Positions 1 to 64,000 of a stretch of DNA of 64,000 bases are shown in pieces. The notes under the pieces are model-generated. The model was not told the DNA's origin. It saw nothing but the letters and a program-made list of their open reading frames with translations, and ran no database searches. Source of the stretch: Iningainema tapete BLCC-T55. Lineage in GTDB: Bacteria; Cyanobacteriota; Cyanobacteriia; Cyanobacteriales; Nostocaceae. Where the stretch lies: positions 62,001 to 126,000 of the forward strand of contig NZ_JACXAE010000048.1 of assembly GCF_014698965.1 (NCBI RefSeq), in the 5' to 3' direction. Each line of letters starts with the position of its first letter. The first letter of the stretch is position 1. Position numbers and translations under genes: made by a program.

Positions 1-678
1 CAGCCACAGAAATTAATCACAGGAGTGGTATAAGCAATGTGTAGTTTTACTACAATAAAATTTGGTGAAGAACAACATAGATAGAATGTTGAGACTGATG
101 ACGCTATTAGTGTTGTACACCACAATTGTTTGTGCTATGTTATGTACTAGTTCAGTTAGTCATACAGTAAAAATTGTCAATGAACTAACACAAACGCACA
201 CAAAGTATTTCAGGCTAAGAAATTTAATAGTGTCTGGTTAATTAAGGAGATGGGCTTTGATGGTTATTTTGATCTCGGTCCCTCCAGCGCAAGCTTCCTT
301 TGTGGAAGCTCGAATTAAGCAGCTAGGTGTATCTGCTTGATAATTAAATTTGCTTAATGATTTCAATTTTATATTGTGTTTGCACCTTTTTTTATAAATG
401 CATCTATCAATGGACATAAAATGCAGTCTCATGATTAAACAACAGGAGCGAATCTGCATTTATAGAGGCACACAATATATCAATGGATGAGACACTACCC
501 CAAAACCATTGACAACTCATGGGAAAAGCATTTATAAATCATGCGTACATATCGCTGGTTAATAGTTAACAGTTAACTGTCACTACTAGTTATCAATGCT
601 GGAAAAAACACAGAAGTTAATATGATGACTTCTGTGTTTTCAACTGCCATAAATTTTTTCTGATTCAGGTGATTTAAT
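1..678. other. 5' intergenic stretch without a convincing gene
   Basis: No open frame here looks coding. The longest frames are low-complexity or antisense and match no family I know. Degenerate heptamer-like repeats built on GTTAACAG/GTTAACTG lie near 557–590, and a strong hairpin follows at 605–640. The upstream gene, if any, lies outside the window, so this is probably the promoter and leader region of the polysaccharide cluster that starts at 679. Confidence 0.5.
605..640 (+). terminator. Hairpin, terminator- or leader-like
   Basis: The arms AAAACACAGAAGT and ACTTCTGTGTTTT are perfect 13-bp inverted repeats around a 10-nt loop. A-rich and T-rich edges mean it could terminate on either strand. 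It ends only 38 nt before the ATG at 679, so it could instead act as a leader (attenuator-type) structure for the cluster. Sequence alone does not separate these options. Confidence 0.5.
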
Positions 679-1989
679 ATGTTACTTAAAGATCTGAAAA
701 ACAAAATCGAAAATAAAACTGCAAAAGTTGGCATTATTGGGCTTGGATATGTAGGCTTACCAATCTTAGTAGCTTTTGCCAAAAAAGGCTTTTCTGTTGT
801 AGGATTTGATATTGACAAGCACAAAGTTAACCAGATTACACAAGGTAATTCATATATCAGGCATATCCCTTCAGAAGATTTAAGTAATGACTTAATCAGT
901 GCTACTAGTGATATGGCTCTTTTGCGAGAAATGGATGCAATTATTATTTGCGTTCCTACTCCTCTCGATACACACAAAGAACCTGATTTAACTTATGTGA
1001 TTGAAACAACTTATGCGATCGCACATCAGTTAAGAATCGGACAGCTTGTTGTTTTAGAAAGTACGACTTACCCAGGTACTACACAAGAAATTATGTTGCC
1101 TATTCTGGCTCGTACTGGTTTAATAGTTGGTGAAGAGTTTTCACTTGCTTATTCTCCAGAACGTGAAGATCCAGCTAATGGAAAATATTCTTTAGTCAAT
1201 GTACCAAAAGTAGTGGGAGGAACCACACCTGTTTGCCTTGAGCTTGCTCAAACACTCTACGACCAGATTATTATTAAAACAGTGCCAGTATCTTCAACTC
1301 AAACTGCCGAGGCTACTAAGATTTTAGAAAACATTTACCGGGCTGTAAATATTGCCTTGGTTAATGAATTAAAGATTTTATTTCAAAAGATGAATATAGA
1401 TATTTGGGAAGTGATAGAAGCAGCTAAAACCAAACCATTTGGTTTTCATGCATTTTATCCAGGTCCTGGTTGGGGTGGGCATTGTATTCCAATTGATCCA
1501 TTTTATTTGACTTGGAAAGCCAAGGAATATGATATAAGTTTACGGTTTATTGAGTTGGCAGGTGAAGTTAACACTTTCATGCCTAACTATGTGGTAGAGC
1601 AATTAATGTACTCGCTTAATAACCACGCCAAGCCTTTAAAAAACTCTCGCATTTTAATTTTAGGAGTTGCTTATAAGAAAAACGTAGACGATCAACGAGA
1701 AAGTCCCTCTTTGAAAATCATTCAACTTTTAAAACGACACGGAGCGCATGTTGAATATCACGATCCATATGCTCCTACTTGCTCCAATCATCGTCATTAT
1801 CCAGAAATAAACATGAAGTCTTGCCCATTAACCAAGGAAAATTTACATAGTTTTGATGCGGTAATTATTGCCACAGATCACGATAATGTAGATTACCAGT
1901 TGGTGGCAGAACATTCATCTTTGATAATTGACACTAGAAATGTTTTAGCAGGATTAGGATTAAAAACTGCGAATACTGTTAGTGCTTAA
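679..1989 (+). CDS. UDP-N-acetylglucosamine 6-dehydrogenase (WbpA-type)
   Basis: Predicted NAD-dependent nucleotide-sugar dehydrogenase of 436 aa, full length for the UDP-Glc/GDP-Man dehydrogenase family. The N-terminal Rossmann motif GLGYVGLP is present, and the catalytic cysteine sits in GGHC at about residue 269 (PGWGGHCIPIDPFYL), followed by the C-terminal substrate-binding domain. Members of this subgroup oxidise C6 of UDP-GlcNAc or UDP-ManNAc to the uronic acid in the cytoplasm. The next three genes encode the 3-dehydrogenase, acetyltransferase and aminotransferase of the WbpA-B-D-E pathway, so UDP-GlcNAc is the likeliest substrate. UDP-ManNAc dehydrogenase (WecC-like) is the alternative. 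Confidence 0.88.
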   Translation: MLLKDLKNKIENKTAKVGIIGLGYVGLPILVAFAKKGFSVVGFDIDKHKVNQITQGNSYIRHIPSEDLSNDLISATSDMALLREMDAIIICVPTPLDTHKEPDLTYVIETTYAIAHQLRIGQLVVLESTTYPGTTQEIMLPILARTGLIVGEEFSLAYSPEREDPANGKYSLVNVPKVVGGTTPVCLELAQTLYDQIIIKTVPVSSTQTAEATKILENIYRAVNIALVNELKILFQKMNIDIWEVIEAAKTKPFGFHAFYPGPGWGGHCIPIDPFYLTWKAKEYDISLRFIELAGEVNTFMPNYVVEQLMYSLNNHAKPLKNSRILILGVAYKKNVDDQRESPSLKIIQLLKRHGAHVEYHDPYAPTCSNHRHYPEINMKSCPLTKENLHSFDAVIIATDHDNVDYQLVAEHSSLIIDTRNVLAGLGLKTANTVSA

Positions 1990-1995
1990 AGGGAT

Positions 1996-2098
1996 AAACC
2001 CCCCAACCCCCCTTTGAAGGGGGGCTTTATTTCCACCGGGGCTTTATTTCCACCGGGGTTTTATTCCCCCCTTGGAAAGGGGGGCTAGGGGGGTTTAA
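1996..2098. repeat. G/C-run palindromic repeat cluster
   Basis: Three short units combine runs of C6 and G6 with short loops (CCCCCCTTTGAAGGGGGG and relatives) and a duplicated TTTATTTCCACCGGGG. They lie between the dehydrogenase and oxidoreductase genes. Such hairpins are common dispersed repeats in filamentous cyanobacteria and could attenuate or stabilise the transcript. A related unit lies inside the decarboxylase gene near 26637. Confidence 0.7.
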
Positions 2099-2139
2099 CA
2101 ATGTGAACAATATTGGTCAAACAATTTTAAATTTGAATT

Positions 2140-3141
2140 ATGACATATCAAAATGTGGCAGTTGTCGGTTGTGGGTACTGGGGTAAGAATTTAGTACGCA
2201 ATTTTGCTCAGTTAGATGCCTTACGAGTAGTTTGCGATGCTAGTCATGAAACCCTAGAAAAATTTAAGGAACAATATGGTGTTGAGGGAGTTACTGATTT
2301 TGAACAAGTTTTAGACATGCCAGATGTGCAAGCGGTAGTAATTGCTACCCCTGCATCAACTCATGCTAATTTGGTGTTGCAAGCGTTAGCTGCTGGTAAG
2401 GATGTATTTGTAGAGAAGCCTTTGGCTTTAACCCTGGAAGATGCACTAAAAATACAGACGGTGGCGAGCCTGCGCGATCGCATTGTCATGGTAGGACATC
2501 TATTAGAGTATCATCCAGTACTAGTAAAAATGCGTAGCCTAGTACAAACAGGTAAAATTGGTCAGCTACAATACCTTTATTCCAATCGCTTAAGCTGTGG
2601 TAAAGTTCGCACTGAAGAAAATGTGCTTTGGAGCTTTGCTCCTCATGATATTTGCAGTATTCTAGGATTTGTTAATCAAATGCCAATATCTGTACAAGCT
2701 GTTGGCGGTGCCTACCTGGGTACAGTTGAAGACTTTTGTACTATTAATCTACAGTTTGAGCAAAATGTTAAAGCTCATATTTTTGTCAGTTGGTTCCATC
2801 CCTTTAAAGAACAGCGTCTAGTATTAGTTGGCGATCGCTCAACCTTAGTATTTGATGATGTTTCTGTTGATGAGAAACTAACAATTTATGAACAGCAACT
2901 TCAGTTCCAGCAGCATCTGCCCATGCTCAAAAATACCAAAACTGTCATCCCCATGAATCCAGCAGAACCGCTGAAATTAGAGTGTCAACATTTTCTCCAC
3001 TGTATTGAAACTAGACAAAACCCTCTTACTGACATTCAAAATGGTATTGATGTACTAACAGTATTACAAGCATCTCAATTATCGCTATCCTCTCAAGGAA
3101 AAATTATCAACCTCAAGGAGCATCAACTTGTCAACGCTTAG
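2140..3141 (+). CDS. Gfo/Idh/MocA oxidoreductase (WbpB-type 3-dehydrogenase)
   Basis: This 333-aa protein has an N-terminal NAD-binding Rossmann motif ([10 protein letters not shown]) and the EKP signature (VEKPLAL) that carries the catalytic lysine in this family. In the Wbp pathway WbpB oxidises C3 of UDP-GlcNAcA so that WbpE can aminate it. Its position directly between the 6-dehydrogenase and the acetyltransferase/aminotransferase genes supports that role. It overlaps the next gene by 14 nt, which suggests translational coupling. Substrate assignment is by context; the family itself is broad. Confidence 0.85.
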
Positions 3142-3745
3142 TTCAAATTCAACTCAAATCTCACAAGACTACTTTGTACACGAATCAGCTTATGTCGATC
3201 AGCCTTGTACCATTGGTGCAGGCAGTCAAATATGGCACTTTAGCCATATTATGCAAAATGCAACGCTAGGAGAAAAATGTAAAATCGGGCAAAATGTATT
3301 TATTGCTAGTGGTGTCACAATTGGACGAAATGTCAAAATTCAAAATAACGTCTCTGTCTATGCTGGTGTAACACTAGAGGATGACGTTTTTTGTGGTCCA
3401 AGTTGCGTATTCACTAATATTAATACGCCTCGCTCTGCCGTGCCGCGTAATACAACAGAACATTATTTATTAACTTTAGTCAAACAAGGCGCAACGATTG
3501 GTGCAAATGCGACAATAGTTTGTGGTCATACAATCGGTCGTTATGCTTTTATTGGTGCAGGCTCAACTGTTACCAAAAATGTTCCTGATTACGCATTAGT
3601 TTACGGCAATCCAGCAAAACTTGCAGGTTGGATGTGTGAATGCGGCGCTAAGTTAGAAGATTTTGTCGATACCACTGTTTGCCAAGCTTGTGGGCGTAAG
3701 TATCAATATTGTAGCGAAAATCAAATTACCAGGATTGATGAGTAA
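3128..3745 (+). CDS. Left-handed beta-helix N-acetyltransferase (WbpD-type)
   Basis: This 205-aa hexapeptide-repeat protein begins with the family hallmark [10 protein letters not shown]...[11 protein letters not shown]. Repeating I/V-G-x4 turns make the left-handed beta helix, followed by the NPAKLAGW motif typical of sugar O/N-acetyltransferases. The C-terminus adds a small Cys4 knuckle (CECG...CQACG), probably a zinc ribbon, as in some WbpD relatives. The start is TTG inside the upstream gene; no ATG gives the full N-terminal helix. It is predicted to acetylate the 3-amino group of the UDP-2-acetamido-3-amino uronic acid. Confidence 0.85.
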
Positions 3746-4886
3746 AGTGAACATTCCTCCATTTGATGCAACTTCTCAGTATCAAACTATTGCGGCTGAG
3801 ATTGAAGACAAAGTTTGTGCGATGATGGCTGGTGGACGCTACATAATGGGTCCTCAAGTCAAAGAATTTGAAGCACAATTTGCTCAATATCTTGGCGATA
3901 ATCAACAAGTAATTTCTTGTAATTCTGGCACAGACGCATTACATCTAGCTCTGAGAGCTTTGCGAATTGGTGCTGGCGATGAAGTAATTACCGTACCTTT
4001 CACATTTATTGCCACGACGGAAGCTATTGGCATCGTCGGCGCTACCCCTGTTTTTGTTGATGTTGATATCAATACTTATAATATTGATCCAAACTTAATT
4101 GAGGCAAAAATTAGCGATCGCACCAAGGCAATTATACCAGTACATTTGTACGGGCGTCCTTGTAATATGACAGCGATTATGGAAATTGCCCGTAAGTATA
4201 ATTTGAAAGTGATTGAGGATTGCGCTCAAGCCACAGGCGCAACTTGGGCGGGGAAGAAGGTGGGAACAATTGGGGATGTTGGTTGTTTTAGCTTCTTTCC
4301 CACCAAAAATTTAGGTTGTTTTGGGGATGGAGGGGCAATTGCCACAACAGATCCTGAAGTGGCAGAACGTGTTGAGCATCTACGCAGACATGGTGGTAAA
4401 ATTAAGTATCAGCATGAGGAACTAGGACTGAACAGCCGTTTGGATACCTTACAAGCAACTGTTTTATTAGTCAAGCTACCATATGTAGATAAGTGGAATG
4501 CAGCCAGAGCGGCGATCGCTTCTTTTTATCTAGAACAGTTAGCTGATTTAAGTGGTATAATTTTACCAAGACAAGAACAGGGCGCAATACCAGTCTGGAA
4601 TCAATTTACCATCAGAGTCTTAAATGGTGGGCGAGATAGCTTACAAAAAAATCTCAAAGAAAAAGGCATAGGCACAATGGTGTACTATCCTATTCCGTTG
4701 CACCTACAACAGGTACACGCTAACTTAGGTTATTCTACAGGGACACTACCAGTTAGTGAACAATTAAGCCATGAAGTCTTATCCTTACCGATGTTCCCAG
4801 AACTGACTGCATCGGCACAACAAGTAGTGACTGAATCTTTACACCAAGCATTAGCCGAAATTTACTCATTCCCTGTGTTGCAATGA
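3738..4886 (+). CDS. DegT/DnrJ/EryC1/StrS aminotransferase (WbpE-type)
   Basis: PLP-dependent sugar aminotransferase of 382 aa from the ATG at 3738. That start overlaps the acetyltransferase stop by 8 nt; a longer frame reaches back to a TTG at 3663 but lies inside the upstream gene. Visible motifs are [10 protein letters not shown] near the N-terminus, [11 protein letters not shown] with the PLP-contacting aspartate, and [10 protein letters not shown] with the Schiff-base lysine. In the Wbp pathway it transfers an amino group to C3 of the 3-keto uronate. It overlaps the next gene by 4 nt, so genes from 2140 to 5290 are probably one operon. Confidence 0.87.
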
Positions 4887-5290
4887 ATGCTCCAGCGTCA
4901 ACATCACGCCTGAAATTAATATCATATACAACTTTGTTTGCCAGTATTGGATTCGGTATTGTCGGACAATTGCTGATGAAACAAACCATGAGTCACAAAA
5001 CAGGCGAATTCTTAACATGGTCATTTATTCAGCAACTAGCCTTAGCTCTTACTACCTACAGTCTAGGAGTCATAAATTGGATTTTGGCTCTGCGATTTGT
5101 CAAACTTAGCATTGCCTATCCACTAACTAGTTTAAACTACGTCGGTATACTTTTAGGTTCCTACTACTTTTTTGGTGAAAAAATCACCTTAATTCGAGTC
5201 ATTGGAGTTGTACTAATTTTTATCGGAGTTCTTTTCGTCGCCCTTCCCTATGAAGGTAAAGGGCAGAGGGCAGCTAAGCTGAAGCAATAA
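4883..5290 (+). CDS. Small EamA/SMR-type membrane protein (ArnE-like)
   Basis: This 135-aa protein has four predicted membrane helices and the drug/metabolite-transporter look (VKLSIAYPLTSLNYVGILLGSYYFFGEKI...GVVLIFIGVLF). Its ATG overlaps the upstream TGA. A second small protein of the same type follows at once. Pairs of four-helix proteins such as ArnE/ArnF flip undecaprenyl-phosphate-linked aminosugars, and the GT-C and DPM1-like transferases nearby fit that idea. Which lipid-linked sugar it would move is unknown. Confidence 0.7.
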   Translation: MNAPASTSRLKLISYTTLFASIGFGIVGQLLMKQTMSHKTGEFLTWSFIQQLALALTTYSLGVINWILALRFVKLSIAYPLTSLNYVGILLGSYYFFGEKITLIRVIGVVLIFIGVLFVALPYEGKGQRAAKLKQ

Positions 5291-5315
5291 TTTGTAACCA
5301 CCAGCTTTATAACAA

Positions 5316-5669
5316 ATGAACATTATTCCTTGGCTAATTTTAATGCTTGTCGTAGTGCTGGGTACAACAGCTCAACTATCACTTAAATACGCATTTTCAA
5401 CTTCTAATAGTGGAGCCAGTCAGTCACCTTTAAGCCTTTTATTATCTCGTTATTTTTGGCTCTGGTTCATCTGCTATGTCATCGTCACTATATTATGGCT
5501 GGTTGTACTGCGAACAATTCCCCTCAGCCAAGCGTTTCCTGCATTGGGATTAACGTTTGCGCTTGTGCCTTTGGCTTCTCATCTTTTTCTCAAAGAGAAG
5601 GTTGTATTAAGCCAGTGGTTGGGAATTTCGATTATTGTGCTTGGTGCGGTTCTTGTTGTGCAAACGTAA
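5316..5669 (+). CDS. Small EamA/SMR-type membrane protein (ArnF-like)
   Basis: This 117-aa, four-helix protein contains a cytosol/membrane pattern typical of the family (LRTIPLSQAFPALGLTFALVPLASHLFLKEKV...GISIIVLGAVLVV). It follows the first such gene by 25 nt and precedes the epimerase by 19 nt. The two probably form a heterodimer, as ArnE/ArnF and other paired SMR proteins do. The heterodimer and the flippase function are inferences from family and gene order. Confidence 0.7.
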   Translation: MNIIPWLILMLVVVLGTTAQLSLKYAFSTSNSGASQSPLSLLLSRYFWLWFICYVIVTILWLVVLRTIPLSQAFPALGLTFALVPLASHLFLKEKVVLSQWLGISIIVLGAVLVVQT

Positions 5670-5688
5670 AAACAGATAAATAAATAAT

Positions 5689-6681
5689 ATGCTTGAATTA
5701 CCACGAAAAATTTTGGTTACAGGAGTCGCGGGATTCCTTGGTTCACATTTATTAGATAAGCTGATTGCTTCAGGTCATGAGGTGATTGGGATCGATAACC
5801 TTTGCATGGGAAAATTAGATAATATTGCTCATCATTTGACTAACAAGGCATTTCAATTTCTCCAAAAAGATGTCACTGACAAAGCTACATTTGATAATTT
5901 GGAGAATGATATAGATTGTATCGTTCACCTTGCCGCTTTCAAAATTCCCCGCTACGGCAAAGCTATTGATACTCTAAAAATTAATTACCAGGGTACAGAG
6001 AATGTGCTTGAATTAGCACGCACAATTAATTGTAAATGTGTGCTTGCTTCAACTTCTGATGTATACGGACGTAACCCAAAACTACCTTTTAACGAAGACG
6101 ATAATTCAGTGATTGGCTCTTCTAAAGTAGCTCGTTGGAGTTATGCTGTATCCAAGCTGTTTGATGAGCATTTAGCTTTTGCTTATCAAGATAGCTATGG
6201 TATCCCAGTTGTTATCCTCCGGTTTTTTGGTTCCTATGGACCACGTCATCATTTATCTTGGTGGGGAGGACCTCAATCTGTTTTTATTGAACAAGTTTTG
6301 AACGATGGTGAAATCACTATTCATGGTGATGGTTTGCAAACCCGCAGTTTTACTTATGTCAGTGATACTGTGGCTGGTATTTATGCTGCAACTGTCAAGA
6401 AAGAAGCTAATGGAGAAATTTTTAATATTGGTAGCAATCATGAAATTACTATTCTCGATTTAGCTAAGACTATCAAGCGATTGAGTAATACTCCTGGAGA
6501 ACTCAAGGTTAAATTTGTTCCTTATGAATCTTTTACAGGCGGCAAGTACGAAGATGTGAGACGGCGCGTACCTGATAGCAGCCGTTGCGAACAAATTCTT
6601 GGTGTCAAAGCTGAGGTAGGTTTAGAAGAGGGACTTTCTCGTACTATTGCATGGCAGCGTAGTCTTGGTATTTATAAATAG
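5689..6681 (+). CDS. NAD-dependent sugar epimerase/dehydratase
   Basis: Extended short-chain dehydrogenase of 330 aa. It has the N-terminal GVAGFLGSHL nucleotide-binding loop, STSDVYG, and the catalytic YAVSK with Tyr152 and Lys156. It resembles UDP-glucose 4-epimerase and UDP-glucuronate decarboxylase families, and the RFFGSYGPRHH loop is typical. The sequence alone does not say which sugar it acts on. It sits in the polysaccharide operon between the small membrane proteins and an FAD oxidoreductase. Confidence 0.82.
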   Translation: MLELPRKILVTGVAGFLGSHLLDKLIASGHEVIGIDNLCMGKLDNIAHHLTNKAFQFLQKDVTDKATFDNLENDIDCIVHLAAFKIPRYGKAIDTLKINYQGTENVLELARTINCKCVLASTSDVYGRNPKLPFNEDDNSVIGSSKVARWSYAVSKLFDEHLAFAYQDSYGIPVVILRFFGSYGPRHHLSWWGGPQSVFIEQVLNDGEITIHGDGLQTRSFTYVSDTVAGIYAATVKKEANGEIFNIGSNHEITILDLAKTIKRLSNTPGELKVKFVPYESFTGGKYEDVRRRVPDSSRCEQILGVKAEVGLEEGLSRTIAWQRSLGIYK

Positions 6682-6698
6682 GAGTCAGGAGTCGTCGT

Positions 6699-6723
6699 AC
6701 AGACGTTCCGGCGGAACGTCTGT
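6699..6723. repeat. GACGTTCCG palindrome, member of the variable-core family
   Basis: The perfect palindrome arms ACAGACGTTCCG and CGGAACGTCTGT surround a single G. The inner half matches the element at 44701, while the outer arm is diverged. It lies between the epimerase and oxidoreductase genes, flanked by two copies of GAGTCAGGAG. Confidence 0.7.
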
Positions 6724-6754
6724 TATTGAGTCAGGAGAAATACATTAAATAAAA

Positions 6755-8065
6755 ATGAAAATAGGTATTATTGGTGGTGGGATGATGGGGCTGGCATCAG
6801 CCTATCGTCTTTCACAAAAAGGTCATAAAGTCACTGTTTTTGAAAGCAACAAGCAACTGGGTGGACTTACCACTTATCATGATTACGGTTTGTTTGTTTG
6901 GGATCGTTTTTATCATGTCATCTTACCTTCTGATACTTACTTAATTAATTTTCTTCAGGAGATTGGATTAGGAGATAAGCTGCGTTGGCGTCGAACTCTC
7001 ACAGGATGCTATATTGATTCCCAGTTGTATTCGATTAGTAATACTGTCGAGTTTTTTCTCTTTCCTCCCCTGAGTTTAATCGGAAAAATCCGGTTGGCTT
7101 TTACTCTCTTATATGGTTCGCGCATTAAAAATTGGCGGCGGTTGGAGCAAATTTCTGTTGAAGATTGGTTGTTAAAAATTTCTGGTAAAAATGCTTATGA
7201 GAAACTTTGGCAACCTTTGCTGTTAGCTAAATTAGGGGAAAGCTACAAGCGTGTTTCGGCTGTATTTATTTGGTCTTATATTAAAAGACTGTTTTCTGCG
7301 CGGGACTCCTCTTCGCACAAGGAACAACTTGGGTATGTCGAGGGCGGTTACAAAACTGTGTTCGATCGCCTAGAAAACTTAATTTGCTCTGCTGGTGGCG
7401 AGATTTGCACATATACACCAGTTGAATACATTGCACCTCATCCTCAAGGTGGAATATGGGTGGAATACAAGGGTAAAAAAGAGCATTTTGATAAAGTTAT
7501 CTTTACAGGTCCTGTAAATATTCTGCAAAGTATTACAGCTAACCATCTAGTGAAGGTTGCAGGCGATCGCACCCAAGAGGTAGAGTATTTAGGTGTAATC
7601 TGCATGGCGTTGATTACCCGTAAAGCATTGGTTCCTTATTACATAGTCAATATTGCCGATCAACGTGTTCCCTTTACGGGACTTTTAGGGATGAGCAATT
7701 TGGTTTCCCTAGAGGAGACAGATGGAATGCATCTTACTTACTTACCAAAATATCTCATGTCTGATGATCCTCTGTTGCAACAGACAGATGAAGAATTAAA
7801 AAAGCTATTCTTCCGAGGACTACGTTTAATTTTCCCAGAATTAAATGCCGATGACATCGTAGCTTGCCATATTAATCGAGCCTTTAAAATGCAACCACTA
7901 CAAGTTTTAAACTACTCCAGCTTAGTGCCAAAAATTGTCACAGAACACGACGACTTTTTCGTTCTCAACAACTCACAATTTGTGAATGACACGCTCAATA
8001 ACAACACTGTTGTAAAGCATGTTGACGAATTTATGAAAAAATTGTTTCTAGGTGTGCGTGAATAA
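6755..8065 (+). CDS. FAD-dependent amine-oxidase-type oxidoreductase
   Basis: This 436-aa flavoprotein starts with the dinucleotide-binding motif IGIIGGGMMGLASAYRL followed by FESNKQLGGL, the pattern of the amine oxidase / protoporphyrinogen oxidase / UDP-galactopyranose mutase superfamily. Similar proteins occur in bacterial exopolysaccharide and lipid clusters. The flanking genes suggest it modifies a sugar nucleotide or a polyprenyl/lipid-linked sugar, but no substrate can be read from the sequence. Confidence 0.75.
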   Translation: MKIGIIGGGMMGLASAYRLSQKGHKVTVFESNKQLGGLTTYHDYGLFVWDRFYHVILPSDTYLINFLQEIGLGDKLRWRRTLTGCYIDSQLYSISNTVEFFLFPPLSLIGKIRLAFTLLYGSRIKNWRRLEQISVEDWLLKISGKNAYEKLWQPLLLAKLGESYKRVSAVFIWSYIKRLFSARDSSSHKEQLGYVEGGYKTVFDRLENLICSAGGEICTYTPVEYIAPHPQGGIWVEYKGKKEHFDKVIFTGPVNILQSITANHLVKVAGDRTQEVEYLGVICMALITRKALVPYYIVNIADQRVPFTGLLGMSNLVSLEETDGMHLTYLPKYLMSDDPLLQQTDEELKKLFFRGLRLIFPELNADDIVACHINRAFKMQPLQVLNYSSLVPKIVTEHDDFFVLNNSQFVNDTLNNNTVVKHVDEFMKKLFLGVRE

Positions 8066-8082
8066 AAAGGAGAAAAATTAAA

Positions 8083-9900
8083 ATGGCGCATACTGCTAAA
8101 ACTAACTTGCCTGGAGGTGATCAACCACTAGTAAAGGGTTCATTAATTGACCCTTGGCTAGTTGCTGTACTTGTCTGCTTTGTGATATTTTCTTTTGCAA
8201 CTTGGGGCAAGATCGAATTACCAATTATTGATATTGGACGTGAGGTTGAGATTTCTGCTCGTCTTTTAACAGGACAAGTATTGTATCGTGATATCGCCAC
8301 CTACTACGGTCCACTTTCCTACTATATTAATGCACTAGCACTTTTCATATTTGGGCAGCGGCTAGAAGTATTTTATGCAGTTGCTCTGTTCTTGGCGTTG
8401 GTGGCAACATTACTGTTTTATCGCTTGGCTCTGCGCTTGACAAATGCGCATTGGGCAGCTTTAAGCACTATATGTATGTTAATTTACTGCGCCATCGGTG
8501 CGGGAATATTTTATTTTATTGTTCCTTACAGTTACGGTACAGTTTACGCTACGGTACTTTGCTTACTAGCGATAACTGCTCTTGACAATTTTACCCACAA
8601 AGGTAAGACAATCTGGTTGATAGTAGCGGCGATCGCCTGTGGATTAGCCCTTCTTGCCAAACAAGAATACGGAGTAGCAGCGCTGGCTGGGGTGTTAGTT
8701 GGTAGTAATTTATATCGTCCGCAAAACCTACGTACCAGAGTTTGGCGAAGTTTAATTATAATTTTAATCACCACTGCTTGCGTATTCATCCCATTTTACC
8801 TACTTGCTCAGCAAGCATCTTGGGAAACGCTGCGATCTTCGCTATTTCCAGTTGGGCAAATCAGTGTTATGAACCGCAGCAATCTTTTTCAGGTTTCACC
8901 AGCCAAAACTATTCATATATGGTGGGATACCTTTAAATATTTCTTTGCTAGTTCTTTAGTAGTTCTCTTGTCATTAATAGCCGCTCACTGGTTGTTGAAA
9001 CCGAGATGGATAAAAATTCCTAAATCATTGAAAGATCTAGCTTATGTACTTATAGCTTTTGCTTTAACAGCGATTATTTTTAAATCACTTAAAACGTGGG
9101 TTTTCCACACCGAAACTATTAACGAAAACTATGTTAATGTCAATATTTTTCAATCCTTAAGCAATCTATCTTGGTGTCTACCAGTCTTCGTTGCATGGTT
9201 CGCTTTCAAACGTCCGCAATTACCACAATATAAACATGCGCCACTTCTCTGGACATTACTGGTTTTCACCCTATTGCTCAACGCTAGGTGGTTATTTTAC
9301 ATCAATTTTTATGGATTATACGCTACTACAGTAATACTTCTATTTTTCACACTACTTTATTATTCGACACAACGTCTGAGCAAATTAGTGTGGAATTACT
9401 TATTAATTTGCTTGCTAATTGCAGGTGGCAGTCATTTACTTGGACTAACAAAACAACATTACGCAGTTAACTCAGATTATGGAACATTTTCTAATCGATC
9501 TGCTGCGCTTACTCGCGCCTTCAATCAAACGATTCAAGCCATCAAAGCAAATGGCGCTACCTCTGTACTTGTGTTACCAGAGGGCAACTTGCTCAATTTC
9601 CTCACCGGAACTCACTCACCTAGTCGAGAACTGACTTTTCTCCCAGTGGCTCTGCCTACTTCTGCCGATGAAAAAGAGTTTATTCAAAGTATGCAAGCCA
9701 ATCCTCCTGAATTAATTGTCTATGTAGATCGTCGTTTTCCGGAGTGGGGTTATAAAAGTTTTGCTGAATTTAACCCACTTGTTGACAAGTGGATTACTCA
9801 GCAACATCGATTGATTCACACCTTCCGTAAGGATCGAGGTGTGATTCGGATCTTCGCGAATACAGAGAAACCCGGTTTCTCAAAGAAACCGGGTTTCTGA
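8083..9900 (+). CDS. Polytopic membrane glycosyltransferase (GT-C fold, ArnT/PMT-like)
   Basis: This 605-aa protein has about 10–12 predicted membrane helices. The first loop carries DIGREVEISARLLTGQVLYRD, resembling the acidic first-loop motif of GT-C enzymes that use polyprenyl-phosphate sugars. A soluble C-terminal segment follows (from about residue 480). An RBS-like AAGGAG lies just upstream of the ATG. The last residues (EKPGFSKKPGF) are encoded by a dispersed palindrome at 9866–9898, so the native C-terminus was probably altered by repeat insertion. It is predicted to transfer a lipid-linked sugar to an extracytoplasmic acceptor. Confidence 0.75.
   Translation: MAHTAKTNLPGGDQPLVKGSLIDPWLVAVLVCFVIFSFATWGKIELPIIDIGREVEISARLLTGQVLYRDIATYYGPLSYYINALALFIFGQRLEVFYAVALFLALVATLLFYRLALRLTNAHWAALSTICMLIYCAIGAGIFYFIVPYSYGTVYATVLCLLAITALDNFTHKGKTIWLIVAAIACGLALLAKQEYGVAALAGVLVGSNLYRPQNLRTRVWRSLIIILITTACVFIPFYLLAQQASWETLRSSLFPVGQISVMNRSNLFQVSPAKTIHIWWDTFKYFFASSLVVLLSLIAAHWLLKPRWIKIPKSLKDLAYVLIAFALTAIIFKSLKTWVFHTETINENYVNVNIFQSLSNLSWCLPVFVAWFAFKRPQLPQYKHAPLLWTLLVFTLLLNARWLFYINFYGLYATTVILLFFTLLYYSTQRLSKLVWNYLLICLLIAGGSHLLGLTKQHYAVNSDYGTFSNRSAALTRAFNQTIQAIKANGATSVLVLPEGNLLNFLTGTHSPSRELTFLPVALPTSADEKEFIQSMQANPPELIVYVDRRFPEWGYKSFAEFNPLVDKWITQQHRLIHTFRKDRGVIRIFANTEKPGFSKKPGF
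9866..9898. repeat. AGAAACC-GGTTTCT tandem palindrome, overlapping a gene end
   Basis: Two copies of AGAAACC(C/G)GGTTTCT lie three bases apart, each nearly self-complementary. The same arrangement recurs at 50726–50758. The repeat encodes the C-terminal residues of the membrane transferase, and the TGA stop follows at its edge. Confidence 0.85.
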
Positions 9901-9931
9901 TACTTTAAAAATTTTGATGAGGAGTTTTTAA

Positions 9932-12166
9932 ATGACTAAGGAAATGTTTGAGGGTGAGATACTTATAGCTCAAGCTTCACCGCCAGCAAATCAAACTATA
10001 TTTACAAATCAAACACCGAGCAATGCAAATGCAACCGACAACGCTGCTTATGAACTAGGTGTAAAGTTTCAGAGTGCTAAGGTTGGTAGAATTACCGCCA
10101 TTCGCTATTGGAAAGCGGCAAGTGAAACTGGCTCTCATTCTGGCAAAATCTGGTCATCAACTGGTAGTCTGTTGGCAAGTGTTACTTTTACGAACGAGAC
10201 AGCCTCCGGTTGGCAGCAGCAAGCACTTACCACTCCACTCAACATTCAAGCCAACACAACCTACGTAGTATCCGTCAACGTCAATAGCCATTTCCCGATT
10301 AGTTACAACGCATTATCAAGTTCAGTGGTTAACGGAGATCTTAGTACAATCGCTGACGGTAATAATGCAGTGTTTGGTAGTCCAGGTACTTTGCCAACTA
10401 ATTCCTACCAAAACAGTAACTATTTTCGCGACATAGTATTTGTTGTCAGTAGTACCATCTCTAAAGTAAGTGGTGATAATCAAACTGGTACGGCAGGAGC
10501 TGCTTTAGCTAACCCATTTGTAGTGAGAGTTCAAGACAGTGCTGGTAATCCCCAGTCAGGAGTTACAGTCAACTTTGCAGTTACTAGTGGTGGAGGATCG
10601 GTTTCACCTACTAGTGCGGTAACAGGTGCAAATGGTCAGGCTAGCACAGTGTTGACTCTGGGGACAACACCAGGTGTAGGTAATGGTGTAACGGCAACGG
10701 CTTCGGGTATAGGCAGTGTTAGCTTTAGTGCTTCATCTACTCCGGCGACTTCTAATGCTATTTATTTAGAAAACCAAAAACCAGGTACAACAAACTGGCG
10801 GATCACCAATCAAACTTACAATGAAATTGCCGCCTATGCAACAGCAACAAGTGTAAATAAGGGAGGTTCGCTGCCGATCAAAGTTTCTCTAGCAAATCCC
10901 GGACAATTCACAATTGATGTCTACCGCTTGGGTTACTACGGAGGTAATGGCGGTAGGCTGATATTAAGCAGCGGTGCTCTCAATGGAATTACTCAACCAG
11001 AATGTACAATTACTGACGAAACTACCAGACTTGTTGAGTGTGACTGGTCAACTTCTTACACTTTAGCCGTCGGCTCTGACTGGACTAGTGGGCTGTATAT
11101 TGCCAAGCTAACTGACAGTGGTACTGGTAAGCAAACACAAGTGTGGTTTGTCGTCCGTGATGATAGCAGCACTTCAGATATATTGTTCCAGAGCAGCTTT
11201 ACCACTTTCTTGGCTTACAGCAATACTGGTGGTTACAGCATGTACCCATTTAATAGTATTGATGGTCAAAGAGCGCTGAAACTTTCCTACGACCGACCAT
11301 TCTCGGAAACCACCACTCAGCCTTTTGAGTTTAACACCCTACTACGTTGGGAATACAACATGGCGCGGTGGTTAGAGTCCCAAAGTTATGATGTTACCTA
11401 CGTCACTAACATGGATGTCCACTCCAATCCGCAACTACTCGGTAAGCACAAAGTATTCTTATCAGTGGGACACGATGAGTACTGGTCGCTAGATGAGCGC
11501 AATAATGTTGAACAAGCTCGCGATTCTGGAGTCAACTTAGCATTTTTCTCTGCTAATAGTGCTTACTGGCGTGTGCGTTTTGAGAATGGTAGTGTTGGCG
11601 GAACCAACCGAGTAATGGTTTGCTACAAGAGTGCCGCCACAAGTGCTGAACCAACTACCAAGTTCCGTAACGTACTAAATAATCGTCCGGAAAGTGCCTT
11701 GCTAGGAGTGATGTACGTAGGTGATAAAGATATTGTCTACGCAGGGTTCGATTTTGTGGTGAAGAACAGTAGCGATTCTTACTACGCTAATACTAATCTG
11801 CAAGACGGTGATGTATTAAGTCAATTAGTAGGCTTTGAATGGGATAGAATCAATGCCAATGCATCCCCATCTGGGCTGGTGATTCTTGGTGAATCGCAGT
11901 TTCCCACATCGCAAAATCTAGATGCTACCGATCTAGAAGGTTTCCCCAGTGGAACCGATCCCCGGATTGCACATGCCGTTCGCTACACTGCGCCTAGTGG
12001 TGCAAAAGTCTTTTCCACTGGCTCGATTCAGTGGATGTGGGGACTGGATAGTGATGGTGTCAGTGGATTTCGCGAAGATATTCGTGCCAAGCAAATTGCT
12101 GTCAATGTCTTTGCCAGCATGGGAGCTAGACCCCAAACTCCCAGCGCTAACATTGTTGTGCCTTAA
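9932..12166 (+). CDS. DUF4082 / Ig-like / N,N-dimethylformamidase-large-subunit-like protein
   Basis: Multidomain protein of 744 aa. Residues about 16–170 look like DUF4082 (ELGVKFQSAKVGRITAIRYWKAASETGSHSGKIW). Residues about 175–275 form an invasin-type Ig-like domain (GTAGAALANPFVVRVQDSAGNPQSG). The rest resembles the large subunit of N,N-dimethylformamidase (FTIDVYRLGYYGG...VFLSVGHDEYW). There is no visible signal peptide, although these domains are usually extracellular. A paralog without the Ig-like domain lies at 15580. It probably forms a two-gene unit with the Tat-signal gene 31 nt downstream. Whether the C-terminal region has amidase activity is unknown. Confidence 0.78.
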   Translation: MTKEMFEGEILIAQASPPANQTIFTNQTPSNANATDNAAYELGVKFQSAKVGRITAIRYWKAASETGSHSGKIWSSTGSLLASVTFTNETASGWQQQALTTPLNIQANTTYVVSVNVNSHFPISYNALSSSVVNGDLSTIADGNNAVFGSPGTLPTNSYQNSNYFRDIVFVVSSTISKVSGDNQTGTAGAALANPFVVRVQDSAGNPQSGVTVNFAVTSGGGSVSPTSAVTGANGQASTVLTLGTTPGVGNGVTATASGIGSVSFSASSTPATSNAIYLENQKPGTTNWRITNQTYNEIAAYATATSVNKGGSLPIKVSLANPGQFTIDVYRLGYYGGNGGRLILSSGALNGITQPECTITDETTRLVECDWSTSYTLAVGSDWTSGLYIAKLTDSGTGKQTQVWFVVRDDSSTSDILFQSSFTTFLAYSNTGGYSMYPFNSIDGQRALKLSYDRPFSETTTQPFEFNTLLRWEYNMARWLESQSYDVTYVTNMDVHSNPQLLGKHKVFLSVGHDEYWSLDERNNVEQARDSGVNLAFFSANSAYWRVRFENGSVGGTNRVMVCYKSAATSAEPTTKFRNVLNNRPESALLGVMYVGDKDIVYAGFDFVVKNSSDSYYANTNLQDGDVLSQLVGFEWDRINANASPSGLVILGESQFPTSQNLDATDLEGFPSGTDPRIAHAVRYTAPSGAKVFSTGSIQWMWGLDSDGVSGFREDIRAKQIAVNVFASMGARPQTPSANIVVP

Positions 12167-12197
12167 GTAAGATTTTCAAGCAAGAGGAATGCAGGTT

Positions 12198-13187
12198 ATG
12201 AATTTGAGAATTAGACGTAGACGATTTGGGCAGTTAGCGATCGCCAGTGCCGCCACAGCTGCGATCGCCAACCTCGGTAGTAAAGCTGTTGCACAACAGT
12301 CTGAAGTCATTTTAGGGGTACGTCTGGGGAAAAGCAGCGGCGGCGGCGGCCTTTTAGGAGGTATAGTCTCTTCCATTACCGATCTCGCCAACAACACCCC
12401 AGCAATCACACTGATAACTTCCGACTTAGTATCTGGTAGAGAGATATCAGTCATTGATCTACCGTCAATAGCCGTTGATAACATCAGTACAGTCGTTGAA
12501 ACTGTAGCAAAAGCCGCTACTACCGCACTGAGAGAACGGATCACTGGTTTAACAACCTTATCAGATAACACATTAGTGATTGCCTCTGTCTCACAATCTC
12601 GCAATGGCAACGTCACGAGGTTAGTCTTTAGCGATCCTAGCTCTTCTAGACCTAAAAATAGTTTAAAACTCTCAGGATTTCCAACCAACAACAGTACGGT
12701 TGAAAGTATTTTGAGTACCAACGACAATAATCTCCTCAGTGTAATTAGTCTTAATAACGCCATTACACCTTTTGATTTTGCCTCTATTGATCCCAGAACA
12801 GGTAGAGTAACTCCAGGTGCAGAATTAGCTTTACCTGCTGTGGAATTAGATCGACGATACAGTAATCTTGCTAGCTCCCCAGATGGAACAATTTACGCTA
12901 CCACCCTTGGTAGAGAAGGTGTCACAACTTTGGTGCAAGTGGATTTGGAGAACAGATTAACAATTAATGGCAGAGGCAGAATTAATAGATTAGTGCCATT
13001 GAGCTTTGAAAATGAACCTTTAGAAAATGATTTGTTAAGCTTAGCCTTCTCTCGCTCTGGTCAACTTTACGCACTTGCTAATCCTAATTATGAGGCAACT
13101 AATTCTCTATTTAGTGTCGATCCTAGAAGCGGAGTGCTGACACTTTTGAGAAAATTTGATGCCTCCAAAATTACATTTCCCAAGTGA
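12198..13187 (+). CDS. Tat-signal exported protein, propeller-like, function unknown
   Basis: Protein of 329 aa. It starts with a twin-arginine signal (RRRRFGQLAIASAATAAIAN, then a cut near AVAQ), implying folded export. The mature part has repeated beta-rich segments (SSPDGTIYATTLGREG; LYALANPNYEATNSLFSVDP), suggesting a beta-propeller-like fold. I chose the ATG at 12198 rather than 12189 because the paralog at 17593 aligns from MNLRIRRRRFG and has a stop at the equivalent of the earlier ATG. Being duplicated together with the neighbouring DUF4082 protein suggests the two act together. Confidence 0.7.
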   Translation: MNLRIRRRRFGQLAIASAATAAIANLGSKAVAQQSEVILGVRLGKSSGGGGLLGGIVSSITDLANNTPAITLITSDLVSGREISVIDLPSIAVDNISTVVETVAKAATTALRERITGLTTLSDNTLVIASVSQSRNGNVTRLVFSDPSSSRPKNSLKLSGFPTNNSTVESILSTNDNNLLSVISLNNAITPFDFASIDPRTGRVTPGAELALPAVELDRRYSNLASSPDGTIYATTLGREGVTTLVQVDLENRLTINGRGRINRLVPLSFENEPLENDLLSLAFSRSGQLYALANPNYEATNSLFSVDPRSGVLTLLRKFDASKITFPK

Positions 13188-13197
13188 GTAAATTAAA

Positions 13198-13220
13198 GGG
13201 ACGGGCAAGATGCCCATCCC
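13198..13220 (+). terminator. Short GC hairpin after the Tat-protein gene
   Basis: GGGACGGGCA and TGCCCATCCC pair with one mismatch around a short loop, 11 nt after the stop codon. There is no clear T tract. It may be a dispersed repeat serving as a terminator. Confidence 0.4.
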
Positions 13221-13258
13221 AAAAGAATGCTATTTGCTTTTCTTGTGGGGTAGGCTTC

Positions 13259-13368
13259 TATACCAGTCCTAAATGATTTGTAAACACAACAACTTCTTCT
13301 TGGCGCTCTTGGCGTCTTGGCGGTTCATTAAAAAAAGTAATGTTTGTAACTCAGATAGGATTCCTATA
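13259..13368. mobile_element. MITE-like element A with 27-bp imperfect terminal inverted repeats
   Basis: The left end (TATACCAGTCCTAAATGATT...) and the right end (...GATAGGATTCCTATA) pair at 19 of 27 positions, counted by eye. Both ends finish in TATA. The core carries a TTGGCG(T/C)TC-type tandem repeat rather than a gene. Elements at 54319 and 54418 have the same type of ends but different cores. TA-rich outer ends would fit IS630/Tc1-type mobilisation, which is inference. Confidence 0.6.
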
Positions 13369-13452
13369 GCCTGCCCTTTCAGCAATGCCCACCATCCCCA
13401 GGTTTTGTGCGGCAAAATCCTACACACACTGACTATTTAAGGAGCAAAAAAC

Positions 13453-14232
13453 ATGAATTTACAAACACCAGAACGGCAATCAGTAAGTATAATTGTTCCT
13501 TGTTTTAATGAATCTGAAGGAATAGAATCATTACGAAAAAAACTACTTCCGGTAGTAGATAAACTACGCTTAGTTAGGTCAGTTGAAGTAATTTGTGTTG
13601 ACGATGGTAGTACCGATGATACTTTTGCAAAGCTAGAACAACACCTTGGACAACATGCTCAGATTATCCGTCACCAGAAGAACAAAGGACTTTCGGCAGC
13701 AATCCGGACTGGCTTTGCGCAATCGACGGGAAAAATTATCTGCACAATTGATAGTGACTGTACTTACGATCCAATTTATCTTGTTGCTCTCTTGAATTTA
13801 ATGCAAACAGACGTAGATATTGTCACGGCGTCTCCTTATCATCCTAAAGGAAGGGTAAAAAATGTTCCTGAGTGGCGTCTATTTCTGAGTAAAGGTTTGT
13901 CACAGCTTTATAGATTTGTATTGCCACAAAGACTTTATACCTATACAAGTATGTTTCGAGCATACCGTAGGGAAGTATTAGAAACTGTGCCAGTTACTTA
14001 TCCAGGATTTTTAGGTCTTGTGGAGATTTTAGCTGAAGCTATGTTGCGTGGATATAAAGTAGCAGAATACCCAACGGAATTAACTAATCGGGTATATGGG
14101 CAGTCGAAGTTACGTGTTTTCCGAGTTATTAGGAGTCATTTAAAGTATATTGGTAAGTTGATTGTTCGGCAATTACTTCCACAAAAAAATACCAAAGTAT
14201 TGCAATATAAGTACACCAAAAATAACTTATGA
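13453..14232 (+). CDS. Glycosyltransferase family 2, DPM1-like
   Basis: GT-A fold transferase of 259 aa. Visible motifs are VSIIVPCFNESEGI at the N-terminus, VDDGSTDDT for nucleotide binding, and TIDSDCTYDP as the DxD-type metal site. No C-terminal membrane helix is obvious, which fits the soluble dolichol/polyprenyl-phosphate mannose synthase subgroup. It could load the lipid-linked sugar donor used by the GT-C enzyme at 8083. An RBS-like AAGGAG precedes the ATG, and its last 4 nt overlap the 2-epimerase gene. Confidence 0.82.
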   Translation: MNLQTPERQSVSIIVPCFNESEGIESLRKKLLPVVDKLRLVRSVEVICVDDGSTDDTFAKLEQHLGQHAQIIRHQKNKGLSAAIRTGFAQSTGKIICTIDSDCTYDPIYLVALLNLMQTDVDIVTASPYHPKGRVKNVPEWRLFLSKGLSQLYRFVLPQRLYTYTSMFRAYRREVLETVPVTYPGFLGLVEILAEAMLRGYKVAEYPTELTNRVYGQSKLRVFRVIRSHLKYIGKLIVRQLLPQKNTKVLQYKYTKNNL

Positions 14233-15314
14233 ACATCGTTACTATACTGGGTGCAAGACCACAGTTTATTAAAGCATCAGTAGTCAGTTCTGCTTTTGCT
14301 CGTGCGGGGATTAATGAAATTATTATTCATACAGGGCAGCATTTTGATTCATTAATGTCCGATGTTTTTTTTCAAGACTTAGATTTGCCTCAACCACACT
14401 ATCATTTGAATATTCATAGTCTCAATCATGGGGCGATGACAGGGCGAATGATGGAGAAAGTAGAAGAAATATTGCTGCAAGAAAAACCTGATTGGGTATG
14501 TGTTTATGGGGATACTAATTCTACATTAGCAGGTGCTTTAGTTGCGGCTAAACTGCATATTCCTCTAGCTCACATAGAAGCGGGATTGCGCAGCTATAAT
14601 CGCCAAATGCCCGAAGAAGTTAATCGAATTGTTACCGATCATCTTTCCCAACTTCTTTTTGCTCCTACCCCTGTGGCTGTGGATTGTCTCCAAAAAGAAG
14701 GAATTCTTCAGGGAGTTCACTTGGTTGGAGATGTGATGATGGATGCGATTTTGAATTATCAGATTTTAGCACAGCAGAAATCTGATATTCTTGCTAAGTA
14801 TCAATTGAAGAAGAATGAATTTTACCTTGCTACTATTCACCGACCTAGTAATACAGACGATCGCCACCGTTTAAGCTCTATCCTCGAAAGTTTCACACAG
14901 TTAGATCAAACAGTTGTTTTTCCGATCCATCCTCGTACTCAATCTCAAATTAATAAGATGGATCTCAATCATTATCTTGCTACTGACTCTATTGTCGCAA
15001 TTCCACCAGTCAGTTACCTTGATATGATCGTGCTAGAAAGTAATTCTTTAAGTGTAATTACTGACTCAGGCGGTATACAAAAAGAAGCTTATATTTTTCA
15101 GCGTCCTTGCTTTACCCTGAGAAATGAGACTGAATGGAAAGAGACTGTAGAAGTAGGCTGGAATAAGTTGGTACAGCCAAACACTTTAAGCGAAGCAGTG
15201 ACTAACTTTACTTTACCATCACAATACCCAAAATTGTATGGTAATGGTGATGCCGCCAAAATAATTACTGGTATATTAACTAGCTTTTGCGGTGGGCGAT
15301 CGCAAAACGAATAG
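14229..15314 (+). CDS. Non-hydrolysing UDP-sugar 2-epimerase (WbpI-type)
   Basis: Protein of 361 aa in the UDP-GlcNAc 2-epimerase family. It starts ILGARPQFIKASVVS, then HTGQHFD, VYGDTNSTLAG and HIEAGLRS, and ends with ITDSGGIQKEA. The opening GARPQFIKA is, as I recall the family, more typical of WbpI than of WecB (which usually has GTRPE). WbpI epimerises UDP-GlcNAc3NAcA to the ManNAc3NAcA form. With the genes at 679–4886 the whole WbpA-B-D-E-I route would be present, although interrupted by about 9 kb. Confidence 0.82.
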   Translation: MNIVTILGARPQFIKASVVSSAFARAGINEIIIHTGQHFDSLMSDVFFQDLDLPQPHYHLNIHSLNHGAMTGRMMEKVEEILLQEKPDWVCVYGDTNSTLAGALVAAKLHIPLAHIEAGLRSYNRQMPEEVNRIVTDHLSQLLFAPTPVAVDCLQKEGILQGVHLVGDVMMDAILNYQILAQQKSDILAKYQLKKNEFYLATIHRPSNTDDRHRLSSILESFTQLDQTVVFPIHPRTQSQINKMDLNHYLATDSIVAIPPVSYLDMIVLESNSLSVITDSGGIQKEAYIFQRPCFTLRNETEWKETVEVGWNKLVQPNTLSEAVTNFTLPSQYPKLYGNGDAAKIITGILTSFCGGRSQNE

Positions 15315-15353
15315 ACATCGACAGAATTTAATTATGTGTCAACTCAAACCCTT

Positions 15354-15381
15354 GTAGAGACGCGAAATTTCGCGTCTCTAC
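15354..15381. repeat. GTAGAGACG variable-core palindrome
   Basis: The 28-bp palindrome has conserved outer arms GTAGAGACG and CGTCTCTAC and the inner core CGAAATTTCG. It lies between the 2-epimerase and the second DUF4082 gene. Other members at 21319, 44701, 51326 and 57595 keep the outer arms but have different cores. Confidence 0.85.
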
Positions 15382-15579
15382 ATTCTTTTTCACGCCTATG
15401 TCTAATGTTGATTTGCATTTTCCTCCGCGAAATTTTAATTTTTGCGTTGTTTAGTTACCAGTGAACAGTTTTCTAGTTAAATATAGAGTAGTAAAGAAAA
15501 ATTTTCTTTTTACTTTTTCCTTATTAAGTGACTATCAGGCAGTTTTCTAGTTAAAAACCTTGACTATCAGGAGTTTTCC

Positions 15580-17550
15580 ATGACTAGGGATTTAGCGCCA
15601 GAAATACTTATAGCTCAAGCTCAACCACCAGCAAATCAAACTATATTTACAACTCAAACACCAGCTGTGCCAAATGATACAGATGGAGTTCCTTACGAAT
15701 TAGGTCTGAAATTTCAAAGTAGTAGAGCAGGTCAAATTACGGCAATTCGTTATTGGAAAGCAGCTAGTGAAACTGGCTCACATGTAGGTAGAATCTGGTC
15801 ATCAACAGGTACTATCCTGGCTAGTGTTAATTTCACTGGGGAAACAGCTTCCGGTTGGCAACAAGCCGCACTTAGCACTCCTGTCAACATTCAAGCAAAC
15901 ACCACCTATGTAGTTACCGTTAATACCAATGGCTTCTTCGCTGTCACATACAACGGTGCGTTGACAAACTCTGTTGTGAACGGAGATCTCAGAACAGTCG
16001 CTGACAATAATAATGGAGTATACGGTAATTCAGGTACTTTCCCAACCAATTCCTACCAGAACAGCAACTATTTCCGCGACATAGTATTTGTTGCCTCTAG
16101 TACGCCGCCGCAGAGTTCTAATGCCATTTCTATAGAAAACCAAAAACCAGGCACGACAAACTGGAGGATTACCAATCAAGCTTATGATGAAATTGCAGGT
16201 TATGCGGGAGCAACGAGTGTAAATAAAGGGGGTTCTTTAGCCATCAAAGTTTCTCTTGCACAACCTGGACAGTTTACTATTGATGTCTACCGCTTGGGCT
16301 ACTACGGAGGCAGCGGCGGTAGGCTGGTATTGAGTAGTGGCGCTCTCAATGGAATTACGCAAAGAGCTTGTAGAGTTACTAACCGTACTACCAGACTTGT
16401 AGAGTGTAACTGGTCAACTTCCTACACTTTAGCCGTCGGCTCTGACTGGACTAGTGGTTTGTACATTGCCAAACTAACTGACAGTAGAACTGGTAAGCAG
16501 TCACAGGTGTGGTTTGTAGTCCGCGACGATAGCAGCACTTCTGATATATTATTCCAAAGTAGTTTTAACACCTTTCTGGCTTATAGCAACTTTGGTCCTG
16601 TGGGCAGTCGTTACAGCTTGTATCCATTTAATAGTACTAATCAGCAAAGAGCTGTTAAGGTTTCCTACGATCGCCCATTCTCAGAAACGACAACTGAAAC
16701 AGGTGAGTTCAATACCTTACTACGTTGGGAATACAACATGATGCGGTGGTTGGAGTCTCAAGGTTATAACGTATCCTACGTTACTAACGTGGATGTTCAC
16801 TCTAACTCACAGTTGCTACTCAAGCACAAAGTATTCTTGTCAGTTGGACATGATGAGTACTGGTCGAAAGAACAGCGTGATTATGTTGAGCAAGCTCGTG
16901 ATGCTGGAGTCAATTTGGCGTTTTTCTCAGCGAATACTGCCTATTGGCGTGTGCGTTTTGAGAACAGCACTATTAATGGGCAGCCCAACCGAGTGATGGT
17001 TTGTTACAAACAAGCAGCTACAGCAAGTGAACCCACAGATAAGTTTCGTAGCCAACTGAATAATCGTCCGGAAAGCGCCTTACTAGGGGTGATGTATGTT
17101 GGTGATGAAGATGTTGTCTACGCAGGGTTCGATTTTGTTGTTAAAAATAGCAGCGATCCTTACTATGCCAACACTGGACTGAACGACAACGATCGGCTGA
17201 GTAGGTTAGTGGGTTTTGAATGGGATAGAATCAACGCAAATGCATCTCCAAACGGACTGGTTATTCTGGGTGAGTCGCAATTTCCGGGAGCAGCATCTGA
17301 TTTAGATGCTACTGATCTTGAAGGTTTTCCAGCTAACACTGACCCCCGAATCGCACATGCAGTTCGCTACACTGCACCCAGTGGTGCTAAGGTGTTTTCT
17401 ACCGGCTCAATTCAGTGGATGTGGGGACTAGACAGTGATGGTGTTGATGGACCTCGCGAAGATAATCGTGCCAAGCAAATAGCTGTCAATGTCTTTGCCA
17501 GTATGGGCGCTAGACCTGTAACTCCCAGCGCAAACATTATTGTGCCTTAA
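15580..17550 (+). CDS. DUF4082 / N,N-dimethylformamidase-large-subunit-like protein, paralog
   Basis: This 656-aa protein is closely similar to the product of the gene at 9932 over the DUF4082 domain (about residues 15–170) and the C-terminal region (about 180–656). It lacks the Ig-like domain of that paralog, so the two differ by a clean domain gain or loss. Again the N-terminus has no signal peptide (MTRDLAPEILIAQAQPP). The ATG follows a TCAGGAG ribosome site. The 16-bp motif CAGTTTTCTAGTTAAA occurs twice upstream (15468 and 15540). Its partner Tat-signal gene follows after 42 nt. Confidence 0.78.
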   Translation: MTRDLAPEILIAQAQPPANQTIFTTQTPAVPNDTDGVPYELGLKFQSSRAGQITAIRYWKAASETGSHVGRIWSSTGTILASVNFTGETASGWQQAALSTPVNIQANTTYVVTVNTNGFFAVTYNGALTNSVVNGDLRTVADNNNGVYGNSGTFPTNSYQNSNYFRDIVFVASSTPPQSSNAISIENQKPGTTNWRITNQAYDEIAGYAGATSVNKGGSLAIKVSLAQPGQFTIDVYRLGYYGGSGGRLVLSSGALNGITQRACRVTNRTTRLVECNWSTSYTLAVGSDWTSGLYIAKLTDSRTGKQSQVWFVVRDDSSTSDILFQSSFNTFLAYSNFGPVGSRYSLYPFNSTNQQRAVKVSYDRPFSETTTETGEFNTLLRWEYNMMRWLESQGYNVSYVTNVDVHSNSQLLLKHKVFLSVGHDEYWSKEQRDYVEQARDAGVNLAFFSANTAYWRVRFENSTINGQPNRVMVCYKQAATASEPTDKFRSQLNNRPESALLGVMYVGDEDVVYAGFDFVVKNSSDPYYANTGLNDNDRLSRLVGFEWDRINANASPNGLVILGESQFPGAASDLDATDLEGFPANTDPRIAHAVRYTAPSGAKVFSTGSIQWMWGLDSDGVDGPREDNRAKQIAVNVFASMGARPVTPSANIIVP

Positions 17551-17592
17551 AAATATCGGCAATCCATTTTTAAGTAATTAGGAATGTAAGTT

Positions 17593-18558
17593 ATGAATCT
17601 GAGAATTAGACGTAGAAGATTTGGACAGTTAGCTCTAGCCAGTGCCGCCACAGCTGCGATCGCCAACCTGGGAACTAAAGCAGTTGCTCAATCACCTGCT
17701 AATCTTTTTGGTATACGCTTTAGCAGTGGTAGTGGTCCTCGCACTATTGAAGATGTCTCATCAGTGACAAATGTAGTTAATACTACACCAGAATTAACCC
17801 TGTTTTCTACCAACGTAGCAACGGGTAGCACGATTGCTACTCTTCCAATTCCAACTACGACTGTTAGCAACCAAAATGCGCCAATTAATCTGACACCAAC
17901 ACTAACACCAGTTGAGTCGATAGAAGAGCGGTTAACTAGTCTGACTAACCAATCCGATGGCATCTTAGTCAGTACTGTTGTATCATCTACAGATGATGGC
18001 GTTGCTACAAGGTTGGTTTTTACGAATCCTAACTCCTCTCAATCTCCAACTAGTGTGAGACTTTCAGGATTTCCCAATAATAATAGTACGGTTGAAAGTT
18101 TAGTGGCAACCAGAGCAAACAGCCTGATTGGTTTAATTAGTACAAATGCAAGCGTATTACCTTTTGAATTGGCAACTATTGATCGTACCACAGGCAATGT
18201 AATTTCAGGTGCTAGCTCTGGTCTACCTAGACTAGATCCAACCAGAGGTTACGGTACTCTGGCTCAATCCCCAGATGGAACAATTTACATTGTCACGACT
18301 GGAAGAGAAGGTACAGCAACTTTAGCACAATTTAACGTTGGCAGCGGGATTAGCACAACAGTGCCATTAACCTTTAACAACAAACCTTTAGGAAATGGCT
18401 TGTTGAGCTTAACTATCTCTCCATCTGGTGAATTCTATGCGCTTGCCAATCCTAATTATCAAGAAGTTAATTCTCTGTTCACCCTCGATCCGAGAACAGG
18501 AGTGTTGACTTTGGTGAGGCAATTCGATGCCGATCAAATTACTTTTACGGCTTTGTAA
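17593..18558 (+). CDS. Tat-signal exported protein, propeller-like, paralog
   Basis: This 321-aa paralog of the product at 12198 has a nearly identical twin-arginine leader (RRRRFGQLALASAATAAIAN) and the same C-terminal motifs (FYALANPNYQEVNSLFTLDP; LSGFPNNNSTVESL). The central region is more diverged. With the gene at 15580 it repeats the order of the first pair, so the two-gene unit was duplicated as a block with the GT2 and epimerase genes between the copies. Confidence 0.7.
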   Translation: MNLRIRRRRFGQLALASAATAAIANLGTKAVAQSPANLFGIRFSSGSGPRTIEDVSSVTNVVNTTPELTLFSTNVATGSTIATLPIPTTTVSNQNAPINLTPTLTPVESIEERLTSLTNQSDGILVSTVVSSTDDGVATRLVFTNPNSSQSPTSVRLSGFPNNNSTVESLVATRANSLIGLISTNASVLPFELATIDRTTGNVISGASSGLPRLDPTRGYGTLAQSPDGTIYIVTTGREGTATLAQFNVGSGISTTVPLTFNNKPLGNGLLSLTISPSGEFYALANPNYQEVNSLFTLDPRTGVLTLVRQFDADQITFTAL

Positions 18559-18579
18559 AGTAATTTGAGCATAGGCTTT

Positions 18580-18617
18580 CCAAAGCGTGTAACTAGTTTT
18601 ACAATTACACGTTTTGG
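18580..18617 (+). terminator. Hairpin after the second Tat-protein gene
   Basis: CCAAAGCGTGTAA and TTACACGTTTTGG pair over 13 positions, one of them a G·T wobble, with a 12-nt loop. It starts 21 nt after the stop codon. It has no strong T tract, so it is only a candidate terminator. Confidence 0.45.
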
Positions 18618-18840
18618 AAAACTTATTTGATTTAAGCGATCGCATTAATTTTACTTTAGGAAAATATATATATAGCAATCTTCGTAATTAAATTTTTAGT
18701 CATCGTAAAAATATTCACAACTGTGGTAATGTGTTAATTGGTTAAAGACCATCCCGTGAAGAAATCAATCCCCTAGAACGGATGTTCTAAAAATTACCAG
18801 GTCATCTATCCGCAACCATTTACTCAAGGTAAAAACAGTT

Positions 18841-20349
18841 ATGCGGATTAGACACATTCATCTTAGGTTGATGGCAATCATCAACTACTTAGGTATCAAA
18901 GCAAGAAGATCGCGTGTATGGATTAGTGCTGCGGCGGTTCTCTTACTCATAGTTTTGACACACAGTCCTCATCTCATTAGTGTAGCAAACGCAGCATCTG
19001 TTGCATACACTGGTGTTAACCTTGCTGGTGCTGACTTTGGCGAAGGCTCCCTACCTGGTACTTATAACGTCAATTACACTTACCCTACCCGTGCCGAGGT
19101 TGATTATTTTGTTGGCAAAGGCATGAGTGTCTTTCGCCTACCATTTCGGTGGGAGCGACTGCAAAATGAACAGTTCGGCAACTTTAATGCTGATGAACAA
19201 GCTCGTATTAACGACTTTGTTAACTACGCTACTAGCATTGGAGCTTCAGTTATTCTCGATCCGCACAATTATGCTCGATATTATGGCAAAGTCATCGGGC
19301 AGGATGTACCAGTCAGTGCTTTTGCTGACTTTTGGAGCAAATTAGCAACCCTTTACAAAAATAATAATCGGGTGATATTTGGTTTGATGAATGAGCCAAA
19401 TAACATGCCAACGGAGCTTTGGCGTGACGATGCTAACGCCGCAATTAAAGCTATTCGCGATACTGGAGCTACTAATTTGATTCTTGTTCCAGGCAACGCT
19501 TGGACTGGCGCTCATAGCTGGTATCAGTCTTGGTATGGTACACCCAACGCTACTGTGATGCTTGGGATTACAGATCCTGGCAATAACTATGCTTTTGATG
19601 CTCACCAGTATTTGGACGGCGACTTTTCTGGTACTTCCGATCAATGTACTAGCACGACAATAGGTGCGCAAAAGCTAGTCGATTTTACAAATTGGCTCAG
19701 GCAAAATGGCAAACGCGGCTTTCTGGGCGAGTTTGGCGGTGGACGCAATGATACTTGCTATGCTGCTCTCGACAACATGCTCAGCTATATCGACAACAAT
19801 GCTGATGTCTGGTTGGGCTGGACATACTGGGCAGCAGGCCCTTGGTGGGGTGAATATATCTTCACACTAGAGCCTGTTGGGAGTAGCGATCGCCCACAGT
19901 TGATACCGCTGAGCAAACACATTGGTTCAAAACCGACTCCCACACCCACTGCAACACCAACTCCCACACCAACTGCAACACCAACTCCCACTCCCACTGC
20001 AACCCCCACTCCAACACCAAGTCCCACAAACAATCCTGTAGGAACCTCATTGCTAGCAGAGACTATCTACCAGTCTGATTGGCAAACTGGTTTCTGCGTC
20101 AATTTTCGCGTTACTAACCGAGGTAACACAAGTACTCGAAACTGGCAATTGAAATTCCAAATGTCGCAGGCGCAGATCAATAACAACTGGAATTTCAGCT
20201 ATAGTAAGCAAGGATCTGAGTACGTAGTCACTCCTGCCGAATCAGCACGAGTCATCCAGCCAAATCAAACACAAGAATCTCTAGGTTTTTGTGCCAATAA
20301 GCTAGGCTCTGACTACAAACTCAAACAAGTTTCTGCAACTAGTTTGTAA
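18841..20349 (+). CDS. Secreted GH5 endoglucanase with C-terminal CBM2
   Basis: Protein of 502 aa. It has an N-terminal signal peptide with a long n-region and a cut near VANA, then a glycoside hydrolase family 5 domain (about 55–360). The acid/base glutamate is E185 in LMNEPNN and the nucleophile is E297 in GEFGGG. A Pro-Thr linker of repeated PTPTPTAT units follows (about 365–400), then a CBM2-type cellulose-binding domain containing two cysteines. It probably cuts beta-1,4-glucan outside the cell. Its place at the end of the polysaccharide region suggests sheath or cellulose remodelling. Confidence 0.87.
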   Translation: MRIRHIHLRLMAIINYLGIKARRSRVWISAAAVLLLIVLTHSPHLISVANAASVAYTGVNLAGADFGEGSLPGTYNVNYTYPTRAEVDYFVGKGMSVFRLPFRWERLQNEQFGNFNADEQARINDFVNYATSIGASVILDPHNYARYYGKVIGQDVPVSAFADFWSKLATLYKNNNRVIFGLMNEPNNMPTELWRDDANAAIKAIRDTGATNLILVPGNAWTGAHSWYQSWYGTPNATVMLGITDPGNNYAFDAHQYLDGDFSGTSDQCTSTTIGAQKLVDFTNWLRQNGKRGFLGEFGGGRNDTCYAALDNMLSYIDNNADVWLGWTYWAAGPWWGEYIFTLEPVGSSDRPQLIPLSKHIGSKPTPTPTATPTPTPTATPTPTPTATPTPTPSPTNNPVGTSLLAETIYQSDWQTGFCVNFRVTNRGNTSTRNWQLKFQMSQAQINNNWNFSYSKQGSEYVVTPAESARVIQPNQTQESLGFCANKLGSDYKLKQVSATSL

Positions 20350-20386
20350 TTGCTGAACTCAATTCTATTTACTTCTTGTGGAAGCA

Positions 20387-20425
20387 GGCATCCTTGCTCT
20401 TAGCTAGGGGAAGAGCAAGGATGCC
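20387..20425. terminator. Long perfect hairpin between convergent genes
   Basis: GGCATCCTTGCTCTT and AAGAGCAAGGATGCC are perfect 15-bp arms with a 9-nt loop. The hairpin lies 38 nt after the GH5 stop and upstream of the convergent acetoacetate-decarboxylase-like stop at 20528. It could terminate both transcripts, although T tracts are weak. Confidence 0.5.
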
Positions 20426-20474
20426 CAGCCCACAAGATCAATAATTTATTTTTTGCTAATGTAGTAAACAACTT

Positions 20475-20505
20475 GATCCCCGACTTCTTTCAGAAGTCGG
20501 GGATC
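20475..20505. repeat. GATCCCCGACTTCTT palindrome
   Basis: The 31-bp palindrome has arms GATCCCCGACTTCT and AGAAGTCGGGGATC. Related copies lie at 31908 and 54359. The flanks (GTAAACAA on one side, CTGAGCC on the other) match the flanks of the 54359 copy in inverted orientation, so the mobile unit is larger than the palindrome. Confidence 0.85.
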
Positions 20506-20527
20506 TGAGCCTCCTCGATCGCCACTC

Positions 20528-21175
20528 TTATATTTTTGCCAATTCTGGTGCGTTTTGTCCTACAACTTGTGGCGCATCAACCCGCAAACTCATTTCCTCA
20601 CAGCGAATAGTTAACAAAGGTTTACCTAAACCTATTTCAGAAAAAGGACTTTCAGTAGGGATTTCTAAATTGGAACCGATTAAACCCAAACGAGAATTTA
20701 ATTCAGCTGAGAACAATAGTATATTTGCATCCTTCATACTAAAACTAGATCCAGCAAACCACTGTCGCCACGCCAACGTTTGCTGCTTGTAATTCAAGCT
20801 ACACAATACTTGGTTTTCTTGACGCACAGTCACAAGCTCTTTTTCCCAAGTAAACTGAGCTAATTCTTTTGGTAGTCCCCAAATTTCTCTCCCACCAGCT
20901 ACAGAATTAGCACTATCTACATATATGTGGGAAACCCAACCACCAATTTTCCCTTGATACCTAACAAACGCTGGAATGACAATCAATTCGCTATACTCTA
21001 GGACTGAACCACTTCCGTAGTAAGATAAGTATACTCCACCGAAAGTTTTACCGGGCAATACAGAGATAATTTCTAACTCTGGTGGAATCAGGTGGCGCAC
21101 GCGGTTAATGTTAATTAAGTGTAGAGTTTGGATAGCGTAGCCTTGGAGTGTCCAAGGTGTTTGTGGGTAGGGCAT
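20528..21175 (-). CDS. Acetoacetate decarboxylase family protein
   Basis: This 215-aa protein shows features of the ADC superfamily: an N-terminal PPWTLQG-like opening (PYPQTPWTLQGYA), VYLSYYGSGSVLEYSEL, and the central IYVDSANSVAGGREIWGLPKELAQF block. The lysine in GLPKELA lies where ADC enzymes have their Schiff-base lysine region. Most cyanobacterial members are of unknown function, so true acetoacetate decarboxylation is not established. It is convergent with the GH5 gene and apparently monocistronic. Confidence 0.75.
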   Translation of the reverse strand: MPYPQTPWTLQGYAIQTLHLININRVRHLIPPELEIISVLPGKTFGGVYLSYYGSGSVLEYSELIVIPAFVRYQGKIGGWVSHIYVDSANSVAGGREIWGLPKELAQFTWEKELVTVRQENQVLCSLNYKQQTLAWRQWFAGSSFSMKDANILLFSAELNSRLGLIGSNLEIPTESPFSEIGLGKPLLTIRCEEMSLRVDAPQVVGQNAPELAKI

Positions 21176-21318
21176 TTTCTGACGAGTGAATTTTAGATTA
21201 ATCAGTGAGTAAGCAGTATATGCCCAAAATAAAAAAAGTTAATCAAATTTGCATCATACTGAAGATACAATATGACGGTTTTGGGTGTGTATGGGATGAA
21301 TTATAACTCCTAATTTCT

Positions 21319-21347
21319 GTAAAGACGCCCCACCGGGGCGTCTCTAC
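21319..21347. repeat. GTARAGACG variable-core palindrome, overlapping a gene end
   Basis: The outer arms are GTAAAGACG and CGTCTCTAC and the core is CCCCACCGGGG. On the minus strand the GTAGAG arm provides the TAG stop of the helical-repeat gene that ends at 21344. Confidence 0.85.
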
Positions 21348-22525
21348 GGTTCAACACTTTGCAAATATTGATCTTCTAATTCTGATATTGTTGTTTGCGT
21401 ATTTAACTGCTGATTATCTAATGAATTATTAATTTGTAAATTTTTAGATGGGGATTTGTTGATACGTTTAAATTTGCTTTCTTTCTCTAACTTTAATATT
21501 TTCCCCTTCCATTGCTCTATATGTTCATTTGCTTCTTGATGTAGTGGACGTTCTTTGCTAATTAAACTAGCTTCATTAATTGCCATTTGTAGAGATAATA
21601 CGTCGTTGTTACTAGCAAGTTCGTTAGCTTGCTGAAGAGAGTAACGATCATCGGCTATATCAATCTGGCTTCTAGTAGTAGCAATGAATTTTTGTGCTTC
21701 TTCATAATAGCGATTGGAAATAATCATGCTTGCTTCATGAATTGCTTCTCTAAGATCTTCGATTTTCCCTGAATTTGCAAGCTGACGAGCTTTATTAAGT
21801 TGAGCTATGTCTTGAGTTTCTTGTTCTTTATCCCACGAGTTAAGTGTTTCTGTCACTTTGGTAGTTTCAATATGTTTTTTTTCTTGTTGCGCTTTCGGTT
21901 CTTCTTTTTTTTCTTTAATATCTTGAATGTAATGTACTAATTCCTGATATTTGGTTGTAGCCCAGAATTCATTCCCTACTCTCAATAGTTTCTTAGCTTC
22001 AGTTAATGCTACATAAGAGTTATCTCGTTCATCTTCATCTGTCACGTGATTAGATGCTGTTTTGTAGATATTTTCGGCTTTTGACCAAATGGACTTCCAT
22101 TGTTTAATTCGGTTATTAGCCAATTGATGAGCTGAAACATTATCCGGAATCATTTTGGCTATATTTACAGCCTTGTCTATGTTTCCTTGCTGAAAAGTAT
22201 TTTCACCTAAATTTAAAAGTGCTTGGGACCATTGTTCAATCATGCGATCGCTCATCTGACGCTGAGGATGATCTGCTGGTATTGCATTCACCAACTCTAT
22301 TGCCTTGTACAACTTATCTGCATCTTGCTCAAGAGCAAAGGTTGTCGCACAGTAAAAAACTGTAGCTGTAGAATCTTTTGACCAAAATTCAGAGAGACAG
22401 TCAGGAAGTTCGGGCAAATGCATTAATTGAGTTACTCCCCATATTCCTGCCCCACAAGGAAGGGACAGGATAACTGCAATCCAAAGCCACCATTTAATCG
22501 GCTGAAACCGTTGAATCTGTTGCAT
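21344..22525 (-). CDS. Membrane-anchored helical-repeat protein, function unknown
   Basis: Protein of 393 aa. One N-terminal membrane helix (WWLWIAVILSLPCGAGIWGV) is followed by a long alpha-helical region with TPR-like repeats (AIELVNAIPADHPQRQMSDRMIEQWSQALL; AKMIPDNVSAHQLANNRIKQW). A charged linker and a Q/N-rich C-terminus follow. I do not recognise a specific family. Anchored helical-repeat proteins of this kind are common in filamentous cyanobacteria. The stop codon lies inside a dispersed palindrome, so the original C-terminus may have differed. Confidence 0.6.
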   Translation of the reverse strand: MQQIQRFQPIKWWLWIAVILSLPCGAGIWGVTQLMHLPELPDCLSEFWSKDSTATVFYCATTFALEQDADKLYKAIELVNAIPADHPQRQMSDRMIEQWSQALLNLGENTFQQGNIDKAVNIAKMIPDNVSAHQLANNRIKQWKSIWSKAENIYKTASNHVTDEDERDNSYVALTEAKKLLRVGNEFWATTKYQELVHYIQDIKEKKEEPKAQQEKKHIETTKVTETLNSWDKEQETQDIAQLNKARQLANSGKIEDLREAIHEASMIISNRYYEEAQKFIATTRSQIDIADDRYSLQQANELASNNDVLSLQMAINEASLISKERPLHQEANEHIEQWKGKILKLEKESKFKRINKSPSKNLQINNSLDNQQLNTQTTISELEDQYLQSVEP

Positions 22526-22625
22526 AATGATTAAACACTGGTGTTAGTGAACACTTAACTACTAAAGTTAGTGTTCCCAATGTTTAAGCAAAACAATCCC
22601 CATCCAGAATATTTCTGAACGGGGA

Positions 22626-22700
22626 TTTATTGGGCATTGGGTATTGGGTATTGGGGATTGGGTACTGGGTACTACTCCTCCCAATTCCCAATCCATTTTA
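22626..22700. repeat. Heptamer tandem repeat (ATTGGGT-type)
   Basis: About seven degenerate units of (G)TATTGGG / GGTACTGG run in tandem between the divergently ending dnaK and the helical-repeat gene start. These short tandemly repeated repetitive sequences are characteristic of filamentous cyanobacteria. Confidence 0.8.
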
Positions 22701-22707
22701 CGTAATA

Positions 22708-24615
22708 TTACTTGGACTCAGTAAAATCAGCATCAATTACATCATCACCACTGGGGGAAGAAGTACCACTACCGCTACCATCAGTGGTATCACCAGGAGC
22801 AGCACCGCCACCAGCTTGTTGATAGATGTTGCTGCCAATTGCGAAGAGTGCTTGTTGTAGTTCTGGCATTACCTTCTTGATTTGCTCATCATCTTCTTTA
22901 GAGATAGCATCGCGCAAATCTTTCACCAAACCTTCAACTTTAGTCTTGTCAGCATCTTGGACTTTATCGCCCAATTCTTGGATTTGCTTTTCAGCTTGGT
23001 AAGCCAAGGAATCGGCTTGGTTCTTACGATCAATCTTCTCGCGACGTTCTTTGTCAGTAGAAGCGTTTTGTTCTGCTTCTCTTACCATCCGCTCAACATC
23101 AGATTTATCCAAGGTAGAAGCACCAGTGATGCTGATGGACTGTTCCTTACCAGTACCTTTGTCCTTAGCAGTAACGTTGAGGATACCGTTAGCGTCAATA
23201 TCAAAGGTTACTTCAATTTGAGGCACACCGCGTGGTGCAGGAGGAATACCATCAAGGCGGAAAGTTCCCAAGCTCTTATTATCGCCAGACATTTCGCGCT
23301 CACCTTGGAGGACGTGAATTTCCACGTTGGTTTGACCATCCACAGCGGTAGAGAATACTTCTGACTTCTTGGTAGGAATAGTGGTGTTACGAGGAATAAT
23401 CTTGGTCATGACACCACCCAAGGTTTCTACACCTAAAGATAGTGGTGTTACATCTAACAACAAGATACCAGTAACATCACCAGCAAGTACACCAGCTTGA
23501 ATTGCTGCACCAACTGCCACAACTTCATCAGGGTTAACGCTTTGGTTAGGATCTTTACCTAACACCTGCTTTACTACCTGTTGCACTGCGGGAATACGGG
23601 TAGAACCACCAACGAGTACGACTTCATCAATATCGCTCTTACTCAACTTGGCATCTCGGAGTGCGTTTTCCACAGGTACGCGACAGCGATCAATTAAGTC
23701 GGAGCAGAGTTTTTCAAAATCGGTACGTGTTAGTGTCGTATCTAGGTGCTTAGGACCATCCTGGGTAGCGGTAATAAATGGCAGGTTGATTTCTGCTTGA
23801 GTAACGCTAGAAAGTTCAATTTTGGCTTTTTCTGCGGCTTCTGTTAAACGTTGTAAAGCTTGCTTGTCTTTGCGCAGATCAATACCATTTTCTTTTCTGA
23901 ATTGTTCTGCTAAGTAATCAACGATTTTCTTATCGAAGTCGTCACCACCAAGGTGAGTATCACCTGATGTAGCTAACACTTCAAATACACCGTCGCCTAC
24001 TTCGAGAATTGAAACGTCAAAAGTACCACCACCAAGGTCAAAAACCAATATGGTTTCGTTGTTTTTCTTGTCAAAGCCGTATGCTAGAGAAGCGGCAGTT
24101 GGTTCGTTGATGATCCGCAGTACTTCAATCCCAGCAATTTTACCAGCGTCTTTGGTCGCTTGGCGTTGGGAGTCGTTAAAGTAAGCAGGAACGGTAATTA
24201 CAGCTTGGGTAACAGGTTCACCGATATATTTGCTGGCGTCTTCAACTAGCTTGCGCAGAACTTGTGCAGAAATTTCTTCTGGGGCAAACTGTTTTTTCAA
24301 AGTAGGACAATCTACTTTGACGTTGCCATTGCCGTCACGCAGAACTTTGTAAGAAACTTCTGTAGCTTCGTGGGTAACTTCGTCAAAGCGACGTCCAATG
24401 AAGCGTTTTACAGAGTAAAAGGTATTTTCGGGGTTCATTACCGCTTGGCGTTTAGCAATTTGTCCTACCAAGCGATCGCCATTTTTCGCAAAGGCAACTA
24501 CTGAAGGTGTTGTCCGAAATCCTTCTGCGTTCGCAATAACTGTAGGTTTTCCACCTTCCATTACTGCCACGCAGGAGTTCGTCGTACCTAAGTCAATTCC
24601 TACTACTTTTGCCAT
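22708..24615 (-). CDS. dnaK: Hsp70 chaperone DnaK
   Basis: Full-length Hsp70 of 635 aa. The N-terminal ATPase opens [19 protein letters not shown], with later signatures [14 protein letters not shown]-type ([15 protein letters not shown]) and [14 protein letters not shown]. The substrate-binding domain begins near residue 390 ([14 protein letters not shown]), and the helical lid ends in an acidic [11 protein letters not shown] tail. It refolds proteins with DnaJ and GrpE partners, which are not in this window. No CIRCE element is evident in the 350 nt upstream. Cyanobacteria usually have several dnaK genes; I cannot say which paralog this is. Confidence 0.96.
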
Positions 24616-24966
24616 TGTTAATCCTGGGTCCGTATAACTACAAATGAGTGAGACAATAAGGGCTAATGAATGTACTTACTGGTTTATAAAGCAGCCAGTT
24701 CTGCACAAATTCCTTTGGTCTGGCTTTCTGTTATATATACTGAGACTGTATAGCCAGTCCTTGTAGGGTGGTTTTCCGAACCTAGTCGGGACGGTTAGAC
24801 ATTAAAATTTGTTTAGACGATTCATTGATTGATTTGTTTTCTCTGTGTCTAATGTATGAGAATTAATACTCGCGCCTATTGGGGTGAACCGTAACGCTTT
24901 TGTGGTGTTTGCCGTCAAGAATTAGGAATAAAATAGAGAAGTTTGTATGCCGCCTACCCGTGATTT
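24616..24966. promoter_or_regulatory. Divergent dnaK / dusB intergenic region
   Basis: This 351-nt region must hold promoters for dnaK (minus strand) and dusB (plus strand). I see no CIRCE inverted repeat (TTAGCACTC-N9-GAGTGCTAA) and no clear coding sequence. AT-rich hexamers near 24855–24935 could be promoter elements but none is convincing. Confidence 0.35.
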
Positions 24967-26022
24967 ATGCTTTCGCTGTCTCCTAATTTCTTTGCTCGAC
25001 TCTCGACTCCATTAAAAATTGGCAACTTTGAGGTGAAAAGTCGGGTTCTCCAGTCGCCTTTGTCTGGAGTGACTGATATGGTATTTCGTCGTTTGGTGCG
25101 TCGCTATGCGCCAGAGTCGATGATGTATACGGAGATGGTGAATGCGACTGGGTTGCACTATGTTAAAAAGTTGCCCAAAATTATGGAGGTAGATCCCAAT
25201 GAAAGACCAATTAGTATCCAGTTGTTTGACTGTCGTCCAGATTTTCTTGCCGAAGCAGCGGTGAAAGCGGTTGCAGAAGGGGCAGATACTGTTGATATTA
25301 ATATGGGTTGCCCTGTAAATAAAATTACCAAAAATGGTGGTGGCTCTTCATTGTTGCGTCAGCCGGAAGTGGCAGAGGCAATTGTTAGGGAAGTTGTAAA
25401 GGCTGTAAGTGTACCAGTAACAGTGAAAACCCGTATTGGTTGGAACGACAAGGAAATTACTATTCTTGATTTTGCCAAGCGGATGCAGGATGCTGGAGCG
25501 CAAATGATTACGGTACACGGACGTACCCGCGCTCAAGGTTACAATGGTAATGCTCGCTGGGAATGGATTGCGCGTGTGAAGGAAATTCTTTCGATCCCGG
25601 TGATTGGCAATGGGGATATTTTCTCGGTTGAAGCGGCGGTGAAGTGTTTGGAACAAACTGGTGCTGATGGAGTAATGTGTTCCCGTGGAACTTTGGGTTA
25701 TCCGTTTTTGGTGGGAGAAGTTGATTATTTCCTCAAAACTGGGAAAGTTTTACCGCCTCCTACTCCTATTCAGCGTTTGGAATGTGCTAGAGAACATTTA
25801 CAAGCTTTGTATGAATATAAAGGCGATCGCGGTGTGCGTCAAGCACGTAAGCATATGACATGGTATGCTAAAGGCTTCGTTGGTGCTGCTGATTTACGCG
25901 GGCAGTTAAGCGTGATTGAAACGGTGCAGCAAGGAGTTGACTTGATCGATCGTGCGATCGAGCAGTTGGCTAATGGTTATGAGTTAGAAGAAGAACCGGA
26001 AGCTAACTTGGCTATGGTTTAA
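24967..26022 (+). CDS. dusB: tRNA-dihydrouridine synthase, DusB/NifR3 family
   Basis: FMN-dependent enzyme of 351 aa that reduces uridine in tRNA D-loops. The TIM barrel begins with SRVLQSPLSGVTDMVFR. The catalytic-cysteine motif is DINMGCPVNKITKNGGGSSLL. Other conserved blocks are VTVKTRIGW, VHGRTRAQGYNG and IGNGDIFS, followed by the C-terminal helical domain with HMTWYAKG. It is oriented divergently from dnaK. Confidence 0.93.
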   Translation: MLSLSPNFFARLSTPLKIGNFEVKSRVLQSPLSGVTDMVFRRLVRRYAPESMMYTEMVNATGLHYVKKLPKIMEVDPNERPISIQLFDCRPDFLAEAAVKAVAEGADTVDINMGCPVNKITKNGGGSSLLRQPEVAEAIVREVVKAVSVPVTVKTRIGWNDKEITILDFAKRMQDAGAQMITVHGRTRAQGYNGNARWEWIARVKEILSIPVIGNGDIFSVEAAVKCLEQTGADGVMCSRGTLGYPFLVGEVDYFLKTGKVLPPPTPIQRLECAREHLQALYEYKGDRGVRQARKHMTWYAKGFVGAADLRGQLSVIETVQQGVDLIDRAIEQLANGYELEEEPEANLAMV

Positions 26023-26096
26023 TAGGGCGCTCCGGATGCCCACCCCACAACAGACAGCACAAGAAGTATTTTGCTGCCAAGAGCAAGCAATACAAT

Positions 26097-27593
26097 TTAC
26101 ACAACTTTTAAAGTTTTAAGGCTAGCATCCGTACACCCACTGATAAATCCACCCATGACTTGGATTTGTCTGAGGTAGTCTAAAGCGGATTTGGTGATGA
26201 TTTCTCCTGGCATTAAAACGGGAATTCCCGGCGGATAGGGACAGACTATTTCAGCGCAGATGCGATTGCACGTCTTTTCTAAAGGCAATGTTTCTGTTGT
26301 GGCAAAAAAAGCTTCACGAGGCGAAATACCCATAGAATGAACCATCATAAACAAATCATCCCACAAAGGCTTCAGTATTTTCAAGTCTTTCCCCTCCCCG
26401 TTTACGGGGAGGGGGTTAGGGGGTGGGGTAGCAAGAGTAATAAAAGCTTGCACTAATTGCTCAATATCCTCTTGGGTATTGCCCAAACTAATGATAAAGG
26501 TGAGATGTCGAAGCGATGGAAATTCCGCAGTAACACCTAGCTTGTCGTTAAGAATTTCATCGGCGGCAAAGCCAGTTAATCCTAAGCCAGATACTGTGAC
26601 GGTTAAGCGTGTTTTGTCTAAAGTCATAAAGCTTGAACCCCCCAACCCCCCGATGTTCGGGGGGCTATCTACAACTGATAATCCGGGAATTTGGCTGATA
26701 CGGGTTCTGGCTTCGTCGGCAAGTTGCAATGTGCGAGACATCAACTCTTTACCGTGTAGTGCCATTTGTTGACGTGCGGCATCTAAGGTAGCTAAAAGTA
26801 CATAACTGGGGCTGGTAGACTGGACAAGTTGTAAGGCTTTACTGATGCGATCGCGATCTATTCTGTCACCTTGAACGTGCAACATGGATGCCTGTGTCAT
26901 GGCACTAAGTGTTTTATGGATGGATTGTACGCTTAAATCAGCACCTGCGGCGAGGGCTGAGGTTGGTAGTTCAGGATGAAAGGCGAAGTGTGCGCCGTGT
27001 GCTTCATCTACAAGTAAGGGGATGTTGTATTGGTGGGCAAGGGATGCGATCGCACTGACATCTCCACAAATACCGTAGTATGTAGGATAAACCATCATTA
27101 CTGCTTTGGCGTCTGGATGTTGTTCTAATGCTGCTTTTACGGCGTTGGGTGTGATACTGTGGGCGATGTCTAAAATTGGATCGTATTCTGGATTCACGAA
27201 AATTGGGATGGCTCCTGAGAGAATTAAACCTGCTATTGCACTGGAGTGGACGTTGCGCGGCAGAATGATTTTATCTCCTGTGCGACATGTAGCGAGGATT
27301 GCTGCTTCTATTCCACAGGTGGAACCGTTGACAAGAAACCAAGTTTGTGCTGCACCGAAGGCTTCGGCTGCTAGTTGTTGGGCTTGGTGAATGACGCCGT
27401 TTGGTGCGAAGAGGTTATCTAGTTCTGCTAGTTCTGTTAAGTCGGCGCGAAATACTGCTGAGCCGAAAGTGTCTGCTAGGGGTTGGGAGATTCCTTGTCC
27501 CCGTTTATGTCCTGGGGTGTAGAAGGGGGCGTGGGGATGTTGGGTGCAGGTTTTGATGGTGTTGAGTAGGGGTGTTTGGTTTTGGTTGAGCAT
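26097..27593 (-). CDS. Orn/Lys/Arg decarboxylase family PLP enzyme
   Basis: Protein of 498 aa from the ATG at 27593. A longer frame starts at 27689, but those 32 codons are made of dispersed TTGGCGTTC repeats and precede the family start MLNQNQTPLLNTI. Motifs include FYTPGHKRGQG, LVDEAHGAHF and SIHKTLSAMTQ with the PLP lysine. This short form lacks the N-terminal wing of E. coli CadA. Two dispersed palindromes lie in frame inside the gene (26392–26413 and 26637–26665) and add PPNPLPVNGEG and PPNIGGLGG segments. The gene is likely still active, but lysine, arginine and ornithine specificity cannot be told apart here. Confidence 0.83.
   Translation of the reverse strand: MLNQNQTPLLNTIKTCTQHPHAPFYTPGHKRGQGISQPLADTFGSAVFRADLTELAELDNLFAPNGVIHQAQQLAAEAFGAAQTWFLVNGSTCGIEAAILATCRTGDKIILPRNVHSSAIAGLILSGAIPIFVNPEYDPILDIAHSITPNAVKAALEQHPDAKAVMMVYPTYYGICGDVSAIASLAHQYNIPLLVDEAHGAHFAFHPELPTSALAAGADLSVQSIHKTLSAMTQASMLHVQGDRIDRDRISKALQLVQSTSPSYVLLATLDAARQQMALHGKELMSRTLQLADEARTRISQIPGLSVVDSPPNIGGLGGSSFMTLDKTRLTVTVSGLGLTGFAADEILNDKLGVTAEFPSLRHLTFIISLGNTQEDIEQLVQAFITLATPPPNPLPVNGEGKDLKILKPLWDDLFMMVHSMGISPREAFFATTETLPLEKTCNRICAEIVCPYPPGIPVLMPGEIITKSALDYLRQIQVMGGFISGCTDASLKTLKVV
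26392..26413. repeat. In-frame palindrome inside the decarboxylase gene
   Basis: CCCTCCCCG and CGGGGAGGG arms surround TTTA, followed by a G-rich tail. It encodes a PPPNPLPVNGEG stretch that interrupts the C-terminal domain of the decarboxylase, where I would not expect Pro-rich sequence. The length is compatible with preserved reading frame. Confidence 0.65.
26637..26665. repeat. Second in-frame palindrome inside the decarboxylase gene
   Basis: CCCCCCGA and TTCGGGGGG form a short hairpin preceded by ACCCCCCA. On the coding strand it encodes SPPNIGGLGGSS. It resembles units at 1996–2098. Confidence 0.6.
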
Positions 27594-27607
27594 TTTGAAG
27601 AATGTGA

Positions 27608-27634
27608 ACCGCCAAGAACGCCAAGAACGCCAAG
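27608..27634. repeat. TTGGCGTTC tandem repeat upstream of the decarboxylase
   Basis: CCGCCAAGAACGCCAAGAAC and following bases form three 9-bp units. Minus-strand TTGGCGTTC units also occur in the core of MITE-like element A (13292–13326). The repeat separates the decarboxylase ATG from its upstream region and has no obvious RBS beside it. Confidence 0.7.
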
Positions 27635-27740
27635 GAGGAAGAGGGGATGAGGAGGATGATAGTATAGTCTTTTGGAGGGATGTTCGCAACTGCGGTTGTC
27701 TTTTAGGTTAGTAGGGTTGAATGATAAAGTTAGATTGATT

Positions 27741-27911
27741 ATGATTTATCCTACTCCTGGTCCTATTCCTGAGCCTTCGATTCCTAATCCGGAACCGAGT
27801 CCATTACCAAGTCCTGAGCCTGTACCGAGTCCGGTTCCTGAACCTGTACCTGCTCCGATTCCTCAGCCTGTACCTGCTCCGATTCCTCAACCGATTCCTC
27901 AACCTGTTTGA
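27741..27911 (+). CDS. Small Pro-rich repeat protein (possible)
   Basis: The 56-aa frame from an ATG at 27741 is made of P-x-P-E-P and PVPAPIPQ repeats. Similar short Pro-rich proteins are annotated in cyanobacteria, but low-complexity tandem DNA can keep a frame open by chance. It lies between the divergent decarboxylase and ychF. Function unknown. Confidence 0.4.
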   Translation: MIYPTPGPIPEPSIPNPEPSPLPSPEPVPSPVPEPVPAPIPQPVPAPIPQPIPQPV

Positions 27912-27930
27912 CCTAGCTGAGCTACCATAA

Positions 27931-27966
27931 TTTAGAATCCAAAATCTAAAATCTAAAATCTAAAAT
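27931..27966. repeat. AAAATCT heptamer repeat abutting the ychF start
   Basis: Four to five tandem AAAATCT units run right up to the ychF ATG at 27965, replacing any Shine–Dalgarno sequence. A similar heptamer tract (62801–62833) precedes the GTPase start at 62844. Confidence 0.75.
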
Positions 27967-29056
27967 GCTACGAGCCGGAATTGTCGGACTCCCCAACGTC
28001 GGAAAATCTACCTTATTCAACGCCTTGGTTGCTAACGCCAAAGCTGAAGCTGCTAACTTTCCTTTTTGTACGATTGAACCGAATGTCGGCGTTGTCTCTG
28101 TGCCGGATGAACGATTGAATGTTCTATCGAAGATTTCCGGCTCGGCACAAATTATCCCAGCGCGTGTTGAGTTTGTGGATATTGCCGGGTTGGTGAAAGG
28201 TGCTAGTCAGGGTGAGGGATTGGGTAATCAATTTTTGTCCCACATCCGCGAAGTTGATGCGATCGTTCATGTGGTGCGTTGTTTTGAAAATGATGATATT
28301 ATCCACGTTGCTGGTGCGGTTGATCCTGTACAGGATATTGAAACTATCAATTTAGAGCTTGCTTTGGCTGATTTGTCACAAATTGAGCGACGAGTGGAGC
28401 GCACTCGCAAACAAGCTCGTACTAGTAAAGATGCACAGTTTGAAGTAGCAGTGTTGGAAAAATTAACGGCTGCGTTGAATGAGGGTAAATCGGTTAGGCA
28501 GGTTAGTTTAACAGAAGAAGAAGCCGCAGTGATTAAAGGATTGGGATTGCTCACGGCTAAACCAATTATTTACGCTGCCAATGTATCTGAAGATGATTTG
28601 GCGACGGGTAATGCATTTGTGGAAAAAGTTCGGCAAGTTGCTGCCCAAGAAAATGCACAAGTGGTGATAGTTTCTGCTCAAGTGGAATCAGAATTAGTTG
28701 AATTACCAGAGGAAGATCGAGCTGATTTCTTGGCATCTTTAGGAGTGGAAGAAGGTGGTTTGAAATCTTTGATTCGCGCTACTTACGAACTATTAGGTTT
28801 ACGGACTTATTTCACTTCTGGGGAAAAAGAAACCCGTGCTTGGACGATTCACGCAGGTATGTCAGCCCCACAAGCAGCAGGTGTAATTCACAGTGATTTT
28901 GAACGCGGATTTATTCGTGCCGAAACTGTTGCTTACAATGATTTAGTCACGGCAGGCTCAATGAATGGTGCGAAAGAAAAAGGATTAGTTCGCTCTGAAG
29001 GCAAAGAATATATCGTCAAGGAAGGCGATGTAATGTTATTCCGCTTCAACGTGTAG
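27965..29056 (+). CDS. ychF: YchF/Ola1-family ATPase (Obg-like GTPase family)
   Basis: Full-length 363-aa member of the Obg-related YchF family. The P-loop is GLPNVGKSTLFNAL, G3 is DIAGLVKGAS, and the altered G4 (NVSE) fits the known ATP preference of YchF. A coiled-coil arm (ERRVERTRKQ) and the C-terminal TGS-like domain (AWTIHAGMSAPQAAG) follow. It binds ribosomes and acts in translation and stress responses. It has no recognisable RBS because heptamer repeats touch the start. Confidence 0.95.
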   Translation: MLRAGIVGLPNVGKSTLFNALVANAKAEAANFPFCTIEPNVGVVSVPDERLNVLSKISGSAQIIPARVEFVDIAGLVKGASQGEGLGNQFLSHIREVDAIVHVVRCFENDDIIHVAGAVDPVQDIETINLELALADLSQIERRVERTRKQARTSKDAQFEVAVLEKLTAALNEGKSVRQVSLTEEEAAVIKGLGLLTAKPIIYAANVSEDDLATGNAFVEKVRQVAAQENAQVVIVSAQVESELVELPEEDRADFLASLGVEEGGLKSLIRATYELLGLRTYFTSGEKETRAWTIHAGMSAPQAAGVIHSDFERGFIRAETVAYNDLVTAGSMNGAKEKGLVRSEGKEYIVKEGDVMLFRFNV

Positions 29057-29065
29057 AGTGCCACC

Positions 29066-29190
29066 TCTGTCTCCCCCTCGTTCCCAGCCTCCGGCTGGGA
29101 ATGCCATCTTGGCGGCTCCGCCTCCACAGTTATTAGTCGAGGCAGAGCCTCTGACACGACGTTCCCACGCCGAGTGTGGGAACGAGAGCA
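29066..29190. repeat. CGTTCCCAGCC dispersed repeat block
   Basis: Several nested inverted repeats occur: CCCAGCCTCCGGCTGGG, GAGGCAGAGCCTC, and CGTTCCCAC...GTGGGAACG. Outer CTCGTTCCCA and TGGGAACGAG ends are complementary, so the block forms one large cruciform of about 110 bp. This is a familiar type of repeat in cyanobacteria. It lies downstream of ychF. Confidence 0.7.
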
Positions 29191-29310
29191 AAACCTGAAT
29201 TTCAGGATCAAATCCTTCAAACTCGATTACGATGGAACTACGGTTAAAATCGACTTAAGCGCCGATAAACTCCCTGCGCTTTGTAAAATTTAACCAAGCA
29301 AGGCTCAATT

Positions 29311-29499
29311 ATGGCAGATACTACTGTAAAATCTAAAGTGATTAAGGCAATGGAAGAAATGCCGCAAGACTTTACTTTTGAGGAAGTGATGGAGCGTCTT
29401 TATTTCCTATACAAAATCGATCAAGGCTTAAAGCAAGTCGAGGTTGGTAATACCATGTCACACGAAGAAGCCAAAAAACGGATGAAGACATGGCGTTAG
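29311..29499 (+). CDS. Antitoxin of a ParE/RelE-type module
   Basis: This 62-aa protein (MADTTVKSKVIKAMEEMPQD...) overlaps by 10 nt the toxin-like gene that follows. Size, overlap and the neighbour support an antitoxin role, although no defined DNA-binding fold is visible. A short remnant similar to its FTFEEVME segment lies at 51362. The toxin partner carries a premature stop, so the antitoxin may be an orphan. Confidence 0.65.
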   Translation: MADTTVKSKVIKAMEEMPQDFTFEEVMERLYFLYKIDQGLKQVEVGNTMSHEEAKKRMKTWR

Positions 29500-29804
29500 T
29501 AAATTGGACTTCTCAGGTTTTAGATGATTTAGAAGCAATTGGTGATTTTATAGCAAGAGACTCACCCTCGTTTGCTCAGTTATTTGTATAACGAGCATTT
29601 CAAGCAATAGAACGTCTAGAAAAGTTTCCTCACTCAGGGCGTGTAGTACCAGAAATCAGTCAAGAAGATATTCGAGAGATTATCTTTGGCAGCTATCGTA
29701 TTGTGTATCTGGTGGTAAGCAATGATGAGGTAAATATTCTCACTGTGTTTCATTCATCAAGGCAGCTCAAGTTTTCTGATGTACAAAGTCAACTTGATGA
29801 CTAA
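29490..29804 (+). pseudogene. ParE/RelE-type toxin with in-frame TAA
   Basis: The 105-codon frame encodes a ParE-like toxin: VNWTSQVLDDLEAIGDFIARDSP, then ERLEKFPHSGR(V), EIIFGSYRIVYLV and VNILTVFHSSRQL. Codon 34 (29589–29591) is TAA, exactly in frame with intact family sequence on both sides. A single change (for example GAA to TAA) would explain it. The predicted product is cut to 33 aa, so the toxin is probably dead unless stop readthrough occurs. Confidence 0.8.
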
Positions 29805-30008
29805 AAATTACACAACAGGCTTAGTTTACGGCGAAAGAAAAGATTATCTTGTGAAGAAACGCAACATAAAGATATTGCGGTTTAACAAGTAATACAACCG
29901 TAATTATACTGCTTTTTTAAGTAATATAGTTTTCCTCGACACTCCTGAACAGGGGTGTTATTTTTGTGAGTATGTGCCGTCAGTTTAGCGGTAAAGGGAT
30001 GCTCAGAA

Positions 30009-30905
30009 ATGTTGGGATGGATATTTGGTGGTTTTGTGAAAAAATTGGAGCGTGCAGCGAAGGAGGTTTCGCAGGATTTTTTGAAATCTAGTAGCAAAGA
30101 GATAGGTTACTTGTTTGATACAAAACTCTACCCTTTAGCTGACAAGCTAGATTATATAACTGAAGAACGCATTAAACAAGCCATAGAAGGAACTGAGAAA
30201 TTAGAAAGTAAGGTGAAAGCCGATCTTGAGTTTCTACTGGATAAAGCTGATGATAAAGTGAAGCATAACCTGGAAAAAATAGATGAAGTACGTGAAGAAG
30301 CACTAAGAGATTTAAGAGAAACCATAGGTCAAACTGATGCTTATTTGGAAAACAGAATTAATCAAATTTCACTTGTAGTAATGGCTGCTTTACACTCTAC
30401 TCAAGAAATAACTAAAAATAGTTTGGTAGAAATCCATGTTTTAGAGGATAAGTTATTTCAAGATGCCAATCTGATAGTTGATAAGATAGACGTAATTATA
30501 GATGGAAAGCTAGAACTGATTCGGAATGAATTTAAAAAGCATTTATCTCATGCATTGCCAAATCCCTTTGATGATTGTAGACGGAAGCTGAAAATAGGAT
30601 TTAAGCCTGGTGGTATGCTTTCTGACATTGAACTTTATGAATTAAGCGAGTGCTATGAACTGAGTAAGTTAAACGAAAATACTCCAATTGATGAGGTACT
30701 AAAGATTTATGGACAACTTCAACAAAATGCAGCAATGATGGCTGCTTTAGTAAAAAAGGCTCCTGAATTGAAAAGAAGGGCTATTGAAGACTGGCTCAAG
30801 TATGGTTTACTTTGTGAGTTCTGGCGCGACACAATGAAAAATTATGATGTTAAAGATACTCTGGTGCTAGATAAGCCTGTACAGAAATTATTGAAAGGTA
30901 AATAA
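30009..30905 (+). CDS. Coiled-coil protein of unknown function, partner of the GUN4-domain gene
   Basis: This 298-aa protein is almost wholly alpha-helical with charged heptads (EERIKQAIEGTEKLESKVKA; EKIDEVREEALRDLRETIGQ). The N-terminal MLGWIFGGFV is hydrophobic and could touch a membrane, but is too short to be a clear helix. I recognise no family. The next gene starts 18 nt later and also begins with a coiled coil, so the pair probably forms a complex. They stand between a broken toxin module and a subtilase. Confidence 0.6.
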   Translation: MLGWIFGGFVKKLERAAKEVSQDFLKSSSKEIGYLFDTKLYPLADKLDYITEERIKQAIEGTEKLESKVKADLEFLLDKADDKVKHNLEKIDEVREEALRDLRETIGQTDAYLENRINQISLVVMAALHSTQEITKNSLVEIHVLEDKLFQDANLIVDKIDVIIDGKLELIRNEFKKHLSHALPNPFDDCRRKLKIGFKPGGMLSDIELYELSECYELSKLNENTPIDEVLKIYGQLQQNAAMMAALVKKAPELKRRAIEDWLKYGLLCEFWRDTMKNYDVKDTLVLDKPVQKLLKGK

Positions 30906-30923
30906 AATTTATAGAGGTTGATT

Positions 30924-31880
30924 ATGAATAAAGCAGGTGCTAATGACTGGAAAACTCCACTTGGTTACTATGAAATGTCAATAGAAGAACTAAGACGTAC
31001 ACGCGAAGAGTTACAGGAAGAATTAGCAAATTTTAAAGCTACTTACAAACCAAGTATAGAAACGAGTCTCTACAGTTTTCAAACAGAAATACAGACATTG
31101 AAATCTGAGCTTAAAATTACACAAGAACGGCTGGCAACTACTGAAAAAAGTGTAAAAGAAGCAAGAGACAGGTTAGCTGATGCAGAGACGGCGGCTCATG
31201 CTACTCAAATAGAACTACAAGCTATGAAAGAAATTATGACTAATGAACAAACCACAAACTCTCAAATTCTTGAAGGGATAGCACAATTAAAGGAACAATT
31301 ATCTCAATTGCCGCAGATTCAACAAAAGCCAACCACTGATGAAAATAATTTGCAAAGACAAATCCTACACTCTTTGTCAAATTTGCAGTTACAGTTTTCT
31401 AAATTAGAAGCAAAATTGACCATTGTTTCCCCATCTTCGGGTTTTGACTACTCGAAATTGCAAGAACTGTTAGCAGAAAACAAGTGGAATGAAGCTGACA
31501 TAGAAACCTATGCTTGTATGCTCAGGGTATGTGAGCGAGAAGAAGAACGCTGGTTAGACGATAAAGACATTAAACGGTTTTCTCGTCAAGACCTTCGTAT
31601 TATTGAGAATCTTTGGATAAAATATAGTGATGGAAAATTTGGTTTCAGCGCCCAAAAGCGTACCTGGCTAGATGCTAAGGAAGACTACAAGCGTTTTGGC
31701 GATCGCGTCGGATGGTTAGAGAATCTTGTCAATAGTGAGTGGCGTAAATATGAGGATTATATCTTTAGCTTAAGCGCTCCTGAAGGACACCTTCCATCCA
31801 CAGTTCGGGTACTGGGTTTGGGTTGTGGAAACGTAGGATGGCTTCAACACCGACTAAAGATTTTTTTATCACGATACTAA
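30924..31880 (+). CDS. Coiled-coil protein with C-terminal GUN4 domain
   Basis: Protein of 318 aa from the ATG at 30924 (an AGAGG site lies 6 nt upstream; a TTG at 30918 is less likely). Residues about 20–160 form a long coiled coil. From about residue 173 a GUN4 domain follows: FDYSKLQELLAENKWNEAD, then RIIENLWIKYSDGKFGFSAQ, and the closing RVGWLENL...SAPEGHLPS. GUN4 binds porphyrins and stimulates Mg-chelatase, but many cyanobacterial GUN4 domains are attached to signalling proteins. Here it may sense tetrapyrrole or serve as an adaptor, which is inference. Confidence 0.78.
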   Translation: MNKAGANDWKTPLGYYEMSIEELRRTREELQEELANFKATYKPSIETSLYSFQTEIQTLKSELKITQERLATTEKSVKEARDRLADAETAAHATQIELQAMKEIMTNEQTTNSQILEGIAQLKEQLSQLPQIQQKPTTDENNLQRQILHSLSNLQLQFSKLEAKLTIVSPSSGFDYSKLQELLAENKWNEADIETYACMLRVCEREEERWLDDKDIKRFSRQDLRIIENLWIKYSDGKFGFSAQKRTWLDAKEDYKRFGDRVGWLENLVNSEWRKYEDYIFSLSAPEGHLPSTVRVLGLGCGNVGWLQHRLKIFLSRY

Positions 31881-31907
31881 GTAGGTTGGCATCAATAAAT
31901 TCACTCA

Positions 31908-31935
31908 GATTCCCGACTTCTTTAAGTCGGGGATC
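31908..31935. repeat. GATTCCCGACTTC palindrome (decayed copy)
   Basis: The imperfect palindrome GATTCCCGACTTC-TTTAAGTCGGGGATC is followed by TTGTTGTTTAC exactly as in the copy at 54359. It looks like a partly decayed element of the same type, here between the GUN4 gene and the subtilase. Confidence 0.75.
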
Positions 31936-32140
31936 TTGTTGTTTACCTATAGTATCTCATAAACATTTTGAGAAAAATATTATTTTCCTAATTAAATTTG
32001 TAAATTTATGATCAACTTTCGGAACTAGAAAATAGTAATTATTAACTAAGGTAAACCCAACCATAAATTAAAACATGCTGAGAGCACGTTTTAACAAATT
32101 GTGTTGTCAAAAAAAGTTGTAATTTGAGGAGAAACTACTC

Positions 32141-33445
32141 ATGCCCATAAATACTACTAGTACCAATTTAAACGAAATAGGGCTAAATATTTCTTCTCTC
32201 TCCTCACCAAATTGCTCTAATTATAACAATGACTACAGCTTAAATTTGACTAGTCATAGTAGCTTTAACCCAATCATCAACAGTCTAGATAGTAGTAATG
32301 ACTTAGTAACTGAAACTTATACTACTACTACATCTCAAAATGATAATTTCATTTTAGGTAATAGCTACTATAATAGTCAAGGCACTTACAACCGCACTTC
32401 TGGCTATGGCTTCGTAAATGCCGCCGCCGCAGTAGCTAGAGCCGCAGGACAAAATACCTTTACTGATGTTCCCAACTTAGGCGGGAATAATTGGGGAGCC
32501 GATCAAGTAAAAGCACCAGAAGCTTGGGCACAAGGATATACCGGTAAGGGTGTCGTAGTCGCTGTTGTAGATTCAGGAGTTGACTATAATCATGAAGACT
32601 TAAATGACAACGTTTGGACGAATACTAAAGAAATTGCTGGTAACAATATAGATGATGATAGCAATGGTTATATTGACGATATTCACGGTTGGAACTTTGT
32701 TAACAATAATAATGATGCGATCGACAGAAGTAAAACTGGTCATGGCACTCACGTCGCTGGTACAATTGCTGGAGAAAACAATGACATAGGTGTTACTGGC
32801 ATTGCTTATGATGCTCAAATTATGCCAGTCAAAGTTTTAGACGATCAAGGTACAGGCACCTATAGTTCCATCGCTAAAGGTATTACTTATGCTGCAGATA
32901 ATGGCGCAAATGTGATTAACCTTAGCCTGGGTGGTTCTTATCCCAACGCTGCTTTAGAGGCAGCAATTGAATATGCTAGTAGCAAAGGTGCGATTGTTGT
33001 GATGGCAGCTGGCAATAATAGTGGCGCAGCACCAATCTATCCTGCTCGTTATGCCAACAATCATGGACTTGCAGTTGGTGCAGTCGATCAAGATGGGAAT
33101 ATGGCTAAGTTCTCTAACCAAGCAGGATCTAATCCACTTCCTTATGTTACCGCCCCTGGTGTAAATATCTATTCCACAATTCCAGGGAATAAGTATACTT
33201 CCTACAATGGCACATCAATGGCAGCTCCTCACGTTAGTGGTGTAGTTGCTCTGATGCTCAGCGCTAACAATAACCTAACTGATGCCCAAGTACGTCAGAT
33301 TGTCACAGAAACCGCCGGAGATGGTACACAAATGGCAAGCTATAGTTATACAACAGAACAAAACAGTATGTTTGTAGGTTCAAATTTATACTCTCAATCC
33401 TGGAGCAATGAAGATGATTACTACAACATTAGTCAACGAATCTAA
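32141..33445 (+). CDS. Subtilisin-like serine protease (S8)
   Basis: This 434-aa protease carries the catalytic triad blocks VVDSGVDYNHED (Asp), GHGTHVAGTIAG (His) and NGTSMAAPHVSG (Ser). A low-complexity Ser/Thr/Asn-rich N-terminus (about 1–95) replaces a classical signal peptide and a recognisable I9 propeptide. The ATG follows GAGGAG. Similar calcium-dependent proteases of heterocystous cyanobacteria occur outside the cytoplasm or in the periplasm; localisation here is uncertain. Confidence 0.88.
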   Translation: MPINTTSTNLNEIGLNISSLSSPNCSNYNNDYSLNLTSHSSFNPIINSLDSSNDLVTETYTTTTSQNDNFILGNSYYNSQGTYNRTSGYGFVNAAAAVARAAGQNTFTDVPNLGGNNWGADQVKAPEAWAQGYTGKGVVVAVVDSGVDYNHEDLNDNVWTNTKEIAGNNIDDDSNGYIDDIHGWNFVNNNNDAIDRSKTGHGTHVAGTIAGENNDIGVTGIAYDAQIMPVKVLDDQGTGTYSSIAKGITYAADNGANVINLSLGGSYPNAALEAAIEYASSKGAIVVMAAGNNSGAAPIYPARYANNHGLAVGAVDQDGNMAKFSNQAGSNPLPYVTAPGVNIYSTIPGNKYTSYNGTSMAAPHVSGVVALMLSANNNLTDAQVRQIVTETAGDGTQMASYSYTTEQNSMFVGSNLYSQSWSNEDDYYNISQRI

Positions 33446-33448
33446 ACA

Positions 33449-33481
33449 GAAAGCCGAAAGTGCTTTTATTTGGCAGCTTTC
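33449..33481. terminator. Weak hairpin between convergent genes
   Basis: GAAAGC and GCTTTC arms, with extra pairing inside, start 4 nt after the subtilase stop and precede the convergent hypothetical gene ending at 33506. A T-rich stretch follows. Low-confidence bidirectional terminator. Confidence 0.35.
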
Positions 33482-33505
33482 AAAGTTTAATTTAAACACG
33501 GTATC

Positions 33506-33901
33506 TTAATTCTTTTTGTCCCGTAGTCTCCATCCAATCCAATTTTCCAAGATTTGTTCGTATATTTGTTGAATTTCTTCTAGTTCTTTTCTATTTAAGT
33601 GGTAACGATAACTAGTATGTCCACCTAGTTCAACAATGGTTTCGTAACTGCCCTTTTTACTACGAGTAAAAAATTCTCCATGTTGAGTTACCGACAAAGA
33701 CTCAATCAGCAGAAAGCTCATGTGCGAAAATACCGAAGGCAACTCTATTAAACCAGATTGCTGCTCACCAATGTGAAGATTTCTTTGCTCTTGCAGTCTG
33801 ACAACGGACGGCGTATCTCCTATCTTCAACTGGATTTTAATCCCATCAGAACCACTGAAAAACTCAGGAAATTGTGAACGTGAGAAGGTTGTCATATCCA
33901 T
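33506..33901 (-). CDS. Hypothetical protein
   Basis: This 131-aa protein has no recognised motif. It seems to be a mixed alpha/beta soluble protein: a beta-rich middle (GDTPSVVRLQEQRNLHIG; GSYETIVELGGHTSYRYHLN) and a C-terminal helix (RKELEEIQQIYEQILENWIGW). It is expressed away from the NB-ARC gene across a long AT-rich region that carries a 20-bp tandem direct repeat, which could be its operator. Confidence 0.5.
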   Translation of the reverse strand: MDMTTFSRSQFPEFFSGSDGIKIQLKIGDTPSVVRLQEQRNLHIGEQQSGLIELPSVFSHMSFLLIESLSVTQHGEFFTRSKKGSYETIVELGGHTSYRYHLNRKELEEIQQIYEQILENWIGWRLRDKKN

Positions 33902-34539
33902 TGCTCCGTTTTTATTGACCGTTAATCACGACTGCAATTACTCAACAAAGGTGACACAAAGCTGCAAACTACAAATTTTTCTTGGAAACACGATTATTAC
34001 TACTTACCTCACATATAGATAACTTACCTCTAATATAGATATATTTTTGAGGAAGTGCAAGCAAAAGTTTTAATTTTTTCTAAGATTTTGTAAAGTATTT
34101 TAGCTTTTGTAGACATTACTATCTCACATTGCTAGAATTAAGTTGTCATGTTTTATACAAAAAATATTGGGAGAGATTAATTAAGTAAAAAGACAATAAT
34201 TGAGCTTTTTGGTCAATCTACATCATTTCTTCCAACAGATTCACTTAGAAAAACTTAAATACCTTTTTTATCAGTCATATTCAGTAAATTTGTGGCTTCA
34301 GCGATATTCTCGCGGTAAATTAAGCTGAAGCAAAGATTTTGTGCGTGTAGTCTATTGCCTTACTTAGTTCGAGCGTCAAATATGCTTTCTCACGTGTGTG
34401 TGTCAGTAAAATCAATGGAAAAATAAAAAAGTTCACAAGACAGTTAACCATGTGAGCGCGGGATACGGTTTTCTTGGCTATTCAGCCGTGCTATAAAGAA
34501 ATGTCTCACATACTAATATGTTATGTGGAGCAAGGTGAA
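33902..34539. other. AT-rich divergent intergenic region
   Basis: About 640 nt separate the hypothetical gene (minus) from the NB-ARC–WD40 gene (plus). No coding frame is convincing. The only clear structure is a tandem 20-bp direct repeat at 34002–34041. The region probably holds both promoters. Confidence 0.5.
34002..34041. promoter_or_regulatory. Tandem 20-bp direct repeat, putative operator
   Basis: ACTTACCTCACATATAGATA is followed at once by ACTTACCTCTAATATAGATA, with 18 of 20 positions identical. Exactly two copies at a 20-bp period (about two helical turns) place both on one face of DNA, as many dimeric or response-regulator activators require. It lies about 100 bp upstream of the minus-strand gene starting at 33901. 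The binding protein is unknown. Confidence 0.45.
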
Positions 34540-37500
34540 ATGGATAACGCTGCTAATATGTCTCAACTTCCAGAAAGTTTCATCACAGAAGTAGCAGCCA
34601 AGAATGGTGTTACTACAACAGAGCTAGATGCTTTGCTGCTGGCATTACAAGACTACTCAGGTATCGAGATATCCGCTAAGTTAGAAATTTCCCAAGCAGC
34701 GGTGAGAAAAAGACTAGGAGAAAGCTACCGTAAATTTGGCATAGAAGGTAGTAGTAATAAAAAACTTACTAACCTCAAGCAAAGGCTAATAGCGCAATAT
34801 CAAGCAGGTACAGCAATTAGCAAAACGCTACATGAAGATTGGGGAGAAGCAGTTGATGTGGAAGGTTTTTCGGGTAGAGAAAAAGAGATTTCGGAGTTAG
34901 AACAGTGGATAGTGGGCGATAGTTCTGTTCGCTGTCGGTTGGTAACAGTGTTAGGCATTGGCGGTATTGGCAAATCAGTACTGGCAGCACGGGTTGCCAA
35001 AAAACTACAAACACATTTTCATTATCTAATTTGGCGATCGCTCAGTAATGCTCCTCCAATCAGCACTCTACTCACACAGTTACTACAATTCTTACCTAAA
35101 GATGCTGAACCTGAATTGCCAGACAACGATAACAGCAAAATACTTCGACTGATGGAAGTGTTGAGAAAACACCGTTGTTTGATCATTTTAGACAAGGTAG
35201 AAACAGTACTGCGTAGTGGAGAAGGCAAACCTTACGAAAGAGCCGGAGAGTATCAACCAGGATATGAGAATTACGGCTATTTATTTAAAAAAGTAGCAGA
35301 AGCGGCACACCAAAGTTGTCTAATGCTAGCTAGCCGAGAAAAGCCCAAGCAAGTAGCATTGCTAGAAGGGAAAAACCTGCCAGTAAAGGTATTACATCTG
35401 CGGGGACTAAATCTAGAAGAAGCTAGAATAATGCTGCAAGATAAAGGATTTTCTTGTTCAGATGCTCAACTGTGTGAACTAGTAGAACGATATTCGGGCA
35501 ACCCCTTAGCTTTAAAGATTGTCGCTACCACAATTTACGACTTATTTGGCAATAATGTTGGTGAATTTTTAAACCAAATTCAGCAAGAGACAGCAGTCTA
35601 CGGCGAAATTAGGACTCTTATAGAGCAGCAGTTTAATCGCTTGTCAGAGTTAGAAAAACAACTAATGTACTGGTTAGCAATTCATCGCGATTATGTTTCT
35701 CTCAAAGAACTTAAAGATAATTTAATCACCCCAGAAAGAGCAACCACGGTATTGGAAGCTGTGGAGTCTCTATTACGGCGAAGTCTGATTGAAAAAGAAG
35801 CAGATTCCAGTAGGTTTCGGTCTTCATCGGTGGTGATAGAGTATGTCACAGAGAAATTTGTTGAACAGGCTTATCAAGAAATTTACCTTGGAACAACCTT
35901 GGAATTTGTGAATACATATCCTTTGATGAAGGCGCGATCGCTTGATTACATCCGCAAATCACAAGAGCGATTAATTCTCGAACCAGTTAAGAATAAGCTA
36001 CTTAGTGTTTTTGGTAAAGAACTAGAATCCAAGCTACGCAGAATGCTTGCCAATTTACAACAACAGCCCTTACTTAAAAAAGGATATGCTGCTGGTAACT
36101 TAATTAATTTACTGCGTCAACTGCAAATTAGTCAATCACAAATAGATTTGAGTGGACGGGATTTTTCTCACCTAACTATTCGTCAAGCCTATCTCAAAGA
36201 TGTCAATTTACAAAAAACTAGCTTAAATTTCGCCGACTTGACTGGCTCTGTATTTACTGAAACTATGTCAAGTTTAGTCACGGTTGAATTTAGTCCAGAT
36301 GGCTTTTTATTTGCTACAGGTGTAATTAATGGAGAAATTCGTCTGTGGCGAACTTCAGATTCTCAACAACTGCGCGTATATAAAGGTCATAGTGTATGGG
36401 TTTGGACAATTGCTTTTAGTCCAGATAGCCAACTTCTTGCAAGTGGCAGTGCAGATTACACAATCAAAATTTGGAATTTATCTACAGGAGAATGTCTCAA
36501 TACACTTAAAGAACATACAGGTAAAGTATACTGCGTTGCTTTTAGCCCAGACGGTTCTATTTTGGCAAGTGCTAGTGAAGATCAAACCATTAAACTTTGG
36601 GATGTGAACACGGGAAATTGCTTAACCACCCTTTATGGTCATAACGATCAGGTTTTTTCCGTTATTTTTAGTTCACAGTCCCTCTTAGCTAGTAGTAGCG
36701 CCGACGGCACAATTAAGCTATGGGATATTAACACCTGTGTTTACTGGAAAACTTTAAAGGGGCATAATGGTGAAGTTTATTCTGTTGGTTTTAGTCCCAA
36801 TGGACAAATACTAGCTAGTAGCAGTGAAGATACAACTGTTAAACTGTGGGATATTTCTACCGGAAATTGCAGGAAAACACTTGTTGGACATAGTAAAAAA
36901 GTTTACGAGGTAATTTTTAATCCCAATGGAAAAATCCTTGCTAGTTGCAGTGAAGACCGGACAATTAAGTTATGGAACATGGACACAAGTGAATGTCTAC
37001 TCACTTTAACAGGGCATAATAGTCAGGTGTGGGCGATCGCCTTCAGTCCGGATGGACGCACATTACTTAGTAGCAGTGACGACCAAACAGCAAGACTTTG
37101 GGACGTGGCAACAGGCAATCCGCTCAATGTATTACAAGGTTATACTCGTTGTGTCTACTCAGTAGCCTTTAGTCAAGACAGACAACTTCTTGCCAGTGGT
37201 AGTGATGACGAAACAATCAGACTTTGGGATTGGCGTACTTGTGTTTGCTACACAATAGGAGAAAATCTTGGACGTATTCGTTCTGTAGCTTTTAGTCCTG
37301 ATGGTAAAATTCTCGCTAGTGGCGGTGCTGACAACACCATCAAACTCTGGGATATTCGAGATATTAGCTTCACCAAATGCAAAACGACATTAACAGGACA
37401 TACAAACTGGGTGTGGACAGTAGTTTTTAGTCCTGATGGGCAAACCCTTGCAAGTTGTAGCGAAGATCGGACTATTCGAGTATGGGATATTCATACAGGA

Positions 37501-38160
37501 GAATGCCTTAAAGTTCTAGTAGGACATAGCCACTGGGTTTGTTCTGTAGCTTTTAGTCCTCAAGGCAATATGCTTGCTAGTGGTGGAGCTGATAGTACAG
37601 TCAAGCTTTGGAATATTCAGACAGAGAAATGTATTCAAACTTTTGTAGACCACAAAAACTTAGTTTGGTCAGTAGCATTTAGTACTGATGGAAAAATTCT
37701 CGCCAGTGGTAGCGAAGACCAAACCGTTAAACTACGGAATCTTAGCACAGGTGAATCTCAAAATTTAGAGGGGCATAGTCAACAAGTATACTCAGTAGCA
37801 TTTAGTCCTGATGGACAAACTCTTGCCACTGGTAGTGGCGATGCTACCGTTAAGCTGTGGAAAGTTAGTACAGGTGAGTTTTTAGACTCTCTCACACGGG
37901 GACACACAGGGGCAATTCGTTCCGTGGCGTTTAGTGCTGATGGTAAGCTACTTGCTAGTGGTAGTGAAGATGAAAATATTCAGCTTTGGGATGTACAAAA
38001 GTGTACTAGATGGCGTCAACTTCATTCTGATCGACTTTACGAAGGTATGGAAATTACTGGCGTTACTGGTTTAACCGATGCCGAGAAAGCTTCTTTAAAG
38101 GCATTGGGTGCAGTTGAACGAGGTGAGCGCTCGCCCAAGGGACAATTGACTCCAAGCTGA
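34540..38160 (+). CDS. HTH – NB-ARC – pentapeptide – WD40 signalling protein
   Basis: Protein of about 1206 aa from the ATG at 34540, which has an AAGGTG site 5 nt upstream (34558 is another candidate). The order is: N-terminal HTH-like domain (EISAKLEISQAAVRKRLGES), NB-ARC ATPase with Walker A GIGGIGKS near residue 140 and LIILDKVE as Walker B, a short pentapeptide-like stretch (LKDVNLQKTSLNFADLTG), then 14 WD40 repeats, enough for two seven-blade propellers. This is a STAND-type regulator; ligand sensing by the propellers and oligomerisation by the ATPase are family expectations. The target is unknown. Confidence 0.85.
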   Translation: MDNAANMSQLPESFITEVAAKNGVTTTELDALLLALQDYSGIEISAKLEISQAAVRKRLGESYRKFGIEGSSNKKLTNLKQRLIAQYQAGTAISKTLHEDWGEAVDVEGFSGREKEISELEQWIVGDSSVRCRLVTVLGIGGIGKSVLAARVAKKLQTHFHYLIWRSLSNAPPISTLLTQLLQFLPKDAEPELPDNDNSKILRLMEVLRKHRCLIILDKVETVLRSGEGKPYERAGEYQPGYENYGYLFKKVAEAAHQSCLMLASREKPKQVALLEGKNLPVKVLHLRGLNLEEARIMLQDKGFSCSDAQLCELVERYSGNPLALKIVATTIYDLFGNNVGEFLNQIQQETAVYGEIRTLIEQQFNRLSELEKQLMYWLAIHRDYVSLKELKDNLITPERATTVLEAVESLLRRSLIEKEADSSRFRSSSVVIEYVTEKFVEQAYQEIYLGTTLEFVNTYPLMKARSLDYIRKSQERLILEPVKNKLLSVFGKELESKLRRMLANLQQQPLLKKGYAAGNLINLLRQLQISQSQIDLSGRDFSHLTIRQAYLKDVNLQKTSLNFADLTGSVFTETMSSLVTVEFSPDGFLFATGVINGEIRLWRTSDSQQLRVYKGHSVWVWTIAFSPDSQLLASGSADYTIKIWNLSTGECLNTLKEHTGKVYCVAFSPDGSILASASEDQTIKLWDVNTGNCLTTLYGHNDQVFSVIFSSQSLLASSSADGTIKLWDINTCVYWKTLKGHNGEVYSVGFSPNGQILASSSEDTTVKLWDISTGNCRKTLVGHSKKVYEVIFNPNGKILASCSEDRTIKLWNMDTSECLLTLTGHNSQVWAIAFSPDGRTLLSSSDDQTARLWDVATGNPLNVLQGYTRCVYSVAFSQDRQLLASGSDDETIRLWDWRTCVCYTIGENLGRIRSVAFSPDGKILASGGADNTIKLWDIRDISFTKCKTTLTGHTNWVWTVVFSPDGQTLASCSEDRTIRVWDIHTGECLKVLVGHSHWVCSVAFSPQGNMLASGGADSTVKLWNIQTEKCIQTFVDHKNLVWSVAFSTDGKILASGSEDQTVKLRNLSTGESQNLEGHSQQVYSVAFSPDGQTLATGSGDATVKLWKVSTGEFLDSLTRGHTGAIRSVAFSADGKLLASGSEDENIQLWDVQKCTRWRQLHSDRLYEGMEITGVTGLTDAEKASLKALGAVERGERSPKGQLTPS

Positions 38161-38251
38161 TTACACATGAGAGAAAATTTTATCAGTCTCTAATCACATA
38201 ATTAAGATAAATTGCTTATTCTGGGTTACTTCTACCATAACTTTACATTTA

Positions 38252-39145
38252 ATGAAAAGAATCCGTCGTAAAGCTCCACCGCCACCCCTGATTATGAACC
38301 GGGATGGAGGCTTCAACGTAGTCAGAAAAGGTACACCAAAATTCCACTGGGGTGACTTGTACCATTTGCTACTCACTCTTTCCTGGCCCAAGTTCTTGGC
38401 ACTCGTATGTTCAGGGTACTTCATTACTAATGCCCTATTTGCCCTAGCATACATCGCAGCAGGCGATGGCATTGCCAACGCACGCCCAGGTAACTTCCTT
38501 GATGCCTTTTTTTTCAGTGTTCAAACTATGGCAACTATTGGCTACGGAGCAATGTATCCCAAAACAGCTTATGCCAATGCCCTAGTCACAGCCGAAGCAC
38601 TGTTAGGACTTTTGGGAGTAGCGATGGCGACTGGACTCATGTTTGCCCGATTTTCCATTCCCAGAGCGCGAGTACTGTTTAGTCGTGTGGCAGTAATTAC
38701 TCCTTATAATGGAATGCCAACATTAATGTTTCGGGTAGGTAACGAGCGGGAAAACTGGATTTTAGAAGCACAACTCAATGTTACTTTGGTGCGTAGCGAA
38801 ATTACTCTAGAAAAAGAGGCAATGCGGCGCTTTTTCGACTTACAACTAGTGCGCAAACACTCACCACTTTTCGCTCTCACTTGGACAGTAATGCATACGA
38901 TTGACGAGAGTAGTCCACTTTATGGCTTGACACCAGAAATGATGCTTGAAGATAACATGGAAATAGTGGTGACTTTTACTGGTTTGGATGAAACAGTTTC
39001 CCAAACTATCCATGCTCGTCATTCGTATATCTCAGAAGAAATTTTCCTCAATATGCGATTTGTAGATATCTTATCAAGAACAAAAGACGGTAGACGCTGT
39101 ATCGACTTCTCCCGCTTTCATGATATTATGCCATTGGATAATTAA
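38252..39145 (+). CDS. KirBac-type inward-rectifier potassium channel
   Basis: Channel of 297 aa. Two membrane helices flank a pore loop with the K+ filter T95-I-G-Y-G99 followed by AMYP. Behind it comes the cytoplasmic Ig-like domain of Kir channels (RVLFSRVAVITPYNGMPTLMFRVGNERENWILEA). The N-terminal slide region contains FHWGDLYHLLLTLSWPKFLAL. Bacterial Kir channels are modulated by lipids and pH; here only the K+ channel function is firmly supported. It is apparently monocistronic. Confidence 0.92.
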   Translation: MKRIRRKAPPPPLIMNRDGGFNVVRKGTPKFHWGDLYHLLLTLSWPKFLALVCSGYFITNALFALAYIAAGDGIANARPGNFLDAFFFSVQTMATIGYGAMYPKTAYANALVTAEALLGLLGVAMATGLMFARFSIPRARVLFSRVAVITPYNGMPTLMFRVGNERENWILEAQLNVTLVRSEITLEKEAMRRFFDLQLVRKHSPLFALTWTVMHTIDESSPLYGLTPEMMLEDNMEIVVTFTGLDETVSQTIHARHSYISEEIFLNMRFVDILSRTKDGRRCIDFSRFHDIMPLDN

Positions 39146-39410
39146 ATTTCTCCAACATCCCGTAGCACTGCATCAATGAGGCTAGGTCGAATATAAATTC
39201 CATTGGTGTATAACTGCTCAATATATACTTTAATCTCAACAATCAAGCCTGCTTTTTTTGCCTTACGCAAAATGCCAAGAGTACCTATCCGGCGAATTCC
39301 TAAGCGTTCTGCAACCCGTCGTGCTTGAGCATCATCCAAAGTTCCAGTTGCGCGATAATTGACAAGGAGATGAGGGGGCTGCTATCGGCAATAATGACAG
39401 AGTTAATCAT
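39142..39410 (-). pseudogene. PIN-domain (DUF3368-type) toxin with internal deletion
   Basis: The ATG at 39410 overlaps the antitoxin stop and begins MINSVIIADSSPLISLSIIAQLE, the normal PIN N-terminus with its first acidic residue. After about 24 codons the sequence jumps, in another frame, to the C-terminal part (TLDDAQARRVAERLGIRRIGTLGILRKAKKAG...). The central part with most remaining PIN acidic residues is missing. A deletion of roughly 60–80 codons plus a frame change explains this. The toxin is almost certainly inactive. Confidence 0.75.
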
Positions 39411-39654
39411 CACGCAATTCGTCGGCAATTTGGTCATCATCTAGGTTGATAACCGGGATTTGTAAACGCCCTAGTTCGTACATGAATTGGGGTTTGTTCA
39501 TACTGCAAAAAGCGGCGGCTTTACCAAGCGATAGTCGGCGTAGCTCAAATAGTTTGACTGCAAGCAAAAATTTGAGTTCTACTTCTAATGCTTGGGGTGA
39601 TTTGCCGGAGGTAATAAGTAAGTCATCGGGATAATGAAGGGATAGGATGTGCAT
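39403..39654 (-). CDS. UPF0175 family antitoxin
   Basis: This 83-aa protein has the UPF0175 pattern: a short beta-rich start (HILSLHYPDDLLITSGKS), an alpha-helical ELKFLLAVKLFELRRLSLGKAA, and the helix-turn-helix-like FCSMNKPQFMYELGRLQIPVINL. UPF0175 proteins are antitoxins to PIN (DUF3368) toxins, and the degraded toxin gene overlaps its 3' end. Its start lies directly at the breakpoint of a truncated NACHT-type ATPase gene, so the module came in by insertion or recombination. Confidence 0.78.
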   Translation of the reverse strand: MHILSLHYPDDLLITSGKSPQALEVELKFLLAVKLFELRRLSLGKAAAFCSMNKPQFMYELGRLQIPVINLDDDQIADELRDD

Positions 39655-39815
39655 GGTTCGCCTACAATAGTGAAGTAACCCCGGTTATAGCGGTGGAGAA
39701 AGTCGGTGATGGCGGCGAAGACAAATTCACGACCAACAAAATTATCGCTCTTTTCTCGAATGACTTGCTGAAACTCTGTTAGGTTTTGAGTAGGAGATCG
39801 TGGTGGGGTGTTCAT
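39655..39815 (-). pseudogene. 5' fragment of a second NACHT-type ATPase gene
   Basis: From the ATG at 39815, which overlaps the stop of the upstream WD40 gene (ATGA), the frame encodes NTPPRSPTQNLTEFQQVIRE, NFVGREFVFAAITDFLHRYN and GYFTIVGEP. That is the segment leading into the Walker A loop of the NACHT/AAA family. The expected GxGKS does not follow; the sequence switches to the UPF0175 gene start region. The remaining frame to 39585 is non-homologous. The rest of the ATPase has been lost. Confidence 0.7.
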
Positions 39816-41815
39816 AATTCGTTGCTGTTCTCCAACTGCCAAAAATGTACCCCCCCTGAACTATCCCCTGCAACAATTGTTACACCATCTGGTGCAACAG
39901 CACAGCAAAGTAACGGATGCTCTCCAGTAAAAGTAGCAAGAACCTCTCCGCTTTCTAAATTCCAGACTTTGAGAGTATTGTCTCTTGAACCAGAAATCAC
40001 CTGCTTGCCATCCGGGGTAATGGCGATTGCAAAAACCAAGTGGCGGTGACCGATGAGGGTACACACCTCTGTTGCCGTTTGCAGATTCCAGACTTTGAGA
40101 GTGTTATCACCTGAACCAGAAATCACCTGCTTGCCATCGGGGGTGACGGCAACGGCAAAAACCGCATCGCGATGACCAGTGAGAGTACACACTTCTATTG
40201 CCGTTTCTAGGTTCCAAATTTTGAGAGTCTTGTCCCATGAACCAGAAATTACATACTTGCTATCTGGGGTGACGGTGACAGCAAAAACCGCGTCGCGATG
40301 ACCAGTAAGAGTACATAGGAGGTGTGTACTTTCCCGATTCCAGATTTTGAGAGTATTGTCTCTTGAACCAGAAATCACCAGCTTGCCATCGGAGGTGACA
40401 GTGAGTGCATTAACCGAGTTGCTATGAGCTTTTAGGCTACAAACTTCCTTTGCATGAAAATTCCAAACTTTGAGAGTCTTGTCCCATGAACCAGAAATCA
40501 TCTGCTTGCCAAACTCATTTGAAAATGCTTCACGAACGGGAATGAGGGCAACTGCATAAACCGAGTTGCTATGACCAGTGAGAGTACAAACCTCCTGTAA
40601 ACTTTCCAGATTCCACACTTTAAGAGTTTTGTCACCTGAACCAGAAATCACCTGCTTACCATCCGGAGTAACGGCAACTGCATTAACCGAGTCGCTATGA
40701 CCAGTAAGAGTATACACCTCATGTCCAGTTTCCAAATTCCAAATTTTGAGAGTTTTGTCTCTTGAACCAGAAATCACCTGCTTACCATCCGGAGTAACGG
40801 CAACTGCATTAACCGAGTCGCTATGACCAGTAAGAGTACACACCTCATATCCAGTTTCCAAATTCCAAATTTTGAGAGTTTTGTCCCATGAACCAGAAAT
40901 TACCTGCTTACCATCCGGAGTAACGGTAACTGTATAAACTGAATTGCTATGACCTTTGAGGGTACAGGCTTCCTGTACACTCTCCAGATTCCAGATTTTG
41001 AGCGTGTTATCACCTGAACCAGAAATTACCTGTTTGCCATTCGGGGTGACGGCGATTGCATTAATCCAGTCGTGATGACCACTAAGGGTACAGACCTCCT
41101 GTGCCGTTTCCAGATCCCAGACTTTGAGAGTATTGTCTCTTGAACCAGAAATTATCTGCTTGCCATCCGGAGTGACGGCAACTGCAATAACCCAGCCGCA
41201 ATGACCAGTGAGAGTAAAAACCTCCTGCGCCGTTTCCAGATTCCAAACTTTAAGCGTGTTGTCACCTGAACCAGAAATCACCTGCCTGCCATCGGGGGTG
41301 ACGACGACTGCATTAACAACCGAGTAGCTATGACCTGTGAAGGTGCGTAACAAACGTCCACCGGGAGGAGTTAAGCTAGGTGTTAACAAACGTAACCAAG
41401 GAGTTTTAATTTGCTTTGTCTGATTAAGCATTGCCTGAATTTCTGGCAATTTAAAAGATAGCAAACGACCCCATAATTGTTCTGCTAGCTGCGTCCTATC
41501 CTGACATAAAATATGTGCTGACAGTAGCAGTGCTCCTTGAATTAATTTCAGCGCTTTTACCTTTTCCTGGTTGTAGTCTGGATTATTTTCTACCTCCGGG
41601 TGATTAATCAAATCATAATCAGTAATCAGCGCATCTACTCCATAGTTAGGATGCTGAGTTTTTTCTACTAGATAGTCAAAACTAGTTAAAAGTTGAAAAT
41701 ACTTCTTTAAATGACCAGGTTTATTTGACTTAACTAAATTAGGTAATGCCGTTAGACGAGCGCGTTGATAGGCAGGGCTTTTTGCTACTGAATGAGGTAA
41801 TTTATTCATCTTCAC
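39812..41815 (-). CDS. WD40 repeat protein of the NACHT–WD40 locus
   Basis: This 667-aa protein has an N-terminal helical region (about 1–150; PHSVAKSPAYQRARLTALPNL) and then 12 WD40 repeats (about 155–660) with the unit VTPDGKQVISGSxDxTLKxWN. The repeats are nearly identical and differ mainly at a few positions, suggesting recent amplification. One repeat (seventh) carries an insertion of about eight residues (VREAFSNEFG). The upstream frame ends just inside the start of this one (GTG/ATG at 41815/41809). In related proteins these parts can be one polypeptide, so this may be the C-terminal half of a split gene. Confidence 0.82.
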   Translation of the reverse strand: MKMNKLPHSVAKSPAYQRARLTALPNLVKSNKPGHLKKYFQLLTSFDYLVEKTQHPNYGVDALITDYDLINHPEVENNPDYNQEKVKALKLIQGALLLSAHILCQDRTQLAEQLWGRLLSFKLPEIQAMLNQTKQIKTPWLRLLTPSLTPPGGRLLRTFTGHSYSVVNAVVVTPDGRQVISGSGDNTLKVWNLETAQEVFTLTGHCGWVIAVAVTPDGKQIISGSRDNTLKVWDLETAQEVCTLSGHHDWINAIAVTPNGKQVISGSGDNTLKIWNLESVQEACTLKGHSNSVYTVTVTPDGKQVISGSWDKTLKIWNLETGYEVCTLTGHSDSVNAVAVTPDGKQVISGSRDKTLKIWNLETGHEVYTLTGHSDSVNAVAVTPDGKQVISGSGDKTLKVWNLESLQEVCTLTGHSNSVYAVALIPVREAFSNEFGKQMISGSWDKTLKVWNFHAKEVCSLKAHSNSVNALTVTSDGKLVISGSRDNTLKIWNRESTHLLCTLTGHRDAVFAVTVTPDSKYVISGSWDKTLKIWNLETAIEVCTLTGHRDAVFAVAVTPDGKQVISGSGDNTLKVWNLQTATEVCTLIGHRHLVFAIAITPDGKQVISGSRDNTLKVWNLESGEVLATFTGEHPLLCCAVAPDGVTIVAGDSSGGVHFWQLENSNEL

Positions 41816-43352
41816 CTAAATATACCGAGTCAGCAATGCGTTGATTTACATCCTCAAATAATTTACGAGTAGATTTTAATTCCCGTTTTGCTTTGAGGAA
41901 GTCAAGAAAACTAGCGTGGTAAATGCTGTAGCAGATTTCTCCTTCTATTTCTTGTGCTTTCAAATACTCAACCCACTCATCCAAAACAGATTGCACATCA
42001 TATTCATCTTTATCAGCAATGTTGGCAATCATCTCACAGGGAATTGGCGTACCAATTTCGACTAAGATAAACAGGATAATTACCTTTGCTTCCTGGGGTG
42101 TTTTATTCATCCCCATCCGCTCTCAATGTTGTTGATAGTAGTCTTCTAGACCATCTGGCAATTGGTTTAAAGTCAGGTCTTGATAGAAACCGCGAGCAAT
42201 TCCTGGTAAAATATAGCGCAGGTACATAAAATTGTTTTCACTTTTGGCTGCGACCTGCTCAACAAACGTTTCAGTAAAAATATTACGGTCTTGTATCCAC
42301 TTACGCAAAGCTAATTTATGCTCTGGATCGTTATTCAGAAATAAGCGAATATACTCTTTCACATCATCACGGCTGAAATCTACATACTGACTTGCCCTTA
42401 AATCAAACTCCTCCACCGGAACACCAGGAGACACATACAACCTTTTTGTTTCTTGAGTATAAGGTCGTCTGGTTAGTAGGAAATAAACATGCTCAGGAAG
42501 CGTAGTAGGTAAATACAATAGATTATCGCCTGATTTCTGTTCTTGCTCTACTTCATCAAGTGCATCAACCACAATCACCAAACGTTGATTAGGAAGAAGT
42601 TTTTTGCTCACTTTCTCAAGTAAAGTTGGTAAATCAGATTTTTCCGAATTCTGTAACTGGTAACGCTTAATCAATTGTTGTCGAATACTTTCCAAAAACT
42701 GTTCAGGTCGATTGCGTCCCTCAGCACGAATATTGAAATAGCACGGAGATTTGTAGTCAAAAACGTATTTAGCAGAAATGGCACTTTTTCCCATCCCCGC
42801 ATCCCCTACTACAATAAAGTAACCGTTGGAGTTATTTTTAAGAAATTGAGCAAAAGCTTCAAAAACAAATCTGCGTCCACAAAATGCCCGGATTTTTTCT
42901 TTGATTAATGGTTTAAACTCCTGTGAATACTCATCCATATTCCAGTCTGGATAAGGCTGAAATTCTAATGATTTAGTGCGTTGGGCTACGCTGATAAAAA
43001 CTTTTCCAAACTCTTCTAGCTCCGGATGAATGTCAATTCCTGCTGCTCGGATATCATCCCCTAATGTATTCCAATCCGTAAATGTTTCTACTTCTTTGAG
43101 AAATCCTAAAGGATTATTAGAAGAATAAGCTTGCCAAAAAGCATTTTTAATCTCTTTTTCTCGAAAAAGTTTAAGAATAGGCTCAGGCTTATATACCCCA
43201 TACTCTACTAAAGCATAAGCATAAACACCATCAACATCTTTTGGGGGTTGTACTGGATCAAGCTTTAAATCCTTTAATATTTTGATGACAGTTTCATTAC
43301 GCTGCGCTTGATTAATAACTAGGGTAGCAGAACGCGCAATCATGTATCGCAC
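41802..43352 (-). pseudogene. NACHT-type ATPase gene interrupted by an in-frame TGA
   Basis: Codons 1–409 (43352–42126) encode an N-terminal helical domain of unknown function (about 1–150), FCGRRFVFEAFAQFLK, Walker A GDAGMGKS at 183–190 and Walker B VVDALDEVE at 261–269. TGA at 42125–42123 follows LEDYYQQH. The same frame continues without a break as ERMGMNKTPQEAKVIILFIL to a stop at 41802, and this continuation is typical winged-helix sequence of the family. A TGG (Trp) to TGA change is the simplest explanation. The 104-aa C-terminal part could restart at 42116, so a two-chain product is possible. Confidence 0.75.
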
Positions 43353-43512
43353 TAATTACCTTATGGATGTCAACCATTTTTGTTGGGGAGGAGTTATTTT
43401 ACACTTAGACTATATGTAAGCTTCTACTTCATTATCTTGCTTTTCGGATAGTTGTGATAGAATGTAACAACAAATTATTTTTAAAGTTCAGAGTTTTTCT
43501 TTTAGAACCAAA

Positions 43513-43827
43513 ATGACCGGAGTAATTACCCAATCACCTATTGAAATACCTAAAGACAAAATTGCTGAACTTGCAGAGCGTTATCACATTTGTAAACTTT
43601 CTCTGTTTGGTTCCATTCTGCGTGATGACTTTCGCTCTGATAGCGACATAGACATTTTAGTTGAGTTTGAACCTGGATACACCCCCGGCTTTGCGTTCAT
43701 TGACATTCAGGATGAACTCTCTCAGCTTTTAGGGCGAGTGGTTGATCTCAATACGCCTGAAGATATCAGTCGCTACTTCCGATCTCAGGTACTGGCAGAA
43801 GCACAAGTGCAGTATGTCAAAAACTGA
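43513..43827 (+). CDS. mntA: MntA-type minimal nucleotidyltransferase antitoxin
   Basis: This 104-aa protein has the minimal nucleotidyltransferase motif GSILRDDFRSDSDIDILVEF, with the paired aspartates D45 and D47. In MntA–HepT modules MntA adds AMP residues to the HepT toxin and so inactivates it. The partner gene begins inside its 3' end, giving a 14-nt overlap. The module looks intact, unlike the other toxin–antitoxin loci in the window. Confidence 0.85.
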   Translation: MTGVITQSPIEIPKDKIAELAERYHICKLSLFGSILRDDFRSDSDIDILVEFEPGYTPGFAFIDIQDELSQLLGRVVDLNTPEDISRYFRSQVLAEAQVQYVKN

Positions 43828-44167
43828 TAATGTACGCCTGCGTCACATGTTAGATGCGGCGAATCAGGCAATTGTATTTACCCAAGGGCGTAGTCGCGCT
43901 GACTTGGATACTGACGCTATGCTGGCACTAGCAGTTGTAAGGCTGATCGAGATTTTGGGTGAAGCAGCCAAAAACGTTTCCCAGTCAACCAAAGACAGTA
44001 TACCGGAAATTCCGTGGCGACAAATTACCGGAACGCGGGATCGACTTAGCCATGCTTACTTTGATGTCAACCTTGACATTATCTGGGATATTGTTACTAG
44101 CGGTTTACCTCCGCTAGTTGCTAAGTTGCAGGAAATTCTTTCTTTGAATGAAGGTGATGATTTGTGA
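43814..44167 (+). CDS. hepT: HepT-type HEPN ribonuclease toxin
   Basis: HEPN (DUF86) protein of 117 aa from the ATG at 43814, which overlaps mntA; an open frame reaches further back but lies inside mntA. The active motif RX4HXY is complete: R75-DRLS-H80-A-Y82 (RDRLSHAYF). The tyrosine is the known AMPylation target in this family. The rest (MLDAANQAIVFTQGRSRADL; RLIEILGEAAKNVS) is typical. It is predicted to cleave RNA unless modified by MntA. Confidence 0.88.
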   Translation: MSKTDNVRLRHMLDAANQAIVFTQGRSRADLDTDAMLALAVVRLIEILGEAAKNVSQSTKDSIPEIPWRQITGTRDRLSHAYFDVNLDIIWDIVTSGLPPLVAKLQEILSLNEGDDL

Positions 44168-44329
44168 GCTATTAGAAGCAAGAGTGTAAACAACAGAAGG
44201 AATAGAGACGTAGTGCGGAAATCATACCGAAAGCAGATGTGTGTCTCGCTGCACATATCTTAACAGGCAGATGTCGCTCTTTTGTCAAGTATTTTACAAT
44301 TATAAATAAGAACTTCAGGAGAAGAATTT

Positions 44330-44695
44330 ATGGGTTGGTTAAAAAGACTATTTGGACTGGAAAAACCGCAAAACGCACAAGTAAATCCTGAGCCACAACC
44401 AGTGCAGCAGCAAGTTCAAGCCGCTGCTCCTGCTGCTACTCAATCAATTCCCCCAGAGCGTGTAGGATTAAATGGGGAATACGATCAAAGTGGATTAGCA
44501 AAGCGTGTAGCTCTAGCATTTGACCAAGATCCCCAATTAGATGACGTTGATACTCTATGGGTTGCGCAAACTAGTGGTACTGTAGTACTGAAAGGGAAAG
44601 TTCCCAGCCAAGATATTCTCAACAAAATGGTTTCTGTGGCACGCTCTGTAAATGGTGCTACCTCTGTTGACACTTCACAAGTTACGATTGGTTAA
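44330..44695 (+). CDS. BON-domain protein
   Basis: This 121-aa protein has an N-terminal GWLKRLFGLEKPQNA segment without a clear signal peptide, a Gln/Pro/Ala-rich linker (about 20–45) and a BON domain (about 50–120) ending NGATSVDTSQVTI. BON domains bind membranes or peptidoglycan. An AGGAGAAG ribosome site precedes the ATG. It lies alone, before a palindromic repeat. Confidence 0.75.
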   Translation: MGWLKRLFGLEKPQNAQVNPEPQPVQQQVQAAAPAATQSIPPERVGLNGEYDQSGLAKRVALAFDQDPQLDDVDTLWVAQTSGTVVLKGKVPSQDILNKMVSVARSVNGATSVDTSQVTIG

Positions 44696-44700
44696 TATTT

Positions 44701-44729
44701 GTAGAGACGTTCCGCCGGAACGTCTCTAC
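44701..44729. repeat. GTAGAGACG variable-core palindrome
   Basis: The 29-bp palindrome has outer arms GTAGAGACG and CGTCTCTAC and the core TTCCGCCGGAA. It lies between the convergent BON and hydrolase genes (44695/44732) and may work as their shared terminator. Confidence 0.85.
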
Positions 44730-44731
44730 GT

Positions 44732-45682
44732 TCATACCTGATGGACAACAATTTGTTGTTTCGGAAATATAGATCTATCAATCCAATCTAAAATGACTTG
44801 GTTCACCTGTTCTGGGTTTTCATCATGGGGACAATGCCCTACACCTTCAAGATTGAGCAATTCTAAGTTCTCGTTGTATTGAGCAAATTGACTAGCCAGT
44901 GCTGGGGGAACAAATCTGTCTTTCTGCCCCCAAATCAAAAGCATGGGAATTGTTAGAGTGGGTAGCACTGTCTTAACGCTAGGGCAGAAGTTTGCTCTAA
45001 TTGTTGCTTTGAAAAGAGCAGTGAAGGCGCGGGCTGAACCCCGATCTTGGGTAGGCCCTGCTATGATTTCTACTAGTTCATCTGTGATGGCTTCAGTATT
45101 AGCATAGGCGATCGCCGCCCATCGTCGCAATATACCTGGTCTGCGCAATACCCCAAACACAGTTTTCAGTACAATCCCAGAAGCTACAATAGATTTGATG
45201 GTTGAAACTGTAGGTCGTAACCAACCAGGGATTGCTTCAAGCTCTAATGAAGGATCGGGCAAGCTCATCATCACCACACCTTGCACCATTTCTGGATGAG
45301 CAGCGGCAGCAGCCAGAGCAATCAATGAACCAATAGAATTCCCCACCAATACAACTGGTTGACGAATAAAAGCTTTCCAAAAGTCGTATACTTGCTCTAC
45401 CCAAAGATGTATGCTATAGTTTGCCGGGGCTTTTTCTGAAGCACCAAAACCAAGCATGTCAAGAGCATAAACTGTATGGTGTTCACTTAGCACTTCTAAA
45501 TTGTGTCGCCAATGTCCAATAGAAGCACCGAACCCATGTAACAGGATCAGGGGAGTAGTGTTTTGGTGATTTGTAGAAGTACGTATATATGTGTAGCGGA
45601 TTTGCCAGCCCCGCCAGACCCAATCCCTTTGATTACCTACCCTTTGCTGCCAATGAACCTTGCCGTTCATAGTTACCTCCAA
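44732..45682 (-). CDS. Alpha/beta-fold hydrolase
   Basis: Protein of 316 aa, or 312 from a second ATG at 45670. The oxyanion region LILLHGFGASIGHWR, the nucleophile elbow VGNSIGSL (Ser) and the late histidine in GVGHCPHDENPEQV are all visible, with the acid in LLIWGQKDRFVP. The lipase/haloperoxidase-type family is clear, but the substrate is not. Similar cyanobacterial genes are near core functions such as infC, as here, on the opposite strand. Confidence 0.83.
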   Translation of the reverse strand: MEVTMNGKVHWQQRVGNQRDWVWRGWQIRYTYIRTSTNHQNTTPLILLHGFGASIGHWRHNLEVLSEHHTVYALDMLGFGASEKAPANYSIHLWVEQVYDFWKAFIRQPVVLVGNSIGSLIALAAAAAHPEMVQGVVMMSLPDPSLELEAIPGWLRPTVSTIKSIVASGIVLKTVFGVLRRPGILRRWAAIAYANTEAITDELVEIIAGPTQDRGSARAFTALFKATIRANFCPSVKTVLPTLTIPMLLIWGQKDRFVPPALASQFAQYNENLELLNLEGVGHCPHDENPEQVNQVILDWIDRSIFPKQQIVVHQV

Positions 45683-46064
45683 ATGATTATATATTTGACT
45701 ACAAAGTAATACTGAATAATTAGCAAAATATAAAGTTATTATAAATACACAAACAATAAAAAGTATATGAGCGCGTAATATGTATATTATAGAAATGTAT
45801 TGATGAATAAAATGTCAATCACTTTCGTAAACCAGTTACAATAGTTAAAGAATGCTACTATTGTCTAACTTAGATTAAATATTGGACAAAAGTTCTCTCG
45901 CAATGAGTAGAATGACAAATACAACAATTACCATCACAGGTTTATGGATTAGCTACTCTAGAAATAGAGTTTCCTTTTTCTGTCCTCAGTTATGCAATCT
46001 TGCTTCCGCTGCGGACTACTCACAACCAAGCCAAATTCATAATTAACAGCTCCCACGAATCATA
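45683..46064. other. Divergent intergenic region hydrolase / infC
   Basis: The 382 nt are AT-rich and contain no convincing gene. They should hold the promoters of the hydrolase (minus) and infC (plus). A large leader before infC is common in bacteria, but no regulatory structure stands out here. Confidence 0.4.
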
Positions 46065-46598
46065 ATGAATGTGATTGAGAAGAAAAGAAGTCGCGATCTG
46101 CCCCAAATCAACGAAAGGATTCGCTTCCCGAAAATTCGGGTCATTGATACCGATGGCGCCCAACTAGGAATTCTTTCCCCGCAGGAAGCACTGCAGCTAG
46201 CGGAGGAAAAAGAGCTGGATCTGGTGTTGCTCAGTGATAAAGCTGATCCGCCAGTATGTCGGATTATGGACTATGGGAAATATAAGTTTGAGCAGGAAAA
46301 GAAAGCGCGGGAAGCTCGCAAAAAGCAGCACACGGCTGATGTCAAAGAAGTGAAGATGCGCTACAAGATAGAAGATCACGATTACAACGTGCGTGTTAAG
46401 CAAGCCGAGCGCTTCCTCAAAGATGGTGACAAAGTCAAAGCCACTGTTATGTTCAGGGGTAGAGAAATTCAACACAGTGACTTGGCAGAAGAATTGCTCA
46501 AGCGGATGGCTACCGATCTAGAGTCGTTTGGTGAAGTGCAGCAAGCGCCCAAAAAAGAAGGGCGAAATATGATGATGCTGATTTCACCGAAGAAATAA
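46065..46598 (+). CDS. infC: Translation initiation factor IF-3
   Basis: This 177-aa protein has the IF-3 N-domain ([21 protein letters not shown]...) and C-domain ([37 protein letters not shown]). It binds the 30S subunit and checks initiator codon–anticodon pairing. The gene starts at ATG here rather than the rare AUU used for autoregulation in E. coli. The rpmI and rplT genes that often follow infC are absent; the next gene is a transporter-like fusion. Confidence 0.95.
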
Positions 46599-46748
46599 GC
46601 CGATTTTCATCCAAAATTGATAGTCCTGAGTGCTGAGTGGGAAAAATAATACTCAGTTACTCAGGACTTTTGCTTTTTCCAAGGGACACCGAGCGACTAG
46701 ATCAACGCTAATTAAGCTTGGGATACCCATTTAAGGAAATCAAGCTGC

Positions 46749-49700
46749 ATGGAACTGAAAAATTGCTGGTTTGCTCTCAATTCGGTTTTCCCACGACTGT
46801 TACAGTGGGTAAATCTCCGTCCAGAGGAAAGCGAACGTACATGGTTAATGTTCGCATTCTATACAACTACATCAGTAGGATTACGATGGTCGGAAGACAC
46901 CACAGTAGCGCTATTTTTAGATGAATATGGCGCAAAATTATTGCCGTGGATTTATATTGCCAGTGCGGGAGCGGGTGTAGTCTTAGTTTTTTTATATTCT
47001 CGGCTACAAAAGATTTTCCCTTTGCGCTGGGTGATAGTAGCTCTAGCACCGTGTATGTTCCTACCATTAGTTTTGATGAGTTGGGCAATGCACGTACCAC
47101 ACCTCACAATCATTACCATATTCCTACTGCGACTGTGGGTAGATGCATTTTACGTTGTCAACGATCTGAATACTTCAATTACCGCCAATCAACTCTTTAA
47201 TATTCGCGAACTTAAGCGTGCCTACCCTCTAGTAAGTAGCGGTATTTTGGTAGCAGATATTGTTAGTGGCTTTAGTCTGCCTTTACTGCTTATATTTGTA
47301 GGGCTAGATAAAATCATTATGCCAGTTGCTGGTATATTTATAACCATCGGGACAATAATTCTTTGGTATCTAGGTAATAACTATCAGCAATTTTTTCCTG
47401 ATACCCCAGCTAAACAAATTCCCGGAATACAAAATTTCTCAAGACGCCTCCTTTCTCTTCCCTTAAAGCGCTATACATTACTGTTATTTGCATTTTTTGC
47501 TCTGCTGCAAGTGCTGGGAGTGATGATAGATTTTCAGTATCTCACCCAGCTCAAGCTAAATTACAACAATAAAGAAATTGCTAGCTTCTTGGGTATATTT
47601 GGTGGGATGGCAGGATTATGTGAGTTAAGTATGCAGTTATTTATCTCTAGCCGATTTCTGGAACGGTTCGGGGTGTTTATCACTGTCGCAACTTTGCCAT
47701 TGTGCGTTCTGATTTTGATCCCCCTTGCAATGATACTGACTCAATCACACTACTTCTTCTGGGGTTTAGTAATTCTCAAGTTTCTCGACGAACTTTTGCG
47801 CTACACTTTTGTTGCTAGTAGTTCGATACTATTGTTCCAACCCATACCAGATAAAATCCGCAGTAATATCCAATCATTATCTGGAGGTATTGCAGAAGCC
47901 TTTGGCGCGGCGATCGCAGGTGTACTAATTTTAGTTACTCTTTGGTTAGTACACTCAGCATTACCTTTACACAAATTAGTTTTGGTAATAGAAACGGCAA
48001 TACTCGCTTTAATTTGTGTAGGAATAGTTTATTTGGTGCGAAGTCAATACGTCAACCTCTTAGTCTTGAGTGCGGGGCAGGGGCAACTAAGTGGCACAGA
48101 TGTAGACTTACCAGCATTTAAAATTGCGATCGTCAAAGCTTTAGGCGAAAAAGGTACACAAGCTGATAAACGCTCTTGCATTGAATTGTTATCTCAAATT
48201 GATCCTCAAGGAGCAGGGGAAGTATTAGCACCCCTACTCCATAAGCTACCCCCTTCTTTACAGAAGCCTAGTTTAGAGGTGATGCTTTCCACGGGCGTAA
48301 ATCCATCTTACCTATCCTATGTTCATGGTTTGTTAGTACCTCAAGGTATCAACAGCCCAGAAGTTTTTGCCTTAGCTTTACGTTATGTTTACCATGCCGA
48401 TCCCAATCCTGATTTAAGCTTCTTAGAAGAGTCTTTAAAACAAGAAAACTCAGTAATTCGCGCAACTGCCGCTGCTTTACTTTTACGTCACGGAACGCCT
48501 CTACAATCAAGTGCGGCGACACACATATTGCGGCGAATGCTAACGAGTAAAAAAGAATGGGAACGAATTCATGCAGTCAAAGCTTTAACGGAAGCGGTTT
48601 ATTTACAAGCACTGCGGATTTATATCCCGAATTTGTTGCAAGATGATTCTTTGCGGGTACGTTGTGCAGTGCTGTCGATGATTGCCGCAACTCATCTCGA
48701 AGAGTACTATCCTGCTTTGATTGGGGGACTTTACTACAAATCAACTCGCTCAGTAGCAATGAGTGCTTTGCTCAAATTGGAGAATGAAGCTTTACCATTG
48801 TTAACGAAGTTAGCTACTAATATTTATCAACCTGAAGTAGTACGTCTATACGCTTGGCGTACTATTAGTCAAATCCCGACTTTAGAAGCGATTGATACTT
48901 TATGGATGTATTTGAAAATATCTAGAGGTACAACTAGAGATCATATCCTCCGCACCTTGCTGAAACGGCATCAACAAGAAGGAATTGAGAGTTTATTTGC
49001 TGAATTAAATAGTAATGTGGAAAAATTGATTGTCGAGGAATTACATTTTTTAGGAGAGCTTTACGCCACTTATGTAGATTTAAAAACTCAAGGGGATTTT
49101 TACGCCAATTCTAGAGAACTTAAAACTCAAAATCAGGGAGGTAATCGTCAAACGAAAGAAAAGATTATGGCTAGATGTGAGTTGTTAATTCGCGCAATTT
49201 TAGAATTAGAAATAGATATTAAAGAGCGATTGTTACTTTTACTCAAGCTACTTTACCCCTTAGAAAATATTCAAGCAGCAACTTTTAACCTCCGCTCCAA
49301 GTCAGGGGTAAATATTGCTAGGGGGTTAGAAATATTAGAGCATACTGTAAATTTGCCGAGCAAATCGATTTTAATTGATATTTTAGATCGGCAATTACCA
49401 GAAGAAAAACTGCAAAAACTGGAGTCCAAAGGCATAGTGAAATATCAACAGATGGAAGTAAGCTCGCGCATTCGCACTTTGGTGGCACAAAGGGAATTGC
49501 TTTCTGATTGGTGCGTGTCTTGCTGTTTTCATTTTGCCCAAGTAGCAAGCATTCGACTAACGAGTGAACAAGTTTTAGCTTGTTTGCGCCATCCTACAGG
49601 TTTTGTGAGGGAAGCGGCGATCGCCTACCTCAATGTGGTTTCGAGAACCGTTCTCCAAGAAATTCTCCCCCAACTGCAAAAAGATTCACACCCAATAGTT

Positions 49701-50177
49701 GCTGCTCAAGTTCAAGAGTTAATGAAAAAATACAGATTATCAACTATGTTAACTAGTGTTGACCGTTTATTATTTGTCCGGCGGGTGCCGATTTTTAAAG
49801 AATTACGGGATGATTTTGTCGTTCGCCTAGCTTCAGTGATGGATGAACAGTCATTTCCCAGCAACTACGCTATATTTAAAGAAGGGGATGAAGGGCGTTC
49901 ACTATATATAGTTGTTGCTGGTACAGTTAAAGTCCATATCGGTAGTCAACAGCTAGCAGTTTTTCCGAAAGGAGAATCTTTTGGCGAGATGTCAGTGTTT
50001 GACGCAGAACCGCGCTCGGCTTCAGCAACTACCCTAGAACCTTGTGAATGTCTAGAGCTGACTCAAGAGCAACTTTATAATGCTATTGAAGAAACGCCAG
50101 AAATTGCTGTAAACATTATTGGTGTGCTATCCCGTCGAATTCGGGAATTAAATGAGAGAATTAATGAGCGAACCTAG
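46749..50177 (+). CDS. Transporter-like membrane protein fused to HEAT repeats and a cNMP-binding domain
   Basis: Protein of 1142 aa with three parts. The N-terminal ~430 residues have about 12 hydrophobic helices and resemble ATP/ADP-translocase or MFS-like proteins (YTTTSVGLRWSEDTTVALF). The middle (about 480–950) is alpha-helical with HEAT-like repeats (SVIRATAAALLLRHGTPLQS; DSLRVRCAVLSMIAATHL). The C-terminus (about 1000–1142) is a cyclic-nucleotide-binding domain (YAIFKEGDEGRSLYIVVAG; FPKGESFGEMSVFDAEPRSA). No transported substrate can be assigned. Control by cAMP or cGMP is suggested by the last domain. Confidence 0.8.
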   Translation: MELKNCWFALNSVFPRLLQWVNLRPEESERTWLMFAFYTTTSVGLRWSEDTTVALFLDEYGAKLLPWIYIASAGAGVVLVFLYSRLQKIFPLRWVIVALAPCMFLPLVLMSWAMHVPHLTIITIFLLRLWVDAFYVVNDLNTSITANQLFNIRELKRAYPLVSSGILVADIVSGFSLPLLLIFVGLDKIIMPVAGIFITIGTIILWYLGNNYQQFFPDTPAKQIPGIQNFSRRLLSLPLKRYTLLLFAFFALLQVLGVMIDFQYLTQLKLNYNNKEIASFLGIFGGMAGLCELSMQLFISSRFLERFGVFITVATLPLCVLILIPLAMILTQSHYFFWGLVILKFLDELLRYTFVASSSILLFQPIPDKIRSNIQSLSGGIAEAFGAAIAGVLILVTLWLVHSALPLHKLVLVIETAILALICVGIVYLVRSQYVNLLVLSAGQGQLSGTDVDLPAFKIAIVKALGEKGTQADKRSCIELLSQIDPQGAGEVLAPLLHKLPPSLQKPSLEVMLSTGVNPSYLSYVHGLLVPQGINSPEVFALALRYVYHADPNPDLSFLEESLKQENSVIRATAAALLLRHGTPLQSSAATHILRRMLTSKKEWERIHAVKALTEAVYLQALRIYIPNLLQDDSLRVRCAVLSMIAATHLEEYYPALIGGLYYKSTRSVAMSALLKLENEALPLLTKLATNIYQPEVVRLYAWRTISQIPTLEAIDTLWMYLKISRGTTRDHILRTLLKRHQQEGIESLFAELNSNVEKLIVEELHFLGELYATYVDLKTQGDFYANSRELKTQNQGGNRQTKEKIMARCELLIRAILELEIDIKERLLLLLKLLYPLENIQAATFNLRSKSGVNIARGLEILEHTVNLPSKSILIDILDRQLPEEKLQKLESKGIVKYQQMEVSSRIRTLVAQRELLSDWCVSCCFHFAQVASIRLTSEQVLACLRHPTGFVREAAIAYLNVVSRTVLQEILPQLQKDSHPIVAAQVQELMKKYRLSTMLTSVDRLLFVRRVPIFKELRDDFVVRLASVMDEQSFPSNYAIFKEGDEGRSLYIVVAGTVKVHIGSQQLAVFPKGESFGEMSVFDAEPRSASATTLEPCECLELTQEQLYNAIEETPEIAVNIIGVLSRRIRELNERINERT

Positions 50178-50441
50178 CAGAGTCCTTAACAAGTTCGCCT
50201 AAAAATAAATTTCTAGGCTATAAGCCTTGAACTTCAGTCCAAGGCAGGTTTTTCCATCTGACGATGTAAATCTTCTGGCAAATTGCTACCCAATGATGAT
50301 CACCAAACCTCATTCTTGAGAAACTAAACAATTAACTCTCAAGAAGGGGGTGAATTATCTCTTGATATAAGAATATAGAAATGTAAACAAAAACAAACAA
50401 TTGTGTTGTTTCTGAAAAGGAACCAAAATTTTTGAACACTT

Positions 50442-50690
50442 ATGAAAACGCAGCGCAAGAAAGGCGAGCAAATTACCCTCTACTTAACTCAAGTATTAAC
50501 CGGATATGAAGTAATTCCAGCTAATTGGGGTTGGCATATTCACAAGGCAGATGAGTACTGCGGACATTTAGAATATCAAGCAAAACTTGGATGGGATGGT
50601 AGCGCTTTAAATTGCCTCCCAATGGAATTGAGAGAAAAACTTAAAAACTTTACCCAGTCAACTTTTTCTATGAGTTCTGCTACGACTTAA
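50442..50690 (+). CDS. Small hypothetical protein
   Basis: This 82-aa protein has no recognised motif. It is basic at the start (MKTQRKKGEQ) and aromatic-rich in the middle (NWGWHIHKADEYCGHLEY). Similar small soluble proteins are common in cyanobacteria. A weak AAGGAAC site lies upstream. Codon use looks ordinary, so it is likely a real gene. Confidence 0.5.
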   Translation: MKTQRKKGEQITLYLTQVLTGYEVIPANWGWHIHKADEYCGHLEYQAKLGWDGSALNCLPMELREKLKNFTQSTFSMSSATT

Positions 50691-50725
50691 GCTTTATAAA
50701 GCAATCATAAATAATTGGTGCAGCA

Positions 50726-50758
50726 AGAAACCTGGTTTCTTAAGGAAACCGGGTTTCT
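50726..50758. repeat. AGAAACC-GGTTTCT tandem palindrome
   Basis: Two AGAAACC(T/G)GGTTTCT-like units are separated by a few bases, the same design as at 9866. It lies downstream of the small hypothetical gene and upstream of the RRM gene, and may act as a terminator. Confidence 0.75.
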
Positions 50759-50924
50759 GCGTTAACATATGTACAAACATACATAGGAAAAATCTCGCGA
50801 AAAAACTGCCATTTTGTGTTATGCTCGTGTGTGAGAATTATATTCGGTTGTGCAGTTTGTTTGTATATGTTTACAAGCCTATCTCCGGATCTAACTCTAC
50901 GTCATCTGAATCTGGAGATTTTTT

Positions 50925-51260
50925 ATGTCAATTTACGTTGGTAATCTGTCCTACGACGTAGGGGAAGAAGACCTTAAACAGGTCTTTTCCGAATACGGAA
51001 CAGTCAAGAGCGTTCAAATGCCTAAAGATCGTGAAACCGGGCGTGTGCGAGGGTTTGCCTTTGTGGAAATGGACACAGACGCAGAAGAATCCGCAGCAAT
51101 AGAGGCACTTGATACCGCTGAGTGGATGGGTAGGAACCTGAAAGTGAATAAGGCGAAGCCTAAAACAGAGGGAGGTTCATTTGGTGGTGGTGGTGGAAGA
51201 CGAGGAGGTAATAGTGGCGGTGGATACGGCGGCGGTGGCGGTCGGCGCGGCGGCTACTAA
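50925..51260 (+). CDS. Glycine-rich RRM RNA-binding protein (Rbp type)
   Basis: One RRM (about 1–83) has RNP2 IYVGNLSY and RNP1 RGFAFVEM, followed by a Gly/Arg-rich tail (SFGGGGGRRGGNSGGGYGG). The 111-aa length and the domain order match cyanobacterial Rbp proteins, which are often cold-inducible. Transcripts of these genes usually have long leaders; here more than 150 nt precede the ATG. Confidence 0.92.
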   Translation: MSIYVGNLSYDVGEEDLKQVFSEYGTVKSVQMPKDRETGRVRGFAFVEMDTDAEESAAIEALDTAEWMGRNLKVNKAKPKTEGGSFGGGGGRRGGNSGGGYGGGGGRRGGY

Positions 51261-51325
51261 ACCTTGACAAAAACTTAACTATCATCAGTAAAGGCTAGAC
51301 TTCACGTCTGCCCTTTATTCGTGCT

Positions 51326-51354
51326 GTAGAGACGCCCCGATGGGGCGTCTCTAT
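51326..51354. repeat. GTAGAGACG variable-core palindrome
   Basis: The outer arms are GTAGAGACG and CGTCTCTAT, the core is CCCCGATGGGG. It lies after the RRM gene and before toxin–antitoxin remnants. Confidence 0.85.
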
Positions 51355-51361
51355 TTGATCT

Positions 51362-51406
51362 GAGGAAATGCTACCCAATATTACTTTTGAGGAAGTTATG
51401 GAGTAG
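51362..51406 (+). pseudogene. Remnant of a ParD-like antitoxin
   Basis: The short frame EEMLPNITFEEVME-stop resembles the middle of the antitoxin at 29311 (EEMPQDFTFEEVMERLYFL), with strong DNA similarity over TTTTGAGGAAGT and ATGGAG. TAG follows where the family continues. It is a fragment, probably left by an older copy of that module. Confidence 0.4.
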
Positions 51407-51469
51407 CGAACTTAAGCACGGCACGAGTAAAAGCTACAATTAAATATCATGGATATAAGAATAATAAAA

Positions 51470-51715
51470 ATGCTAGCTAGCTATATCGACCAAGCTATGG
51501 AACTTGCAGTTTATGAAATTATTGAAGATGATGGTACTTACTGGGGAGAAATTCCTGGTTTGCAGGGTGTGTGGGCAAATCACCAAACAACAGAAGGTAT
51601 GGAGCGTGAATTAAGGGAAGCGTTGAGTGACTGGCTAGCACTGCGATTACGTTTGGGACTTCTAATTCCCGTAATCGGCGATATTAATTTAAATGAACTT
51701 ACTCGCCCTGTTTAA
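51470..51715 (+). CDS. hicB: HicB-type antitoxin
   Basis: Protein of 81 aa from the ATG at 51470. It has the HicB pattern YEIIEDDGTYWGEIPGLQGVWANHQTTEG and the helical ELREALSDWLALRLRLGLLIPVI. An ATG 21 nt earlier gives a non-homologous extension. HicB neutralises HicA and autoregulates the operon. The partner hicA starts 2 nt after its stop but is truncated. Confidence 0.8.
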   Translation: MLASYIDQAMELAVYEIIEDDGTYWGEIPGLQGVWANHQTTEGMERELREALSDWLALRLRLGLLIPVIGDINLNELTRPV

Positions 51716-51717
51716 AA

Positions 51718-51801
51718 ATGCCTAGATTAACTCCTGTTTCTTGGCATGATTTGGTTAAACGTATGCGCGAGTTAGGTTTTGAAGGTCCTTATGCAGAATA
51801 G
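51718..51801 (+). pseudogene. hicA: Truncated hicA toxin
   Basis: The frame encodes only MPRLTPVSWHDLVKRMRELG and FEGPYAE before TAG. This is a clear HicA N-terminus, whose normal continuation (GGKHPYM with the catalytic histidine) is lost. The toxin must be inactive. Confidence 0.75.
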
Positions 51802-52041
51802 TCATTGAATTTCTGATTCTGGTGGTTCAAGCTGGTATTTCTGTTCAACTTCAACAGCCGCAACACCTTCAATTTGAGAAATTCCTTCAACTTGTGTAGA
51901 GTCAATCGAACCGGTAATGACTCCAATTTGCTCCATCAACTGTTCTATTTTCATCCCAGATGCCTGTAAAGCCTGAGCAACTTCAAGGATCTGCTCTATA
52001 TGGCGATCGTCAACAGAAATTAATAAATTTATTTTAGACAT
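51802..52041 (-). CDS. Small I9-like propeptide/inhibitor homologue next to a subtilase
   Basis: This 79-aa protein (MSKINLLISVDDRHIEQILE, then EGISQIEGVAAVEVEQKYQ) shows the beta-alpha-beta pattern and ends of inhibitor I9 propeptides. Related small cyanobacterial proteins are sometimes called ketohydroxyglutarate aldolase-like, which I do not support. The S8 protease gene is upstream on the same strand, 109 nt away. I propose that it acts in trans as chaperone or inhibitor of that protease. Confidence 0.5.
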   Translation of the reverse strand: MSKINLLISVDDRHIEQILEVAQALQASGMKIEQLMEQIGVITGSIDSTQVEGISQIEGVAAVEVEQKYQLEPPESEIQ

Positions 52042-52149
52042 ACCTAGTTTCTTCTGCCTTACAAAATGCTTAAATGCAGCACAATCATTATTGCCAGACT
52101 ACCAGGTACTACCTGAGTAAGTCTGGCATAAGCGAAGAATAACAGTTAA

Positions 52150-53445
52150 TTAAGGTGCTTGAACCAGACCTACACCAACATCTTCAGAAGGCAAAGGTAA
52201 GCGACGAGCCTTCTGCATGAGAAGATTCCAGAGTTCTTGTCCTCTCAAACCAGTTGCCTCAGCATGGAGAGCAGCTATGCCTGCAACGTGTGGTGTTGCC
52301 ATACTTGTACCGCTAATTGTTATATATTGTGTAGGCATGAACCAGCTAGAGTAAATTTGTACGCCAGGACCAGCAATATCTATCTGACCCCCTTGTGGAT
52401 TGACGCCTCGATTGGAAAAATTAGCAATTTGTAGCCGTGAGTCAAGCGCTGCCACTGCCATGATTGAAGGAGAGTTAGCAGGAAGAGCAACTGGATTGAT
52501 AATGCCTGAGCCACGGTTACTTTCATTGCCGGCAGCGGCAATAATTAGGGTGCCGCGACTCAGTGCGCGTTGAGCAACTGTTTCGTATATACGAGAAAAC
52601 GGTGTGCCTACTTGGGTTGGTGCACCTAAAGACATTGAGATAATATGGCATCCATTTGCTACTGCCCACTCAATACCTTGGAGAATTCCACCATCAGATC
52701 CGCTACCCTTATTACTCAGCACTTTACCTACATAAATTTCCGAGTTGTAAGCTACACCATACCGTGGTAGTCGAGATGGTTGGCGAGGACCGCAAGCTGT
52801 ACCAATGCAGTGAGTGCCATGTCCGTTTTTATCTTGTACTTCTTCCCCTTGAATAAAGGACTTGCTAATAATAGTTCGCCCAATAAAGTCGGGATGATTG
52901 AGCTCGAATCCAGTATCTAGAACGGCAATTTTAATACCCTGACCACTAAGAGATGATTGTACCACATTGGTTGCCTGAAGTCCCCAAGTTGCTACAGATT
53001 CATCGACAAGTGAATTCATCAACTGAGTTTGTTCTGTAAGAACTAAAGAGTCAACTAAATGGTTGACCGCATCACGATAACCTTGTAGATACCCTTTTGT
53101 CATATCAGTAGTAGTAACTGCTTTTACTAGATTCACATTCTGAGAATCTACATCTGCAAGGGTATAAACTACTCTTTCCGGCTCAATTGCTAAGATGGGG
53201 CTATCTTCTGCAGTAGACATTCTTAAGGAGCGCACTTGTTCTGGTTCTGCACTCACCACTGCAACACCTAAAGTGTTCAAAAATATATACTCATCAGTTT
53301 GAGATTGTCCACGACTAGACATATTGAAACTAGTCATTTCACCTAGCATTTGAATACCTTCACTGACGGCATCTTCACGAAACAAAACTAAGTATTTTCC
53401 TGTTAGTTCAGTTTCAGGTGTTGTTTGATTCTGATTGTTAATCAT
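52150..53445 (-). CDS. Subtilisin-like serine protease (S8)
   Basis: This 431-aa protease has the triad blocks KIAVLDTGFELNHPDF (Asp), NGHGTHCIGTACG (His) and SGTSMATPHVAG (Ser). No signal peptide is visible. The N-terminal ~150 residues are unusual (KYLVLFREDAVSEGIQMLGE; DEYIFLNTLGVAVVSAEPEQ) and may contain a diverged propeptide. A cysteine lies beside the catalytic histidine. A small I9-like gene follows and a CAP-domain gene precedes it on the same strand; all may share one transcript. Confidence 0.88.
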   Translation of the reverse strand: MINNQNQTTPETELTGKYLVLFREDAVSEGIQMLGEMTSFNMSSRGQSQTDEYIFLNTLGVAVVSAEPEQVRSLRMSTAEDSPILAIEPERVVYTLADVDSQNVNLVKAVTTTDMTKGYLQGYRDAVNHLVDSLVLTEQTQLMNSLVDESVATWGLQATNVVQSSLSGQGIKIAVLDTGFELNHPDFIGRTIISKSFIQGEEVQDKNGHGTHCIGTACGPRQPSRLPRYGVAYNSEIYVGKVLSNKGSGSDGGILQGIEWAVANGCHIISMSLGAPTQVGTPFSRIYETVAQRALSRGTLIIAAAGNESNRGSGIINPVALPANSPSIMAVAALDSRLQIANFSNRGVNPQGGQIDIAGPGVQIYSSWFMPTQYITISGTSMATPHVAGIAALHAEATGLRGQELWNLLMQKARRLPLPSEDVGVGLVQAP

Positions 53446-53501
53446 TTCACTATTACCTTTTTATTCGGTTAAAAAATAGACAATTCTATTAGACAAATGT
53501 G

Positions 53502-54023
53502 CTATGCGCCAAAAGTTTGTGTCCAATAAGGTTGATTTCCGCGAGCATATCCAATGCCAATTTCACGGTAATTGGGATTGAGTATGTTTGCACGATGCCC
53601 AGTACTATTCATCCAACCTCGCATAACATCTTGAGCGGAGGAATAACCTGATGCCACATTCTCTCCAGCTTGTCGGAAATTATAACCATGTTGCTTCATC
53701 CGATCAAATGGTCATGAACCGTTAGAGCCTTTGTGGCTCATAAAGTTATGCTTTGCCATATCGTTAGAATGTGCTTGCGCTGCTGCAGTTAATTGCGATT
53801 GAAGTCTGAGCGGTGATAATCCTGCTCTACCCCGTTCGCTATTAACAATATCGAGGACTTGTTGAATTACAGATATAGTTGCCAAGTCTATTGGTGCGGG
53901 ATCTGCAACATGAGAAGATGGAGTCGCCTGTAGAAAAATATTTTCAAGCTCAACGCTAAAGGGTTCACCAATAGCAGGCACAGATGCTGTTGAGTCTAAA
54001 TTAGAATCATTTGTTACAGTCAT
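53502..54023 (-). pseudogene. CAP/SCP-domain gene with in-frame TGA
   Basis: The frame starts at 54023 with a non-conserved N-terminus, then QQVLDIVNSERGRAGLSPLR, LTAAAQAHSNDMAKHNFMSH and KGSNGS. TGA at 53714–53712 interrupts it. The same frame goes on without loss: PFDRMKQHGYNFRQAGENVA, RGWMNSTGHRANILNPNYRE and GIGYARGNQPYWTQTFG. These are the normal CAP blocks with the histidine/glutamate sites split across the stop. A TCA to TGA change is the simplest explanation. The C-terminal piece could restart at 53699 but would not fold alone. Confidence 0.75.
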
Positions 54024-54318
54024 GATTTTTTCCTTTCACGAATTGAGTTATGTTGTGCATAACTTTTTCTTTCCATATACACATACTATCTTTGCTAAAT
54101 AGAATTGATAGTTAAATATTTTTCGTTAAAAATATAATTACTAATTAATTATTTTTAGGTTTTACCAGTAATTATAATCTGAGTTAAATGCATTTATATT
54201 AATCCGGGTAAAGCTGTTATATTATATCTGTATAAATCTTGAAATAATCATAAGCTCCATTATTTATGTGTAGAAATAATGGAGCTTATTTAAGAATAGA
54301 TTGAGATGATTAATTAGC
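54024..54318. other. AT-rich intergenic region
   Basis: No coding sequence is seen. GAGCTTATTTAAG and ATAAGCTCCATTATTTATGT-type segments around 54251–54294 make an inverted repeat (arms AATAATGGAGCTTAT and its complement) that may terminate transcripts from either side. The promoter of the CAP–protease genes lies here. Confidence 0.4.
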
Positions 54319-54421
54319 TATAGCAATCCTATTTGATTTACAAACACTAGTTGGCTCAGATCCCCGACTTCTTAAAGAAGTCGGGGATCTTGTTGTTTAC
54401 GAATGATTTAGGACTGCTATA
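54319..54421. mobile_element. MITE-like element B with 27-bp imperfect terminal inverted repeats
   Basis: The left end TATAGCAATCCTATTTGATT... and the right end ...ATTTAGGACTGCTATA pair at 20 of 27 positions by eye. The core is the GATCCCCGACTTCTT palindrome (54359–54389). It shares its final TATA with element C, which starts at 54418. Confidence 0.65.
54359..54389. repeat. GATCCCCGACTTCTT palindrome (core of element B)
   Basis: Perfect 15-bp arms GATCCCCGACTTCTT and AAGAAGTCGGGGATC around one A. The same palindrome with the same flanks is found at 20475 (inverted) and 31908 (decayed). Confidence 0.85.
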
Positions 54422-54541
54422 GCAATCCTATTTGATTTACAAACTTTTCATTTGGGCTGTTAACTGTTAACAGTTGACAGTCAACAGTTATCAGTCATCA
54501 GTCAAAACAGGACTGTTTGGGAATCATTTAGGAACGCTATA
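54418..54541. mobile_element. MITE-like element C, directly abutting element B
   Basis: The left end copies that of element B exactly over 27 bp (TATAGCAATCCTATTTGATT...). The right end ...CATTTAGGAACGCTATA pairs with it at 21 of 27 positions. The core (54457–54503) is made of GTTAACAGTTGACAG-type heptamers. The right end overlaps the last codons of the AraC regulator gene and supplies its TAG stop. Confidence 0.62.
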
Positions 54542-55046
54542 TACAATGTTTCTCTCTCCAGGTTTGAGGCGTAGTTTGGTGATAATTACGAAATTGACAA
54601 TAAAAATGATTTATATTTTGATAACCTACTTCTAACGCAATTTGATTAGCGGAATAATTAGTTTCTAAAAGCAAGTGTCTTGCTTGAGCTAATCGGCGTT
54701 CGATAATCCAGTCATTAACTGTTTTTCCGGTAAGTTTTTTTACTAAGTCAGTTAAGTAAGCTGAGGAATAACCTACGGCTTGAGCTACTTCTTTGAGGCT
54801 AATAGGTTGATGATAATTCAATTCAATAAACTCAAAAACCTCTTGCAGTCGAGGAATGGATGGAAATATAGATGTCTGAGTTTTTGATTTTTTACTTTCT
54901 TCAGCAGTAGGTAATTTATCTTGAGTGAGATGAACACGAACAAGACCATTTTCTATGGTAATAACCTCAAATCCTGCTGTCTCTAGACATTTCATTAAGA
55001 GATTTTTGGTTTTGGTTTCAGTGTCGTTGACTACAATATCTGTCAT
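54537..55046 (-). CDS. AraC-family regulator with a deleted receiver domain
   Basis: Protein of 169 aa. The C-terminal AraC domain (about 65–165) has both helix-turn-helix units (SLKEVAQAVGYSSAYLTDLV; SANQIALEVGYQNINHFYCQ). The N-terminus (DTETKTKNLLMKCLETAGF, then EVITIENGLV) matches the first third of a response-regulator receiver, but the segment with the phospho-acceptor Asp, Thr/Ser and Lys is missing; the text jumps from DKLP to a linker. It therefore cannot be regulated by phosphorylation. The final HCI and the stop lie in a MITE-like end. Confidence 0.78.
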   Translation of the reverse strand: MTDIVVNDTETKTKNLLMKCLETAGFEVITIENGLVRVHLTQDKLPTAEESKKSKTQTSIFPSIPRLQEVFEFIELNYHQPISLKEVAQAVGYSSAYLTDLVKKLTGKTVNDWIIERRLAQARHLLLETNYSANQIALEVGYQNINHFYCQFRNYHQTTPQTWREKHCI

Positions 55047-55278
55047 TTTATATCCTAATATTTAAGAGAGCGATCGCAGCTACGAAGCACGTTTTTCGTC
55101 TGCTTGTTTTAAGTTTTGAAATTCTACTTCTTAATAGGTGTGAGTACAGTTACCTTATGCGCTCTACATCCACATTCAGTATATTAATTATCTAATTTGG
55201 ATATTTTCTAAACTTTGCGGTATAATACTTTTAATCTGTAAGTTTTAATATTAGGTGTAGACATAAACATCAAGACTT

Positions 55279-55884
55279 ATGACGCGCCGTCGGATTTTGC
55301 AAGAGGGGCAATCCTACACATTTCGCTCCTATTTTGAGATGCCTTATGAGGCAGACGAAATATTGGCGGAATTGGGCTACGCATTGGTGAAAACTCGTCT
55401 TGAGTTACCGCGCACCAATCGTCAGTTAGAGCGTTTGGCAGAGTTACAACAGCGAATTGATGAATCTTTACCGCTTGTAAGTTTGAGCAGTGAGACAGCG
55501 CGACGTGAAACGCTTGTAGCACCAGCATTGCTGGAAGTTGCTCGGTATTGTCAATGCCAAATACGAATTGAGTACCCTTTGTCAGTAAATAACTGGCTCA
55601 AGGGCAATTTAGATTACTTTCTCAAACGTAATCCAGGTTTGCTGGTGGTTGAAGCAAAAAATGATGACTTAACACGAGGGTTTACACAGCTTGCGGTGGA
55701 GCTAATTGCCATAGCCGAAGTTGAAGAAGGTGATTTGTTTTATGGAGCTGTGACAATTGGTGATGCTTGGCGCTTTGGTAGGTTAGAAAAAACTCTTCAA
55801 CAAATTCTTCAGGATGTTTCGTTATATCGAATTCCCAATGATTTGGAAGATTTAATGAAGATTTTAGTAGGGATTGTGGAATGA
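55279..55884 (+). CDS. Hypothetical protein, possible PD-(D/E)XK-type fold
   Basis: This 201-aa protein shows a basic N-terminus (MTRRRILQEGQSYTFRSYFE), a helical middle and GNLDYFLKRNPGLLVVEAKN followed by DDLTRGFTQLAVELIAI. The D...xVVEAK arrangement resembles the PD-(D/E)XK nuclease core. Such single-domain proteins are widespread in cyanobacteria without known function. Nuclease activity is an inference. Confidence 0.55.
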   Translation: MTRRRILQEGQSYTFRSYFEMPYEADEILAELGYALVKTRLELPRTNRQLERLAELQQRIDESLPLVSLSSETARRETLVAPALLEVARYCQCQIRIEYPLSVNNWLKGNLDYFLKRNPGLLVVEAKNDDLTRGFTQLAVELIAIAEVEEGDLFYGAVTIGDAWRFGRLEKTLQQILQDVSLYRIPNDLEDLMKILVGIVE

Positions 55885-55896
55885 AGTCTTTTCTAT

Positions 55897-55935
55897 TCTA
55901 TACATCTGCTGCACTTGGTTTATTGAAATATTCCC
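55897..55935 (-). pseudogene. Remnant of a RelE-type module junction
   Basis: This 39-nt stretch (TCTATACATCTGCTGCACTT and following) matches, with few differences, the antitoxin-end/toxin-start junction at 61309–61345. No gene remains around it. It is a fossil of another copy of that module. Confidence 0.45.
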
Positions 55936-56095
55936 AACATACATCTACTACATTTACTGACTTGAGTAATTCTCCCCATTTTGTAACATCATTTAAAGTA
56001 AGCTGACACTGCCGCGAGTAATGAACTATACTTTTGGTAGCTTAAGCCCTATTGCTATCAGGATTGCTCTGTCTTAAATTTTTACTTCAGCTTTT

Positions 56096-56737
56096 GTGTC
56101 TACTATTTCTACTCTAACTAAACTTCAACAGTTGCGTCCGGGCGATCGCCTCAAGTATCACGGCGTGCAATGGGATGTCAAAGATTACAGCACCTACGAT
56201 GACGTGTATGGCTATGAAACCGCTGAGTGGTTGCTGCGATCCCGTCATGGGACAGAATACTACTTGCTACGAGAAGTTGACCCCCAAAATCCAGAAACAC
56301 TGGTAAATTGGTATCTTGCTGAAGAAGTTCAACAACCTAGAATATTCCAGCCCGATTCCCAAGAAAACATAGTCCCCGGTTTGTGGCAGGATATTCAAGG
56401 ACAAACAGAACCCTACCCTGAATTGCAAACCCTTGGCAGAGTCTATTTCTTTGAATCACAGACTTGGGGAAGTTATGAGGGAGAGGAGAGGAACACTCGC
56501 ATCACTTGGGACTATTGGGATAGAATGCACCATTGGAACTTAGCACTCGAAGCTTGGCCTAATAGGGAACTTTACGTTTACTTAACTAAAATGGTGAAGC
56601 CAGAAGATTTTTATGACATTGAGAAAGGGGTGGTGAAACATTCGTCTGGGCTAGCTAAATTTTTAGCCGCTAACTATCAGGTACTTCTGGCTTTTTCAAT
56701 GTTATGTGTGGGAATTTTAATGATGATCTTTGGATAA
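56096..56737 (+). CDS. DUF4178 domain membrane-anchored protein
   Basis: Protein of 213 aa with GTG start. Residues about 5–165 resemble DUF4178 (LQQLRPGDRLKYHGVQWDVK; TAEWLLRSRHGTEYYLLREV). A C-terminal membrane helix (YQVLLAFSMLCVGILMMIF) anchors it. DUF4178 genes are frequently neighbours of DUF350 and spermidine-synthase-like genes, as here. Function unknown; the next start is 8 nt after its stop. Confidence 0.72.
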   Translation: MSTISTLTKLQQLRPGDRLKYHGVQWDVKDYSTYDDVYGYETAEWLLRSRHGTEYYLLREVDPQNPETLVNWYLAEEVQQPRIFQPDSQENIVPGLWQDIQGQTEPYPELQTLGRVYFFESQTWGSYEGEERNTRITWDYWDRMHHWNLALEAWPNRELYVYLTKMVKPEDFYDIEKGVVKHSSGLAKFLAANYQVLLAFSMLCVGILMMIFG

Positions 56738-56744
56738 CCAAGAA

Positions 56745-58235
56745 ATGCCGACTTCCCTCTTTGTTGAACAGCATGATAATGGCATCGCCTTTTATATCAA
56801 TGGTGATTTGCAGTTTGATACCGCTGATGAGGCAATCTATCATGAGTATCTGGTTATCCCAGCGCTCGCTTTGGCAAGAGAACGATTTCCCCAGACAGAT
56901 TTGCGCGTTTTAATCTGTGGCGGTGGCGATGGATTAGCCGCTAGGGATGTCTTGTCTTGCGGTGTTAGCCAGATTGATTTAGTAGATTACAGCCCAGAGG
57001 TTTTATCCCTGGGAAGAACAGTATTTAAGCCATACAATGCAGGGAGTTTAGAGAGCGATCGCATCACCGTCTACACACAAGAAGCATTTGAATTTGCTTC
57101 AACTCTCCCAGACAATTCCTATCACGTTGTGATCTGCGATTTTACTTATCCCACTTGTTCAGAAGAAACAAGTATCTACAGTCGGGAATGGTTTCAACAA
57201 ATAAATCGAGTTCTGCATCCGGCTGGGGTGATTTGCACAAATGGCGTCTCCCCAGATAATTCCACAACAGGTTTTTGGTGTTTATATCAAACGCTGCTAG
57301 CATCTGGGTTGATGGCAAAACCGTTACAGCTATCTATCCCCTCATTTCGTCAGCATGGTTATGGCAATTGGGGCTTCTTTCTTGCCTCACCCCAGCCCAT
57401 TAGTAGATTTGAATTAGAGACTATTTCACTGCCCGATAATTTACAAGTACTTACTCGTGAGCAACTGTTTCAAGCTTTTGTGTTTAACAGTGCGATCGCT
57501 CAGGTTCGCGATCGTGTGATGATTCACACCCTAGATTGTCCTCAGTTATTTTATTACTTGCTCAATCCCACCTCACCATCAGGAGTCAGGAATTGTAGAG
57601 ACGTTGCATGCAACGTCTCTCAGGAGAATGAATTAACCAAAGAATCTGATCGTGACATTAATTTTCTAGATATTCAAGAAACAGGAACAGCACAAGTCGG
57701 AGCGCATGATTTACTCCAGTTAGAATCAGCAGCACAATTCTGGATAGAACAAATTTATCCCAACCAAGATCAAGACAATTCTCCGGATATGACTAGGCTG
57801 TTGCCAGTACGACATCGTTACCATAGCCCAAAAATGACAGCCGAATGGTTAGCGTATCTCAAGCAGTTATTAGCAGAAGTAGACGTATCCCGCTTATTGA
57901 CCACTATACTAGAACGATCACAAGAACTACCGCCGCAGATTGCCCAAGAACTCAAACAATTAGCTCAGAAGATTCGCTCTCAAGAGCCACTCTCAAAACT
58001 GCCAGACTCCGCCGCCAAATTTCTCATGATGCTTTCAGTCACCCTGTTAATGGCGAACTTAGTGACACCAGATGCCGTGTTTGCCAAAGGCTCCTATTCA
58101 GGTCATAGCGGTGGCTATTCGAGTGGCGATAGTAGCTATGATGGCGGTGGTAGTTGGAAAATGTTGGGGTTTTTGTTGACTACAGGAGGATTAATTTGGC
58201 TAGCATACCTATTCAACCGCCCAAAAGATGAATGA
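56745..58235 (+). CDS. Spermidine-synthase-like methyl-donor-fold protein with membrane tail
   Basis: Protein of 496 aa from the ATG at 56745 (a TTG at 56730 is an alternative overlapping the upstream stop). The core (about 1–270) has the aminopropyltransferase fold: QFDTADEAIYHEYLV, LICGGGDGLAARDV and VICDFTYP. A long C-terminal extension ends in a hydrophobic segment (FLMMLSVTLLMANLV), a Gly/Ser-rich stretch and a last helix. A GTAGAGACG palindrome sits in frame at 57595–57620 and encodes GVRNCRDVACNVSQ. The membrane tail suggests polyamine chemistry at the envelope, which is inference. Confidence 0.75.
   Translation: MPTSLFVEQHDNGIAFYINGDLQFDTADEAIYHEYLVIPALALARERFPQTDLRVLICGGGDGLAARDVLSCGVSQIDLVDYSPEVLSLGRTVFKPYNAGSLESDRITVYTQEAFEFASTLPDNSYHVVICDFTYPTCSEETSIYSREWFQQINRVLHPAGVICTNGVSPDNSTTGFWCLYQTLLASGLMAKPLQLSIPSFRQHGYGNWGFFLASPQPISRFELETISLPDNLQVLTREQLFQAFVFNSAIAQVRDRVMIHTLDCPQLFYYLLNPTSPSGVRNCRDVACNVSQENELTKESDRDINFLDIQETGTAQVGAHDLLQLESAAQFWIEQIYPNQDQDNSPDMTRLLPVRHRYHSPKMTAEWLAYLKQLLAEVDVSRLLTTILERSQELPPQIAQELKQLAQKIRSQEPLSKLPDSAAKFLMMLSVTLLMANLVTPDAVFAKGSYSGHSGGYSSGDSSYDGGGSWKMLGFLLTTGGLIWLAYLFNRPKDE
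57595..57620. repeat. GTAGAGACG palindrome inside the spermidine-synthase-like gene
   Basis: GTAGAGACG and CGTCTCT(C) surround TTGCATGCAA. The insertion keeps the frame and adds NCRDVACNVS to the protein, in a linker region. It is a member of the variable-core family. Confidence 0.8.
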
Positions 58236-59280
58236 GCAGCAAGGTTGTATGAATACAAATTACCTTGTGAAACAGGGTGTATTAAGGATTAGGGAATTAA
58301 ATTTATCCCAAAGCTATCTTTGGGACTCGCTTTTACAAACTGCACCAAGTGGATGCTTTATGCAGAGTTGGACTTGGGCAGATTTTAAGGAATTGGAGGG
58401 ATATAAGACCTTTAGATATGGTTTATTTTTAAATGAAGAATTAGTGGGAGGATGTATTTTTTATTTATATCCTAATCCTAGTAAAGCGAATTTATTAATT
58501 GCTCCCGGTGGTCCTTTATTACCAGCTAATTACCCTGAGCAAGGGATGCAGTTGTTATTAGAACTCGCAAATGCTATAGCTGTTAGGGGAGCGATCGCTT
58601 TACGAATTGAACCATTATGGACTGAAAAACCCGATTGTCTCACTGGTTTTGTCCGCGCTCCAGTTGATTTATTACCATCAGAAACTCTGTTAATTGACTT
58701 GCGCCCAGCAGAAAGCAAAATATTAGCCGCAATGAAGCCAAAAGGACGATACAATCTACGGTTAAGTTGGCGCTATGGTGTGAAAACAGAATTTAGGAGT
58801 GACTCCCAGGCGATACCCTTATTTTACGATTTGTTTTGGGAAACGGTACAACGTCAGCAGTTTTTTGGCGAACCCTACGGGTTTTTCATTAACTTGTGCC
58901 AGACGTTATTTCCAGCGTTCATGGCAGAAATTGGTTTAGCCAGTTGGCAAGGGCAGATACTGGCGGCAATCTTGGTGGTGTATTGGGGCGATCGTGCTAC
59001 CTATTTATATGGTGGACGTAGTTTGTCACACCCACAAGTCATGGCAACTTACTCATTGCACTGGGCGGCGATGCAACGGGCAAGGGCGAGGGGTTATGTA
59101 ACTTATGATTTCTACGGTTTTACCCGTAACCCCGATCATGCCTATGCTAAATTTTCCCAGTTTAAAAGCCAGTTTGGGGGTGTGCCAGTCACGACTATTG
59201 GCGCTCATGATTACTTTTTTTACGATCAACTGGCTGATACATTAATTGGCTTGTTCCGACTTGCAGGAGAAGGCAAATGA
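58228..59280 (+). CDS. FemAB/GNAT-type aminoacyltransferase
   Basis: This 350-aa protein has the duplicated-GNAT look of FemABX peptidyltransferases: CFMQSWTWADFKELEGYKTF, LLIAPGGPLL, MKPKGRYNLRLSWRYGVKTE and YVTYDFYGFTRNPDHAYAKF. FemABX enzymes attach amino acids to peptidoglycan precursors using aminoacyl-tRNA. Here it lies in an operon with polyamine-type genes, so another acceptor is possible. The ATG overlaps the preceding stop (58233–58235); an alternative start is 58249. It overlaps the next gene by 4 nt. Confidence 0.82.
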   Translation: MNEQQGCMNTNYLVKQGVLRIRELNLSQSYLWDSLLQTAPSGCFMQSWTWADFKELEGYKTFRYGLFLNEELVGGCIFYLYPNPSKANLLIAPGGPLLPANYPEQGMQLLLELANAIAVRGAIALRIEPLWTEKPDCLTGFVRAPVDLLPSETLLIDLRPAESKILAAMKPKGRYNLRLSWRYGVKTEFRSDSQAIPLFYDLFWETVQRQQFFGEPYGFFINLCQTLFPAFMAEIGLASWQGQILAAILVVYWGDRATYLYGGRSLSHPQVMATYSLHWAAMQRARARGYVTYDFYGFTRNPDHAYAKFSQFKSQFGGVPVTTIGAHDYFFYDQLADTLIGLFRLAGEGK

Positions 59281-60149
59281 ACCAGGTGCTACTGAATGGA
59301 TTTAATCAGTTGGGATTGATTGTGTTGGAGCTAGCTGTGGGTTTTGGCTTGTTTTGGCTAGGACAGTTTGCTTATCAAAAGCTGTTCCGGCGTCGGATGG
59401 AGCTAAACCTGGAACTGTTTGTTAGGGATAATCCAGCTGTTGCGATCGCTCTTGTGGGCTACTACTTCGGCATTGTAATTGCCTTGGGTGGTGTTTTAGG
59501 TCAAAGCGCAGCCAATGTGCAAGATAAATTGCTAAACTTGGCAACCTATGGCGCAACGGTGATTTTGTTTATGTTGGCTGGGGCTTGGGTAGGCGATCGG
59601 TTAATTTTGCGCTGCTTCGAGTGCAAGCGTGAAATTATCCAAAACCGCAACGTCGGCGCTGCTACTGTAGAAGCGGGCAACCACATCGCCGACGGGCTGA
59701 TTCTTAATGCCGCTTTGGCTGGAGAAAGCGGCAGTTGGCTTGTAGGGCTGTTGTGTTGGCTAATCGGCTTAGGCGTACTCGTTTTAGTCAGTGTAGTTTA
59801 TCCCCGCGTTACTAAGTACGATGTGTTCGGTGAAATACAAAAGCGCCAGAACCTAGCTGCTGGCGTGGCGCTAGCAGGTTTACTAATTGCTACAGGCAAC
59901 ATCGTCCGAGTCGCTTTTGCTGCCGAATATCAAAACTGGCTAGTCAGTTTTACTCAGTATGGGTTGGTACTACTATTTTGCTTAGGCTCACTTATAGCGA
60001 TTCGATGGCTAGCAGATTTGATTTTAGTTCCAGGAGTCAAAATTTCTGATGAAATTGTGCATCAAGAAGTTCCAAATTTTGGTGCAGGTTTGATTGAAGC
60101 GTTTGCTTATATTGCTGCCTCATTTCTGATTGCTTGGTGCTTCGCTTAA
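59277..60149 (+). CDS. DUF350 membrane protein
   Basis: This 290-aa protein has two DUF350 halves, each with about three or four helices (AVAIALVGYYFGIVIALGGV; QNLAAGVALAGLLIATGNIV). The family occurs with polyamine-type and glutathionylspermidine-type genes (for example YjfL near YjfC in E. coli). It probably forms a membrane component of the local envelope modification system. It ends the plus-strand operon. Confidence 0.8.
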   Translation: MNQVLLNGFNQLGLIVLELAVGFGLFWLGQFAYQKLFRRRMELNLELFVRDNPAVAIALVGYYFGIVIALGGVLGQSAANVQDKLLNLATYGATVILFMLAGAWVGDRLILRCFECKREIIQNRNVGAATVEAGNHIADGLILNAALAGESGSWLVGLLCWLIGLGVLVLVSVVYPRVTKYDVFGEIQKRQNLAAGVALAGLLIATGNIVRVAFAAEYQNWLVSFTQYGLVLLFCLGSLIAIRWLADLILVPGVKISDEIVHQEVPNFGAGLIEAFAYIAASFLIAWCFA

Positions 60150-60183
60150 CTAGTAAGCGCGTAAGTCCCCGCCATTGGGTACT

Positions 60184-60543
60184 TCACCCAGTGATACATA
60201 AATAGTTCCAACGCTCAATACTATCATCCCCACTAAGTTGAAGAGCCAGTATTTTAGCAAGAAGTTTAGCCTTTTCTTGATTGGATTGTTGATAATCACA
60301 CACATGAATATCAATTGTTACTTTTTCTTCTTCAGGCCAAAAGTGTAATGCTACATGAGATTCTTTAAGTAAGAGAACAGCAGAAATACCCTGTGGCACA
60401 AATGAAAAAGAAACTGCACTGACGGGAGTAAGTTCAGCACTTTTAGCAGCAGTTTTTAAAAAAGTTATGAAATCTACTTCTGTCCATTCAAAGATAGCTA
60501 CAGAAGCAGTCAAAATCGCTGAAAAATGATGGGTTATAATCAC
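60184..60543 (-). CDS. speD: S-adenosylmethionine decarboxylase (class 1B proenzyme)
   Basis: Protein of 119 aa with a GTG start that overlaps the TGA of the pseudogene upstream. The self-cleavage site E61-S62-H63 (LKESHVALHFWPEEE), the processing residue H67 and C82 in DIHVCD are all in the right places for SpeD. Cleavage yields a pyruvoyl-dependent enzyme that makes decarboxylated AdoMet, the aminopropyl donor. It therefore fits the spermidine-synthase-like gene of the convergent operon. Confidence 0.83.
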   Translation of the reverse strand: MIITHHFSAILTASVAIFEWTEVDFITFLKTAAKSAELTPVSAVSFSFVPQGISAVLLLKESHVALHFWPEEEKVTIDIHVCDYQQSNQEKAKLLAKILALQLSGDDSIERWNYLCITG

Positions 60544-61026
60544 TTACAACTTATTGTAACGTATATAATTTTATATGTTTTGATGCGATCGCGCAGCGTC
60601 TCCGCAGGAGAATCGCCATCAACCCCGGAATGCAACAAACAGTTAAATAATTCCTCAATGCCATCTTCATCACTAACATCAAAGTCCTTTGACAGATAAC
60701 TAATCTTTTCAATCCCAATAGAATCAAAGTATTGCCATAAACGCCATATATCAAAAGCTTTTGGATATTCAGACATCCCAACATGGACATCAACTACCTT
60801 GCCTGATTTCTGTACCGTAAAGCAAATACCTACTCCATGTCGCGCTCAACTTCCATTCTTCTCCTAGCGCCCAGATATAGCCAGAGCGTGGAGAATCAAG
60901 CAAAAATTTCCAGTCTGTTATCTGAGAAAATGTTTCACGAAATGTTTTTAGCACACGGTTTTGTATTTCTACAAACTCTATTCGTATTGCAACTACGTCT
61001 TTTCCATGATAGTGGATATTTTGCAT
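60540..61026 (-). pseudogene. Frameshifted duplicate of the gene at 61742
   Basis: The first frame (from 61026) reads FVEIQNRVLKTFRETFSQIT, DWKFLLDSPRSGYIWALGEE and then turns into unrelated sequence. The second frame (from 60776) reads MSEYPKAFDIWRLWQYFDSI and ISYLSKDFDVSDEDGIEELF. Both align with the intact 171-aa paralog. One extra base near 60842–60850 causes the shift. A dispersed repeat with GCGCAGCGTCTCCGCAGGAG follows near 60590 and replaces the original C-terminus. Confidence 0.78.
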
Positions 61027-61029
61027 GAG

Positions 61030-61315
61030 CTAATAAACATCGTCATGAGTACCAATGTCTAGCAAAAGAACAACTTGTTCCCCACTCTCGTCATCGGTTT
61101 TCAGTGAGAAAACAATGCGACAATCATATCCACAAGAGCATGAGAGCAACCCTGATAGCTTTCCCTCTAGCTTGTGAGTGCCATTCGTTAGCAGCAAATA
61201 TATCATTCTCCATAGCAGCAATAGTTTCTTCTATTCTGGTTTGTAAATCAGTATTACGACGAGCAAATTTTCGTAAAGCTCTTTTAAATTTGCTACTGAT
61301 AACCAATCTATACAT
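61030..61315 (-). pseudogene. RelE-type mRNA interferase toxin, frameshifted
   Basis: The N-terminal part (MYRLVISSKFKRALRKFARR...) starts at 61315, overlapping the antitoxin stop. The C-terminal part (LTNGTHKLEGKLSGLLSCSC, GYDCRIVFSL, DIGTHDDVY) is in another frame and ends at 61030. A frameshift around 61185–61205 separates them. The intact protein would be a typical RelE/YafQ toxin. Confidence 0.72.
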
Positions 61316-61530
61316 CTGCTGCACTTGGGTTATTGAGATATTCCCGTAATTCTTGAATTGCTTCGGCAGCAGTCTGCACTTTGAGCCTACCTGCAGTGAA
61401 TTCAGCAATGGAAGCTGCTGCATAGGGGCGCAATTTCATCTCGCCGACTTTCAATAATTCGGTTAGTGAGAATTTGTACCAGCATTTCTTGCTGCTCTAA
61501 AGGAAGCTCCATTGCCGCATCTAAAACTTT
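61308..61530 (-). pseudogene. Cognate antitoxin, frameshifted and 5' truncated
   Basis: On the minus strand the first frame reads MELPLEQQEMLVQILTNRII then ESRRDEIA; after a shift it continues AAASIAEFTAGRLKVQTAAE and AIQELREYLNNPSAADV to a TAG at 61308. This is the usual antitoxin of RelE-type modules. The 5' end stops abruptly near 61530, where unrelated plus-strand sequence begins. Confidence 0.65.
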
Positions 61531-61685
61531 GTAAAATCAAAACCGAACTTGCAGACCATAATTACATCTTAGCTTTTAAAGCCTACCAAGAACGCTTACC
61601 AGTTCTATGTACAGGAGATTTAATCAAAGAAAATAATACATTTATTTTGAAAAATTTAGGGGCATTTAAACTAGATAATTACTGA
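61530..61685 (+). pseudogene. C-terminal remnant of an unidentified gene
   Basis: The frame KIKTELADHNYILAFKAYQE, RLPVLCTGDLIKENN, FILKNLGAFKLDNY ends in TGA. It has good coding character but no start codon of its own, and it begins at the truncated end of the antitoxin remnant. The family is unknown to me. Confidence 0.35.
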
Positions 61686-61741
61686 AAAAAGTATTGCGCA
61701 CCGCTCTTGTCAAAATTTTACCTCATGCAAAAGCAGCTTTA

Positions 61742-62257
61742 TTAACGTACCCCAGAGTTTTCATCACTCAAAGCTTCTATCTGCCCTGGCACTGCCGCTT
61801 CAGTACCTGGTACTGGCATAAATGTATATAACTTTCTCTGCTCTGACTCCGCAATCAAACCATCTTGCAACAAACAGTTAAATAATTCCTCAATGCCATC
61901 TTCATCAGTGACATCAAAATCCTTTGAGAGATGACCGATTTTTTCAATACCAATTGACTCAAAGTATTGGCATAAACGCCATACATCAAAAGCTGTTGGA
62001 TATTCAGACATCCCAACATGGACATCAACTACCTTTCCTGATTTCTGTCCGGTAAAGCAAATACCTACTCCATGTCGCTGAAACTTCCATTCTTCATTCT
62101 GCGCTAAGATGTACCCAGACCGTGGAGAATCGAGTAAATATTTCCAGTCTATTATCTGGGAATATTTTTCACGAAACGCCTTTAGGAGACTGTTTTGTAT
62201 TTCTATAAACTCTAGAATAATTGCAACTACATCTACGCTTCTGGTTGGAGATTTCAT
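61742..62257 (-). CDS. Hypothetical protein paired with a ParB-like gene
   Basis: This 171-aa soluble protein (VVAIILEFIEIQNSLLKAFR; GKVVDVHVGMSEYPTAFDVW; IGHLSKDFDVTDEDGIEELF) matches no family I recognise. It starts 18 nt after the ParB-like gene on the same strand. A duplicate at 60540–61026 is frameshifted. The tail is variable (VPGTEAAVPGQIEALSDE). Confidence 0.6.
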   Translation of the reverse strand: MKSPTRSVDVVAIILEFIEIQNSLLKAFREKYSQIIDWKYLLDSPRSGYILAQNEEWKFQRHGVGICFTGQKSGKVVDVHVGMSEYPTAFDVWRLCQYFESIGIEKIGHLSKDFDVTDEDGIEELFNCLLQDGLIAESEQRKLYTFMPVPGTEAAVPGQIEALSDENSGVR

Positions 62258-62275
62258 TATATCTTACTTCCTTGA

Positions 62276-62677
62276 TTAATACGAACGATATATTTGTGCC
62301 TCTGCTGCTTCAAGCAATAATTGCTCTGCTTGCTCTTGAGAAACTTCTCGCCGCCTAATCGCTACAATTGTTAAGCGCAGTTGTCTTGCGGCTACAACTC
62401 GATGATGCCCGTCCAAAATAATTAACTTGCCATCTATATTAGCAACTTCTATCGGTTGTGCAGCGTCAAATCCTCTCTCACGTATTTTCTTCCTAAGTCG
62501 CTTAACCTTGCTACCTGACATCTCGCTTGGTGTTTGTCTTGAGATGAGAGTATTCGGATTCACAAATTCAACATCTGGTTGAGTTTGCTGTATGCTTTCC
62601 TGCTCTAGTTGTATATCCTCCTGTTTTAGTTTGGAGGTTTCCGAGTAATTATGGTCTTGATTATTCTCTGTTGGCAA
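62276..62677 (-). CDS. ParB/Srx-type nucleotide-binding domain protein
   Basis: Protein of 133 aa with a TTG start. The C-terminal half has the ParB N-terminal fold: KKIRERGFDAAQPIEVANID followed by LIILDGHHRVVAARQL, the GHHR motif. The N-terminal half is Gln-rich and disordered. It lacks the HTH of true ParB, so it is not a chromosome partition protein; such domains are CTPase/kinase-like or toxin-linked. It precedes the 171-aa hypothetical gene, likely in one operon. Confidence 0.72.
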   Translation of the reverse strand: MPTENNQDHNYSETSKLKQEDIQLEQESIQQTQPDVEFVNPNTLISRQTPSEMSGSKVKRLRKKIRERGFDAAQPIEVANIDGKLIILDGHHRVVAARQLRLTIVAIRRREVSQEQAEQLLLEAAEAQIYRSY

Positions 62678-62800
62678 GTACTCTCCAATTTACTGGCATG
62701 GGTTATACTCCAAATAAATGAAAAATTATAAATCAACTGTAATTCTACAAATAACACAGATAGCTGGGAAATTAGCCAAAATAGATTAGTAGCTTTCCCC

Positions 62801-62833
62801 AAATCCAAAATCCCAAATCCCAAATCTAAAATT
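62801..62833. repeat. CAAATCC heptamer repeat
   Basis: CCAAATCCAAAATCCCAAAT and further heptamers end 10 nt upstream of the GTPase GTG start at 62844. It resembles the tract at the ychF start. Confidence 0.7.
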
Positions 62834-62843
62834 GATATACCCT

Positions 62844-64000
62844 GTGCCAAAGAATCTACAAGAAACTCATTTAAACCGCGCTCGTGCTAGTCTCAGCCAA
62901 GCACTGTCTTGGTATGGAAATCTGCGTAAATCAGGATCGTCTTCAAACTCAAAATTAGCAGGATTGGTAAAACCTGAATTGGAGGTTTTGAACTCTACCC
63001 TGAACAAACTAGATTATAATATAATCCGCATTGCCGCCTTTGGGTTGGTAAGTCGTGGCAAGTCAGCAGTGTTAAATGCCCTGCTAGGAAAAAAGATACT
63101 GCAAACCGGTCCCCTTCACGGTGTAACGCAGTTCCCCCGTTCTGTAACTTGGAATCCGGGCGGTAAAGTACAGGTAGAATTAATTGATACACCTGGATTA
63201 GATGAAATTGCGGGGGAGACACGAGCGGATATGGCGCGAGAAGTAGCCCGTCAAGCCGATTTAATCTTATTTGTGGTATCGGGTGACATCACACGCACCG
63301 AGTATAAAGGATTATGTGAATTGCGAGAAGCACAGAAACCACTGATTCTGGTTTTTAACAAAATAGACTTGTATCCGGACACAGATAAACAAGCAATTTA
63401 TAATAATCTACAACAGTTAGGGGCAGGAAATCCACACACAAAGCCATTACAACCTGATGAAATAGTCATGGTAGCGGCAGAACCTGCACCAATAGAAGTG
63501 CGCGTCGAGTGGCCAGATGGTAATGTTACTTATGAATGGGAGACACCACCACCGCAAATCGACGAACTCAAACAAACACTTCTGAAAATTCTCAACCGTG
63601 AAGGGCGAAGTCTTCTCGCATTAAACGCACTCATCCAAGCTAGAGTTGCATCAGAGGCGATCGCCCAAAAAACACTCAAATTACGCCAACAAGAAGCAGA
63701 AGACTTAATTTGGCAATTCACCAAATACAAAGCCTTAGCTGTAGGATTAAATCCCATCGCCTTTTTAGACATCATTGGTGGAACTTTAGCAGACTTAGCA
63801 TTAATTCGTTCTTTAGCAAAATTGTATGGTTTACCAATGACTGGCTACGAAGCTGGAAAGATCTTAAAAACGATTTTATTTAGTTCCGGCGGCTTACTAC
63901 TAGGAGAATTAGGCAGTAGCTTACTTTTAGGTTTCGGTAAAAGTACAGCCGCCATAACTTCTGGTGAGAACCCGATCAATATTACCGCTTACGCTGGCAC
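62844..64000 (+). CDS. Era-like GTPase with C-terminal DUF697-type membrane region, 3' cut by window end
   Basis: The open frame starts at GTG 62844 and runs off the window (385 codons seen). The GTPase domain has Walker A GLVSRGKSAVLNALLG, G3 DTPGLDE, and G4 NKIDLY. After about residue 245 a helical region and hydrophobic segments follow (YKALAVGLNPIAFLDIIGGT; LLLGELGSSLLLGFGKS), resembling DUF697 proteins. These dynamin/Era-like membrane GTPases are common in cyanobacteria; their role is unknown. Confidence 0.8.
   Translation, partial: MPKNLQETHLNRARASLSQALSWYGNLRKSGSSSNSKLAGLVKPELEVLNSTLNKLDYNIIRIAAFGLVSRGKSAVLNALLGKKILQTGPLHGVTQFPRSVTWNPGGKVQVELIDTPGLDEIAGETRADMAREVARQADLILFVVSGDITRTEYKGLCELREAQKPLILVFNKIDLYPDTDKQAIYNNLQQLGAGNPHTKPLQPDEIVMVAAEPAPIEVRVEWPDGNVTYEWETPPPQIDELKQTLLKILNREGRSLLALNALIQARVASEAIAQKTLKLRQQEAEDLIWQFTKYKALAVGLNPIAFLDIIGGTLADLALIRSLAKLYGLPMTGYEAGKILKTILFSSGGLLLGELGSSLLLGFGKSTAAITSGENPINITAYAG

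Follow-up and report, generated by a model that had tools for sequence, protein, structure and literature searches.

In cyanobacteria, a decarboxylase of S-adenosylmethionine (SpeD), an altered relative of spermidine synthase (SPE), a FemAB-like transferase and proteins of the DUF350 and DUF4178 families form a conserved gene set, and we give about an even chance to its encoding a dedicated membrane-associated aminopropyl-transfer module whose target is an amine other than putrescine. Since a dedicated aminopropyl supplier is combined with an altered, tethered SpeE relative and a cell-wall-type ligase, the cyanobacteria that carry the cluster probably attach polyamine-like groups to something besides ordinary polyamines. 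Many bacterial SpeD/SpeE-like genes carry a spermidine-synthesis annotation, and the cluster makes the question of a non-spermidine aminopropyltransferase target directly testable in cultured cyanobacteria.

Coordinates are positions in the window, the whole 64,000-nt stretch that was analysed (Iningainema tapete BLCC-T55, NZ_JACXAE010000048.1, 62,001-126,000). Four plus-strand genes at 56096-60149 encode, in order, a DUF4178 protein (56096..56737, 213 aa; PF13785, 5e-14), the aminopropyltransferase-like SPE (56730..58235, 501 aa; PF01564 Spermine_synth, 5e-19, residues 36-210), a FemAB-like aminoacyl-transferase (58228..59280, 350 aa; PF02388, 2e-29) and a DUF350 protein with two DUF350 repeats (59277..60149, 290 aa; PF03994, 7e-44, 149.6 bits, in two stretches). 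The gene for SpeD, a class 1b-like S-adenosylmethionine decarboxylase (60184..60543, minus strand, 119 aa; AdoMet_dc PF02675, 3e-18), has a GTG start and is convergent, ending 34 nt from the DUF350 stop. All five open reading frames were verified and all five Pfam assignments exceed their cut-offs, bearing out an earlier, sequence-only reading of this DNA as packed plus-strand genes with a convergent SpeD. The junctions overlap by 8, 8 and 4 nt, given an SPE start at the TTG at 56730; if SPE begins instead at the in-frame ATG at 56745, whose equivalent is used by two of four SPE relatives compared, the DUF4178/SPE junction becomes a 7-nt gap.

Among 26 further cyanobacterial loci, many of them related and the counts thus not independent events, the order DUF4178-SPE-FemAB is found in all 26 and the four-gene order including DUF350 in 24, DUF350 not being adjacent in the other two; SpeD is linked in 21 (convergent and downstream in 12, codirectional and upstream in nine) and unlinked in five. 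Across 175 genomes of the phylum, a FemAB orthologue (E <=1e-20) is present in seven, which are exactly the seven with a tailed SpeE-like protein. A non-canonical SpeE occurs in 23 of the 175, DUF350 in 23 and both in 20, while DUF4178 occurs in 21 and is found together with DUF350 and a non-canonical SpeE in 19. The linkage of FemAB, DUF350 and DUF4178 is far above chance by hypergeometric values, which ignore phylogeny. Gene order and co-occurrence thus support the view that the genes are one conserved set, and phylogenetic profiling did not find the families occurring independently in most genomes, the outcome that the sequence-only reading had named as fatal to its proposal. G053 and G044, the two genomes outside the window's class that have a tailed SPE, had no DUF4178 that we could find, and their SpeD, of the high-scoring type, lies on a different contig; SPE plus FemAB can thus exist without DUF4178 and a special SpeD. 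A PF03738 ligase was considered as a further cluster partner and rejected, as it is present in only one of 29 tailed-SPE genomes searched.

SpeD was found in all 24 named cluster genomes. In a PF01564 count across cluster genomes that left out the window's genome, G022, G053, G044 and G074, SPE is the sole SpeE-family gene in 22 of 24, and the divergent cluster-type SpeD is present in exactly those 22; in the remaining two, SpeD is canonical and SPE is accompanied by another SpeE, of canonical size. The window's own genome holds one SpeD (a single PF02675 match) and gives a single match when searched with SPE. With no canonical SpeE to feed in 22 of the 24 genomes, the SpeD product should go to the altered, membrane-tethered enzyme. 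The window SpeD scores 66.3 bits against TIGR03330, below the cut-off of 75.65, which weighs against the proposed module. Its residues S62, H67 and C82 are invariant in 22 of 22 cluster SpeD proteins; for class 1b AdoMetDC, the portion of PMC10407285 available to us gives S63, H68 and C83 of T. maritima as the pyruvoyl serine, histidine and cysteine. The same portion states that a proline in this region of SpeD distinguishes AdoMetDC from arginine decarboxylases (PMC10407285), and we infer that the residue before E71 is the one meant; it is proline in the window SpeD and in 15 of 22 cluster SpeD proteins, and threonine or serine in seven.

In SPE, a SpeE-fold domain (approximately residues 10-280) is followed by a linker and then by two hydrophobic helices with a Gly/Ser/Tyr-rich loop between them. 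The 50 Foldseek matches listed are spermidine or polyamine synthases. In a tree of 60 of the 61 extracted rows (L034, with no standard start found, was dropped; extraction did not extend to the truncated match L031 or to matches lacking a locus), SPE lies with the membrane-fused (7TM) SpeE proteins on one side of a 100/100 split, away from the 13 canonical rows, and groups at 100/100 with the tailed SPE of L059 and L060, the 7TM rows not forming one clade; L060 and L095 are long branches, and the tree tool warns that long branches meet. The NCBIfam model PRK03612 (NF002956), the best NCBIfam match of SPE, was discarded as proof of 7TM-SpeE kinship: canonical-size cyanobacterial SpeE proteins match it equally well (197 bits for G070, 188 for the window SPE), so the kinship rests on the tree. 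We call the 19 fusion proteins 7TM on the basis of their N-terminal extension, with a SpeE match beginning at residues 228-322, and of the description by Ravi, rather than of a transmembrane prediction; in cyanobacterial SPE, by contrast, the match begins no more than about 25 residues from the N-terminus. The tree position argues against an ordinary operon for a spermidine synthase with the other genes as passengers, a view that the SpeE fold and the SpeD next door would suit; given also the altered acceptor site and the above-chance linkage with FemAB, DUF350 and DUF4178 (phylogeny ignored), we consider that explanation scarcely credible.

The sequence-only reading had called for a comparison of the acceptor-site residues with those of true SpeE, and the differences are consistent. 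YHE, GGGDG and the first acceptor-site aspartate (D137) are kept in 28 of 28 SPE proteins; the second aspartate (DxxDP), kept in 13 of 13 canonical and 19 of 19 7TM proteins, is lost in all 28, and tyrosine is replaced by phenylalanine at position 206 of the window SPE in 47 of 47 non-canonical rows, the 28 SPE proteins included. We take these acceptor-site residues to be human Asp173, Asp176 and Tyr241. SPE therefore resembles the canonical spermidine/thermospermine synthases (SpeE) in fold, GGGDG and YHE, but differs from them in acceptor residues, tree position and C-terminal tail. With the second aspartate lost, spermidine synthesis by SPE appears unlikely, judging from the sequence of the acceptor site, although the loss could reflect lost activity rather than a new acceptor. 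SPE might accordingly be a dcAdoMet-binding sensor or pseudoenzyme, with the operon acting as a membrane-stress module that reads methionine or polyamine state, and the PspA or band-7 proteins carried by the sister loci L065 and L076 would fit such a role. The invariance of the first aspartate, GGGDG and YHE in 28 of 28 proteins, along with the universal SpeD of the named cluster genomes, which suits consumption of dcAdoMet, makes this highly improbable.

A soluble product is also conceivable: SPE could make a polyamine, likeliest N1-aminopropylhomospermidine from homospermidine, with FemAB and DUF350 serving in unrelated or downstream steps. In Anabaena, homospermidine is reportedly synthesized by a deoxyhypusine-synthase homologue, to go by the title of a cited study, and a gene of this family (PF01916) is present in 21 of 25 cluster genomes, the window's own included. 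Certain bacterial aminopropyltransferases produce N1-aminopropylhomospermidine, according to the part of PMC11107197 available to us, and SPE retains GGGDG and the first aspartate. However, the PF01916 gene is missing from four of the 25 genomes, the second acceptor aspartate is lost, and a conserved tail and strict FemAB linkage would be superfluous for a soluble polyamine, so that we regard this explanation as rather unlikely.

The membrane tail that had been noticed on the synthase-like protein proved to be conserved among tailed SPE proteins, with PDxx[FY][AG]KG in 29 of 29, the window included. In the window SPE the motif reads PDAVFAKG (residues 447-454; 58068..58091, plus strand) and lies past the first tail helix, in a part of the structural model that has low confidence (blocks of 26-66 pLDDT after residue 420).

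The FemAB-like protein has as its best profile match in the PDB 6snr, a lipid II:glycine glycyltransferase (E 5e-30), to whose FK its own FK pair aligns; F312 and K313 are invariant in 29 of 29 proteins. It shares this motif and the Pfam family with the FemABX aminoacyl-tRNA-dependent transferases, but it is encoded in an aminopropyltransferase operon and falls below the NCBIfam equivalog cut-offs. Among its PDB relatives are enzymes whose names refer to lipid II and UDP-MurNAc-pentapeptide, and with the hydrophobic tail of SPE and the membrane family DUF350 they would suit the placing of an aminopropyl or polyamine group on lipid or on peptidoglycan precursors, with lipid II as the substrate of FemAB, as for FemX. 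An aminoacyl-tRNA-dependent peptide synthase is also among those relatives, however, so the acceptor does not follow from the fold. To our knowledge, cyanobacterial membranes are without amino-headgroup phospholipids, and an acceptor lipid would first have to be made; we think this explanation unlikely. The only two PF03994 matches in the genome both fall within the window's DUF350 gene. The AlphaFold2 model of the DUF4178 protein (pLDDT 88.5; strands within 18-176, helix 184-212) predicts a beta-rich domain and one C-terminal helix, probably a membrane helix. Despite the good model, no PDB fold matched it with E <0.001, and we dropped the attempt to derive a function from the fold.

As we infer the catalytic activity, acceptor, FemAB donor, topology and envelope role of the proposed aminopropyl-transfer module, SpeD would decarboxylate S-adenosylmethionine, and SPE, which its C-terminal tail would keep at the membrane, would move the aminopropyl group onto an amine other than putrescine, probably one belonging to a membrane-anchored protein or to some other component of the envelope. 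Since the catalytic domain of SPE is presumably in the cytosol, any acceptor outside the cytoplasm would have to receive its modification ahead of export. The FemAB-like enzyme may add an amino acid through an amide bond to the target of SPE, or prepare that target; we suppose that its place is filled in sister systems by the ATP-grasp peptide-spermidine ligase or by the small G-x-GK protein. DUF350 and DUF4178 are partners that the cluster has in common with the PspA-linked polyamine operons.

Li 2019 is said to have reported an AdoMetDC/MFS-SpdSyn linkage and thousands of SpeD genes beside membrane-fused SpeE, without spermidine. In the available part of Ravi 2024 (PMC11237479), PspA-CesT/Tir operons that also carry 7TM-SpeE, DUF350 and DUF4178 are described, and "aminopropylation of other substrates" is proposed with reference to Li 2019. 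The earlier supposition that this chemistry was undescribed for such clusters was thus overstated. FemAB is not mentioned in that part of the text (PMC11237479), and the library we searched yielded no literature pairing FemAB with DUF350 or with an aminopropyltransferase. The window cluster resembles the PspA-linked 7TM-SpeE operons, as far as they are described in that part of PMC11237479, in the tree side of its SpeE domain and in having DUF350, DUF4178 and SpeD; relative to them, FemAB, the C-terminal SPE tail and the dedicated SpeD look new. Unlike 7TM-SpeE, SPE has a C-terminal tail instead of an N-terminal membrane extension and has lost the second acceptor aspartate. The cluster adds FemAB and its own divergent SpeD, and neither a PspA nor a CesT/Tir-like chaperone is among the eight window proteins scanned (54537-61026). 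In the sister operons of E. coli (yjfIJKLMC/ygiBC), DUF350 is near a gene annotated as a peptide--spermidine ligase, the annotations being DUF350 for YjfL, PspA-like for YjfJ, DUF1190 for YjfM/YgiB and peptide--spermidine ligase for YjfC/YgiC. These share with the window cluster a DUF350 membrane protein, polyamine chemistry and an amide-bond-forming enzyme, but that enzyme is an ATP-grasp ligase in place of FemAB and the donor is spermidine itself.

We think rather unlikely, taking its parts jointly, a broader idea in which bacterial operons of a wide class put polyamine-like tails on small proteins anchored in the membrane, in three variants. In E. coli, ATP-grasp enzymes with reported peptide-spermidine ligase activity would act beside DUF1190 proteins whose last two residues are Gly-Gly; the SpeE domain encoded in 7TM-SpeE operons would aminopropylate the gene-encoded C-terminal lysine of a G-x-GK protein; and in the window cluster the target would be fused into the SPE tail, where FemAB would add an amino acid. 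The lysine of PDxx[FY][AG]KG, beside the Gly/Ser/Tyr-rich stretch, might be exposed by signal-peptidase-like cleavage. If true, a relative of spermidine synthase would be aminopropylating lysine, a protein modification of a new kind.

A G-x-GK ending is seen on small proteins, possible substrates, encoded in many 7TM-SpeE operons. The window-type cluster differs in this respect, and a G-x-GK protein was rejected for it: of the 2387 small ORFs that the window and 28 loci contain, only two fit the pattern, and these lie kilobases away and do not resemble the family. The pattern, found post hoc, is present in 10 of the 19 first loci, where it occurs in 10 of the 52 small ORFs immediately upstream and in none of 1280 elsewhere; it is absent from nine of these loci, including the three from other phyla. 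New loci were examined with L104 and L111 removed, their genomes being already in the first set, and G-x-GK was found in 22 of 28 cyanobacterial loci from an NF002956 search and, with pattern and length limits unchanged, in 10 of 30 Myxococcota loci (15 with lengths to 250 aa, 17 with a looser pattern as well). Control endings in the 19 other residues were found in 0-5 loci in either new set, and the G-x-GK pattern in one of 13 canonical SpeE loci. In the sister systems, the small G-x-GK proteins provide a specific candidate for the substrate.

The five genes that the sequence-only reading placed at 56096-60543 (DUF4178, SpeE-like, FemAB-like, DUF350 and SpeD) are confirmed in both coordinates and names. 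Their contig, C48, belongs to a 9.5 Mb genome whose relatives, as judged by the SpeE-like protein, are cyanobacteria. Four of them, encoding a DUF4178 protein, the SpeE-like aminopropyltransferase-like protein with its C-terminal tail (SPE), the FemAB-like protein (FEM) and a two-repeat DUF350 protein, fill 56096-60149 on the plus strand, with overlaps of 8, 8 and 4 nt given a TTG start for SPE at 56730; SpeD (60184-60543) is convergent to this run. Adjoining SpeD, look-alike ORFs at 60540-61026 and 61742-62257 (minus) appear by eye to be a single gene repeated in partly degraded form. On the other side, two adjoining same-frame ORFs at 53502-54023 (minus) appear to be a stop-split CAP/SCP-like gene, the family name being an assignment by eye.

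Scanning genome contigs with a five-sequence SPE alignment turned up 27 loci, of which 24 are cyanobacterial, and the window was compared with 26 loci (24 cyanobacterial and two from further genomes). The order and strand of DUF4178, SPE and FEM are kept in all 26, and DUF350 follows in 24, the exceptions being L046 and L054, where no DUF350 was found adjoining FEM. At L051:11455-12841, in Sphaerospermopsis kisseleviana NIES-73, the DUF350 match after FEM covers only the second half (query residues 173-289), and the first repeat seems to have been lost. SpeD is linked in 21 of the 26 loci, convergent downstream as in the window in 12 and codirectional upstream in nine. The operon is real, conserved and functionally coupled.

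Across a phylum sample of 175 genomes the gene families are not independent. FEM orthologues (E at most 1e-20) occur in seven genomes, and these coincide with the genomes that have a tailed SPE. Counting matches of 80 bits or more, non-canonical SpeE is present in 23 genomes; 20 of the 23 genomes with DUF350 over the cut-off and 19 of the 21 with DUF4178 belong to this set (hypergeometric values 3e-20 and 1e-19, which ignore phylogeny). Conversely, three of the non-canonical SpeE genomes have no DUF350 and four no DUF4178; G053 and G044, which have a tailed SPE and lie outside the window's class, are two of those four. Among 24 sampled genomes of the window's own family, SpeD is found in the four cluster genomes and in G091 and G174, while in the other 18 neither SpeD nor any SPE match was found.

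SPE residues 1-280 are modelled as a SpeE fold, with pLDDT mostly about 90 or above, and all 50 Foldseek matches listed are spermidine or polyamine synthases (target-normalised TM 0.66-0.78). In a tree of 60 SpeE domains, 13 canonical proteins, of the spermidine synthase type, are set apart from all others with 100/100 support. A single group (99/97) takes in the 26 cyanobacterial SPE, and two tailed proteins from the same phylum but outside the class (L059 and L060) join it at 100/100; 19 proteins with a SpeE domain fused to an N-terminal membrane extension (7TM-SpeE) fall on the SPE side of the split, yet not as one group, in this unrooted tree with flagged long branches. All 28 SPE (28/28) conserve YHE, GGGDG and the first DxxDP Asp. 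The sequence-only reading had proposed comparing the acceptor-site residues with those of true SpeE, and here SPE does differ: the second Asp of DxxDP, found in 13/13 canonical and 19/19 7TM-SpeE proteins, is lost in 28/28 SPE, the canonical Tyr at position 206 is Phe in 47/47 non-canonical proteins, and Gln171 of the same canonical and 7TM-SpeE proteins is Asn in 28/28 SPE. We take these positions to form the acceptor site in the human and T. maritima enzymes, so that putrescine would be an unlikely acceptor. The same changes might reflect a loss of activity. Judged by the tree and by these residues, SPE is predicted not to be an ordinary spermidine synthase, and the chemistry of the operon is likely something besides spermidine synthesis.

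SpeD is present in all 24 named cluster genomes. In 22 of these SPE is the sole SpeE-family gene, and the same 22 hold a divergent, cluster-type SpeD, in three cases on a contig other than that of SPE. The remaining two (L038 and L054) combine a canonical SpeD with another SpeE besides SPE, of canonical size, and the L054 genome has four SpeE-family matches in all; G053 and G044 have the high-scoring SpeD type, on a contig separate from that of SPE. In a quick tree, the cluster SpeD lie on one side of a branch and nine higher-scoring SpeD of the phylum on the other (SH-aLRT 100). The catalytic Ser, His and Cys, as named for the T. maritima enzyme in PMC10407285, are kept in 22/22 cluster SpeD, and the residue before E71 is Pro in 15, including the window, and Thr or Ser in seven. 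The predicted role of the cluster SpeD is to serve SPE. Three genomes (G198, which is G060, G186 and G193) have besides it a second, very weak SpeD-like match (22-25 bits; open frames of 123-124 aa). In G010:C43 and G170:C1, SpeD and SpeE are matched at nearby positions in open frames of equal length (386 and 470 aa), which suggests natural SpeD-SpeE fusions.

The 7TM-SpeE loci encode DUF4178, DUF350, and PspA or band-7 proteins: L065 has PspA, DUF4178, DUF350 and 7TM-SpeE; L076 combines band-7, two DUF4178 and 7TM-SpeE, and DUF350 is also matched there; and L056 (Bacteroidota) has two DUF4178, 7TM-SpeE and, by eye, a short DUF350-like frame. This content agrees with the 7TM-SpeE operons of Ravi 2024 (PMC11237479), a paper that, citing Li 2019, puts forward aminopropylation of other substrates; a literature search found no other paper naming DUF4178. 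A sister operon in E. coli encodes PspA-like YjfJ, DUF350 YjfL, DUF1190 YjfM and YjfC, annotated as a peptide--spermidine ligase. That activity reportedly goes back to Pederick 2023. Both YjfM and YgiB end in Gly-Gly. The window operon is better placed among the known 7TM-SpeE/DUF350/DUF4178 systems, as a variant new to them, than among spermidine synthase operons.

As to what is modified, the sequence-only reading proposed lipid or peptidoglycan, a possible acceptor to which none of the results points specifically. The solved structure closest to the FEM profile is 6snr, a lipid II:glycine glycyltransferase (E 5e-30), followed by FemX, and the F312-K313 pair aligned with 6snr is invariant in 29/29; its Lys is the catalytic one in FemX. 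FemAB enzymes draw their amino acids from aminoacyl-tRNA.

A protein substrate is a further, speculative candidate, from the sister systems. Many 7TM-SpeE genes have, upstream, a gene for a small protein, mostly of 60-98 aa, with a hydrophobic N-terminus, a Gly/Ser/Tyr-rich middle and a C-terminal G-x-GK (e.g. GGGPGAGK), whose terminal lysine might be aminopropylated; the cytosolic enzyme would then have to act before export, a topological problem. It is encoded in 10 of 19 loci of a first set (the ten being L065-L070 and L072-L075), where the pattern occurs in 0/1280 small ORFs elsewhere in the loci. Of 28 further cyanobacterial loci (L097-L126 without L104 and L111) 22 encode it, as do 10 of 30 from Myxococcota (L127-L156), with related, non-independent genomes included. 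The four members scanned matched no Pfam family, none of the papers found by a literature search dealt with such a modification by title or abstract opening, and no G-x-GK protein was found in the window-type cluster.

Behind the catalytic domain, SPE continues through a poorly modelled linker into a hydrophobic helix. All 29 tailed SPE carry the motif PDxx[FY][AG]KG, which may be a lookalike of a signal-peptidase I site, and after it a stretch rich in Gly/Ser/Tyr/Thr (34-71% of 35 residues). Next comes a second hydrophobic segment or, in L059 and L060, a further segment of 384-393 residues. These two proteins from outside the class (L059:5592-8234 and L060:7761-10883, minus) are followed by FEM and, in L060, also by a half-size DUF350.
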